A stretch of DNA of 37,674 nucleotides, taken from positions 1-37,674 of IMG/VR virus record IMGVR_UViG_3300025603_000036, one strand, 5' to 3'. Within the stretch, counting starts at the first letter, position 1. Every line of letters begins with the position of its first letter. This DNA is from a virus. This document shows, one piece after another, positions 1 through 37,674 of this stretch. The notes under the pieces were generated by a model that did not search any database, was not told the DNA's origin, and worked only from the letters and a program-made list of their open reading frames with translations. A program made the position numbers and the translations under genes.

Positions 1-190
1 GCCGTCCCGCTTGTCGTACGTGTCGAGCTTCATGCCGCGCCGATTAACCCACGATGATCCGTAATCGTCAGTAGGCGCGAAAGGCTCCAGCCGTTGCCAA
101 TTCAGCCCGCCGATCCGTGCCGCAGCTAGATTGTGCTTGTGCCCGGTGTAGGCATGGCGGTGCCTGCATTCGGTCCAAAATGGGCAAACG
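1..190. repeat. Terminal overlap repeat, left copy
   Basis: The first 190 bases reappear as the last 190 bases (37485-37674) in the same orientation, without gaps. Hand alignment shows four mismatches, at 46, 58, 61 and 64. Both copies encode the same part of the metallophosphoesterase and all four differences fall in third codon positions (Val, Gly, Tyr, Asp unchanged). This is best read as the overlap left when a circular or circularly permuted genome is written linearly, with the two ends taken from slightly different strains. True physical terminal redundancy is possible but would not normally be diverged. Confidence 0.93.
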
Positions 191-1086
191 TCTGCCAACT
201 TGAGCGCAAGCATTGTGGGTGTCATTCTATCGCCGTGCTGCCCGAATATCGCAGTGCGCCCCCATTGGAATTGAAACAGTTCAGCAGGCGTCATGTCAAT
301 GCGAGCCCTGTCGTTGTTTGCCAGCCATTCGCGCAAAGCGAACGCAATCGCGCGGTGCGAGTTGGGGTCGTGGTTTCCGCGCAGCACCCGCACTAAAACC
401 CGATCGTGATGCTCAAGCGCGCGCGTGACTGCATACTTGATTATGGCAATCCCGGTATCAAGCGCTTTGTACATGCGCGCGGAAACGTCGAGTGGGTGCT
501 TGCTCCCCGGGGTCTGCGCCTTGTCGTCATCAGCGTGGAGGAAGTCCCCGCCCAGCAACAGCACGCAAGTGTCAGCGTGCGCTGCCCGGGATAAGACCTT
601 TTCCATGCCTCGCATAAGATCATCACGCGCAAGTGTCAGGTTATAATCTTGCCCGCCCGTTTCTTCACCCCATGCGGCCATGCCCCAATGCACATCGAAT
701 AGGGGCAGCACGTTGCACAGATCTGCAACTGTGCTCTCAGGACGCAATACCGGCGCTAGTGGCGTCATACCCTCGAACGCCTCGCGCATTCGGCCAAGAA
801 CATCCTCCGATGTTTCAACCGGCGCGGTCCACCGCGTTGTGCCGGTCTTGTTGCCCGTTTTCGAGTCGTAATTGTGTATCCACCCGCCCTTGGCCTCAAC
901 GCCGTTTAGCCCCGCATTATTCATGGCCTTCTGTGCACCGCTGGACAAGTGCAAGCCCGCCCTTTTTGCAGCTTGGTACCGGCCTCGGAATGTGCCGTGC
1001 GGAATGCCGATTGCCTGCGCCGCATCTTTTTGCGACCCGTGGGCGCCCACAGCGTCAATGGCCTCTTGCATCTTTTCATGTGACAT
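1..1086 (-). CDS. Calcineurin-like metallophosphoesterase with N-terminal HTH (3' end across the contig junction)
   Basis: The frame is open from ATG at 1086 to base 1 (362 codons). It resumes at 37484 for 12 more residues and a TAG at 37446, giving about 374 residues. Residues about 6-45 resemble a helix-turn-helix. The metallophosphoesterase motifs follow in order: LFDVHWG (129-135), GGDFLHADDD (179-188), RGNHD (236-240), GQHGD (282-286) and TGHKH (314-318). These are the metal and phosphate ligands of the calcineurin-like/Mre11 superfamily, so a phosphodiesterase or nuclease activity is likely; the substrate is unknown. A GTG at 1101, in frame, is an alternative start. It is the last gene of the lysis end of the late operon, 29 bases after its neighbour, and converges with the small-gene operon that ends at 37460. 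Confidence 0.88.
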   Translation of the reverse strand, partial: MSHEKMQEAIDAVGAHGSQKDAAQAIGIPHGTFRGRYQAAKRAGLHLSSGAQKAMNNAGLNGVEAKGGWIHNYDSKTGNKTGTTRWTAPVETSEDVLGRMREAFEGMTPLAPVLRPESTVADLCNVLPLFDVHWGMAAWGEETGGQDYNLTLARDDLMRGMEKVLSRAAHADTCVLLLGGDFLHADDDKAQTPGSKHPLDVSARMYKALDTGIAIIKYAVTRALEHHDRVLVRVLRGNHDPNSHRAIAFALREWLANNDRARIDMTPAELFQFQWGRTAIFGQHGDRMTPTMLALKLADVCPFWTECRHRHAYTGHKHNLAAARIGGLNWQRLEPFAPTDDYGSSWVNRRGMKLDTYDKRDG

Positions 1087-1115
1087 CGGCGGCGTTGGCA
1101 CCGGCTTCGCCCCCG

Positions 1116-1406
1116 CTATCCGTCAATTCCCTCCGGCGGCGGCAAAAACCCCTCAAACGAAACGCCGCTGGCAATGAGGCATGTTACGCCGTCCGGTCTT
1201 GTTACTAACATAGTCCATGTGCCACTTGTGGCACTTGCAAACATCTCCAGCACGGCACCGTTTTCCATGAGCCCAATACTCCTAATGGATTCGCTGTATT
1301 TGCTAGCGAGGTGCTCGAGCACAACAGGCCGGAGCGCGCAATTTTCAGAAGCAAGGGCAGGGGTGGCGAACGCTGCAACAGCAAGGACTGCGATAAGGTT
1401 TTTCAT
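1116..1406 (-). CDS. Small secreted protein of unknown function
   Basis: 96 residues. A clear signal peptide (MKNLIAVLAVAAFATPALA) is probably cleaved after ALA at about residue 19, leaving a periplasmic protein of about 77 residues with one cysteine near the new N terminus (SENC) and one in GVTC, a possible disulfide. The core with FASATSGTWTMLVT and CLIASG resembles small exported proteins I associate with Rhodobacterales genomes and their phages; no function is known to me. ATG overlaps the TGA of the upstream gene (ATGA), with a good ribosome site (CAGGAG). It lies directly downstream of the spanins, so a role in lysis or envelope modification is possible but unproven. Confidence 0.8.
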   Translation of the reverse strand: MKNLIAVLAVAAFATPALASENCALRPVVLEHLASKYSESIRSIGLMENGAVLEMFASATSGTWTMLVTRPDGVTCLIASGVSFEGFLPPPEGIDG

Positions 1407-1699
1407 GGTGTCGGCTCCTGTGTAAATTCTTCAACGGCACATTCATACTCTATGCCTCGATAGGCCATTGCGTCAACATAGCTGTCCCTGTGCGTTGGGC
1501 TTGTCTGTGATCTGGCCAGCTTGGTTGCTATGTGAAGCTGTGCCACTTCCCTCGCGGTCAGGTCTCGCCCTGTCCATGCGTTAAATATGTCCGCAATATG
1601 CTGCATGTTTTGGACAGGCGGGCCGTAGGTTTCGTTTCGATCGCCGGATGTCAGGTTTGCCGCCTCATGCAGGCATGATATGCGCAGGGGTTCGGTCAT
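1403..1699 (-). CDS. Phage protein resembling the DUF6378 family
   Basis: 98 residues from ATG 1699, preceded by GGATGG at the right distance; a longer in-frame extension upstream has no such support and looks like shadow sequence. The pattern GDRNETYGPPVQNMQHIADI, then TAREVAQLHIATKLAR, then HRDSYVDAMAYRG matches a small phage family usually labelled DUF6378 (signature 'GDR..YG.P..N' and 'D.YVD..GY'). The function is unknown; family members occur in nucleotide-metabolism or accessory parts of phage genomes. It overlaps the spanin-like lipoprotein gene by four bases and the secreted-protein gene by four, so it is translationally coupled inside the lysis end of the late operon. Confidence 0.75.
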   Translation of the reverse strand: MTEPLRISCLHEAANLTSGDRNETYGPPVQNMQHIADIFNAWTGRDLTAREVAQLHIATKLARSQTSPTHRDSYVDAMAYRGIEYECAVEEFTQEPTP

Positions 1700-1896
1700 A
1701 TCGCGCCATCCAAGATAACCAATAGTGGCAGGCACTTTCCACGGGCGGCGGGCATACTTTCGCCAGCCAGTGCACCAGCGCACGGCCCAACAAACGGCGC
1801 GCTGGCGTCAACTACCGCCGCCGCGCTTCCTGTCTGCAATGTTGTGCAGCCGTTTAATCCTGCCATCATCAGTGGCACCAATACCAAGATCCGCAT
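1696..1896 (-). CDS. Putative o-spanin (outer-membrane lipoprotein, Rz1-like)
   Basis: 66 residues from ATG 1896, which has a strong site (AAGGAG) inside the upstream gene. The N terminus MRILVLVPLMMAGLNGC is a lipoprotein signal with lipobox LNGC, Cys17 being the acylated residue. The mature part is only 50 residues, with Pro and Ala, as in Rz1-type o-spanins. About half of the gene is read in another frame of the upstream putative i-spanin gene, the arrangement typical of Rz/Rz1 pairs. The pair would connect inner and outer membranes and disrupt the outer membrane at the end of lysis. Sequence similarity alone does not prove this; the call rests on lipobox, size and nesting. Confidence 0.75.
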   Translation of the reverse strand: MRILVLVPLMMAGLNGCTTLQTGSAAAVVDASAPFVGPCAGALAGESMPAARGKCLPLLVILDGAI

Positions 1897-2086
1897 TGTC
1901 AATCTCCTTGCGCGTGTTTATGTAGTTTTGTGCCTCAGCGTTTTCCGCTGCTGTGAGGGCATCCTCGGCTGCGTCTCTGCGCTGGGCCAAGATGATGCCC
2001 AGAAAGGCAAGGACAGCCACCACGGCCCCTAATATCCAGCGCACGGGGCGGCTGGATAGGATTGCGCCCCAGATCACGTTGCCCAC
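1808..2086 (-). CDS. Putative i-spanin (Rz-like)
   Basis: 92 residues. A short cytoplasmic N terminus is followed by one membrane segment (about residues 17-34, WILGAVVAVLAFLGIILA). A charged, helical periplasmic part (RRDAAEDALTAAENAEAQNY) could form a coiled coil. The start is a GTG at 2086 overlapping the TGA of the holin-like gene; its ribosome site is weak, so coupling is likely. The downstream lipoprotein gene begins inside this one in another frame. Type II topology plus a nested lipoprotein is the usual two-component spanin layout. Confidence 0.72.
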   Translation of the reverse strand: MGNVIWGAILSSRPVRWILGAVVAVLAFLGIILAQRRDAAEDALTAAENAEAQNYINTRKEIDNADLGIGATDDGRIKRLHNIADRKRGGGS

Positions 2087-2256
2087 CCGCGCCGCTTGGC
2101 CATCGCATAGACGCCCTCGACCGCTGCGCCCATGCCCAGAGACAGCACCAGCACAGCGTCAGGGTCCATTGCCAGCGTCTCGCCAACCTGTGAGCCTGCC
2201 AGATAGCCGATGCCGTAGCGCAGGATGATACGTGCGAAAGGTCCGAAGTTCATCAT
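2074..2256 (-). CDS. Holin-like small membrane protein
   Basis: 60 residues with two possible membrane helices: about 8-24 (ARIILRYGIGYLAGSQV) and about 31-50 (DPDAVLVLSLGMGAAVEGVY). It ends in the basic tail AKRRGWAT. Size, two helices, basic C terminus and position between the amidase and the spanins fit a small phage holin that would let the amidase reach the cell wall. The start at 2256 overlaps the amidase stop (ATGA) and has AAAGGA upstream; the next codon is also ATG. No family-specific motif was seen, so the call is by context. Confidence 0.62.
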   Translation of the reverse strand: MMNFGPFARIILRYGIGYLAGSQVGETLAMDPDAVLVLSLGMGAAVEGVYAMAKRRGWAT

Positions 2257-2846
2257 GTTCGGCTTCCTTTAATAAGGGATGCCAGTAATTCAAGGATCCG
2301 CGCGAACCAACCTTGTGGCTCACTTTTGGCGTTTTGTGGTTCACTTTTGGCGTTTTGTGGTTCACTTTTGCTAGGCTTCCGCACAGCAACGGACGCGACT
2401 ACAGAGGCCCACCATGCGGCTGCGTCATAGCCGGGGCACTGCGTTGCCGCTTCGGGCATGTCCTTATGCCCCACGACTTCTGCGTTAGGAAAGCGCACCA
2501 GCAATTCCCGTATCAGCTTGATCTGTGCATCAATTTGCGCTGGCGTTCTGTTGTCAACACCCACGTTTATGGCGGCACGGGTCACGCCACCCTCAACACA
2601 AATACCGATTGAGTTTGAGTTGGACCCCCTGCAATGCGCCCCCACTTCAAACTTGCCGGGTTGTGACATATCGCGACCAGTCTCAACCATACCATTCTTT
2701 CGGATGAAGTAGTGGTAGCCGATCTCACGGAAACTACGCGCACGGTGCATTCGGTCAATGTCAGCAGCGGTGAAGTCGCTCTCGATTGGTGTGGCACTGT
2801 AGTGCTGCACGATGTACTGCACGCGGCTATCTGGCTGGTAGGTCAT
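2253..2846 (-). CDS. N-acetylmuramoyl-L-alanine amidase endolysin (T7 lysozyme-like)
   Basis: 197 residues. The amidase domain covers about residues 5-150. Its likely zinc ligands are His15 (QHYSAT), His127 (VVGHKDM) and Cys137 (TQCPG), with Tyr44 (GYHYFI) in the place of the T7 lysozyme catalytic tyrosine. The segment around His71 (GAHCRG) and SIGICVEGG are also typical. The T7 Lys128 position appears to be Thr135 here. After residue 157 comes a linker of three near-identical KSEPQNA units, then an amphipathic C terminus (GWFARILELLASLIKGSRT). The enzyme cleaves the bond between muramic acid and the peptide stem. No signal peptide is seen, so it should need the holin. The ribosome site GAGAGGAATAA precedes ATG 2846. 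Confidence 0.93.
   Translation of the reverse strand: MTYQPDSRVQYIVQHYSATPIESDFTAADIDRMHRARSFREIGYHYFIRKNGMVETGRDMSQPGKFEVGAHCRGSNSNSIGICVEGGVTRAAINVGVDNRTPAQIDAQIKLIRELLVRFPNAEVVGHKDMPEAATQCPGYDAAAWWASVVASVAVRKPSKSEPQNAKSEPQNAKSEPQGWFARILELLASLIKGSRT
2317..2370 (-). repeat. 21-bp tandem repeat encoding the KSEPQNA linker
   Basis: Two full copies (2317-2337, 2338-2358) and a 12-base partial third copy (2359-2370) of a 21-base unit sit inside the amidase gene. One base differs between the first two copies. The unit is seven codons, so copy-number change would lengthen or shorten the linker without breaking the frame. Confidence 0.9.
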
Positions 2847-2892
2847 TTATCCATTCCTCTCAAAATCGTTTTGGTGTCTTTGTCGTACACCT

Positions 2893-3222
2893 TCAAGTAA
2901 ACCACTCCACGATTGTTTCCTTGAAAAATAAGACGCCCCCCCATGCAATCGCGCCCAGCACGCCCAGCAGCATAAGCCCTCCGGTTATTCGTGCATGCAC
3001 TGACGTGACCAGATCCGTGACAGGCTCGATATTATCCAGCCGCCGCAGAACATCAGCTTGCCCGTGCCGAATGTCACTGAGCTCTACGCTTGTGGCACGC
3101 CGCGCCCGTTCGGTTTCAGCCTGCGCAACTTTCCGCTCTTGCCGGTCCTCCTCCGCGCGACCATTCATGTGCTCAACCATGGCTGCAATTTCGGCAACTT
3201 GTTCTGCAATAGTTCTCGGCAT
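2893..3222 (-). CDS. Coiled-coil protein with C-terminal membrane segment (XhlA-like topology)
   Basis: 109 residues. Residues 1-75 are charged and helical (VEHMNGRAEEDRQERKVAQA onward), fitting a coiled coil. One membrane segment lies at about 80-101 (TGGLMLLGVLGAIAWGGVLF), followed by a short tail. This topology and the position just before the amidase recall XhlA-type accessory lysis proteins or holin partners; no closer family is recognised. ATG 3222 has AAAGGA upstream. It lies between the second fibre gene and the amidase, with 46 bases to the amidase start. Confidence 0.75.
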   Translation of the reverse strand: MPRTIAEQVAEIAAMVEHMNGRAEEDRQERKVAQAETERARRATSVELSDIRHGQADVLRRLDNIEPVTDLVTSVHARITGGLMLLGVLGAIAWGGVLFFKETIVEWFT

Positions 3223-3264
3223 TTAGCAAATTCCTTTGGCGGCGTTGAGGGTGCTGCGCGCCTC

Positions 3265-5322
3265 CTACAATGTCACGTATGTAATTAGGTTTGAAAACAC
3301 CGCGTCACCTGCTGAGGCAGGCGTCCAGTACAGTCTGAAAAGATACCCCGACGCGTCATTATCCCGCAATGAAGTAGATGCCAAGTTGGCAGTTGAGCCA
3401 GTGCTAAGGCCCCCCGCAGCGGTCCAGACCCCTTCGTAAGAACCTGCTGAAACGCCCGGATCATTTATCACGCGCAGCTTTATAGTCCCGCGTGTGAACC
3501 CTGCTACAGACGGAATGTTTACAACGCCTAGTAGATTGGCGGCGCTCGGCGCGCCGTTACCGTGGAGAGTAAAAACCCCGCCCGAGTGTGCTTCTGCCAG
3601 TGTAAATTCCGCGTCAACCTCGAGAATAAAAGTCGGGCTGAACAGTGTGAATTTAGGCAGACGAAACGGCACCCAGTCCGCGCCGCCAAGCGATCCATCG
3701 GACAGGAGGGACGCGACGCCACCCACAGTGTCCACAGTGAACTGATTAGTCCCACCCGTTCTGCCTGACCTGACGTGCATGAACCTGCTGCCCAAGACGG
3801 ATAGCCCTTGAATGGATGCCGTTCCGCGAGCAGTGTAAGCACTCATAGTTTCTGTTAAAGTTGGGAAAACGTCAGCCGATGCGTCGTCTTTCGCCTGATC
3901 CCAGATGCCGTTTTCTACGAGGATGATTTCAGACGTTGACGCCCGAAACGTGTTCCCCTGCGTTCTTATCCTCGCCGATTGACTGACCGCGCCGTTATGG
4001 GTCATTGTTCCGGTGTGCAAGCAATTTTCTACGTATGCAATCCCACCGCGCGAGACAGACCAAGGCACCTCACAGTTGTTAAACGTGATGCGCTCGTTAG
4101 CCCCAAACCCGCCAATGTTGGAGTTGCATCCGTAGTAAGAGCGAATGCCACCTGTTGCTCCGTCAATAATCCCGCCCTTTATATCCAGGCGAAGCCCTCG
4201 AAAATCGAAGGGGTATGGCGTATTCGCTGCGTGAAGGTTCCTACACGTCACATTTCCGCCGTACCAATAAACAATCCCATTTTGCGACCAATTGGCAAAT
4301 TTGATGCTCTGAAAACCTATGTTTAGAAACCCGTTTTCAGAATTGCTGAGACCGCCGCGCATTGCCGCGTAGGTTGCGTTGCCTGTCCCGCTCCAAACAG
4401 TTTCAGGCACCGCGCCCAGCCCCCCGGCAGAACGACCGAAAACCTCAAGTGGATACCTGAAGTACGGCACCTTGCTGATCACAATCCCCGCATCGGTAAA
4501 TGTTCCGGCCTCCATTTGAATTCTCCAGCGCCCATCCGCCGACTTGCTACCCAGTGCAAGCATGCGCGCCCATGCGGATCCAAACGTGGTGCCTTGTGCT
4601 GCTGTTCTCCCGTCCGCTTGCGCGCTTCCATCGTTAGTGCAGTAAATCACAACCAGTTGTGAGTTGCCTTTAGGGTTTGCGTGCCACGTGGAGCCATCTT
4701 GAAGGATGCTCCACGTCCCGTTAGTTGTAACATCCCACAGGTTCGGCACGTTTCCCGTGGCCAAGTATTGACCACCGCCGCGCAAGGACCGGCCTGCAAT
4801 AAAGCAGTAAGCCACAGAGCCCACAAGCGCTGCTTGCATGTCTGTCGTGCCGGGGGTTGTGTTCGCCGCCCAGTGATCGGGGTACACGTCACCGTCAGGC
4901 GCCCATCTTTGCCCGTCTGCTGTGGTTAGCGCCGAGCTTGAAGCGTCGCGCTTGTACGCCAGCAACCCAACACCGCTACGAACAAATAGAATATCCTGAG
5001 CATCTGGCACATTCAGCAGCAGCGCCTCGGCCCGCGTTGGTGCGTATGTTGCCCCGTCATTGGACGGCGTAATGTCCACAGTCCAAGTGACGGTCCCCGA
5101 CCCCGTTGACGCTGCCACGGTGTAAGTGTCCCGCTCTGCAAAGAATTGGACAAACGCAGTAGTCGCGTCAGCGTTAAACGGGTTTGTAATTGCGGTGCGC
5201 GATACATCAGAAAACAGAGTCGCCAGCGCGCCATCTGACGCGCGCCGGACCTCAACTTCAGCGCCCGGCACAACGTCCCCAGCCGCGTCTACAATCGTTG
5301 CATTAAATGAACCAAGGGCCAT
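3265..5322 (-). CDS. Tail fibre / spike protein, long
   Basis: 685 residues. Residues 1 to about 83 (MALGSFNATIVDAAGDVVPG...) form an attachment domain nearly the same as the start of the fibre-like gene at 5717-6520. The middle (about 190-520) is rich in short Gly/Asn/Asp turns (GGNVTCRNLHAAN, LRLDIKGGIIDGATGGIRSY), as expected for a right-handed beta-helix such as a receptor-binding or depolymerising spike. The C-terminal ~180 residues look like a separate beta-rich module, perhaps carbohydrate binding. Catalytic residues cannot be assigned. The ribosome site GGAG lies in the duplicated piece of upstream coding sequence that ends three bases before this ATG. It is the most host-specific structural gene by position. 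Confidence 0.85.
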   Translation of the reverse strand: MALGSFNATIVDAAGDVVPGAEVEVRRASDGALATLFSDVSRTAITNPFNADATTAFVQFFAERDTYTVAASTGSGTVTWTVDITPSNDGATYAPTRAEALLLNVPDAQDILFVRSGVGLLAYKRDASSSALTTADGQRWAPDGDVYPDHWAANTTPGTTDMQAALVGSVAYCFIAGRSLRGGGQYLATGNVPNLWDVTTNGTWSILQDGSTWHANPKGNSQLVVIYCTNDGSAQADGRTAAQGTTFGSAWARMLALGSKSADGRWRIQMEAGTFTDAGIVISKVPYFRYPLEVFGRSAGGLGAVPETVWSGTGNATYAAMRGGLSNSENGFLNIGFQSIKFANWSQNGIVYWYGGNVTCRNLHAANTPYPFDFRGLRLDIKGGIIDGATGGIRSYYGCNSNIGGFGANERITFNNCEVPWSVSRGGIAYVENCLHTGTMTHNGAVSQSARIRTQGNTFRASTSEIILVENGIWDQAKDDASADVFPTLTETMSAYTARGTASIQGLSVLGSRFMHVRSGRTGGTNQFTVDTVGGVASLLSDGSLGGADWVPFRLPKFTLFSPTFILEVDAEFTLAEAHSGGVFTLHGNGAPSAANLLGVVNIPSVAGFTRGTIKLRVINDPGVSAGSYEGVWTAAGGLSTGSTANLASTSLRDNDASGYLFRLYWTPASAGDAVFSNLITYVTL

Positions 5323-5364
5323 GCCTTAAACTCCGATAAGTGTATCTTGAATAACAAACGCGCC
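5071..5364 (-). repeat. Duplicated segment, downstream copy (pairs with 6269-6562)
   Basis: This 294-base segment aligns to 6269-6562 at a constant offset of 1198 with no gaps; I count about 57 mismatches, about 81% identity. It covers the first ~84 codons of the long fibre gene, its ribosome site, and the last 12 codons plus stop of a gene whose intact copy lies at 6524-7003. Confidence 0.9.
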
Positions 5365-5391
5365 AACCTTGCTCGAGCTGATATTGCTCAT
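5326..5391 (-). CDS. 21-codon stub carrying a duplicated gene 3' end
   Basis: A tiny frame runs from ATG 5391, which overlaps the TGA of the upstream gene (ATGA), to TAA at 5326, three bases before the fibre start. Its last 12 residues (GAFVIQDTLIGV) are identical to the end of the protein encoded at 6524-7003. The stub is the 3' end of that gene carried along in a 294-base duplication and given a new start. It may matter only because it holds the ribosome site of the fibre gene and couples its translation to the gene before it. No separate protein function is claimed. Confidence 0.6.
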   Translation of the reverse strand: MSNISSSKVGAFVIQDTLIGV

Positions 5392-5705
5392 GTCAGTTGC
5401 TCTGTCGGGGCCGTGTAGGGTGGCAGTGCAATATCTCCATCCTGCGTCACTAGCAGCGGCTCGGGGAATAGCGTTTCTTGCGGGGCGTTCGCGCCATGGG
5501 GCAGCAGCAGCGTCAGGTGCAGCACGCCGTCGACGCGCGTCACGTCGGAATCCAGCATGTCACAGTCCACCGCATCGCGGGGCCTTGTGTCGCCATCCTT
5601 CAGGGGGCCAAAGTCAAACGCCACCCCGTTGATGACCAGCGCCGTGCCGACCCGCCGCAAGGTCAGCGCTCGGTCGATACGAATTGGTGAAAAGCTTATC
5701 AGCAT
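5388..5705 (-). CDS. Tail-region protein of unknown function (MLISFSP family)
   Basis: 105 residues from ATG 5705, which has an excellent ribosome site (TGGAGG, six bases before); longer in-frame starts would hide that site. The N terminus MLISFSPIRIDRALTLRR, the phrase GVAFDFGPLKDGD and the ending LLLPHGANAPQETLFPEPL are a pattern I recognise from tail modules of alphaproteobacterial phages, where it is unnamed. It sits between the two fibre genes, so a chaperone or small structural role in the tail tip is possible. It starts a few bases after the stop of the upstream fibre gene and overlaps the 21-codon stub downstream by four bases. Confidence 0.75.
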   Translation of the reverse strand: MLISFSPIRIDRALTLRRVGTALVINGVAFDFGPLKDGDTRPRDAVDCDMLDSDVTRVDGVLHLTLLLPHGANAPQETLFPEPLLVTQDGDIALPPYTAPTEQLT

Positions 5706-5716
5706 ATTCGCCTCCA

Positions 5717-6520
5717 TTAGAACCACCGCCCGCGCGCGGTCACTGTGTAAAGAAAAGAGCTAACGCTATTAAGGTTGGTCAAACCAAAAGACGCCTGCGT
5801 GGTAGACATAGAGTCCCGGTAGGTCGCCATTGACAAGGCCGGAATAGACCCGTTTGCCACGGACGCCCGTTGCGCTGTAAAGTCAATGTGGACATCAATC
5901 GCACTGATAAATGCAGCGGGATAGGTCCACGTGAAATCTTGCGTCGCGTCTTTCGCGATTGACTGGTTGGAGGTATTTCTCAATCTGCACATCTGCGTGC
6001 CGTCCGCAAACCTCACATACGTGCCGTTTGCGTTAGTGCCGCTTTCAAATGCCGCCCCGGTCGGAACGCCAGCCGTCTGGCTAACCGTCCCGAGAATGTT
6101 TTTGCGAGCATAGAGGCGCCCGCGATCAACACCGCCCTCAGCCAGCCCTAGTTGATCCGCGCCAATGCGGTAGAACCCCGTGTTTGGGTCAGACGCAAAC
6201 GCTATGGACGGCGCCGCCGCAGATCCGTTTGCAATTTCTCTAGTAAGTGGCGGCTCAAACGCAGATACAACGTCTACTGTCCAAGTGACAGTCCCCGACC
6301 CCGTTGACGCTGCAACTGTATACGTCCCCCGCTCTGCAAAGAACTGGGCAAACGCAGTAGTCCCGTCAGCGTTAAACGGGTTGGCCATTGCAGTCCCAGC
6401 CGCGTTAGAAAACAGAGTCGCAAGGCCATTGTCTGACGTGCGCCGGACTTGGACTTGCGCATTTGGCACAACGTCGCCTGCCGTGTTTACGATTGTAGCG
6501 TTAAATGAACCAAGTGGCAT
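5717..6520 (-). CDS. Tail fibre / tail tip protein, short
   Basis: 267 residues. Residues 1-83 match the N-terminal domain of the longer fibre at 3265-5322. The next part contains SIAFASDPNTGFYRIGADQLGLAEGGVDRGRLY, close to the 'DPNTGFYRxGAD' segment common in phage tail fibres. The C-terminal half is a beta-rich domain ending in TVTARGRWF, as in fibre tips. It probably forms an alternative or additional fibre sharing the attachment point of the long one. ATG 6520 follows the stop of the upstream gene by three bases, with GGGG as ribosome site inside that gene's last codons. Confidence 0.82.
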   Translation of the reverse strand: MPLGSFNATIVNTAGDVVPNAQVQVRRTSDNGLATLFSNAAGTAMANPFNADGTTAFAQFFAERGTYTVAASTGSGTVTWTVDVVSAFEPPLTREIANGSAAAPSIAFASDPNTGFYRIGADQLGLAEGGVDRGRLYARKNILGTVSQTAGVPTGAAFESGTNANGTYVRFADGTQMCRLRNTSNQSIAKDATQDFTWTYPAAFISAIDVHIDFTAQRASVANGSIPALSMATYRDSMSTTQASFGLTNLNSVSSFLYTVTARGRWF

Positions 6521-6562
6521 AGCTTAAACCCCAATAAGTGTGTCTTGAATAACAAACGCGCC
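6269..6562 (-). repeat. Duplicated segment, upstream copy (pairs with 5071-5364)
   Basis: This is the partner of the copy at 5071-5364. It spans the first ~84 codons of the short fibre gene and the final codons of the BppU-like gene. Here the upstream gene is intact, so this is the likelier donor arrangement. Confidence 0.9.
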
Positions 6563-7003
6563 TGCAGCAACAGTTTGAAATTGTGCATCGGCGTTGGTTA
6601 TCCGGCACTCGTAATAGTATTTTTTTGGAGTCAAGTTTGTTTCTGTGTCGGTTATCAAAGTGAACCCTTGGCTGTTAGTGGCCAGTGTGATCTGACCGGA
6701 GCTTAATGTTTTTGTGATAAGAGACGGGCCTTTTGTTGACTCAGCAATTGTAAAGGTTATTTCGTTTGCCCCCGAAACATCAATGGGGCGGCCTTCAACG
6801 TTTACAAAATTAATGACAATTCTTCCGTCATTTTTTCGCGGCCAATCAACTTGACCCGTTTCAACCTTGGCCATGGGACCGCACTCCATTCTAAATTTGG
6901 CGCGGATTGCCCGCTCGTCGTTGCGTTTAAACGTTAGGCAATACACTAGGCCGCGCAAAGCGTCAGATATCACCATTTGGTTAGAGATTACAGGGCTTGG
7001 CAT
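6524..7003 (-). CDS. BppU-N-like beta-sandwich tail/baseplate protein
   Basis: Up to 159 residues. The part from VDWPRKNDGRIVINFVNVEG onward has the pattern of BppU N-terminal/Ig-like baseplate domains: 'G.PIDVSGA.EITFTI', then 'LITKTLSSGQITL', then 'TETNLTPKKYYYECRITNAD', ending AGAFVIQDTLIGV. Such domains anchor receptor-binding proteins, which agrees with the fibre gene immediately downstream. Two starts are possible. ATG 7003 (GGAG, five bases away) overlaps the upstream gene; ATG 6874 (GGAG, nine bases away) would begin just before the domain. The 43 extra residues of the longer form show no domain. The last 12 codons are also found, duplicated, at 5326-5364. Confidence 0.78.
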   Translation of the reverse strand: MPSPVISNQMVISDALRGLVYCLTFKRNDERAIRAKFRMECGPMAKVETGQVDWPRKNDGRIVINFVNVEGRPIDVSGANEITFTIAESTKGPSLITKTLSSGQITLATNSQGFTLITDTETNLTPKKYYYECRITNADAQFQTVAAGAFVIQDTLIGV

Positions 7004-7350
7004 TCTCGCTCCATGATTGATAGTTGAGATTCAAGCTCTGCAATTCTTGCAGCCTGAATTTTGCAGGGGCGGTCAACCGTGTTGGTCTGAATAACCTCTA
7101 CCATGAAATTAACCTCTTTGACCCGTTCAACCTCTACGATCTTGTCAACGTAGCGAATGGCCTCTACGGGAACCTTTACGATCTTATCAACGTAGCGAAT
7201 TGCCTCTACGGGAACCTCCACGATCTTATTAACGTAGCGAATGACCTCTACGGGAACCTCTACGATCTTATCACGCGGACGAATTGCCTGCGCAAGCTTG
7301 GCTTGCAGGTCCCGAATGTCTCGCTTTAGCTGTTCTTCTCTATCGCTCAT
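6988..7350 (-). CDS. Protein with alveolin-like KIVEVPVE repeats
   Basis: 120 residues. The N terminus (residues 1-27) is a short charged helix. Residues 28-69 hold three 14-residue units of consensus KIVEVPVEAIRYVD, and a fourth begins KIVEVERVKEV. The C terminus (ARIAELESQLSIMERECQAL) is a heptad-like helix. The repeats resemble the 'EKIVEVP' units of eukaryotic alveolins; similar runs are seen now and then in phage tail regions, where their role is unknown to me. Position among tail-tip genes suggests a fibrous connector. ATG 7350 overlaps the TGA of the upstream gene. Confidence 0.78.
   Translation of the reverse strand: MSDREEQLKRDIRDLQAKLAQAIRPRDKIVEVPVEVIRYVNKIVEVPVEAIRYVDKIVKVPVEAIRYVDKIVEVERVKEVNFMVEVIQTNTVDRPCKIQAARIAELESQLSIMERECQAL
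7131..7271 (-). repeat. 42-bp tandem coding repeat
   Basis: A 42-base (14-codon) unit occurs about three and a third times, with the recurring phrase 'cctctacgggaacct' on the plus strand. The copies differ at a few bases, more often at third positions, so the repeat seems kept for its protein product. Confidence 0.85.
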
Positions 7351-7748
7351 GTTCTCACCTGCATGGCGGCGATAAAAAGCGCATCAATCTGCTCTGGCGT
7401 AAACCCGTTATCCCCGCCAAGCGAGGCAATTAACGGGTTATTGCGCGTGATTACTGTCGCATATTCCCAAACGATTGACGCCTGCGGATCGCCGTCCGCA
7501 ATCGCCTGCACCTGATCCAGCACGCCCGCCGCCAAAAGTGCCAGCCGCATTTGGGCAGGGCTGCACTGCATGGCCGCGCGGGCATTGGCTAACGCATCTT
7601 GCGCAGACGGCGCCACGTGTGCAGTCGCGGTTGGTGATAGATCGCCCCATAGATCGTGCCCCGGCTCCACGATAACTCCAGACCCATCATTGCGGGTTGC
7701 CAAGATTGCGTCTTGTTCGGCGGATATATACTCTACACTTCTAAACAT
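7347..7748 (-). CDS. Tail-region protein of unknown function
   Basis: 133 residues from ATG 7748, which overlaps the upstream TGA. The C-terminal half is the recognisable part: QMRLALLAAGVLDQVQAI, then ASIVWEYATVITRNNPLIASLG, then FTPEQIDALFIAAMQV. This pattern recurs in small proteins next to phage tail fibre genes, with no assigned function known to me. The N-terminal half (FRSVEYISAEQDAILATRND) has no recognised domain. It may be a fibre assembly helper or a minor tip component. GGGGGCGGG serves as ribosome site. Confidence 0.68.
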   Translation of the reverse strand: MFRSVEYISAEQDAILATRNDGSGVIVEPGHDLWGDLSPTATAHVAPSAQDALANARAAMQCSPAQMRLALLAAGVLDQVQAIADGDPQASIVWEYATVITRNNPLIASLGGDNGFTPEQIDALFIAAMQVRT

Positions 7749-8248
7749 CACCCGCCCCCATTTATGCGCAATGCGCTGGTGTAAGCCTCTGCGTGCGCCG
7801 TTATTTCCGGCGACGCTCCGGACCCGCCTTCTAGGCTAAGGTATATCACATCGCCGGTCAAAACAGTAACATCAATTGTTGTCGTGGCAGACACGCTATT
7901 CAGGGCTACAGGGCTTCCGCCCAAACGCACCCTCACAAAAGATGCCCGTGCTGTACCTAGCTGTGACGCCACAACCGCCCTAAACCGAACCACCCCAAAG
8001 GCAACGGCCCTGTAATGTGATTGCGGGACGGTGACAGCTTCATCAGTGTTAACACTGGCAGACTCAGACGCCCAAAGCAAAACATCTCCAGCAACAGACC
8101 CCGAAAACGCCCCTACCTGAATACGAGGCGCACCTGTTGCGCCTTCGGCAATCGCAACCGGATTTGCAGCTAATGCCGCAGCAAGCGTAGCCGTTGCGGG
8201 GCTATCTGCGTCCACTTCACTTGCGGCGATCGTTCTATAGGTTGCCAT
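7748..8248 (-). CDS. Putative minor tail protein
   Basis: 166 residues, rich in Ala, Val, Ser and Thr with alternating hydrophobic residues, so mostly beta-structure; no cysteines or membrane segments. The phrases SGSVAGDVLLWASESASV and VTVLTGDVIYLSLEGGSG suggest a single beta-sandwich module as in tail tip or fibre-anchor proteins, but I recognise no family. ATG 8248 has AAGGCGG eleven bases upstream. It lies nine bases after the hub protein and overlaps the next gene by one base, so it is part of the continuous tail-tip operon. Confidence 0.68.
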   Translation of the reverse strand: MATYRTIAASEVDADSPATATLAAALAANPVAIAEGATGAPRIQVGAFSGSVAGDVLLWASESASVNTDEAVTVPQSHYRAVAFGVVRFRAVVASQLGTARASFVRVRLGGSPVALNSVSATTTIDVTVLTGDVIYLSLEGGSGASPEITAHAEAYTSALRINGGG

Positions 8249-8257
8249 TTGTCCGCC

Positions 8258-10036
8258 TTAAAACATTATATAGGGGCCGCTTCCGTCGGAGAATACACCA
8301 GAACCCCCCACGAAGTAAGTGCCTTTAGCTTTCTGCGCCGCGCTGGATGCATCATAATTTGGGCGCGCGTCTTCAGCGATAAAGCCATATCGGCCCGGAA
8401 ACTCAAAAGTGCGCGCGCTGATCCGCAGATTAGACCCCGAATTGACTTCATCAACCGCCGTGATTTGCATAACCGTGGGCAGGCTTGATCCGTCCTCCGA
8501 TTGGAGCGCGCGGGTGTCGAGCCGAATAAGCGCCGCCAACTTCACTAAGTCGCGGTCCTTCACGTCTACATCAAACTGAATTTCTTTCGGAATGTCGCGG
8601 TATCTGTTTTGCAGACGTGAGGCCACTGCGCCCGCCACGCTGTCATCGCCCGCGCCAAGCCACCGGCTAAACACCTCAAAGGCCGAAACTTGGTTGTATT
8701 CGTTCGGCCCCTCGCTGCTCGCGTCCAGCGGGACAAAGACGCGGCGGAAGTTAGCGCCGCCGGTTGGCGACCCGGTAACGTCAATCTGGCCGTGCCAAAA
8801 TAAGACGCGGCTAATACGAGCATCAGTCAGATCCTTGCTGCCTAAGCTGCCCTCGATAATAGACGCGCGGTCCGTAATGTCGGGTATTGTTTCGTCAAAG
8901 TCAGCAGGGCGGTTTGCGCGCATGCGGATAAGCTGCGCCACATCATCCCACCAAAACACCACGCCAAAATGGCATAGTTCTGTGATAATGTCCAGCGCGC
9001 CAGTGGGCTTTGTGATTACAGCGTTAAGTAAAAATCCCTGAAGCCACCTGCTTGCCTCCGCGTCCCAATTTGGCGTGTCCGGAAAAGATGGGTCAGCCTT
9101 GCAAAAGTTTACAAGTACATCCTCCGCTATTGCTGGGATCGTCTGGCCCTCCACAACATAGCACTGCTGGAATAAATCACCCTCAGAATGACTGGCAGCG
9201 TCGGACCCGTTCAGCCCGCGCCCCGTGATCGTGATAATATCACCCGCCCGCGTGAACGTGACCACCTCGCTGCCGATCGACGCCTTGCTGCTTGCCGCGT
9301 AATCATCACCAACGGTAGGCGGGGTGAGCGTTACCGTGCCCAGATACGAATCCGAGATGTCCGCGCCTAGCTTCCCTTGGCTTGGGGCTGGCACAAGCGC
9401 CTTTTTATTGTCAGCAAGGTCCAGCACGTCCTTGGCAATGATTGTGACGCGCCCGTTAATGTCCGGCCCGTCCCATTCATCTATGATATAGTTTCGCGTA
9501 ACCATGCTGGCCAATGCCTGCCCAACATAGCCCTCCTTTACTCGCAGCGCCCTGCCCACATAGTAGGGAAACCGCGCCCGCAAACGTCCAAAGAACGTGC
9601 CGCGCCCGTATGGGTCATACCCTACGCCGCTGGCCAGTGCTGCGCCGCTCTGTCGTTGCGACTGGTACTTATCAAGCAGCAGGTCGCTTTCTAGGAAGTC
9701 CTGCAGGTTAATCGTGACCCGCGCCCGCTTGCCTAACGCGCCCGTGCGGCTGTCAGACCCGCCAAGATTGATTGTCGCAGGATTGGTAGTAACCGGCCCC
9801 GACATAGCAGGGTAAACCAGCACGCCGCCGGGTATGCCGCTTTGGTTCATTGCAAAACGGATTGTCTTTGTCCCCTTGGCAAAATTCGGCTTGTCTTGGC
9901 ACGTCTTGAAGGTGTTAAAGCACTTCGCCGCGCCGTCAGTTCCGAGAACAGCGGTGCAAGCGCCTGCGCCATAGACCAGATCACAATAATCAATGTCGAT
10001 CTCTACAATTTGCAGCGGCTCAAGACTAAGCGTCAT
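8258..10036 (-). CDS. Large tail tip / hub protein
   Basis: 592 residues. The N terminus contains a cysteine cluster, IDIDYCDLVYGAGACTAVLG then AAKCFNTFKTCQDKPNF, a 'C..G.C.....C...TC.D..N' signature of a tail protein family in alphaproteobacterial siphophages. The cysteines could bind a metal cluster, as in lambda gpL, or form disulfides. The rest is long and beta-rich, with VTINLQDFLESDLLLDKYQS and PLDASSEGPNEYNQ, as in baseplate hub proteins. Order after the tape measure and before the fibres supports a place in the tip. It overlaps its upstream neighbour by 11 bases. The exact role (hub or cell-contact protein) cannot be fixed from sequence. Confidence 0.78.
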   Translation of the reverse strand: MTLSLEPLQIVEIDIDYCDLVYGAGACTAVLGTDGAAKCFNTFKTCQDKPNFAKGTKTIRFAMNQSGIPGGVLVYPAMSGPVTTNPATINLGGSDSRTGALGKRARVTINLQDFLESDLLLDKYQSQRQSGAALASGVGYDPYGRGTFFGRLRARFPYYVGRALRVKEGYVGQALASMVTRNYIIDEWDGPDINGRVTIIAKDVLDLADNKKALVPAPSQGKLGADISDSYLGTVTLTPPTVGDDYAASSKASIGSEVVTFTRAGDIITITGRGLNGSDAASHSEGDLFQQCYVVEGQTIPAIAEDVLVNFCKADPSFPDTPNWDAEASRWLQGFLLNAVITKPTGALDIITELCHFGVVFWWDDVAQLIRMRANRPADFDETIPDITDRASIIEGSLGSKDLTDARISRVLFWHGQIDVTGSPTGGANFRRVFVPLDASSEGPNEYNQVSAFEVFSRWLGAGDDSVAGAVASRLQNRYRDIPKEIQFDVDVKDRDLVKLAALIRLDTRALQSEDGSSLPTVMQITAVDEVNSGSNLRISARTFEFPGRYGFIAEDARPNYDASSAAQKAKGTYFVGGSGVFSDGSGPYIMF

Positions 10037-10853
10037 CGTAAAACCTCATAGCCATATCAAACGCCATTCGCGCTTTGGGTCCGGTGTTGCTTGGGGCAAT
10101 TACGCCGCCCGACCGCCAAGCATAAAATAGATCGCCGTATTTCGTTGGGCGCCATGCCCAGAAGAACCCGCCGCCCGTATTGAAGTGACGCTGAAACGCC
10201 TTCCAAGCATCCGCGCGCAGATAGCTATCCTCCACCAGCGTCAGGGACGCCGCCGCAGTCGATCCCTTGCGCACCACAGAAGACCCAAGCAGGTTCCCGC
10301 CCTCAGACACCCGCGATTGCAGATCAACCACGTTCGCCGTAATTGGTGGCGCATAGCCCTGATATATTGTGCGAGGCAACGTGACGGGATTGCCCAGAAA
10401 GAACACGCCGATTTCAAGGTTGGCAGTAACGCTTGTGGCGTATATCCGCCAAAACCGCGCCGACACCGCAGTAAAATAAAACGCCACCGCCTGATTGTCC
10501 GCCGGAATTGCCACCCCAGATCCGCTATCGCTCCATGCGTCGCCTGCCAAAACCTTGTACTGGATGCGAAACGCGCCCGCTACATCGCCCGCATTGTGCG
10601 CGGCGACCGAGGCAAAAGAGATGGATGTATTGCTGCCCAAGTCTATTTCTATCGTTACTTGGCTGGATGCTGGAGCAATTACCGCCCGATCATACGTCGT
10701 GCCGGTGACTGCAAACGCCCGCGACTGAACCGCCGTTCCGATACCTGTCGGGGATGTACCAGACGCCAGATTATCCCACGCTATAACGGGATTGTTTGAC
10801 GTTCCTGCTGTGGATAGTGCCGATGCCAAGCCGGGGCTGATATAAATGCTCAT
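10026..10853 (-). CDS. Distal tail-like protein with discoidin-like N-terminal half
   Basis: 275 residues. Residues about 20-160 look like a discoidin/F5-8C beta-sandwich: NPVIAWDNLASG at the start, VTIEIDLGSNTSISFASVAAH in the middle and ARFWRIYATSVTANLEIGVF near the end, a fold that often binds carbohydrate. The C-terminal part (GYAPPITANVVDLQSRVSEG onward, then GGGFFWAWRPTKYGDLFYAW) is common to tip proteins directly after the tape measure. It may be the distal tail protein or a receptor-contact protein. ATG overlaps the tape-measure TGA. Confidence 0.72.
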   Translation of the reverse strand: MSIYISPGLASALSTAGTSNNPVIAWDNLASGTSPTGIGTAVQSRAFAVTGTTYDRAVIAPASSQVTIEIDLGSNTSISFASVAAHNAGDVAGAFRIQYKVLAGDAWSDSGSGVAIPADNQAVAFYFTAVSARFWRIYATSVTANLEIGVFFLGNPVTLPRTIYQGYAPPITANVVDLQSRVSEGGNLLGSSVVRKGSTAAASLTLVEDSYLRADAWKAFQRHFNTGGGFFWAWRPTKYGDLFYAWRSGGVIAPSNTGPKARMAFDMAMRFYDDA

Positions 10854-13030
10854 GTTGCAAAACTCACTCTAAGGCCACGGTCTCTAAGGCCACGATCCCC
10901 GGCTTCGTCTTGCAGCTTGTCAAACAGGCTTGTGATCATGCTGCCGTTAAACAGGTCCTTGGGGCCAAAGCCCGTTATCCGCACTTCTAGCGGGGCTTGT
11001 GGTGGGGCTGCCGGTGCGCCGCCCGCACTCCCCCCGCCGCCGCCGCTGCTGGAACCGCTTGGGCTACTCATGTTCATTGCTGCCGATGCGATGGCAATCC
11101 CGGTTTGGATTGCGCCATATGCTGCTATACGTGCCGCCGCTGGAGGCCCTGCGATTGGACCAAGTTCAGCAAGCGCCCTGACCGATGCTGCGGCAGTATT
11201 GGCTTGTATTTCCGCAACCCGCTGGGCTGCGTTTACAGCTACCGCAGCCTTTGCTAGTATTTTATTTTTTTGCCCGAACATCTGCATTAAACCCAATACT
11301 GACCCAATTGTGTTTTTTCGCATTTCGATTTCGACCTTGCTGGCGTCACCTTGCAACTCTGCAATTTTCTCTAGATGCTCGGCCTCAAGGCGTAGCTTTT
11401 GTTCGTCATATTCCGCGCGCGTAATCAACTCCGCGTCAAGAGCCTCCCGCAATGTTTCATCGCCCGCCTCATACCATTCCTGCACAGTCTCGGCTTCGGT
11501 CATCATGCCCTGCGTCAATGCTTTGAGGCGCGCCTGCATATCGTTTGTGACCGCGCCTGCGCTGCCTACGCCGCCGCCGCCTGTGACTACCGTTGGTAGA
11601 CCATCAATAGTTATCGTTTCTGGCAGTGGGTTTGTAACCGTTGAGAAGTCAGAGCCAGTTACCGCGTTGGCCGCTACCTTACGGTCACGTATGGCTTGTT
11701 CCAGTGCTTTTTCAGCTTGGATCATATCTCGCATTTTAGATGCTTCGATTGCGGATAGCCGCGCTTCGGCCTCCATCGTCAACATCCCGCCCATGCCCTC
11801 AACGTTAGACCGGACGGTCGCCACTTGTGCCTTTGCCTTGGCAATTTCAGCCTTGGCCGCTTCATATGCGGATGCAGCGAGCTTATGATTGTCTTTGGCG
11901 AGATCAATGGCAGCTTTGCCCGCAGATGGCGCTGCTGTTGTGTAGAACACTCCAAGAGCCGCATTAAGTGCCGTTGTCCCTGCTGCTGCATTGTAGGTTC
12001 CAACCGAGGAATCATCCGCCGCCCCGCGCCACTTCGATAGCGCAATTAGCGCCACGCCCAAAAGTGCTGCAACAATGGTGATTGGCCCACCCAAAGCTGC
12101 CATCGCGATAGCAAGTCCACCCGTCACAATGGTCACGGCCTCAACGTTCTGCGAAAGAAAAACCATGCCTTCCGCCAACCCAGCCGCAGCGCCCGCAATC
12201 ATGGAAAGGCCAGACGCCGCAGCGCCCATAAAGTCCTCTGACAATATGACCTCTGCAAGCTGGCCGAACGCGGCGACAACGCGCTGAATCGCCTCCTGCG
12301 TAGCCTCTGACCTAGCAATAGCGTTGAACCGGTCTGCCATCACCTGAAGCACGGGCGCAACCTCCGCCGCTAGCATTTGCGACAGGCCCTGAAAAACCAA
12401 TGACATGCGCGCGATTGCGTCGTTTGCGCTTTCAATGCCCGCCGTTTGCGCATCGGTTAATTCAAGCCCGAACGCCGTGACCTCCTCGCGCGCAGAGCGA
12501 ATAGCGTCCCCGCCTTGGATCATCAGGAGCGCCATGTTCCGCGACCGCACGCCAAGGTCCCGCAGGATGTCGGACGCTTGTGACGAAGACAGCCCCAACT
12601 CCTTAACGCGGTCAGCGATTGCCGCCATCCGGTCGTCTGTATCAAGCGCGCTTAGAGCCGCCGCAGACATGCCCAGCTTTTCAAGCGCCTTAGCCGCTGG
12701 TGAACCCGCCTCATTCGCGCTGGCCAGCTCGCGGTTAAGCGTCTGCATTGAGGTGTTAGCCTCGCCTACAGATACACCAGCATAGCCAGCCGCGATCTGA
12801 ACAGCAGTAAGCGCGTTTACGGTGCCGTCCATCGACCGCGCAAGCTTTACGTTGGTGTCTACGTTGCGCAGGCCTGCAGCGGTCATTGCTGCCAGTCCGC
12901 CAACAACAGCAACAGCCGCCACCCCCGCAGCAACGCCTAGCTTTTTAAGGCCAGCGCCCGCTTTGCCCAGCGCGCTATCTAGCCCGCTAGAATCGCCGTT
13001 GATCTTAACTAGGAGTGGGGGCAGTGCCAT
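10850..13030 (-). CDS. Tail tape measure protein
   Basis: 726 residues, the longest gene. The start (LPPLLVKINGDSSGLDSALG) is typical, followed by a Gly/Ala/Val-rich hydrophobic stretch at about 30-53. A second hydrophobic region lies at about 290-335, and long Ala-rich helices occupy the rest. A Gly/Ser-rich patch lies near 670. At about 0.15 nm per residue the tail would be about 110 nm, a normal siphovirus length (inference). It starts inside the frameshifted extension of the tail chaperone gene, overlapping it by 26 bases, as is usual for this gene pair. No lysozyme or peptidase domain was seen. Confidence 0.92.
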   Translation of the reverse strand: MALPPLLVKINGDSSGLDSALGKAGAGLKKLGVAAGVAAVAVVGGLAAMTAAGLRNVDTNVKLARSMDGTVNALTAVQIAAGYAGVSVGEANTSMQTLNRELASANEAGSPAAKALEKLGMSAAALSALDTDDRMAAIADRVKELGLSSSQASDILRDLGVRSRNMALLMIQGGDAIRSAREEVTAFGLELTDAQTAGIESANDAIARMSLVFQGLSQMLAAEVAPVLQVMADRFNAIARSEATQEAIQRVVAAFGQLAEVILSEDFMGAAASGLSMIAGAAAGLAEGMVFLSQNVEAVTIVTGGLAIAMAALGGPITIVAALLGVALIALSKWRGAADDSSVGTYNAAAGTTALNAALGVFYTTAAPSAGKAAIDLAKDNHKLAASAYEAAKAEIAKAKAQVATVRSNVEGMGGMLTMEAEARLSAIEASKMRDMIQAEKALEQAIRDRKVAANAVTGSDFSTVTNPLPETITIDGLPTVVTGGGGVGSAGAVTNDMQARLKALTQGMMTEAETVQEWYEAGDETLREALDAELITRAEYDEQKLRLEAEHLEKIAELQGDASKVEIEMRKNTIGSVLGLMQMFGQKNKILAKAAVAVNAAQRVAEIQANTAAASVRALAELGPIAGPPAAARIAAYGAIQTGIAIASAAMNMSSPSGSSSGGGGGSAGGAPAAPPQAPLEVRITGFGPKDLFNGSMITSLFDKLQDEAGDRGLRDRGLRVSFAT

Positions 13031-13609
13031 GCTTTTTTGCTTCCATCTCGGCGCGTAGGGCTGCGCTGTCTGCCTTTATCGCGTCCAGTTCGTGTTCGCT
13101 CATTCCGCCCGCGTAGTCTGTTTTTTGGTGCGGGCGCTTCCACTCAAACTCGTGCAAGATTTCTGAAATGGTCATCCCCCATATATCACCCGGCGATATA
13201 TCCCACCCACGGCAGATGCAGTAAAGCGTATTCAGGTCGTGGTCTTCCGGTTCGCCTTGCGCTTCTTGTTCGAGGGCAGCGCCTTTTGGCCCTCTGGCTT
13301 TTTTCCAAAGTCCACACTCGGCAGCACGGATGAAATATAAGCCTTTTGAAAGCTGAGTATTTCTGCTATATCGCCACCAGACAAAAAGCCGTAGCTGTCC
13401 TCCTCAGTGCATTGCCCACCAGATGCGCGGACTATTTCACAATGCGCCGTTGCCAAGTCCTCAAGATCAACGCCGCCGTGTACGCATTTGTTTGCCAGCG
13501 CCACGTTATTAATCCCATGGCGCATGATACGTTTTAGCAATGCCACCGAGGGAACAAACGTAATGATTGCCCCCTGATACTCAAATGACTGTTCCCTAAA
13601 AATGCTCAT
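13005..13609 (-). CDS. Tail assembly chaperone, long form made by -1 frameshift (GT-like)
   Basis: If ribosomes slip back one base at the A_AAA_AAG heptamer (13298-13304), translation leaves the 125-residue short frame after Lys104. It then runs through an open -1 frame to TAA at 13005, giving 201 residues. The extension reads ARGPKGAALEQEAQG, then LNTLYCICRGWDISPGDIWG, then MTISEILHEFEWKRPH. The phrase 'DIWGMTISEI' fits the second-frame part of tail chaperones ('W.LT..E'). I found no stop in the extended frame. As with lambda G and GT, the short form would coat and the long form recruit tail protein to the tape measure. Confidence 0.82.
13232..13609 (-). CDS. Tail assembly chaperone, short form (G-like)
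   Basis: 125 residues in the unshifted frame. It begins MSIFREQSFEYQGAIITFVP and ends in a very basic tail (NKKRKANRKTTT). Position between the major tail protein and the tape measure, and the overlapping -1 frame, identify it as the first chaperone. ATG 13609 directly abuts the TAA of the major tail gene, so translation is coupled; the ribosome site (AAGGCG) is weak. Only the frameshifted minority product continues into the second domain. Confidence 0.85.
   Translation of the reverse strand: MSIFREQSFEYQGAIITFVPSVALLKRIMRHGINNVALANKCVHGGVDLEDLATAHCEIVRASGGQCTEEDSYGFLSGGDIAEILSFQKAYISSVLPSVDFGKKPEGQKALPSNKKRKANRKTTT
13271..13304 (-). promoter_or_regulatory. Programmed -1 ribosomal frameshift site
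   Basis: On the coding strand the zero-frame codons GGA AAA AAG (Gly102, Lys103, Lys104) contain the heptamer A_AAA_AAG at 13304-13298, the same slippery sequence as in E. coli dnaX. Three bases downstream lies a six-pair stem (GAGGGC with GCCCTC, about 11-base loop) that could stimulate slipping, although the spacer is shorter than usual. The -1 frame is then open to 13005. Confidence 0.85.
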
Positions 13610-13999
13610 TTACACGGGCGCCTTAGTAATGACGCCGACAGATTGCAGCGTGCCGGAAAATGTTGTCTCGCCGTTGTATGGCGCGCCGATTTGAAAGCCT
13701 GACTGGAATTGGAAGTCACCATCCAGGGTGAACAGCCCGCCAATGGTGATTGTCATTGTTTCCTGCGTTCCTGTGAACGCCATGTCGGAAAGCGTGGTGG
13801 CCTTCAAAACACCGTCGAGCGCAATCGTAACCATCTGGCTGTTGAAAGTGGCGTCCAGCGTGGTCATCCACCCGCTGTCACCATCAGCCGTTACGTCTAC
13901 CAATTCGCCCGCGAAAGATACCGTTTTTGTGCGCAACTCGTCTGCAAGGCTTGTCGCCCCGATTGCAATGAGTACAGCGCGACCGTTTGAAGCTGGCAT
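13610..13999 (-). CDS. Major tail protein
   Basis: 129 residues, compact and beta-rich: KTVSFAGELVDVTADGDSGW, DGVLKATTLSDMAFTGTQET and the ending GTLQSVGVITKAPV. The phrase 'VDVT..DS..W...L' is typical of TP901-1-type major tail proteins, which form the tail tube as stacked hexamers. It is shorter than many family members, but no part of the fold seems missing. ATG 13999 has AAAAGGAT upstream. It follows a non-coding region holding three TTGCAA boxes and a promoter-like pair, so it probably has its own transcript start, fitting the large amount needed. Confidence 0.86.
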   Translation of the reverse strand: MPASNGRAVLIAIGATSLADELRTKTVSFAGELVDVTADGDSGWMTTLDATFNSQMVTIALDGVLKATTLSDMAFTGTQETMTITIGGLFTLDGDFQFQSGFQIGAPYNGETTFSGTLQSVGVITKAPV

Positions 14000-14024
14000 G
14001 GGTTAGATCCTTTTAGGGTTAAGC

Positions 14025-14060
14025 TTTGCAAACTCATATCACGGTTTTGCAAAGTTGCAA
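14025..14060 (-). promoter_or_regulatory. Late promoter/operator candidate A with three TTGCAA boxes
   Basis: TTGCAA occurs at 14026-14031, 14047-14052 and 14055-14060; the first two lie in the palindrome TTTGCAAA. Read toward the tail protein gene, box 14055-14060 could be a -35 element. A 16-base spacer separates it from TATGAG (14038-14033), a -10-like hexamer, and transcription would then begin at the last box. The same arrangement with the same spacings recurs at 18909-18944. Confidence 0.6.
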
Positions 14061-14064
14061 AGTG

Positions 14065-14490
14065 CTATGCTACTTCGTCAAGGGTCACGCGGTATAGCGA
14101 AACAAAACGCCGCGTGTTTCCATCATCAGACCAGCCAAGTGACATAGTTTCAAACTCCGTGTCCACCCACACGATGCCCGTTCCGGTCAGGCCGTACCAC
14201 TCCAGCGCGTCCCGAACTTGCGATGATAGCGCCGCAATAGCCTGTTCGCTGGATTGGCCCGCTGTGGATCTCGCGTATCCGTCAATCTGCACCACGAATT
14301 GCGAACCGCGCGTGCCGGACGTGTTGAACGGCGATTCCGTAGCCTGAACAATCACGACATAAGGAAACGGCGTGTTGATTTCGCCCTCTGAATTTTGCGG
14401 GGCTTTTGGCGACCACACATCAGCCGTTAGCTGCGCATCAAGCCGCGTGTATAGCGCTTGCCGCAGGTTGCCCCATGTTGGTGCCGTCAT
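14065..14490 (-). CDS. Tail terminator / completion protein (DUF3168-like)
   Basis: 141 residues. The pattern 'LRQALYTRLDA', then FPYVVIVQATESPFNTSGTR, then 'RRFVSLYRVTL' at the end matches small proteins that cap the tail tube (DUF3168 / lambda gpU-like role). Its place directly before the major tail protein and after the HK97 gp10-like gene agrees. ATG 14490 overlaps the TGA before it and has AAGGGG upstream. Nothing is missing relative to the usual 120-145 residue length. Confidence 0.78.
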   Translation of the reverse strand: MTAPTWGNLRQALYTRLDAQLTADVWSPKAPQNSEGEINTPFPYVVIVQATESPFNTSGTRGSQFVVQIDGYARSTAGQSSEQAIAALSSQVRDALEWYGLTGTGIVWVDTEFETMSLGWSDDGNTRRFVSLYRVTLDEVA

Positions 14491-14924
14491 CTGAGCGATC
14501 CCCTTAATGCCCTTTCCAGTCTGGCAATATATTTTGGCGTGATCTTTTCAATCGCTGGGACCCATGCGGGGCGAGGATCAATACGCCCACTTCCAAATTC
14601 AAGGACAGCCGCATAGACCAAATCACTGCCAACCGTTGCAGACATAGGGCCGGTCTTGTCGAATATAACGCTGCCAGCAAGCCGACCTGTGTCTGACGCT
14701 GGTGCCTCTTTCGCTTCGCCGCTGGACGCTTGATGCTCAACCCCGCCGCGAACGTATATGCGCCCCGTTGCTGGCCCGTCCTGAATGCGCTTCACAATGT
14801 CGCCGCGCAATTCCATAGCCGTGCCTATCACCGCAACACCTACCGCCTCTTGCGCCTCTGCGCTGGCCCTGCGCAACGCGGCCTGAAGCTCTGCCATGCC
14901 TTCAATCTTTAGCTCTAGGCTCAT
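14487..14924 (-). CDS. HK97 gp10-like head-tail connector/tail completion protein
   Basis: 145 residues from ATG 14924 (GGGGTGG upstream); an in-frame extension to 14972 lies in promoter-like sequence and is not needed. Recognisable features are the N terminus SLELKIEGMAELQAALRRAS, the middle DTGRLAGSVIFDK and 'VYAAVLEFGSGRIDPRPAWVPA'. These match HK97 gp10-like proteins ('Y..ylEfGt.r..arPf..PA'). The protein joins the head-tail interface during assembly. It is the first minus-strand gene after the plus-strand regulator gene at 15011-15439, leaving an 86-base space between their start codons. Confidence 0.85.
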   Translation of the reverse strand: MSLELKIEGMAELQAALRRASAEAQEAVGVAVIGTAMELRGDIVKRIQDGPATGRIYVRGGVEHQASSGEAKEAPASDTGRLAGSVIFDKTGPMSATVGSDLVYAAVLEFGSGRIDPRPAWVPAIEKITPKYIARLERALRGSLR

Positions 14925-14954
14925 ACCGCCACCCCAAAAATACAAAAGACTGTT

Positions 14955-14984
14955 GACCTGTCGGGCTTGCAATGCAAGTATGTT
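14955..14984. promoter_or_regulatory. Palindromic TTGCAATGCAA element in front of the regulator gene
   Basis: The perfect palindrome TTGCAATGCAA lies at 14967-14977 in the 86-base space between two divergent starts (regulator, plus, 15011; gp10-like, minus, 14924). On the plus strand TTGACC (14953-14958) and TATGTT (14979-14984) flank it as loose -35 and -10 hexamers, but their 20-base spacing is longer than optimal. The box core is the same as in the two late promoter candidates. A single box of this kind is not rare in the window, so the link is tentative. Confidence 0.4.
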
Positions 14985-15010
14985 TCAGGATCAATTTTTA
15001 TGGAAATATT

Positions 15011-15439
15011 ATGGCCCGGATTGACGGACAGACTGCGCAACGCAACATCAGAATAATGACCGCCAGAGTTGAGGGGAAAACTCTTGATTACATTGCTCAA
15101 GCCAATGGGATAACCCGCGAACGTGTGCGCCAGATACTTCGCCGCCAGATTGATTACTTGCAAGAAACGCCTGCACGGGCGCAAGAGGATGAACGGCTTC
15201 GCAAAATTGCCGCGCTTTACAAGACGCAAAAGCAACCGAAAACATGCCAAGACAGTGAAGCCATAGAACTTGCAGTTAGCATTCGCGCTCAGAATGTGTT
15301 GAAACACGGCCTTGCTGGCGTGACTATTAAGGGGCTTGCAAGTTACCCTGACAGCTTTTTTCTTAGCATACCCAGCTGCGGTCGCAAAGTTCTGAAAGAA
15401 ATACGCGATGCCGCAAGTGATATTACTTTGGGCCATTAG
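15011..15439 (+). CDS. Transcription regulator: sigma-70 region-4-like HTH joined to RNAP alpha-CTD-like domain
   Basis: 142 residues on the strand opposite to all surrounding structural genes. Residues 19-46, with GKTLDYIAQANGITRERVRQ, match the region-4 HTH of sigma-70 factors ('TL.EIa...gvTRERVRQI'). Residues about 84-142 resemble the C-terminal domain of the RNA polymerase alpha subunit: SIRAQNVLKHG, then TIKGLASYPDSFFLSIPSCG, then RKVLKEIRDA. Arg92, Asn95, Gly124, Lys126 and Glu130 align with E. coli alpha residues Arg265, Asn268, Gly296, Lys298 and Glu302, which contact UP-element DNA. Known families thus suggest DNA and RNA polymerase binding; late-gene control is inference. The start was chosen at ATG 15011 (weak GGAA site); ATG 14972 is possible. 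The stop overlaps the convergent adaptor gene by three bases. Confidence 0.8.
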   Translation: MARIDGQTAQRNIRIMTARVEGKTLDYIAQANGITRERVRQILRRQIDYLQETPARAQEDERLRKIAALYKTQKQPKTCQDSEAIELAVSIRAQNVLKHGLAGVTIKGLASYPDSFFLSIPSCGRKVLKEIRDAASDITLGH

Positions 15440-15786
15440 GTTGCCACTCCAACTTCCGCGCTGATTTCAAGCCACTTATCGTCAAAATCCACGTTGTTGA
15501 TAAACCGCACCTGATACGCGCGCCCACGCACAACGGCACGGTCAACCTCAGTTAGGTCTGCGAAGTATCGCACCACAACCTTATGCGTAGATGTTGCCTC
15601 TGTGCGCTGAGACTGGAAGCGCTCCCCACCAGACATAGGCTTAACCATCGCCCGCGTAGGTGCTCCAGTGATAGCGGCCCATGCCTCAGCAAAGCCGCCT
15701 GCGCCGTCTGGGGTGCGCGTCAGGCGTTGAAATGTGACAGGCTCCCGAAGCATACGCGCGTTGTATTTGGAACAACAGCCTACCAC
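15436..15786 (-). CDS. Head closure / head-tail adaptor protein
   Basis: 116 residues. The core 'LREPVTFQRLTRTPDGAGGF' followed by W, 'RAMVKPMSGGERFQSQRTEA' and 'THKVVVRYFADL' is the usual signature of SPP1 gp16-like head-tail joining proteins. The start is a GTG at 15786 overlapping the stop of the connector gene. An internal ATG (15753) would remove residues before LREPV, where family members normally have a few, so the GTG is preferred though its ribosome site is weak. It converges with the plus-strand regulator gene (three-base overlap of the stops). Confidence 0.85.
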   Translation of the reverse strand: MVGCCSKYNARMLREPVTFQRLTRTPDGAGGFAEAWAAITGAPTRAMVKPMSGGERFQSQRTEATSTHKVVVRYFADLTEVDRAVVRGRAYQVRFINNVDFDDKWLEISAEVGVAT

Positions 15787-16418
15787 GCCAGTTCATCCAT
15801 GCGCCGATAGGGTGCCAGCATATGCCGCGCTTCATTGGTCATGCCAGAACAGCCGTCATAAAGCTGCGTGACGTACATGCGGATAGCCTCAAGGATCGGC
15901 GCGGGAATACTGCCCGATCCGTAGCCCGCAACATAGGTGATCTGCACCGCGTCTTGCGCGCGCATGTCAGTGGGGAACGTCACGCCTTCGTTGAGGTAGA
16001 TCCGCCCGCTTTGCAGGTCAACCCGATAGCCTGCGCTGTCAAACGTCCGTGAATTATTGCCCCGGTCAAACGTCACCACGCTTGTGACAGATTGCAGCGG
16101 CGGGAATGCTACGTCAAACGTATCACCGCCGCCCAGAATATAGGGCCGCGATCCGGTGTGAACTCCAGGCCCCAACGCCAGCAGCCTATCGTCACCGCCG
16201 CCCTGCACAAAGCCATCAGCTTTGAATACAAACGTCTCGGTCAAGATCGCCGTGCGGGTATATTGCTTTACCGCCTCAGTCGCGCTTGTGACATAGGCCG
16301 CTATGATGTCGTTGTCGCCATCGCCATCAACGCGCAAAAACGACTTCATCAGCGCCGCGCTAATTGCAGGGCTGTCATTTGATAAGGTGATGTAGGCGGA
16401 TTTGCGATTGTATCTCAT
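15780..16418 (-). CDS. Head-tail connector protein (phage gp6-like)
   Basis: 212 residues. The N-terminal half contains 'LMKSFLRVDGDGDNDIIAAY' and 'ATEAVKQYTRTAI', the mark of gp6-like connectors ('vK.hlRi......D..i...i.aA...ve.yt.r.l'). The C-terminal part ends with 'PAPILEAIRMYVTQLYDG', also typical. About 12-13 copies usually form the ring below the portal. It has a longer middle section (residues ~65-150) than minimal family members, with beta-type sequence. ATG 16418 has AGGGGC upstream, following a hairpin that separates it from the gene before. Confidence 0.85.
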   Translation of the reverse strand: MRYNRKSAYITLSNDSPAISAALMKSFLRVDGDGDNDIIAAYVTSATEAVKQYTRTAILTETFVFKADGFVQGGGDDRLLALGPGVHTGSRPYILGGGDTFDVAFPPLQSVTSVVTFDRGNNSRTFDSAGYRVDLQSGRIYLNEGVTFPTDMRAQDAVQITYVAGYGSGSIPAPILEAIRMYVTQLYDGCSGMTNEARHMLAPYRRMDELAW

Positions 16419-16440
16419 GGGATGCCCCTATGCTTATTAA

Positions 16441-16464
16441 AGGGGCCAGCCGTGGCCAGCCCCT
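16441..16464 (-). terminator. Hairpin between head genes, possible attenuator
   Basis: AGGGGC (16441-16446) pairs with GCCCCT (16459-16464); an alternative inner hairpin GGCCA/TGGCC with a four-base loop is also possible. On the transcribed (minus) strand it is followed by TTTAATAA, a poor T-tract. Partial termination or 3'-end protection of the capsid transcript is plausible. Confidence 0.45.
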
Positions 16465-16472
16465 CGATAAAC

Positions 16473-16922
16473 TTAGGTTGCGGCGGTGCCTGCGTCGATT
16501 GACGCAACGCCCATTACCGCGCCCATGCGCTTGATGGCAGCCACACTGACAGCGGCGTCTGTGCCGGTTGTGCCTGTGGCTGTCATGCGGACATAACGCT
16601 TGCCGCCGCGATAGCCGATGGAGCCAATCAGCTTGTTGTCGTCGGTGTCTGCCGTAACAGTCAGCGCCGATTCCAGCCCGATCAGATCACTATCAGAAAC
16701 CGCAGTTGCATCAGCCGACGCCGTACTGTCGCTTTCTTCCATTTGGAAAGCAAACCCACCAGCCGCGCCTGCATCGGTCACAACGCCAGTGGCGACTGTA
16801 AACGTGACAGCCTCCCAGCCCTGCATGTCGATCCATGGGCCGGATGCCTTTGCGGTGCCGGACAGAACAGCGCCCAGAGCAAGCCCATATTCCGCGTCGT
16901 TGCGTGTATCAAACTGTGCCAT
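16473..16922 (-). CDS. Putative head decoration or minor capsid protein
   Basis: 149 residues, beta-rich, acidic, without cysteine or membrane segments. The phrase GPWIDMQGWEAVTFTVATG resembles a jelly-roll-like start, and the pattern 'GGKRYVRMTATGTTGTDAAV' occurs in small proteins directly downstream of phage capsid genes. Its ATG overlaps the stop of the capsid gene (TAATG), so it should be made in a large amount relative to it. Decoration of the capsid surface is the likely role by position; I recognise no named family. Confidence 0.65.
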   Translation of the reverse strand: MAQFDTRNDAEYGLALGAVLSGTAKASGPWIDMQGWEAVTFTVATGVVTDAGAAGGFAFQMEESDSTASADATAVSDSDLIGLESALTVTADTDDNKLIGSIGYRGGKRYVRMTATGTTGTDAAVSVAAIKRMGAVMGVASIDAGTAAT

Positions 16923-18148
16923 TATGCAGCTACCTTTCCGATGCTGATCGCATCAAAGGAGGTCACATCGCCGCCCACACGTTGGGTTGTGTAGTAGGTG
17001 ATGAAACCCTTGTTCGTGAATGGATCGCGCAGAACCTGCACCCCTACACGGTCGAGGATCGTATAGGCCGTCCCGAAGTCGGCATAGACGATTGCCAGAG
17101 CATTGGCACCGACTGCTGGCATGTCATCCATGAACACAACCGACTTGCCCAGAAGCTGCATGGTGGCCTGCCCATCACGCAACAGAACCGGGCTAAAGAA
17201 GTAATTGTCAGCCCCTTTCAGCTTCAACGCCTGGCCAAAGGTTGCGCGCTTCATCCCGAATACGGCGGCGGGCTGATACGCTTCCTTGAGCGAGTTTTGC
17301 AGGGCAATTAGGCCATCAGCATTCAGCGCAGCAGCTGAACCCATGTTGACTTGGTTGATTGCGCCGCGCTCGTAGGTGCCGGAGGTTGCCTGTGCCGGGT
17401 AGGTCAGGAACCCACGGGGCTGGCCTACACCAGTGCCGACAAGAAAGGCGGTATTCTGCGTGCGTGCAAACTTGTCCGCGACCTTGCCAGACAGCCATGC
17501 CTCGATGTTGAGGTAGCTGTCTTCCAGCATCTCGGTCGTGATGCGCGGATCGGCTTCGATCTTGTGCGCGGTCAGAACCTTCTGGCCCAATTCCGGCGTG
17601 TCAGTTGCACCACCGGATGCACCCTCACCAGCCCAACGCGCAGCGGCTTCCTGATCGTCAATCAGAATGTCGATGCTCTTGGCACCAGTCCGCTCAACAT
17701 TGGCAACGGCGCGCAGGGGCGACGTTTCAAATATGCGCGTGATGATGTTGTTCGACAGTTCGGGCCGGACCAGATAACCGCCGTCAGGGTTCACGTCAGT
17801 TGACATGGCCTTGATTTCGATGCCGTCGGACGAAACCTTGAACCCGGCAGGCATTTGGCCAGTGCGCATATACGACTGGAACGCTTCGCCGTGCTTGGTT
17901 TCAATTTCGGTGTCGCGGTCGCTTTTACCGTCAGAACCGGGGCGCTGTAAAGCTGCCTCAATCTTGGCTTGCTTGGCCTGCATCTCAGCCATTCCGGCGG
18001 TAATGCTTTCAACCATTTTGTTGTGCTTTTCTTCGGTGACAACATCAACGGGCTTATTTGCTTTCAAGCCGTCGATCTCTCCGCGAAGTTCAACAAGGAC
18101 GGGATTGATTTTTTCAACCAGCCCTTTGATTTCTGCAAAGTCAGACAT
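16922..18148 (-). CDS. Major capsid protein, HK97 fold
   Basis: 408 residues. Residues 1 to ~70 form the coiled-coil scaffold (delta) domain. The mature protein probably begins at about Ala114 (EIK|AMSTDVNPDGGYLV), where the protease would cut, much as HK97 gp5 is cut at residue 103. Typical HK97-fold phrases follow: ELSNNIITRIFETSPLRAVA, ARWAGEGA, KIEADPRITTEMLEDS, 'AFLVGTGVGQPRGFLT', and near the end LDRVGVQVLRDPFTNKGFIT. About 415 copies would be expected for a T=7 head (inference). ATG 18148 has AAAGGGA upstream and overlaps the protease gene by eight bases. Confidence 0.96.
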   Translation of the reverse strand: MSDFAEIKGLVEKINPVLVELRGEIDGLKANKPVDVVTEEKHNKMVESITAGMAEMQAKQAKIEAALQRPGSDGKSDRDTEIETKHGEAFQSYMRTGQMPAGFKVSSDGIEIKAMSTDVNPDGGYLVRPELSNNIITRIFETSPLRAVANVERTGAKSIDILIDDQEAAARWAGEGASGGATDTPELGQKVLTAHKIEADPRITTEMLEDSYLNIEAWLSGKVADKFARTQNTAFLVGTGVGQPRGFLTYPAQATSGTYERGAINQVNMGSAAALNADGLIALQNSLKEAYQPAAVFGMKRATFGQALKLKGADNYFFSPVLLRDGQATMQLLGKSVVFMDDMPAVGANALAIVYADFGTAYTILDRVGVQVLRDPFTNKGFITYYTTQRVGGDVTSFDAISIGKVAA

Positions 18149-18863
18149 TTAATGTCCCTTTCGTTTGCGTGATTGATTTCAAAAGTGCTTTGAGGTCATC
18201 AACGTCCCGCTGATTAACTTCTGGACTGGCACCGTCTGCGTCTCGCAGAACTTCGTCCCGGCCCTTCCATGCGCCACCCGCCATGACCTTAGCCATACGA
18301 TTTGAGTAGCCCATATCCTTAAACGTGCGCTCAATATCGCGCTCCGTCATGTTCTCTGATTTCATGCCGGTGATGCTGGCTAGTTCGTTCATTGGGAACG
18401 TAACAACCGACACCTCAAACAGGTCCAGCTTGGTCAACTTGCGCTGGCCCGTTTCCTCGTCCATGGAGTATTCTTTGGTGCGGAAGCCAATCGACAAGCC
18501 CTCAATCGCGCCCATCTTAATGAGTTCTGCAACCTCAGCACCTTTGCCAAACTTCTTGCTGATCCGGCCTTGCATCTTTAGGCCGTAGCTATCCTCCGAC
18601 ATGCTGTCAAAAACGCCGATCACTTGCGCAGTGTCGTGCTGGTATAGCATCTTGACCTTGCGACCGCTGGCGATGCTGTCAAGGAACGCGCCCTGCATGA
18701 CCATATCGCCGCCCATGTCCTCATTACCGAACACGCTGCCATAGCCTGAAATTGTGAGAAAGTCCTCGTCTTCAACGCCCGCCTTGATTTGCAACGGGGC
18801 TAGCTTGACCTCAAGGGTAGCAGCGCTGTCTTTGCTTTCGAGGTATGCGGTGGCGTCCGACAT
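18141..18863 (-). CDS. Prohead protease (HK97 family)
   Basis: 240 residues from ATG 18863, with GGAG nine bases upstream. Features of the family are ISGYGSVFGNEDMGGDMVMQ, then MLYQHDT with catalytic His76, and MGAIEGLSIGFRT with catalytic Ser124. The C-terminal ~70 residues (TERDIERTFKDMGYSNRMAK onward) are probably removed by self-cleavage. It cuts the delta domain of the capsid protein during maturation. It is the first gene after promoter/operator candidate B and lies between the Mu-F-like gene and the capsid gene. Confidence 0.94.
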   Translation of the reverse strand: MSDATAYLESKDSAATLEVKLAPLQIKAGVEDEDFLTISGYGSVFGNEDMGGDMVMQGAFLDSIASGRKVKMLYQHDTAQVIGVFDSMSEDSYGLKMQGRISKKFGKGAEVAELIKMGAIEGLSIGFRTKEYSMDEETGQRKLTKLDLFEVSVVTFPMNELASITGMKSENMTERDIERTFKDMGYSNRMAKVMAGGAWKGRDEVLRDADGASPEVNQRDVDDLKALLKSITQTKGTLNV

Positions 18864-18908
18864 GCAAGGTAGCTCCATCAAAGGGAATAGGATGTCTCAC
18901 GACAGCCG

Positions 18909-18944
18909 TTTGCAAAGTTCTAGCACAGTTCTGCAAAGTTGCAA
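18909..18944 (-). promoter_or_regulatory. Late promoter/operator candidate B with three TTGCAA-type boxes
   Basis: Boxes lie at 18910-18915 (TTGCAA), 18931-18936 (CTGCAA) and 18939-18944 (TTGCAA). Distances between starts are 21 and 8, exactly as at 14026/14047/14055. On the minus strand TTGCAA (18944-18939), a 16-base spacer and TAGAAC (18922-18917) would form a -35/-10 pair in the same position as in candidate A. It precedes the protease-capsid genes. Confidence 0.6.
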
Positions 18945-18962
18945 ACCCTATGATGTGTGGGG

Positions 18963-19745
18963 TTAGAAATCAGGATCAGCCACGCGGTGAATGACAGCAC
19001 ATCGGCAGTTAATGGTGTTCCACGCGCGGCCCGATGAATCGCCAGGATACATCAACGGCTCGCCGCCAACGATAAACGGTTCATCCATCGCCTTTGTCTG
19101 CCCGTTGGCGTTGATATGCTCTGTTCGTGTTCTTTTATCCTCAGCCGCCACCCATTCCTTAACCAGCGTTAGGCCGGTCTGCTTGGCCGTCTCGTGCATG
19201 GCGTAGTTTGCCGCCCCGTGCGTTTCAGTGCGGGCAATCCTTGCAGCGTTGGTGAGTGAGTCAGCCGGAATGCGCTTGCGGATTAGGCGCGCTATTGCGT
19301 CAGTTCCAAGCCCTTCGGCCTGCCCCTTTTCTACCTGTCTGACGATCTGCGCCCGCACAGTTTCTGTGACGCTCGTAATACGCCTGCGGATAGCCTCTTG
19401 ATTGATCCAGCCGGTCGCCACGCCCCGAAAGAAATCCGCAAATGAAAACTTGACCTCAAGCACATGGCCTCGAGCCTTGCCGTCGCCGATCACACGCGCG
19501 CCAAATACCCGCGCAGATCGCAAGCCGATTTCCATGTAGACGTCACGCACGGCCCGCTCGTCGTCATTATCGGGTGGTGGCACAAAGCCTAACTCACGGT
19601 AGCGCGCCAGCAGCCCCGCCGCTTCTTTGGCCAGCACCTTGGCTATCCTGCGCCGGAACCTTGCCTCAAGCGCGTCCAGCAGCCGTGACTGTATCTGCGC
19701 CTCCCGCTTGGGGTCATGCGTGATGAATGCGGGTGTGCGGGCCAT
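18963..19745 (-). CDS. Minor head protein, Mu gpF-like
   Basis: 260 residues. The C-terminal half carries the standard Mu-F signature: RIARTETHGAANYAMHETAK, EWVAAEDKRTRTEH, 'HINANGQ', 'GEPLMYPGDSSG' and WNTINCRC. The N-terminal half is helical and charged. The protein is a minor capsid component packaged or bound near the portal and needed for head assembly. The start overlaps the portal stop (TAATG). A non-coding region of about 100 bases with promoter candidate B follows it, so it ends the packaging transcription unit. Confidence 0.93.
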   Translation of the reverse strand: MARTPAFITHDPKREAQIQSRLLDALEARFRRRIAKVLAKEAAGLLARYRELGFVPPPDNDDERAVRDVYMEIGLRSARVFGARVIGDGKARGHVLEVKFSFADFFRGVATGWINQEAIRRRITSVTETVRAQIVRQVEKGQAEGLGTDAIARLIRKRIPADSLTNAARIARTETHGAANYAMHETAKQTGLTLVKEWVAAEDKRTRTEHINANGQTKAMDEPFIVGGEPLMYPGDSSGRAWNTINCRCAVIHRVADPDF

Positions 19746-20983
19746 TACTTGCGCTCAAGGTCAGCAAGCCCATAAGCAAGCGCCTTGAGTTCATCCGCTG
19801 GCAGGTCAAACATGCCTGCGGCCATTGCTGGGTTAAACTCGCCCTCACCCTCAGCTGGAAAGCCCATCATTATCCGGCTTTCCTGACGGGTCAGCACGCC
19901 CTTTTCAAACGCCAGCACGGACCGCGCGAACATCTTTTCACGCAAGCCTTCCAGCGCCGGGATGCTGTCAAGGTCCAGCTTGAACTCAAGGTTGTCGCCA
20001 TACGCGGGCAGCATCCAGTGGCCAAGCGCGCCAATGAACTCCTGCATCATCGGAATAACGGTATCGGTGTAGAGCCGTTCCTTGGCCTGTTCGTAATTGT
20101 TGAACGTTGAGGCGTCGTTGTCGATCAGTGGCAAGGGAACGCCAAACGCTGACGCCACATACTTGCCAGTCTCACGCATGGTGTTCAGGAAATCCATGTC
20201 AACGGGCGTCTTGGACATCTCCACAAACTCGGCATCATCGGCAAGCATCGGAACCGATCCGCTATTGTCTGCGCCTTGAAGCGCGTCCTTGAAATATTCC
20301 TTCATGCGCGCAATCATCTCGCCCGCAGGATAGCCGCCCTTGAACCGGATCAGGCCGGACGGGCGCGCGCTGTTTCGCAGCAGCGAATAGTTCCACTTGC
20401 TGCCCGCGTTGTGAGTATCAGCGGCAAGCGCAGCAGCCATGAGGGGAGATTGCCCGCGCCAGTAGTCGTTAGGATTATACATCTTGAGAAAGAACACATC
20501 GCTTCGGCCCGTGATCCGGTCAACGGCGAAATACTGTTCCTTGCTGTTCTTCTCATGGCAATAGGCCAATGGTATGCCGTAGGTGCTTGGCTTGATCACC
20601 ATATCAAGCGGGTTCATTGGCCACAGTTCAGCGAACTTGGGGCCAACCGTTCCAACGGCAAACGTCTCGCCAAACAGGTTGCGATTGACGATCATTTCTG
20701 AAACCCACTGGCCATAGGATTGCAGCACGTTAGGCCGCTTGAGCAAGTCTAGCGCGGGGTGTGTGTCGAGGATCTTGTCGCCTTGGTGCAGCTCGATTTT
20801 GATGGATACAGCGGCCTGCACAATCTCTCGAAGGGCTCGATAAACGATAACGTTCATCTGATAGCCTTCGTCCACATATGCCCGCTTGCCGCTCTGCCGC
20901 GCCCAGACTGGCCCGCTGGAAACCATATAGGCAGCGCCGACAGGGTTGTCCTTGGCTTCAAGCGGTTTGGAAAATGGCCACAT
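19745..20983 (-). CDS. Portal protein, HK97 family
   Basis: 412 residues, the normal length. Recognised stretches are AYMVSSGPVWARQSGKRAYV at the start, 'NVIVYRALREIVQAA', then 'LLKRPNVLQSYGQWVSEMIV', 'RGQSPLMAAALAAD' and GVPLPLIDNDASTFNNYEQA near the end, all typical of phage_portal. Twelve copies form the ring through which DNA enters. Its ATG begins right after the TAG of the large terminase gene, whose final codons (GGAGTG) supply the ribosome site. No internal protease or Mu-F fusion is present. Confidence 0.95.
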   Translation of the reverse strand: MWPFSKPLEAKDNPVGAAYMVSSGPVWARQSGKRAYVDEGYQMNVIVYRALREIVQAAVSIKIELHQGDKILDTHPALDLLKRPNVLQSYGQWVSEMIVNRNLFGETFAVGTVGPKFAELWPMNPLDMVIKPSTYGIPLAYCHEKNSKEQYFAVDRITGRSDVFFLKMYNPNDYWRGQSPLMAAALAADTHNAGSKWNYSLLRNSARPSGLIRFKGGYPAGEMIARMKEYFKDALQGADNSGSVPMLADDAEFVEMSKTPVDMDFLNTMRETGKYVASAFGVPLPLIDNDASTFNNYEQAKERLYTDTVIPMMQEFIGALGHWMLPAYGDNLEFKLDLDSIPALEGLREKMFARSVLAFEKGVLTRQESRIMMGFPAEGEGEFNPAMAAGMFDLPADELKALAYGLADLERK

Positions 20984-22387
20984 CTACAGCACTCCGAAAG
21001 TTTGGGTCGATCCGCGACAAATATCAGCCACAGCGTCCATCATGGGGTCGAGCGTATCATCATGTGATCCGTTTGGGAATGCCGATGCCTCTGCGAGCAT
21101 GTCGGACAAGTGTGGCAGTCCCTCTAGAAGTATCACGTTTCCGTTCTGAATTAAAGGGGATGCGTCATGTGAGCGCGTTAGCTTGTCAATATGGCGCGGG
21201 ATTGCAAGAATCGGGATGCCCTCACGCTTTAGCGTTTGGATCAAGCCCGTGCCGCTTGCCTTATCCTCAACCTTCATGTGGCGCAACGTGCCTAGACCTA
21301 ATATGGCCTTATGCTTGGCGTAGAAAGCGCGGGCATGCACCAGCAATTCCGGCGCTTCCCACTTGCCCCTGATCATGTCGAGGCAAACCGCCTGCCCGCT
21401 CTGTGTCTTGCCCCAGCACTGAAACACCGAATAATCGTTTGCCTCTTTGGTTTTTAGCGCCGTGTCGGCATATATGCCACGCCACTCAATCGCAGGCAGT
21501 GCGCTTATGTACTGCCACCATTCATCCTTGAAGATGCCGCCGCCAATCGTGATAGGGTTTTGCTGATACAAGGCAGACCAGAAGAACTCCGACATTCCCG
21601 CCTTGGTCTCTAGCAGCTTTTCTACCGGGTGCAGATCCGGCACTAGGGCTTCGTCATGCTTATTGATTGCTTGGAACGTAATGCGCTTGGCCCTCACGTC
21701 CGCTTCAAGTACGCGCCCAGATAGATCATCAAGCGCCCAGCGCGTTGCCATGATTATCTGCCCGCTGTTCTTTGATAGTCGCGTTTTGAACGTTGACTGA
21801 TACCAGTTCCAGATGCTCTTTTTCGTAGCGGGCGATAGGGCCTCTTGAGCGTTCTTGACCGGATCGTCAATGATGCCAATGTCCAGCCGCTTGCCTGTTA
21901 GAGGACCACCCACGCCCTGCGCGATGTATCTGCCCGCATGGCCCACAATCTCAAATGTCTCGCTGTTGCGCTTGGCCTCTATCTCAACAGTCACCACGCG
22001 CTTGGCGTTAAGTGCTGACCTTGGAAACAGGCGCGCATATGCTGGCGACATCATAATCTTTTGAATGTCGCGGTTCATGTCGCTGGCAAGGTCGGACCCG
22101 TATGAAAGCCCACCGATTGACAGGTTAGGGTTCTGCCCAAATAACCATGCGGGATAGTTGCGGCTGACTATCTCCGACTTTCCGTGCTGCGGCGGCGCTT
22201 CAAACACCAGCACGGGCCGCTTGCCCGACTCTACATCTAGGTAGAACTGGCCAAGGTCGCGGCACACATCAATTGCAAACTGCGACACGATGTAATCAGG
22301 GTTCATGTATAGGATGAACGCCAGCAGGTCTCGGCGGGCATGGCGGCGGTCTAGCAGTTCCTGGGCAGCGTCACTTGGGCTTTGCAT
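20984..22387 (-). CDS. Terminase large subunit
   Basis: 467 residues from ATG 22387; a TTG three codons earlier (22396) is an alternative. The ATPase part has the Walker A-like EAPPQHGKSEIVSR (about 64-77) and Walker B RLDIGIIDDP (about 167-176). The C-terminal nuclease (RNase H-like) part shows GIYADTALKTKEANDYSVFQ, MKVEDKASGTGLIQTLKREG and SHDDTLDPMMDAV with its acidic residues. It drives DNA into the prohead and cuts the concatemer. The start lies inside the small-terminase gene (about 17 bases of overlap). Confidence 0.95.
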   Translation of the reverse strand: MQSPSDAAQELLDRRHARRDLLAFILYMNPDYIVSQFAIDVCRDLGQFYLDVESGKRPVLVFEAPPQHGKSEIVSRNYPAWLFGQNPNLSIGGLSYGSDLASDMNRDIQKIMMSPAYARLFPRSALNAKRVVTVEIEAKRNSETFEIVGHAGRYIAQGVGGPLTGKRLDIGIIDDPVKNAQEALSPATKKSIWNWYQSTFKTRLSKNSGQIIMATRWALDDLSGRVLEADVRAKRITFQAINKHDEALVPDLHPVEKLLETKAGMSEFFWSALYQQNPITIGGGIFKDEWWQYISALPAIEWRGIYADTALKTKEANDYSVFQCWGKTQSGQAVCLDMIRGKWEAPELLVHARAFYAKHKAILGLGTLRHMKVEDKASGTGLIQTLKREGIPILAIPRHIDKLTRSHDASPLIQNGNVILLEGLPHLSDMLAEASAFPNGSHDDTLDPMMDAVADICRGSTQTFGVL

Positions 22388-22733
22388 TGGCTTCAATAAT
22401 CGCCTGCAACTGCGCGTCGGACATCTCGCGGGAAGGCGTCATAGTGCCGTCAGGGCTCTCCACGTTGATTGACTGCACCGCAGTGCCTAGCCCCCGATCC
22501 TCAGCGTCCTTAAGCAGTTTTAACACACCGGCCTCAATGAATTGCAAAGACGCAGTGTCTCCAGCCTCTGTGGCCTCAATAACAGCATCAAGCAATCGCC
22601 CTCGAACCAGAGTTGCTTTTTCCGCGTTGGCCATCTCCATGAGCTTCTGCTTTGAAGTCTTGCCGTTTGGGTTGCCCTCGGGTTGCCCAAACTGCCTATT
22701 TTTAGGGGGGTTTTTGAAACCTACCTTTTGCAT
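22371..22733 (-). CDS. Terminase small subunit-like protein
   Basis: 120 residues. The N terminus NRQFGQPEGNPNGKTSKQKL matches the 'FqpGqsGNPnGr..g' start seen in DUF5681-type small terminases of alphaproteobacterial phages. The middle is helical (LVRGRLLDAVIEATEAGDTA, QFIEAGVLKLLKDA) and could make the ring-forming oligomer. Position directly before the large terminase, overlapping it, supports DNA recognition for packaging. ATG 22733 has GGGAGTGGG upstream. Confidence 0.8.
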   Translation of the reverse strand: MQKVGFKNPPKNRQFGQPEGNPNGKTSKQKLMEMANAEKATLVRGRLLDAVIEATEAGDTASLQFIEAGVLKLLKDAEDRGLGTAVQSINVESPDGTMTPSREMSDAQLQAIIEANAKPK

Positions 22734-22758
22734 TTAGCCCACTCCCACATTAGGGACG

Positions 22759-22920
22759 TCACCGAAACATCCTGCCCAGCGCGCGCCCTGTGAAGTATCC
22801 AGCGATGCGGCGCATGATGCGGCGCGAGATAGACCCCTTGCGCTTTGACGTTACGGCTTGCAAGTCTCCGCTGTATTTTGCGGTTGCGTAGAGGATGCTG
22901 CGGAATTTGTTAATCGTCAT
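22759..22920 (-). CDS. Small very basic protein
   Basis: 53 residues from ATG 22920 (GAGGGAGAAC upstream). The first part (NKFRSILYATAKYSGDLQAV) is followed by a strongly basic tail, SKRKGSISRRIMRRIAGYFT then GRALGRMFR. Short proteins with this 'LY..A...GD..A...G.i..R..rR..gr..Gr..r' pattern are scattered in phage genomes; the function is not known to me. The basic tail suggests nucleic-acid or membrane-surface binding. It overlaps the preceding gene by 11 bases. Confidence 0.68.
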   Translation of the reverse strand: MTINKFRSILYATAKYSGDLQAVTSKRKGSISRRIMRRIAGYFTGRALGRMFR

Positions 22921-23179
22921 TTTGTTCTCCCTCTTGGATGCAGACACCGTTGCGAATAACCGTAATATCTTTGCGCGGATATGTCTTGAGCAATTTAAGC
23001 CCGCATGGCTGGTGATGGAATATTGCTGGGTGCACTAGGTCTTCTGCATTGCAAGAAATTCCGTTTACCGTGTAAGAGCCTTTACGCAATGGCTCCCCCG
23101 GCTTTGGAACTTTGATCCATTTAATTTGATCACCGAGGTGATCAATCCATAAGTCGCCTGTGATTGCGTTCAAGTCCAT
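22910..23179 (-). CDS. Hypothetical protein
   Basis: 89 residues from ATG 23179 (AGGAGAACC upstream). No domain is recognised. It has a short acidic start (DLNAITGDLWIDHLGDQIKW), a middle with two cysteines and two histidines (GISCNAEDLVHPAIFHHQPC) and an acidic end (EGEQNDD). It lies just after the terminator at 23244-23271, so it is probably the first gene of the transcript that continues into the terminase genes. Confidence 0.62.
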   Translation of the reverse strand: MDLNAITGDLWIDHLGDQIKWIKVPKPGEPLRKGSYTVNGISCNAEDLVHPAIFHHQPCGLKLLKTYPRKDITVIRNGVCIQEGEQNDD

Positions 23180-23238
23180 TTGGTTCTCCTGTGTCCGCCC
23201 TAAGAGTACCACCCCGCGCTGATGTTAGCAACGAAAAC

Positions 23239-23271
23239 AAAAAAGCCCCGCGCTTTTTACGGCGCGGGGCT
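23239..23271 (-). terminator. Intrinsic terminator of the accessory operon
   Basis: A perfect ten-pair stem, AGCCCCGCGC (23244-23253) with GCGCGGGGCT (23262-23271), has an eight-base loop. On the minus strand it is followed by TTTTTT, as in a Rho-independent terminator. It ends transcription of the 23298-24809 gene group before the late genes. Confidence 0.92.
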
Positions 23272-23297
23272 AAAGGAGACAACAACTATGAACAAGA

Positions 23298-23669
23298 TTA
23301 TCTTGTCACGGGGTTGCGGGTTGTGTCAAGGGCTATCAGCGCCTTTACCGTCCGAAACGCCTCCATCTTTGCGGCCTCTGGCTTGTATCCCGCGTTCAAG
23401 AGCCGCTTGGTGTGACGGCTTAACTGCGCTTTCAGGCTTGCCTCTGCCTGACGAAGCTCTGCCTTGGCGGGTGTCTTGCGCCGATGTCGGATCTTTTTGG
23501 GAGGTCGGGAAAAAATCAAGCCGTGTTTTTTGGCTAGGCGGGCTATCGTGCCTTTATCAGTGCCAGTGCGGCGGGCGACTTCGCTCAACCAAACGCCGTC
23601 ATCCGCGTATTGCTTTAGCCAATCACGGCACACATCAAATTGAGCTGCTCGCATTTCTTCATATGTCAT
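23298..23669 (-). CDS. HTH DNA-binding protein
   Basis: 123 residues. The segment GVWLSEVARRTGTDKGTIAR (about 25-44) is a helix-turn-helix of the type used in resolvases and small regulators. A basic stretch (RPPKKIRHRRKTPAKAELR) and a helical C terminus follow. It may be a regulator or terminase-like protein; the target is unknown. ATG 23669 overlaps the stop before it (ATGA) and has AAAGGAG. It is the last gene of its operon, 27 bases before the terminator. Confidence 0.66.
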   Translation of the reverse strand: MTYEEMRAAQFDVCRDWLKQYADDGVWLSEVARRTGTDKGTIARLAKKHGLIFSRPPKKIRHRRKTPAKAELRQAEASLKAQLSRHTKRLLNAGYKPEAAKMEAFRTVKALIALDTTRNPVTR

Positions 23670-23875
23670 TGGTTCATCTCCTTTGCTGCCTTGAGCACTT
23701 CGGTTGCCCTGTAAAACCCGTTGCGCATAAATGCGTCTCCGCCTTCGTCCATTTCGCGCAGGATGTCTTGGGCGGCATGGGCGCTGATGTTGGTGATTTG
23801 CGCCACCTCGTACACTGTCAGCGCGTTGGCTTGGCGTAGAAGGCTGGCTATCCGGTCGCGGGGTGTGAGGGTCAT
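23666..23875 (-). CDS. Small winged-helix protein
   Basis: 69 residues from ATG 23875, which overlaps the stop of the preceding gene. The arrangement RDRIASLLRQANALTVYEVAQITNISAHAAQDILREM then 'GGDAFMRNGFYRATE' is a winged helix-turn-helix with a short wing, in separate pieces of fewer than 20 residues each when read as helix 1 (RIASLLRQ), helix 2 (TVYEVAQIT) and helix 3 (AHAAQDILREM). It probably binds DNA; no target is indicated. A longer in-frame reading upstream is Cys/Arg-rich shadow of the Ala-rich gene and was rejected. Confidence 0.68.
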   Translation of the reverse strand: MTLTPRDRIASLLRQANALTVYEVAQITNISAHAAQDILREMDEGGDAFMRNGFYRATEVLKAAKEMNQ

Positions 23876-24552
23876 GTCAGCTTCCCCATGCGGATCGTGG
23901 CGCAGTAGGGGGCGTTGGCGTCGGCAATGAGCGCCAAAAGCGTGTCGCGCTGGCGAAGTCGGGCATCGGCGGCATCGGCGGCATTGGCGGCACGGACGGC
24001 GGCATCGGCGGCACCGGCGGCACGGGCGGCGGCATGTGCGACCCCGGCACGGGCGGCAATATAGGCGGTATGTGCGACCCCGCCAAGGGCGGCAATATAG
24101 GCACGGTCGGCGGCATGGGCGGCATCGGGCCATTGTTGGGCGCTAAAAAGTAAATCCATGCCCTCAATGACCAGATCAATGACGGCCTGTGCGGCGTCCG
24201 TTGTCTGGGGCAATGCCCGCAATTCGGAGGCCAGAAACCCCCAGTGCACGCGGCTCAAATCTTTTCCGTCGCGCCCAACTGCGTCTGGCAAGGCGGCAAA
24301 AAATGCCCTCCCTTCGGCAGCGGGCAATGCCTCGAAGATATTTTCGGCAATGCGCAGGACTGCAACGGGCAAGCCAAACCGCTCAAAGGCCAGCGTGGGG
24401 TCGCTGCAATGCGTCAGGCATGAGATAAAACAGCCACGTCCCCCAACGGCGTTTTCGCGGGGCCTCCAATACGATCCACGAACCAAAGCATCTGCCTTGA
24501 TGTGCGCGGCAACCTCGGCGCGGAGGATTTCGGTGTTTTTCGTAAGTGTCAT
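23872..24552 (-). CDS. Phage protein with Ala-rich C-terminal repeats
   Basis: 226 residues. The N-terminal ~140 residues have the pattern 'GRGCFISCLTHCSD', 'FGLPVAVLRIAENIFEALP', 'GKDLSRVHWGFLASEL', which I recognise from an unnamed but widespread phage family. Residues ~143-200 are an alanine-rich helix with near-repeats (AYIAALGGVAH, AYIAARAGVAH, AADAAVRAA) encoded by a GC-rich run of 'ggcggcat'-like units. Such arrays expand and contract easily. Function is unknown. ATG 24552 follows an ACAAACAAAGGAACC leader shared with other genes here. GC content is higher than in the flanking genes in the repeat part. Confidence 0.75.
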   Translation of the reverse strand: MTLTKNTEILRAEVAAHIKADALVRGSYWRPRENAVGGRGCFISCLTHCSDPTLAFERFGLPVAVLRIAENIFEALPAAEGRAFFAALPDAVGRDGKDLSRVHWGFLASELRALPQTTDAAQAVIDLVIEGMDLLFSAQQWPDAAHAADRAYIAALGGVAHTAYIAARAGVAHAAARAAGAADAAVRAANAADAADARLRQRDTLLALIADANAPYCATIRMGKLT

Positions 24553-24584
24553 TGTGATTGGTTCCTTTGTTTGTGTTTTTTTGT

Positions 24585-24809
24585 TTAAGACGTGCGCCAG
24601 ATACGAACTCCGGTGCCCTCTGTGCGGGCCACAAATTTAACCCCGTTTTTTTTACCCCATCCTTTAGATGCAATTGATGGTTTTGACGCTGATCCCTTTT
24701 CTTCTTCCGCAAAAAAAACGCTGTCTCCAACCTCCATTTTGTCCCAGATGTATTTCATAGGCGCACCTCTTCTTCCAACAGGTGCGGGTATAGTTTTCTC
24801 AATAATCAT
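24585..24809 (-). CDS. Small phage protein resembling the DUF7303 type
   Basis: 74 residues from ATG 24809 (AAAGGA upstream). The pattern PMKYIWDKMEVGDSVFF, then GWGKKNGVKFVARTEGTGVR and a final IWRTS, matches small phage proteins with 'P...m.vGdSf.v', 'g...g.kf..r...gg.RvWR'. Their function is unknown; they may bind DNA. It is the first gene of a four-gene operon (to 23298), downstream of the AT-rich intergenic region. Confidence 0.7.
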   Translation of the reverse strand: MIIEKTIPAPVGRRGAPMKYIWDKMEVGDSVFFAEEEKGSASKPSIASKGWGKKNGVKFVARTEGTGVRIWRTS

Positions 24810-24835
24810 AATTTTACATTCCTTTGTTTGATAAC

Positions 24836-24864
24836 TATTTATCGCACAGAAAATTGGGTGGCGC
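24836..24864 (-). promoter_or_regulatory. Candidate sigma-70-like promoter of the accessory operon
   Basis: On the minus strand TTGCGC, a 17-base spacer and GATAAA lie 27 or more bases before the gene start at 24809. Both hexamers match the general bacterial consensus at four of six positions. Not confirmed by any other signal. Confidence 0.4.
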
Positions 24865-25137
24865 AAGCCCAAATCCTAAAGTAGAAACTTAGACAAAGCT
24901 AGAAAGCGATTCTAATTTTAAAGCCCTGAAATCGTTGACTAATACACTATAGATAGAACTTAGAGCCCTCTCTATACTGTTTTTCAAGAGGTTCAGAGAG
25001 GCTCAGGGGCTTTTTTTAAATGTGTCTCAGGGGTTCTAACTAAATTTATGCAACTAAGCCCATTTACGCTTTAACTTCATAGGCTTAAAAGTAGAATTTC
25101 CTTCTAGCTAAGGCTCTACTTTAGGGGGTTTGGCCCA

Positions 25138-25169
25138 AAAAACAAAAAACCCGCCATTTCGGGCGGGCC
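25138..25169 (-). terminator. Intrinsic terminator of the DUF3987 gene
   Basis: CCCGCC and GGCGGG form a short GC-rich stem around the ATTTC loop at about 25151-25167. On the minus strand the stem is followed by TTTTTTGTTTTTT, a strong T-tract. It lies about 15 bases after the stop of the NTPase gene. Confidence 0.88.
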
Positions 25170-25181
25170 TTTCTTCTTCGT

Positions 25182-26705
25182 CTATGTCCGGAACCACTGA
25201 ACCACAAGCTCCCCCTTTCGCCGTCGCTTTCCTGTCCGCGCCACCACTTCACCGAGCGCCTCAAGGTGCCTCATAGTGGCTTCAATCGTCGGCTTATCAA
25301 TTTTTGACCGGCCTGCCAGCACCGTCGTTGACGCCCCGTTTTCCGTGTCGATGTAGTTCATCAGCCTAGCAGCCAGGGCGTCTTCGGGGCGCGCCTTTTT
25401 GTTGTCATTGGCAAAGACAAGCTGCACCTTGAAATCAATCTCGTCCTTGATGAATGCAAACGCCCATCGAACATGCTCCATTGTGCGGACCCCGTCCGGA
25501 ATCGCTAGAATGAAACTGACCTTCGCAATCAACTCATAGGCGCGCCGGATCATCGCTACGCTGGCCTCGCCCGTCTTTTCATCCATGTGTCCGGCATAGT
25601 CTATCAGCCACTCAATTATGGCGTCTAGCGCCTCTGCTGCATCTGGGGTGGTGGTCACGTCCCTGCGCGGCCCTATATGCTCCACACGGCCCGCTTCGTT
25701 GCCGTAGATCACTCCCAGCTTGCCGCCCATCATTATCGGCATTTCGATCTTCTTGAACCCCTTGCGGGGGCGGGGGTTTATGTCGCGCTCTGCTACAATA
25801 ATAGCGCGGCCTACAAATCCCTGCGTTGCGGTTTCACCATCCATTACACCCTCGAACGTGCTTGGCGTCGTAAAACCGATGATTGACAAGAAAGGCCGCT
25901 CCAGCCCGTTATCTACCATGCCCAGCATCCGAGCCGCATATTCTTCCCGCTCTACGTCCCCGCTGTCTTGAGCCTTGGATAGCTGGCCGAAATACACCTT
26001 GCGCAGATCCCGCTTGATATCGCCGCCAAGCAAAAAGCGGCTGTTGGCTTTTGAATAGGCGTTCATAATCGTGCCGAACACGCCTTCAAGGTAGGACGCC
26101 CCGCCGCGCTGTTGAGCGTTGCGCACCTTGCTCAGAAAAATACCGATCTCGTCAATGTTGTAGAATGACGCTTGGTTCTCAATCAGGTTCCGCACGATCT
26201 CTTGTTCTGACTTTATACCGCCCTGAATCGCGCCCTGCATGCCCGCCGCGATGTGCAATTCTGTAAACGCCTGCATCACGGCTTCTTTGCCCGTGCTGGA
26301 TGCCGCTACGCAAAAAGACAGCATGTTAGCCGTCACGCCGTCGTGTGTGTCATAGTGAGACATACCGCCAATGTTGCCGATCGCCGTGATCGCGCTGGCA
26401 ACTGCAAGCCTGCGGCGAGGATATCGGCACTGCCCGTCAATCCAGTCTGCGACCCTGCCCACAAATCCCGGCGGTCGGGTTAGGTCAACGCCAGTCACGT
26501 CGATCGGCAGGGCAAAGCCATCATCTTCTAAATGCTCGGGCTCAGGCGCAAACTTCTGTGGAAAAAACTCTTCGTTAAAATCTGAAAAGTCTTCGTCTTT
26601 TAGCGATGCAACTGCAGAAACGCGGGCTTGGGCAAGATCGTCTTGCATTTCGTCATAGCTTTTGCCCGTGGCATAGTCTGCAAGACTGAATGTTTTATCG
26701 CTCAT
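25182..26705 (-). CDS. DUF3987-type replication NTPase (primase/helicase-like)
   Basis: 507 residues. A P-loop-like segment, FCVAASSTGKEAVMQA (about 131-146), has GK followed by Glu instead of Ser/Thr. A Walker-B-like segment FYNIDEIGIFL lies at about 181-191, after a typical 'QASFYNIDE'. The family (DUF3987) is found next to replication genes in phages and mobile elements and is thought to act as a helicase or primase-helicase. The C-terminal ~90 residues (ALAARLMNYIDTENGASTTV then 'RHLEALGEVVART') look like a winged helix. ATG 26705 overlaps the gene before it by 11 bases. It is the main replication candidate on this strand. Confidence 0.82.
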   Translation of the reverse strand: MSDKTFSLADYATGKSYDEMQDDLAQARVSAVASLKDEDFSDFNEEFFPQKFAPEPEHLEDDGFALPIDVTGVDLTRPPGFVGRVADWIDGQCRYPRRRLAVASAITAIGNIGGMSHYDTHDGVTANMLSFCVAASSTGKEAVMQAFTELHIAAGMQGAIQGGIKSEQEIVRNLIENQASFYNIDEIGIFLSKVRNAQQRGGASYLEGVFGTIMNAYSKANSRFLLGGDIKRDLRKVYFGQLSKAQDSGDVEREEYAARMLGMVDNGLERPFLSIIGFTTPSTFEGVMDGETATQGFVGRAIIVAERDINPRPRKGFKKIEMPIMMGGKLGVIYGNEAGRVEHIGPRRDVTTTPDAAEALDAIIEWLIDYAGHMDEKTGEASVAMIRRAYELIAKVSFILAIPDGVRTMEHVRWAFAFIKDEIDFKVQLVFANDNKKARPEDALAARLMNYIDTENGASTTVLAGRSKIDKPTIEATMRHLEALGEVVARTGKRRRKGELVVQWFRT

Positions 26706-27033
26706 TTTCTGCCCACCTTAAAAATTTGGTTCTGTCGTCAGGGGCCATGCGCCGGAACGCTGCAGCAGCAAGGCGCTTCGTTTGCTTGTGGGCCACGGTG
26801 CTGTTTTCCAAGGCGTCGAGCGATGCAACGGCATATGCTTCTAATTCATGTGGGGCAGCGCACGACGCCCAGAACAAAGCATCCTGCCGGACCTTCTCGG
26901 AAAACAACGGCACGTCAGGCACGCCTGCACTGTGCTGCTCCAGAAACGCAGAAACCGTGCCGATGCACAACTCCGCGTCATGGCGGTATATGTCGCACAG
27001 GCCATAATACGTCTGCCGTGCAATGTCATCCAT
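26695..27033 (-). CDS. Hypothetical protein of the replication operon
   Basis: 112 residues from ATG 27033, which overlaps the HTH gene by eight bases. Mostly helical: DDIARQTYYGLCDIYRHDAE, then HELEAYAVASLDALENSTV and AAAFRRMAPDDRTKFLRWAE. Three cysteines are present but not as a zinc-binding set. No family is recognised. It lies between a Cro-like protein and the DUF3987 NTPase, and its stop overlaps the latter's start, so a helper role in replication is possible. Confidence 0.6.
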   Translation of the reverse strand: MDDIARQTYYGLCDIYRHDAELCIGTVSAFLEQHSAGVPDVPLFSEKVRQDALFWASCAAPHELEAYAVASLDALENSTVAHKQTKRLAAAAFRRMAPDDRTKFLRWAENER

Positions 27034-27208
27034 GGCGGGTGGTTCCGGCCAAATAATCTGACAGCGCCTTAATTGTGGAGTATCGCGGGCTTGTTTGCCT
27101 GCCGTCGCGAATGTCTGCAATGGTCTGCGCAGAAAGCCCTGTGGCGTCTGATACCTTTGAAAGCACCCTATCTTGTAGCATGGTTTTTATATTGTCTAAA
27201 TCTAGCAT
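27026..27208 (-). CDS. Small Cro/CI-type HTH regulator
   Basis: 60 residues from ATG 27208 (AGGTGG upstream); the in-frame extension to 27265 covers the divergent promoter area and is not needed. The segment LSKVSDATGLSAQTIADIRD (about 16-35) and 'PRYSTIKALSDYLAG' are a one-domain lambda-repressor-like HTH, without a dimerisation or cleavage domain. It is the first gene of the leftward operon and faces the rightward recombination operon. It probably represses one or both divergent promoters in 27209-27338. Confidence 0.78.
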   Translation of the reverse strand: MLDLDNIKTMLQDRVLSKVSDATGLSAQTIADIRDGRQTSPRYSTIKALSDYLAGTTRHG

Positions 27209-27338
27209 ATCGCCACCTATATTTGGTATTACTATAATTTGTTCTTGCACAACCGCGCCACTCATGCAACAACATTAAAGCGGGATTAGAGAGTGCGACC
27301 CGCCGCACGGGCCAATGTGCCAAACAAAGGACTAGAAT
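27209..27338. promoter_or_regulatory. Divergent early promoter/operator region
   Basis: 130 bases lie between the divergent starts. A perfect TATAAT on the plus strand (27233-27238) overlaps TATAGT on the minus strand (27236-27231); neither has a good -35 hexamer at standard distance (closest is TGGCGC, 18 bases, minus strand). The Cro-like protein of the leftward operon is the obvious candidate to act here. No clear palindromic operator was found. Confidence 0.45.
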
Positions 27339-28127
27339 ATGAGTATCCTTGCGACTGCAAGCAAGCCCGCCGACCGCGCCGTTATGGTGACGGTCTGCGG
27401 AGATAGCGGAATGGGGAAAACCAGCCTTGCCGCTACATTCCCGAAACCTATTTTTATTCGCGCCGAGGACGGATTGCAGGCGATCCCTGCGGAAAAGCGG
27501 CCCGACGCACTGCCTCTCGTGACCTCGGGCGCGGTCTTATGGGAACAGCTAACGGCCCTGCTGCAAGAAGATCACGACTACCAAACCATCGTGATTGACA
27601 GCGTCACCGCGCTAGAGCGGCTTTTCCTTGCGGACGTTCTGGCCAGTGATCCCAAGGCCAAGTCTATCAATCAGTGTCTCGGAGGTTATGGCGCCGGGAC
27701 CAGCGCCGTTGCGGCCATGCACGGGCGGGTGCGCAAGGCGTGCGGCCTGCTGAATGAGCGTAAAGGGATGCACGCTGTATTTGTGGCGCACGCCGATGTG
27801 CAAACCATGAAGCTGCCGGATCAGGATGATTACATGCGCTATTCCCTGCGCCTGCCTGACAAGAGCTTGCCGCCCTACGTTGATGATGTAGACGTGGTTG
27901 CTTTCCTGCGTCAGCAAATGTTTGTATCCGGTGGAGACGACGAGCGCAAAAAGGCACGAGGCACGGGCGCGCGTGAACTTGTCTGCAACGTATCGCCCGC
28001 CAACGTGTCAAAAAACCGCTACAACATTACCGAACCAATGGCGGTCAAGATGGGTGAAAACCCCCTTGCAGACTTCATCCCCGCTCTAAATGGGCACAAT
28101 GCACCAAAGAAAAAGGAATCTGAATAA
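27339..28127 (+). CDS. Sak4-like RecA-family ATPase (single-strand annealing/recombination)
   Basis: 262 residues. Walker A GDSGMGKTSL (21-30; Lys27, Thr28) and Walker B YQTIVIDSVT (81-90, Asp87) are in the right distance for RecA-core ATPases. Also present are 'FIRAEDGLQAIP' and 'GMHAVFVAHADV' (sensor-like), typical of phage AAA_24/Sak4 proteins. Known Sak4 proteins anneal single strands with the help of a cognate SSB; an SSB-like gene follows directly here. The first gene of the rightward operon, with leader CAAACAAAGGACTAG before the ATG. Confidence 0.85.
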   Translation: MSILATASKPADRAVMVTVCGDSGMGKTSLAATFPKPIFIRAEDGLQAIPAEKRPDALPLVTSGAVLWEQLTALLQEDHDYQTIVIDSVTALERLFLADVLASDPKAKSINQCLGGYGAGTSAVAAMHGRVRKACGLLNERKGMHAVFVAHADVQTMKLPDQDDYMRYSLRLPDKSLPPYVDDVDVVAFLRQQMFVSGGDDERKKARGTGARELVCNVSPANVSKNRYNITEPMAVKMGENPLADFIPALNGHNAPKKKESE

Positions 28128-28723
28128 TGTCATTTTGGGATTTATCCAACGGACAAACCGCAGCAGACACGCCAAAGGAATATGAGGTTCCCGGCAGCAA
28201 CATGGAGCCAATTCCGAACAACTCGGACGTGCTTGCCATCATTGATGAAATTAAATGGACCACGAACGGGAACGAATCCGACCCGCGCGAATACATCAGC
28301 GCGCGCTGGTCTGTGATGGCTCCAGAACAATTCAAAAACCGCAAGGTTTTTCACAAGATTTGGGTGACGGACTTTGACCCAAACGCCAAGGACGAAGCTG
28401 CGGCAAAATTGAAGCGCGACAAGAATCGGAAGATGCTTGCGGCCATTGATGCCAATTCGGGCGGGATGCTGACGAAAAGTGGTGACACGCCGACTAGTGA
28501 CGCTTTGGCAATGCACCTGACCAATAAACCGATGGTGATTAAGTGCATGGTGTGGAGCATTAAGGGCAACGATGGAAAGGATATGGAAGGAAACTGGGTT
28601 AGTGCTGTATCACCAGCAGACAAGGAATTGCATGTTGGCGAGGCTACGAAAAAACCGGCAGCGAGTGGCGGGGATGGATATGGCAGTGGTCGTGCCGATC
28701 TAGATGATTCTATTCCGTTCTAA
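28127..28723 (+). CDS. Single-strand DNA-binding-like protein (DUF669-like)
   Basis: 198 residues. The body (GSNMEPIPNNSDVLAIIDEI, then 'EYISARWSVMAPEQFKNRKV', 'KPMVIKCMVW') looks like the OB-fold-type DUF669/SSB-like proteins next to phage recombinases. A Gly-rich linker (SGGDGYGSGR) leads to an acidic end, ADLDDSIPF, the classic tip by which SSB proteins bind partners. ATG overlaps the stop of the Sak4-like gene (TAATG), so the two are made together. It is likely to coat single-stranded DNA for the annealing ATPase and exonuclease. Confidence 0.8.
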   Translation: MSFWDLSNGQTAADTPKEYEVPGSNMEPIPNNSDVLAIIDEIKWTTNGNESDPREYISARWSVMAPEQFKNRKVFHKIWVTDFDPNAKDEAAAKLKRDKNRKMLAAIDANSGGMLTKSGDTPTSDALAMHLTNKPMVIKCMVWSIKGNDGKDMEGNWVSAVSPADKELHVGEATKKPAASGGDGYGSGRADLDDSIPF

Positions 28724-28732
28724 AGGTATGTC

Positions 28733-28760
28733 TTGTATAATTCCGTTATGGGGCTATAGT
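28733..28760 (+). promoter_or_regulatory. Candidate promoter for a leaderless HNH transcript
   Basis: TTGTAT (28733-28738) and TATAGT (28755-28760) have a 16-base spacer. The ATG of the HNH gene begins seven bases after TATAGT, where transcription would start, and no good ribosome site precedes it. A leaderless mRNA is suggested. Confidence 0.45.
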
Positions 28761-28766
28761 GGCCCT

Positions 28767-29234
28767 ATGACATACACATGCAAAGTCTGCGGCGTGACAA
28801 GTGACGCCGCTGAATTTTACAAAGGCGTAACCAACCGGTGCAAGGAGTGCCACAAGCAGAAAGTTAGAGAAAACCGCGCAGAAAATTATGAATACTACCG
28901 TTCATATGACGCAAAAAGATTTCAAGAAGACCCAAATGTTAAGGCTAGACACAAAAGGTATCAGTCTACGCATGCTGGACAATCTTCCATGCAGAAATCT
29001 CGAAAAAAGTGGATGAATGAAAAGCCAGAAGCACGGGCCGCGCACATCATACTTGGAAACGCTGTTCGTGACGGAAGGATAGAAAAGCCTTGCGCCTGCA
29101 CAAAATGCCAAAAATCAGAAGTTAGCCGAAAGATGCACGCGCATCATGAAGACTATGCTTTTCCGTTAACAGTAATTTGGCTTTGCGCTCAATGTCACTC
29201 GGACCAGCACAAGGAGAAAGTAAGTGAATTTTAA
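28767..29234 (+). CDS. HNH endonuclease (homing type)
   Basis: 155 residues from ATG 28767. Two zinc-binding pairs at the start, YTCKVCG (Cys5, Cys8) and RCKECHK (Cys25, Cys28), are followed by a charged helical middle. The HNH core is then KPCACTKCQKSE, MHAHHEDYAF, LCAQCHSDQH with Cys140/Cys143 and His126/His127. This arrangement is common in free-standing phage homing endonucleases that cut DNA lacking the gene and spread by repair. Base composition is more AT-rich than the neighbours. It sits between the SSB-like gene and a small gene whose GTG it overlaps. An earlier ATG (28728) is possible. Confidence 0.86.
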   Translation: MTYTCKVCGVTSDAAEFYKGVTNRCKECHKQKVRENRAENYEYYRSYDAKRFQEDPNVKARHKRYQSTHAGQSSMQKSRKKWMNEKPEARAAHIILGNAVRDGRIEKPCACTKCQKSEVSRKMHAHHEDYAFPLTVIWLCAQCHSDQHKEKVSEF

Positions 29235-29418
29235 GAGACATAGGAACGAAATAAAGTATCCGGCACTATGGAAAGCCGTAGATGGCGCAATAATTTCGGC
29301 TATTGACGCTCACCCTGAAATTAAGATTCCGAACCGCGCAAGTATTGTTAAGCGCGTAGTCGGACAAGTCCTAGCACTAGACGCTAGATCGGCGGAATCC
29401 GATGAAATGCCTGCGTGA
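29224..29418 (+). CDS. Small hypothetical protein
   Basis: 64 residues starting with GTG 29224; AAGGAGAAAG upstream lies in the end of the HNH gene, which it overlaps by 11 bases. Contains RNEIKYPALWKAVDGAIISA, then 'IDAHPEIKIPNRASIVKRVV', predicted helices. Small proteins with 'KYP.LW..V.GA..D....HP' occur in phage early regions; the function is unknown to me. It is the last gene before the structured leader of the exonuclease. Confidence 0.62.
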   Translation: MNFKRHRNEIKYPALWKAVDGAIISAIDAHPEIKIPNRASIVKRVVGQVLALDARSAESDEMPA

Positions 29419-29433
29419 AACTGGCCGACCGCA

Positions 29434-29535
29434 GGCGGGGTTGGGGTACATCGCCGCCCATCCCACAACTAACCCGCGCCGCGAAGGTGTGGAGCCGATT
29501 ACCCTGAGTATTCAGAGGCGCGGCGCGGGTCTTTT
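29434..29535 (+). terminator. Long-stem hairpin with T-tract, possible attenuator before the exonuclease
   Basis: The stem ACCCGCGCCGCG (29472-29483) pairs perfectly with CGCGGCGCGGGT (29519-29530) over 12 pairs and is followed by CTTTTT, as in an intrinsic terminator, but the loop is 35 bases. A smaller stem just upstream pairs GTTGGGG (29440-29446) with CCCACAAC (29462-29469, one bulge). The exonuclease ribosome site starts about 12 bases after the T-tract. It may reduce read-through into, or regulate, the exonuclease gene. Confidence 0.65.
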
Positions 29536-29556
29536 TGGCAGAAATTGGAGAATAGC

Positions 29557-30414
29557 ATGGAACAGCGAACCGAACAATGGCACGCCGCGCGGGCGGGCCG
29601 TATTACTGCCAGCATGGCGGGGGCGTTTCTTGGCCTTTCACCGTTTATGAAGCCGGAGGACGCGCGCCGCGCTCTTGTGCGATCTATGCACGGGATGCCG
29701 TCCGAGTTCAGCGGCAACGTGGCCACCGAGTACGGAACGTTTCACGAGGACGGCGCGCTGGTCGAGTATCAGATGGAGACTGGCAACACAGTCACGCCGC
29801 TGGCGTTTGCTCCGCATCGCGACTGGCTTGGGGCTTCGCCGGATGGGTTGGTAAATAGGTTTGGCCTGATAGAGATCAAATGCCCGTTTGGACAGCGCAA
29901 GAAAAACCCGCCTGAATTTAAGTCGATCAAAGATCAGCCGCAATACTATGCGCAGATGCAAATTCAGATGTATTGCACGTGCCGGGACTGGTGCGATTTT
30001 TTTCAGTGGTCGCCGTATGGCACAAAGACGGAGCGGGTTTGGGAGGATCACAAATGGCTTGATATAAACATGCCAATCCTGCGCACCGCATGGGAAGCCG
30101 CCCGCGCCGCAGATCCTGCCGACTTTGAAGGCCCAAAGCGCGTGGCGATTGATACGCCCGAAGCCGTTCGTCTGGTACGTGAATACGACGAACTGTCGGA
30201 CGCGATGGATGCCGCAAAAGAAAAGCGCGACGAGGTGATGGCAAACATGGTGCGGATCGGTGGCGGCAAGGATGCGACAATCGCAGGGCGCAAGCTAACG
30301 CTGATTAAGCGCGCCGGGTCCGTGGCATATGCTAAGGCGCTGGCCGCTGCCGCGCCCGAATTTGACTTGGAGCCATATCGCGGCAAGGGCAGTGAGGGGT
30401 GGAAATTCACATGA
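29557..30414 (+). CDS. YqaJ-type viral recombinase / exonuclease
   Basis: 285 residues from ATG 29557 (GGAG upstream). Typical features are the start EQWHAARAGRITASMAGAFL, then 'EYGTFHEDGALVEYQ', catalytic 'GASPDGLV' (Asp96) and 'LIEIKCPF' (Glu106, Lys108), and 'QYYAQMQIQMYCTCRDWCDF', the usual PD-(D/E)XK core of the YqaJ/lambda-exonuclease family. It would resect one strand of double-stranded ends, leaving single strands for the Sak4-like ATPase and the SSB-like protein. The C-terminal ~90 residues are helical with a basic end. Overlaps the next gene by four bases. Confidence 0.92.
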   Translation: MEQRTEQWHAARAGRITASMAGAFLGLSPFMKPEDARRALVRSMHGMPSEFSGNVATEYGTFHEDGALVEYQMETGNTVTPLAFAPHRDWLGASPDGLVNRFGLIEIKCPFGQRKKNPPEFKSIKDQPQYYAQMQIQMYCTCRDWCDFFQWSPYGTKTERVWEDHKWLDINMPILRTAWEAARAADPADFEGPKRVAIDTPEAVRLVREYDELSDAMDAAKEKRDEVMANMVRIGGGKDATIAGRKLTLIKRAGSVAYAKALAAAAPEFDLEPYRGKGSEGWKFT

Positions 30415-30746
30415 ATAACCAAAACACAAAAAACCAACTTGCGGACCTTAGCGATGCATTTCACTCTGTGAAAACAAGGCGTCGGGAGTTGCTTGTTCAA
30501 ATCGCCCTGCACGGGGAAACGATACAAAGCGAGACAGAAGTAAGCCCGCAAGAACTTTTAATCTTGCGAGATTACATCAAAGATTGTTTTGGCGACGGAT
30601 CTCACTTTAGTAATCGTGATCTAGCACGTGGGGGTCCAAACCAGACAAGAAAGAAAACTGCCGTTATACTTGGCGTTTTGATGGATGCTGGCATCATAAA
30701 TCGCGCGCCATCACCACATATCAAGTATTGCTTGGCAATGATATGA
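30411..30746 (+). CDS. Hypothetical protein, possible winged helix
   Basis: 111 residues from ATG 30411 (overlapping the exonuclease stop). The C-terminal part, SHFSNRDLARGGPNQTRKKT then AVILGVLMDAGIINRAPSPH, resembles a helix-turn-helix with a short hairpin wing. The N-terminal half (NQLADLSDAFHSVKTRRREL) is helical. No family is recognised. It is coupled to the exonuclease before it and the helicase after it (four-base overlaps), so a recombination or replication accessory role is likely. Confidence 0.6.
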   Translation: MNNQNTKNQLADLSDAFHSVKTRRRELLVQIALHGETIQSETEVSPQELLILRDYIKDCFGDGSHFSNRDLARGGPNQTRKKTAVILGVLMDAGIINRAPSPHIKYCLAMI

Positions 30747-32539
30747 CCCTCCGCCCATACCAACAAGCCGCCGTAGACGCCGCGTGGGATTGGACAACTC
30801 AAAGCGTGGACCCGTTCCTGATTGAAGCGGCCACAGGCGCGGGCAAAAGCCATCTAATCGCGGAGATAGCGCGCAAGATCCACGCTCACACGGGAAAGCG
30901 GGTTCTGTGCCTTGCGCCCAGCGCGGAACTTGTCACGCAAAACCGTGCAAAATATCTGGCAAGCGGTCATCAGGCAAGCATGTTTTCCGCAAGCGCAGGC
31001 GCAAAGGAATTGCGGCACCCCGTTGTTTTTGGATCGCCCTTGACCGTCAAGAACCGCATTAGCCGGTTTCAGGACGGCTATGCGATGGTAGTGCTGGACG
31101 AGGCGCACGGGATAACGCCGACGATTCGCGGCATTATTGACGCCATGCGCGAAGGAAATCCAAACCTGCGCGTCTGCGGCCTGACCGCCACGCCTTACCG
31201 ATTGGGGACAGGTTACATTTTTTGCATGGGACCGGATGGTAAAATAAACACGCCCGACACGGCGAAAGACCCGTACTTTATGAAGTGCGTTTCTCAGATA
31301 CAAGCACCGGAATTGATCGAGCAGGGATACCTAACGCCGCCCATGGTTGGCACCGCAGGCGCGGGAAAATACGACACGTCGGCGCTAGTGGCAAACAAGG
31401 CGGGCAACTTTGACCCCGCCGCCGTCGATCAGGCATATCACGGGCACGGGCGGCTAACGTCTGCAATCGTGGCAGACGTGGTGGCGCAAACGCGGGCGCG
31501 CAAAGGCGTCATGTTCTTTGCCGCGACTGTTCAGCATGCGCAGGAGGTCATGGCGTCCCTGCCCCCGCATATGTCCGCTATCGTTACGGCGAACACGCCA
31601 ACGGGTGAGCGCAAGTCAATCCTTGCGCGGTTCTTGGCGCGGGATTTGAAATACCTCGTAAACGTGTCAGTTTTGACGGTTGGTTTTGACGCGCCTCATG
31701 TGGACTGCATTGCCATTCTGCGCAAGACGGAAAGCGTTGGGTTGCTGCAACAGATCATTGGGCGCGGTTTGCGTTTGTGCGAAGGCAAAACGGATTGCTT
31801 GGTGCTGGATTACACCAGCAACATTGAGGACCACTGCCCAGACGGTGACTTGTTTTCGCCCGTGGTGAAAGCCGGGTTCGGCACTGAAGGCACGGGCATG
31901 TCCGCTGTTTGCCCTGAGTGCGCATATGAAAACACGTTTTCCGCAAACATCAAATATCTCCACTATGAGCGGGACGAAGCGGGGTATTGTCTGGATTTGG
32001 ACGGGCAGCAGGTGCAGACAGACCTTGGCCCGCTATCTGCGCACCACGGCAGGCGTTGCTGTGGGATGGTGCAGGTCGGGCGCAGGGGGCAATATGACAG
32101 GTGCGGGTATTTCTGGACCTCGAAAAACTGCCCAGACTGTGATGAAAAAAATGACGTGGCAGCCAGATATTGCTCATCGTGCAAGGGGGAATTGGTGGAC
32201 CCAAACGACCGCCTTAAACTTGAGTTCGCAAGAATCAAAAGAACCCCGACAGAGCGACAGACAGATGAAGTTGTATCCATGGATATGCGCGAGGGTGTAT
32301 CCCAAAGGGGGAACAAGACCGTGCGTGCCGATTTAGTGACGCCCTACAGATCATTTTCTGTGTGGTTCAGCCCTAATTCGCAGCACCCATTCCATCAAGC
32401 CGAATGGGAGACATTTGAGGCCGCAACCGCAAGCGGACCGCCGAAAACAATAACCTATAAAAAGGATGCTTCTACAAAGTTCTATAGTATTCTGGGATAC
32501 AATCAGCCGAAGGATGTTGATCCAAGCGAAGCACAGTGA
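30743..32539 (+). CDS. SF2 DNA/RNA helicase (DEAH type) with zinc ribbons
   Basis: 598 residues from ATG 30743. The helicase motifs are: Walker A EAATGAGKSH (28-37), VVLDEAHG (116-123, DEAH box), LTATPYRLG (147-155), GFDAPHVD (314-321) and QQIIGRGLRL (336-345). After the two RecA-like domains come zinc-ribbon-like segments, CPECAYENTF and CPDCDEKNDVAARYCSSCKG, plus a C-terminal domain of ~90 residues. Phage helicases of this type help recombination or replication restart. It ends at a terminator (32551-32607). Its gene overlaps the preceding one by four bases. Confidence 0.93.
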   Translation: MTLRPYQQAAVDAAWDWTTQSVDPFLIEAATGAGKSHLIAEIARKIHAHTGKRVLCLAPSAELVTQNRAKYLASGHQASMFSASAGAKELRHPVVFGSPLTVKNRISRFQDGYAMVVLDEAHGITPTIRGIIDAMREGNPNLRVCGLTATPYRLGTGYIFCMGPDGKINTPDTAKDPYFMKCVSQIQAPELIEQGYLTPPMVGTAGAGKYDTSALVANKAGNFDPAAVDQAYHGHGRLTSAIVADVVAQTRARKGVMFFAATVQHAQEVMASLPPHMSAIVTANTPTGERKSILARFLARDLKYLVNVSVLTVGFDAPHVDCIAILRKTESVGLLQQIIGRGLRLCEGKTDCLVLDYTSNIEDHCPDGDLFSPVVKAGFGTEGTGMSAVCPECAYENTFSANIKYLHYERDEAGYCLDLDGQQVQTDLGPLSAHHGRRCCGMVQVGRRGQYDRCGYFWTSKNCPDCDEKNDVAARYCSSCKGELVDPNDRLKLEFARIKRTPTERQTDEVVSMDMREGVSQRGNKTVRADLVTPYRSFSVWFSPNSQHPFHQAEWETFEAATASGPPKTITYKKDASTKFYSILGYNQPKDVDPSEAQ

Positions 32540-32550
32540 TATGATTGATT

Positions 32551-32607
32551 AGCGGGCTAAGTTGGCCGACTGAAAAGGTGTTTTCCTGACACTCTGCCCG
32601 CTTTTTT
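32551..32607 (+). terminator. Terminator after the helicase gene
   Basis: AGCGGGC (32551-32557) pairs with GCCCGCT (32596-32602), seven pairs around a 38-base loop that can itself fold, followed by TTTTTT. It lies 12 bases after the helicase stop and before the GIY-YIG gene. Confidence 0.75.
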
Positions 32608-32637
32608 ACATCAGGACAGCCCAAGGAAGGCTTTTTC

Positions 32638-33321
32638 ATGGAAAAGAAATTTTACGTTTATATTCATCGCCGCAAAAGCGATGGCAAGATTTTTTATGTT
32701 GGCAAGGGGTGCGGAGGTAGGTCTAGAAACTTCACGCACCGATCCGAGGTGTGGATAAGAACCTACAAAAAGCACGGGGTAGATGTGTTCATTGTTGTTG
32801 ATGGGTTGCCAGAGATTTGCGCCCTCTCAATTGAAATGGCTCTGATAAAAATAATAGGAATGAAAAACCTGTGTAACCTTTCTGGAGGAGGGCTGGGTGT
32901 TTCAAGTATTACAGAGAAAACTAGAGAATTGAAGTCGCTGGCGATTTCTGGGAGGTTGAACCCTTCATTTGATAGCGTGGTTTATGATTTTTGGAACGAC
33001 AAGTATGGTCGACTGTCCTGCACAAAATTTGCGCTTCGGTCCGTATATGGAGTTCCTTCAAGCCACCTTTCAAGATTGTGTTCCGGCGAAAAGAAAATGG
33101 TAAACGGATGGGTTTTGTATAAAAACAAAAACAAGCCAAGAGGGAAGTCCGGACCAAATCATTCGACCAAAGATATATCTGACACCTACATAAATGAAGA
33201 TGGCAGGTCTTGGGTTGGCAACCCACATGACTTCAGAAATAAATTTGGGCTAAACAAAACGAATGTTTACAAAATGAGGACGGGCAGAAAGTCACCATAT
33301 AAAGGTTGGTCTCTAGCATGA
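32638..33321 (+). CDS. GIY-YIG endonuclease (homing type) with two C-terminal DNA-binding repeats
   Basis: 227 residues. The N-terminal nuclease has KFYVYIHRR (Tyr6, Tyr8), KIFYVGKGCGGR (Tyr20, Arg28), Glu66 (SIEMALIK) and the end NLSGGG (80-85), the order of GIY-YIG catalytic residues. Residues ~114-160 and ~182-227 form two related units, 'DFWNDKYGRLSCTKFALR ... GWVLY' and 'NEDGRSWVGNPHDFRNKFG ... GWSLA', which look like DNA-binding repeats of homing endonucleases. The gene is strikingly AT-rich compared with its neighbours, so recently acquired. AAGGAAGG precedes the ATG. Its stop overlaps the start of the VRR-NUC gene. Confidence 0.88.
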   Translation: MEKKFYVYIHRRKSDGKIFYVGKGCGGRSRNFTHRSEVWIRTYKKHGVDVFIVVDGLPEICALSIEMALIKIIGMKNLCNLSGGGLGVSSITEKTRELKSLAISGRLNPSFDSVVYDFWNDKYGRLSCTKFALRSVYGVPSSHLSRLCSGEKKMVNGWVLYKNKNKPRGKSGPNHSTKDISDTYINEDGRSWVGNPHDFRNKFGLNKTNVYKMRTGRKSPYKGWSLA

Positions 33322-33734
33322 AGCTATCTAACATCCCCCACAACGTCCGCCTGTTTGGCGATCATGGCTTTAGAGGCAAGTGCCCGCCGGAAAGCATTGA
33401 GCAAGTGACGTTTTTCAATCGGATCCGGCGGGAATATCCTGACACATGGGGCGCGATTGCAATTCATGTTAAAAACGAAGGCAAGCGGAGCCGTGGGCAA
33501 ATAGCGATGGATAAGGCTGAGGGCATGACGCCGGGGGCGGCTGATATAATCATTCCGGCGCGCATTACGTTTGTTTGTGAGATGAAGCGCCGCGACCATA
33601 CGAAATGCAAATTCCAGCCCGGTCAGCTACCCTACCTAACCGCCGCCGCAAATAGCGGCGCGTTTGCCTGCGTGGCGCTGGGATGCGATGCTGCGTGGAA
33701 AGCACTTGGGGTGTGGCTTGATGTCATGGAATGA
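33318..33734 (+). CDS. VRR-NUC domain nuclease
   Basis: 138 residues from ATG 33318, overlapping the end of the GIY-YIG gene by four bases. The signature is 'PESIEQVTFFNRIRREYPDT', then GMTPGAADIIIPARITFVCE and 'MKRRDHTKCKFQPGQLPYLT', the PD-(D/E)XK fold of VRR-NUC proteins, with Asp in GAAD and Glu-x-Lys in CEMK. Such phage enzymes cut branched DNA such as recombination intermediates. It may originally have followed the helicase directly, before the GIY-YIG insertion. Confidence 0.86.
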   Translation: MKLSNIPHNVRLFGDHGFRGKCPPESIEQVTFFNRIRREYPDTWGAIAIHVKNEGKRSRGQIAMDKAEGMTPGAADIIIPARITFVCEMKRRDHTKCKFQPGQLPYLTAAANSGAFACVALGCDAAWKALGVWLDVME

Positions 33735-33960
33735 AATCGTTCGCCCGTCTGTGTGGCTTCGGAGGGTGCTGTCTGGCGAGGTTGATATGAAAGACGCGCC
33801 TGAAGCGATAAGAAGCTGGGCACGGCTGGCAATTTACCAAGGGGCCAAAGAGGTGCTGGCAATCCCAGACAAACAAAAAAGGCAGGCAGCGCTTGCGCGG
33901 GTGCCTGCCTTGATCCGCCCATATCTTGAGGCGGAAGCATTGCGGATATGGCGCAGTTAA
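33721..33960 (+). CDS. Small hypothetical protein after VRR-NUC
   Basis: 79 residues from ATG 33721, overlapping the VRR-NUC gene by 14 bases. Helical and basic: SWNEIVRPSVWLRRVLSGEV, then RSWARLAIYQGAKEVLAIPD, 'RQAALARVPALIRPYLEAEA'. Similar short proteins are found after nucleases in phage early regions; the function is unknown. It is the last plus-strand gene before the minus-strand methyltransferase island. Confidence 0.6.
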   Translation: MSWNEIVRPSVWLRRVLSGEVDMKDAPEAIRSWARLAIYQGAKEVLAIPDKQKRQAALARVPALIRPYLEAEALRIWRS

Positions 33961-33999
33961 TTTCCCGCTACTTCGCCACTGCTAGTATGTCTGCGCGGT

Positions 34000-34197
34000 T
34001 CATTCCGTAGCCTCCAGCGCCGCAAGCCCGTCCGGCGTGATTGTCCAGAGGCGTTCGATTATCCGTGGCCCGTCACACGCGCAACGGATATACCCGCCGC
34101 GATACAGCGCAGACAGAACATTACCCGTCGTGTCGCGGCATGTGTGCCAGTCACCGTCTGACATGCGCGCGAGGGTGGTGCGTTGTTTGGGGGTCAT
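34000..34197 (-). CDS. Small winged-helix protein
   Basis: 65 residues. MTPKQRTTLARMSDGDWHTC, then 'NVLSALYRGGYIRCACDGPR', 'RLWTITPDGLAALE' is a winged-helix layout (three helices, wing, 'T..G...L'). Probably DNA binding; the target is unknown. Its ATG overlaps the stop of the methyltransferase gene, so it is the last gene of the leftward three-gene island. Confidence 0.68.
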   Translation of the reverse strand: MTPKQRTTLARMSDGDWHTCRDTTGNVLSALYRGGYIRCACDGPRIIERLWTITPDGLAALEATE

Positions 34198-34835
34198 TCC
34201 GTCACCTCATAATCGCTTAGGCGCTCAAGGCGTTTCCGCGTGCCGGGTGGTATCCAGTCAAACGCGGTTGAAGCGGTGCTGTCATTATTGCGCCACACTA
34301 GCCAGCTGTAAGCCGTGGCGGTTGAAGCCTTGTGGTCATATCGGCCTTTGACCATCGGGACACGCTCACAAAATTGCAGAATGTCAGTCGGTGGAGCATC
34401 TTTGAACAATTCCCGATAACGCGCGCCACCCTCAAGAAACGCGCTGCGAACAATGACGGCAACACCGTGGCGGCTAGTGTTGCGCGCCTGCGTGATGAAT
34501 CGCTGCGCCAATCGGAATGGGGGGTTTGTTATTGTCCAGCTAACAACGCCCAGTGGATCGGCCCCAAACAGATAATCATGGACAGCAAACCCTGCGCCGT
34601 AATCGTGAACATCAGACGCCCAAACATCACCAAAGTATTCTTTTAACGGTTTCACCATGTGTCCACGGTTTGCCGCTGGTTCGCGGCAATCTAATTTTGG
34701 CAGGTCATATCCGCACAATGCAATCCATTCGCACAGCGCGCGCGTTGCCCAAGGCGGCGTTGGAAAGTCGTCACGGCTGTTATGCGGCTCAACTCGGCGC
34801 TGCATAACAGCGGTTGAAGTGTTTTGCTTGCTCAT
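34194..34835 (-). CDS. DNA N6-adenine methyltransferase
   Basis: 213 residues. Near the N terminus is SRDDFPTPPWATRALCEW, a start seen in orphan phage methyltransferases. The SAM-binding motif is CREPAANRGHMVKPL (about 50-64) with Asp75 after it, and the catalytic motif IV is NPPF (104-107). The product would be N6-methyladenine in the phage genome, protecting it from restriction or regulating. No restriction endonuclease partner is nearby. ATG 34835 has AAGGAT upstream and overlaps the RHH gene by four bases. Confidence 0.87.
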   Translation of the reverse strand: MSKQNTSTAVMQRRVEPHNSRDDFPTPPWATRALCEWIALCGYDLPKLDCREPAANRGHMVKPLKEYFGDVWASDVHDYGAGFAVHDYLFGADPLGVVSWTITNPPFRLAQRFITQARNTSRHGVAVIVRSAFLEGGARYRELFKDAPPTDILQFCERVPMVKGRYDHKASTATAYSWLVWRNNDSTASTAFDWIPPGTRKRLERLSDYEVTE

Positions 34836-34987
34836 TCCTTATCCTTCTTTGCTATTCGCGCGGCCCAGCGTTGCATTGCCTTGCGCACTACCTGTGTGAT
34901 TGTCACGTCCCGCTGTTTAGCAAGGGCGTGGTAGTGGCGGTGTTCTTCTGCCGTCACTCTGATTTGGAGCCAATATGTTTTTGCCAT
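34832..34987 (-). CDS. Ribbon-helix-helix (CopG-like) repressor
   Basis: 51 residues. The strand WLQIRVTAEEHRHYHALAKQ and the helices 'DVTITQVVRKAMQRWAARIA' form the beta-alpha-alpha fold of RHH repressors. It is the first gene of the island with the methyltransferase. Three TCAATAC-type boxes lie immediately upstream (34999-35038), between divergent promoters, so it probably represses its own and the facing operon. The ATG is only about six bases from the putative -10, again suggesting a leaderless message. Confidence 0.84.
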   Translation of the reverse strand: MAKTYWLQIRVTAEEHRHYHALAKQRDVTITQVVRKAMQRWAARIAKKDKE

Positions 34988-34992
34988 GCCCC

Positions 34993-35063
34993 ACTGTATC
35001 AATACGTCAATCAATACGCAAGCGAAAATATGTATTGACGCGGGCGTCATGGCGGCGTAGGTT
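34993..35063. promoter_or_regulatory. Divergent promoters with three CAATAC operator boxes
   Basis: TCAATACG occurs at 34999-35006 and 35011-35018, and its inverse TGTATTGA at 35031-35038. The leftward promoter is TTGCGT (35021-35016), 17 bases, TACAGT (34998-34993). The rightward one is TTGACG (35035-35040), 17 bases, TAGGTT (35058-35063). The boxes lie in the leftward spacer and on the rightward -35, as expected for repression by the RHH protein. Confidence 0.62.
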
Positions 35064-35096
35064 GATTGCAGGAACACAAACAAAGGGACGCAGACA

Positions 35097-35291
35097 ATGA
35101 ACGACGCACGCAGCCAAATAATCGCAAAAGTCCAGCAGATGCCAACCACTGAAATCATCGCGCTGATCAATGCAAACGAAGCCCTCATGACCCCAGAGGC
35201 AGACATCATCATCGAGGTGGTTTTGCAGGTTCTTGAGCTTCGTTTGCCCGAGGCACAATTTATCGGCATTTGCGACAAGCTTGCCGCCTAA
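35097..35291 (+). CDS. Small hypothetical protein
   Basis: 64 residues, all helical: ARSQIIAKVQQMPTTEIIAL, then 'EADIIIEVVLQVLELRLPEA'. No recognised family. It is the first gene of the rightward small-gene operon, facing the RHH repressor, and has the ACAAACAAAGGG leader with ATG 35097. A GC-rich hairpin follows at 35305-35323. Confidence 0.6.
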   Translation: MNDARSQIIAKVQQMPTTEIIALINANEALMTPEADIIIEVVLQVLELRLPEAQFIGICDKLAA

Positions 35292-35304
35292 CCTACCAAC
35301 CAAC

Positions 35305-35323
35305 CCCCGGCCACGCGCCGGGG
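35305..35323 (+). other. Hairpin without T-tract
   Basis: CCCCGGC (35305-35311) and GCCGGGG (35317-35323) pair over a five-base loop between two small genes. There is no T-tract, so it is more likely an RNA-stabilising or processing hairpin than a terminator. Confidence 0.5.
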
Positions 35324-35351
35324 AACACCCCCCGCACAAAGGAACAACACA

Positions 35352-35567
35352 ATGACCGACACCACCGCCGTCAACTTTTGCGACCTGCAGCGCATGATCC
35401 TGCTGCTCGACGCAGCACAGGATGCACTGGACCGATATGCCATTCTTGAAAAACGTCGCGAACAAGGCAAGAAGTTTCGCCAAGTCACCGCGCAAAGCCG
35501 CGCAACCGCCACGCGCGAATTCGTTGCGGAAATGGCCGCAAAATACGACATCGATCTGGGGTCTTGA
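35352..35567 (+). CDS. Small hypothetical protein
   Basis: 71 residues: acidic and helical start (DLQRMILLLDAAQDALDRYA), basic middle (EKRREQGKKFRQVTAQSRAT), then FVAEMAAKYDIDLGS. A coiled coil is possible. No family is recognised. ACAAAGGAAC lies before ATG 35352. It ends just before the zinc-binding protein. Confidence 0.58.
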   Translation: MTDTTAVNFCDLQRMILLLDAAQDALDRYAILEKRREQGKKFRQVTAQSRATATREFVAEMAAKYDIDLGS

Positions 35568-35569
35568 AT

Positions 35570-35761
35570 ATGCACCCCGCCGGATACATCCCATGCAATG
35601 AGTGCAGCGGCACGGGCAGCCCGTCAACGCATTACGACTATGTGCGCGGCAACAACCACACGCAGTTTTGCGCCAGGTGTGACGGCGATGGTCGGGTGTA
35701 TGTCGGGAAGCGCGCCGCAACCGTTTCGACAACAGGGGCCAGCGCCCCGCAAGGAGACTGA
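35570..35761 (+). CDS. Small zinc-finger protein (DnaJ-type CxxCxGxG motifs)
   Basis: 63 residues. Two knuckles, IPCNECSGTGS and QFCARCDGDGR, match the CxxCxGxG pattern of the DnaJ cysteine-rich region, a common small phage type. It should bind one zinc ion and could support protein or nucleic-acid contacts. The start was chosen at ATG 35570, after GGGG. It ends one base before the next ATG, within a closely packed operon. Confidence 0.7.
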   Translation: MHPAGYIPCNECSGTGSPSTHYDYVRGNNHTQFCARCDGDGRVYVGKRAATVSTTGASAPQGD

Positions 35762-35762
35762 C

Positions 35763-36152
35763 ATGAACATCACGGAATTGAAAAGCGAGTTGGCTGCACT
35801 TGAGGCCGAAATGTCTGAAAAGGCAATCAAAGCCCCCCGGGCGGAAATAACAATCGGATCTTCTAGAGACAGCATTCATATCGACGCGCGCTATAACGAT
35901 CGCCCGTTCAATGGTGAGCAATACAAGATTTTCTTTGCGGCTTCTGTCTCTGACTGCATCGCCGCAGCCCGCGCCTATATTGCCGCCCTGCCATCACCAG
36001 AAGATGCGGTAACCCGCGAATACCTCACCCGCGTTGCATCGGCGGTTGACTACGCCACAGAGCATAGCATTGCAGAGGAATACGTTGCCCCCCTTCGCGG
36101 CGTGTCGTGCGCCATGACTGATAACCTGCTGACAAAGGAGGCTGCACAATGA
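35763..36152 (+). CDS. Hypothetical protein
   Basis: 129 residues from ATG 35763 (CAAGGAGAC upstream). The N terminus is a helix (NITELKSELAALEAEMSEKA); the middle, 'EITIGSSRDSIHIDARYNDR' then 'FFAASVSDCIAAARAYIAAL', suggests an alpha/beta fold. No family is recognised. Its stop overlaps a 31-codon membrane-protein gene. Confidence 0.65.
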   Translation: MNITELKSELAALEAEMSEKAIKAPRAEITIGSSRDSIHIDARYNDRPFNGEQYKIFFAASVSDCIAAARAYIAALPSPEDAVTREYLTRVASAVDYATEHSIAEEYVAPLRGVSCAMTDNLLTKEAAQ

Positions 36153-36244
36153 TCCGCGCATTTATCGGTGACGTTATCGGGGCGGGCTGCATCATGGCCC
36201 TGCCGTTTCTCCTCAACTTTATCGCGTTTGGCTTTGGAGGCTAA
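36149..36244 (+). CDS. Tiny membrane protein (31 residues)
   Basis: ATG 36149 overlaps the TGA of the gene before (ATGA), with AAAGGAGG upstream at 36134-36141. The product is almost entirely hydrophobic: IGDVIGAGCIMALPFLLNFI then AFGFGG, one membrane helix. It ends one base before the next ATG. Its frame, coupling and strong ribosome site support translation; function unknown. Confidence 0.62.
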   Translation: MIRAFIGDVIGAGCIMALPFLLNFIAFGFGG

Positions 36245-36245
36245 C

Positions 36246-36425
36246 ATGAACCGTATTTTTGCCGCCCTATGGCGCATCCTCCGCCCGGTAAAGCCACGGC
36301 GCCGCCAAGCCCGCCGCGATGCTGCGATTGAATGGGCGGGCCGCATAGCCCTGCTGGCGCTTATCGCTAGCGCGGCTTGGATCACATGGGGCGCGATGCC
36401 CACAGAATTACCGAAGGGACACTGA
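36246..36425 (+). CDS. Small membrane protein with basic N terminus
   Basis: 59 residues from ATG 36246 (TTTGGAGG upstream). A basic start (RPVKPRRRQARRDA) is followed by one membrane helix (about 30-50, AGRIALLALIASAAWITWG) and a short tail. By the positive-inside rule the N terminus is cytoplasmic. It may form a pair with the tiny membrane protein before it. Function unknown. Confidence 0.62.
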   Translation: MNRIFAALWRILRPVKPRRRQARRDAAIEWAGRIALLALIASAAWITWGAMPTELPKGH

Positions 36426-36426
36426 T

Positions 36427-36621
36427 ATGAAAAGCAACGTGATCGACATTGACGGGGCCATTGAGGCGCGCACCGAAAAGGCCGTGTTGTTCCACACAGG
36501 CAACAAGGAGGAAGCCGCGTGGCTGGCTTTGTCACAGATCGAGATTGAGGAAACGGGGATCGGCGGGATTGTCACTGTGACGCTGCCCGAATGGCTTGCG
36601 CTGGAAAAGGGGCTGATATGA
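36427..36621 (+). CDS. Small hypothetical protein
   Basis: 64 residues, acidic: VIDIDGAIEARTEKAVLFHT, then 'EAAWLALSQIEIEETGIGGI', 'VTVTLPEWLALEKGL'. Looks like a compact alpha/beta domain; no family is recognised. It follows the membrane protein by one base and overlaps the next gene by four. Confidence 0.58.
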   Translation: MKSNVIDIDGAIEARTEKAVLFHTGNKEEAAWLALSQIEIEETGIGGIVTVTLPEWLALEKGLI

Positions 36622-36818
36622 CCCCCTATGACCGACTGACCGCAAACCCATTTGAAGAGCGCACCGAGATCGGCAGCGAGGAGGGCGAGACGTGCGGACG
36701 ATACCCAGAGCCAGACGAAGAACAGCCGCGCGGATACAGGCCCAAGCCGTGCGGGGGTGTGATGGCGGATTGGGCAAACGGCATCGAGTGCGACACCTGC
36801 GGCGAATTTGGAGATTGA
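36618..36818 (+). CDS. Small acidic protein with a possible zinc knuckle
   Basis: 66 residues from ATG 36618 (overlapping the stop before it). The N-terminal half is acidic. Cysteines occur in TCGRYPEP, KPCGG and ECDTCGEFGD, possibly four zinc ligands, though spacing is irregular. No family is recognised. Followed after two bases by the next ATG. Confidence 0.55.
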   Translation: MTPYDRLTANPFEERTEIGSEEGETCGRYPEPDEEQPRGYRPKPCGGVMADWANGIECDTCGEFGD

Positions 36819-36820
36819 AT

Positions 36821-37231
36821 ATGACACCGGAACAAACACTACCTGACCGCCTTCGATTGAAGTCGAACATGATTAACATGGGCGAAGGCATAGCGTGGGG
36901 GAGCGAAACGGCACTTATGGACGAAGCCGCCGCGCACATCATCGCCCAGCGTGAGCACATCGCGGCGCTGGAGGGTTGGGAAAAAGCCGCAACAGCAACA
37001 GGGCGCATAGCCCGAAAGGATAGAACGATGGACGCAAAAGACTTAGCCGCCGCATTGAGGTTTATATCGAGGGAGGCCGCAAGCCCGCAAGTGGCCGTGC
37101 ATATGGTTGCCACAATGATTGACGGGGTAGCCGGATGGACGGACCTCACCCCGCTTAGCGTATCAACAGAAGATGGGGATGATTTAACAACAATTGGCGG
37201 GGCTTCAGTACACCTGCATGACATGCTTTAA
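36821..37231 (+). CDS. Hypothetical protein
   Basis: 136 residues from ATG 36821 (TTTGGAGATT upstream). Contains 'LMDEAAAHIIAQREHIAALE' (helical, common to phage Lar-like or Ead-like accessory proteins: 'L..AA..I..L...i..LE') and 'MDAKDLAAALRFISREA'. The second half (GVAGWTDLTPLSVSTEDGDD) may be a separate small domain. An internal ATG at 37028 exists but the frame is continuous. Function unknown. Confidence 0.65.
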   Translation: MTPEQTLPDRLRLKSNMINMGEGIAWGSETALMDEAAAHIIAQREHIAALEGWEKAATATGRIARKDRTMDAKDLAAALRFISREAASPQVAVHMVATMIDGVAGWTDLTPLSVSTEDGDDLTTIGGASVHLHDML

Positions 37232-37436
37232 CCCCCACGCCACAGGAGTCAGAATAATGGTTATTTCATTTTGCGACCACCCCGACAAAACAATATCAAT
37301 ATCATGGGTAAACAAGGCCAGCGGGTACAATAGCACAGGCCCAATCTGCAATGCCTGCGCGGCAAAGCTTTGCGAGGGTCTAAAGCAATTCCCCGGCGCC
37401 CAAGAGACAATCACCATAACCCCCACGCCACAGGAG
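37229..37436 (+). repeat. 20-bp direct repeat around the last small gene
   Basis: The sequence TAACCCCCACGCCACAGGAG occurs at 37229-37248, where it supplies the ribosome site of the next gene, and again at 37417-37436 inside the 3' end of that same gene. The two copies are identical. Confidence 0.85.
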
Positions 37437-37460
37437 GCAGAGGCGCTAATCCCGCTCTAG
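37258..37460 (+). CDS. Small cysteine-containing protein
   Basis: 67 residues from ATG 37258 (CAGGAG upstream). Begins MVISFCDHPDKTISISWVNK; CNACAAKLCEGL gives a CxxC plus another Cys, perhaps a zinc site with Cys6 and His8. The end is encoded in part by the second copy of the 20-base repeat. It is the last gene of the rightward small-gene operon and overlaps the convergent metallophosphoesterase by 15 bases. Confidence 0.62.
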
Positions 37461-37674
37461 CGGATCGCCAGCGCCGCCAACCCAGCCGTCCCGCTTGTCG
37501 TACGTGTCGAGCTTCATGCCGCGCCGATTCACCCACGATGAACCATAGTCGTCAGTAGGCGCGAAAGGCTCCAGCCGTTGCCAATTCAGCCCGCCGATCC
37601 GTGCCGCAGCTAGATTGTGCTTGTGCCCGGTGTAGGCATGGCGGTGCCTGCATTCGGTCCAAAATGGGCAAACG
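37446..37674 (-). CDS. Metallophosphoesterase, C-terminal part (same gene as at 1-1086)
   Basis: This frame is open from the window end to TAG at 37446. Residues encoded by 37485-37674 are the same as those encoded by 1-190 (the conserved TGHKH motif is within it). The 12 codons at 37446-37484 (WVGGAGDPLERD) are the true C terminus, not present at the left end. Joining 1086-1 to 37484-37446 gives the complete gene. Confidence 0.88.
   Translation of the reverse strand, partial: VCPFWTECRHRHAYTGHKHNLAAARIGGLNWQRLEPFAPTDDYGSSWVNRRGMKLDTYDKRDGWVGGAGDPLERD
37485..37674. repeat. Terminal overlap repeat, right copy
   Basis: Matches bases 1-190 without gaps, with four synonymous differences at 37530, 37542, 37545 and 37548. 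Marks the point where the circular sequence was cut open. Confidence 0.93.

Follow-up and report, generated by a model that had tools for sequence, protein, structure and literature searches.

A phage protein joining a sigma region 4-type HTH to an RNA polymerase alpha-CTD-like domain, encoded by an insertion in the late operon of an HK97-type phage

A plus-strand gene located within the minus-strand structural operon of a tailed phage was found to encode a small protein in which a sigma region 4-type HTH is followed by a domain resembling the RNA polymerase alpha-CTD. The analysis covered a 37,674-base virus record (the window), and the open reading frame (ORF) is here named REG. The two-domain reading of REG is supported by matches in two profile libraries, by controls with shuffled sequences, by the predicted structure, and by independent relatives. 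The protein is best explained as an accessory (moron-type) regulator that would bind promoter DNA of the -35/UP type and would most likely occlude such promoters, a reading to which a probability of about 0.5 is assigned. The features on which the argument is based are listed in Table 1.

Table 1. Features in and around REG (window coordinates).
Feature	Position	Strand	Basis and remarks
REG, sigma4-type HTH plus alpha-CTD-like domain	15011..15439	+	142 aa; ORF, domain matches, codon usage
Sigma70 region 4-type HTH	15065..15151	+	REG residues 19-47; Pfam PF04545, 8.6e-6; three model helices within residues 3-52
Alpha-CTD-like domain	15260..15427	+	REG residues 84-139; Pfam PF03118, NCBIfam rpoA, shuffles, model helices
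Insert carrying REG	14936..15442		507 bp, 47% GC; alignment with L007 and L008
Junction copy completing Hc1, GTTGGAGTGGC	15443..15453	-	Comparison with relatives
Junction copy before gp10, TTTGGGGTGGCGG	14926..14938	-	Holds the gp10 ribosome-binding region; comparison with relatives
Hc1 head-closure gene	15436..15786	-	Convergent with REG; Pfam Phage_HCP 6e-19, PHROG Hc1
HK97-gp10-like neck/tail completion gene	14487..14924	-	Divergent from REG; Pfam HK97-gp10_like 1.1e-6
Hexamer pair TTGACC-N20-TATGTT, weakly promoter-like, upstream of REG	14953..14984	+	Seen in the sequence; spacing non-standard
Palindrome CTTGCAATGCAAG, between the two hexamers	14966..14978	+	Seen in the sequence; perfect, 13 nt

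The window encodes an HK97-type tailed phage. Its minus strand carries the genes for terminase, portal, protease, major capsid, connector, and tail proteins, and its plus strand those for an AAA ATPase, a YqaJ recombinase, and a helicase. The first 190 bp of the window (positions 1-190) recur in direct orientation at its other end (37485-37674) with 4 mismatches, and the record may therefore represent a near-complete, circularly permuted genome.

The description of REG as an isolated plus-strand gene, made earlier from the sequence alone, proved accurate: the ORF is in frame and is flanked by Hc1-like and gp10-like genes, and the stop codons of Hc1 and REG overlap. Antisense ORFs are numerous in the window, and REG could be one that arose by chance across from the structural operon. 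The only copies of REG itself were in three other contigs, evidently of the same phage, and were identical, leaving no variation for a selection test. Against a chance ORF, no structural gene was found beneath REG: a 171-aa ORF antisense to it had no family match in Pfam or PHROG, and a hidden minus-strand structural gene over 14924-15436 was rejected because no family match was obtained and Hc1 and gp10 abut in relatives. The plus frame of REG was the best of the six frames for the codon usage of the phage (0.16 bits per codon, versus at most 0.03 for the other five), two profile libraries and the shuffle controls described below agreed, and two-domain homologues occur elsewhere, those in L110, L111, L117, and L118 already contradicting a chance origin. 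This explanation is extremely improbable and is rejected on the evidence of the relatives, codon usage, and shuffles, and REG is a real gene. Its start codon is not certain, since the same frame contains another ATG at 14972. The start of REG is overlapped by an 18-codon ORF in a different frame (15000-15056, plus strand), for which an AGGA is better placed than for the REG start; it is probably a chance ORF and possibly a leader peptide. No defence-gene match to REG was returned by PADLOC, and weak Pfam matches to TnsD, KorA, and others were discarded as below cut-off and at the level of the HTH only.

A sigma region 4-like HTH had been placed at residues 19-46, and it was recovered with the Pfam model Sigma70_r4 at 25.6 bits, above the cut-off of 24.1. 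The match spans positions 17-45 of the 50-position profile. Residues 35-42 preserve intact the stretch that contacts the -35 element, TRERVRQI, and RERxRQI is invariant across the REG family. Sigma region 2, which recognises the -10 element, had no match within the 142 residues using Pfam and NCBIfam, and a complete region 4.1, the beta-flap-binding surface, was not recognisable in REG, most of this region being absent. In a protein of record L112 (3524-4504), a segment that appears GIY-YIG-like by eye is followed by an HTH of the REG type (ITRERVRQIL), which suggests that this HTH is common to unrelated phage genes.

Residues 84-142 had been likened to the alpha-CTD, and this likeness was confirmed at several levels. 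The Pfam RNA_pol_A_CTD match covered residues 84-134 with an E-value of 6.2e-4 and a score of 19.9 bits, below the Pfam cut-off of 23.8; among 18,950 NCBIfam models, rpoA was the best for REG (2.4e-5, residues 40-137). A profile built only from five bacterial rpoA alpha-CTDs scored 20.3 bits against the C-terminal part of REG, far above the 9.0 bits that were the most reached by about 17,000 shuffles of the same residues. The shuffles, the NCBIfam value, and a PDB profile match at 1.2e-5 (see below) indicate homology beyond chance, and the C-terminal half of REG is best read as a diverged RNA polymerase alpha-CTD. The lack of any profile match to the alpha-CTD, or a different fold, had been named as grounds for abandoning this assignment; two profile libraries and the helix order of the model instead agreed with it.

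The proposed correspondence of Arg92, Asn95, Gly124, Lys126, and Glu130 in REG to R265, N268, G296, K298, and E302 of E. coli alpha held in the HMM alignment, as did the reported loss of C269 and S299. Two further E. coli contacts are changed, N294 to S122 and K291 to S119, giving five of nine alpha-CTD DNA contacts kept and four lost. N294 (minor groove) and K291 (phosphate) are named as contacts in the E. coli closed-complex structure (PMC7822876).

The structure of REG was modelled using AlphaFold2 with an eight-sequence alignment that included bona fide alpha-CTDs, giving a mean pLDDT of 73 and a pTM of 0.38, the latter indicating no fixed relative placement of the two domains. The model was as anticipated from the sequence, with a three-helix HTH (helices 3-20, 25-32, and 36-52), a linker of low confidence containing one helix, and C-terminal helices 91-100, 107-111, 114-118, and 125-139 in the four-helix order of an alpha-CTD. 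When the model was compared with the PDB using Foldseek, alpha-CTDs led the matches (e.g., 9dvt_A and 7vpd_S, TM about 0.68 over the target), and the top matches also included sigma region 4 chains, among them 3n97, an alpha-CTD/sigma4 complex on UP/-35 DNA. No Foldseek E-value was below 0.35, a weakness to be expected with domains so small. An alignment-free model of the C-terminal domain had low confidence (pLDDT 58) and matched no alpha-CTD. The alpha-CTD-like fold is thus a prediction that is likely, not proven.

Relatives were collected using DNA patterns for both motifs and a profile scan of viral proteins. The search for the same domain order in phages, suggested along with the original assignment, succeeded in several other viral lineages: the order sigma4 followed by an alpha-CTD-like domain was found in L097, L102, L108, L110, L111, L113, L117, and L118, at identities of 23-31%, and this architecture therefore recurs in other phages. 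Small proteins of 127-177 aa are encoded by L110, L111, L113, L117, and L118, and one of about 200 aa by L102. The L097 protein carries an extra N-terminal XRE-type HTH and matches the Pfam sigma4 and alpha-CTD models at 8.1e-18 and 5.3e-20, respectively, and the protein of L108, a human gut phage, has an additional N-terminal segment that appears MerR-like by eye. Eight proteins were aligned; Pfam detected sigma4 in all eight and the alpha-CTD in five, with the alpha-CTD cut-off clearly passed by L097, L102, and L113. The equivalent of G296 is invariant in the eight proteins, and R265 and G296 are largely conserved across the family.

Since the E-values of the profile scan refer to candidates selected by their HTH, the C-terminal similarity was tested separately. 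The C-terminal profile of the sibling proteins scored 27.1 bits against REG (shuffles at most 8.5), and the family C-terminal profile scored 25.6 bits against the E. coli alpha-CTD (shuffles at most 11.1). A profile of REG, L110, L111, L117, and L118, none of which exceeds the Pfam alpha-CTD cut-off, gave matches in the PDB with E-values of 1.2e-5 for a solved alpha-CTD chain and 9.4e-8 for sigma region 4. In L117 and L118, the homologue is flanked by genes for an AEP primase and a UvrD helicase and is, from these neighbours, a replication-operon gene; L117 also encodes DNA polymerase A. Scans of cellular genomes using exact peptides or one codon choice, which by their nature do not establish absence, gave no relatives of REG.

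REG lies on an insert that is bordered on each side by a copy of a short junction sequence and has a GC content of 47%, compared with 57% in the flanking genes. L007 and L008 encode Hc1 and gp10 proteins 91-97% identical to those of the window and have no REG at the junction, which is empty in L007, L008, L010, and others, the Hc1 stop overlapping the gp10 start. None of the 49 virus records of related phages that were searched, many being fragments, contained a detectable member of the alpha-CTD family. REG thus has two features by which morons are recognised, a site that is empty in close relatives and a deviating base composition, and its absence from these relatives marks it as an accessory gene and not a core regulator of the phage. 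At the same junction in L036 (7242-7478, plus strand), a different gene of 79 aa encodes a sigma4-like HTH (Pfam 0.003, below cut-off); this gene follows the operon direction, and its start and stop codons overlap both neighbours. An alpha-CTD-like segment considered in the L036 insert was rejected as not above shuffles, so only the HTH is held in common with REG. The presence of REG here and of another gene in L036 makes the Hc1/gp10 junction a recurrent insertion point. In a more distant relative, L087 (11639-13421), about 1.8 kb lie between Hc1 and gp10, most of which is one long frame in the operon direction.

A sigma-70-type scan identified neither a consensus sigma-70 promoter for REG nor a plus-strand terminator after it. 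With no such terminator and with overlapping stop codons, transcription of REG would, from the gene anatomy, continue into the late genes in antisense, and late transcripts would likewise cross REG in antisense. The palindrome CTTGCAATGCAAG is a possible operator that could also have arisen by chance; in the window it was neither repeated nor enriched beyond chance. No target promoters of REG and no phage promoter class were identified.

According to the preferred explanation, the HTH of REG would recognise a sequence of the -35 type through the major groove, and the alpha-CTD-like domain, joined to it by a linker of about 30 residues, would either occupy adjacent DNA with a narrow minor groove (UP-like) or pair with the host alpha-CTD. 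The protein would in this way cover the composite -35/UP surface used by the RNA polymerase holoenzyme and would most likely block -35/UP promoters by occlusion, the gene having been inserted backwards at the junction and being transcribed separately from the late operon and in the opposite direction. We infer these DNA targets, the occlusion, and the timing of expression. Binding at -35/UP DNA is favoured by the intact -35 helix, the retention of the central alpha-CTD Arg, Asn, Gly, and Lys, and the absence of region 2 and most of region 4.1, and a protein bound there would exclude the polymerase; selective activation or polymerase binding by REG is also possible, and the sequence does not distinguish occlusion from activation. 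The alpha-CTD score under the Pfam cut-off and the changes at N294, K291, C269, and S299 weigh against this explanation, as do the failure to find a target promoter or operator, the low pTM, and the poor alignment-free model. REG could instead, as had been proposed from the sequence alone, redirect host RNA polymerase, binding core enzyme or holoenzyme through contacts of the sigma4-like part with the beta flap, or of the alpha-CTD-like domain with sigma4 or alpha-CTD, and recruiting it to phage promoters. Both domains derive from the promoter-contacting parts of the polymerase itself, the homologue in L117 and L118 belongs to a replication operon, a suitable place for an expression switch, and T4-type phages redirect the polymerase through sigma4 contacts (gp33 and AsiA are reviewed in PMC7824862). 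Nevertheless, such a role appears rather doubtful: REG lacks sigma region 2 and a full region 4.1, no class of phage promoters was found for it to serve, and its absence from close relatives means that it is not required for the expression programme of this phage.

REG might also be an ordinary repressor or activator whose HTH binds as a dimer to a palindrome such as CTTGCAATGCAAG, the alpha-CTD-like part serving for dimerisation or as an auxiliary DNA-binding HhH with no link to promoters. The perfect palindrome within the presumed REG promoter and the presence of the same type of HTH with other partners in many small phage proteins would fit this account, which we nonetheless consider unlikely, as the palindrome may be fortuitous and is unrepeated, and the retention of R265 and G296 across the family exceeds what mere dimerisation would need. 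A broader form of the occlusion explanation, put forward only tentatively, is that REG belongs to a recurrent class of phage proteins, each a single small soluble polypeptide, that rebuild the -35/UP surface of the holoenzyme, the look-alike binding and shutting the strongest host promoters and freeing polymerase for the phage.

Neither half of REG is new. A recurring phage protein in which a sigma4-type HTH is fused to an alpha-CTD-like domain was not found in the literature searched, which included few subscription journals. The alpha-CTD and sigma region 4 are known phage targets, subject to modification, cleavage, or binding. A protein that copies both promoter-reading domains would follow a different strategy, in which the polymerase is imitated at the DNA. 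REG shares with rpoA a detectable homology, the helix order, and the five retained contacts, but it has no alpha N-terminal domain and has a small insertion after helix 1. Its HTH resembles sigma-70 region 4 in exceeding the Pfam cut-off and containing TRERVRQI, whereas REG is stand-alone, without region 2, and with region 4.1 unmatched. Minimal single-HTH phage sigma-like proteins and gp33 are likewise small phage proteins with a sigma-type HTH but, unlike REG, have no alpha-CTD-like domain (PMC7824862). The P22 moron Pid, which alters host transcription, is also a late-region insert read against its neighbours and absent or replaced in related phages, as is REG (PMC3573128); Pid has a 3' terminator, whereas none was detected for REG, and the domains of REG are recognisable. 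No sequence relation between the two is claimed. Compared with its viral relatives, REG has the same domain order and, for L110, L111, L113, L117, and L118, a similar size, but L097 and L108 have an extra N-terminal domain, and the genes of L117 and L118 are oriented with their neighbours while REG is oriented against its own. Because several phage lineages encode compact versions, small proteins suffice to test the idea, and the relatives assembled in this analysis delimit a group whose members can be enumerated and given a name.

Elsewhere in the window, a plus-strand gene of low GC content (42%) at 32638-33321 had a weak match to GIY-YIG nucleases (Pfam 5.9e-5, below cut-off) and may be a homing endonuclease or some other recent acquisition.
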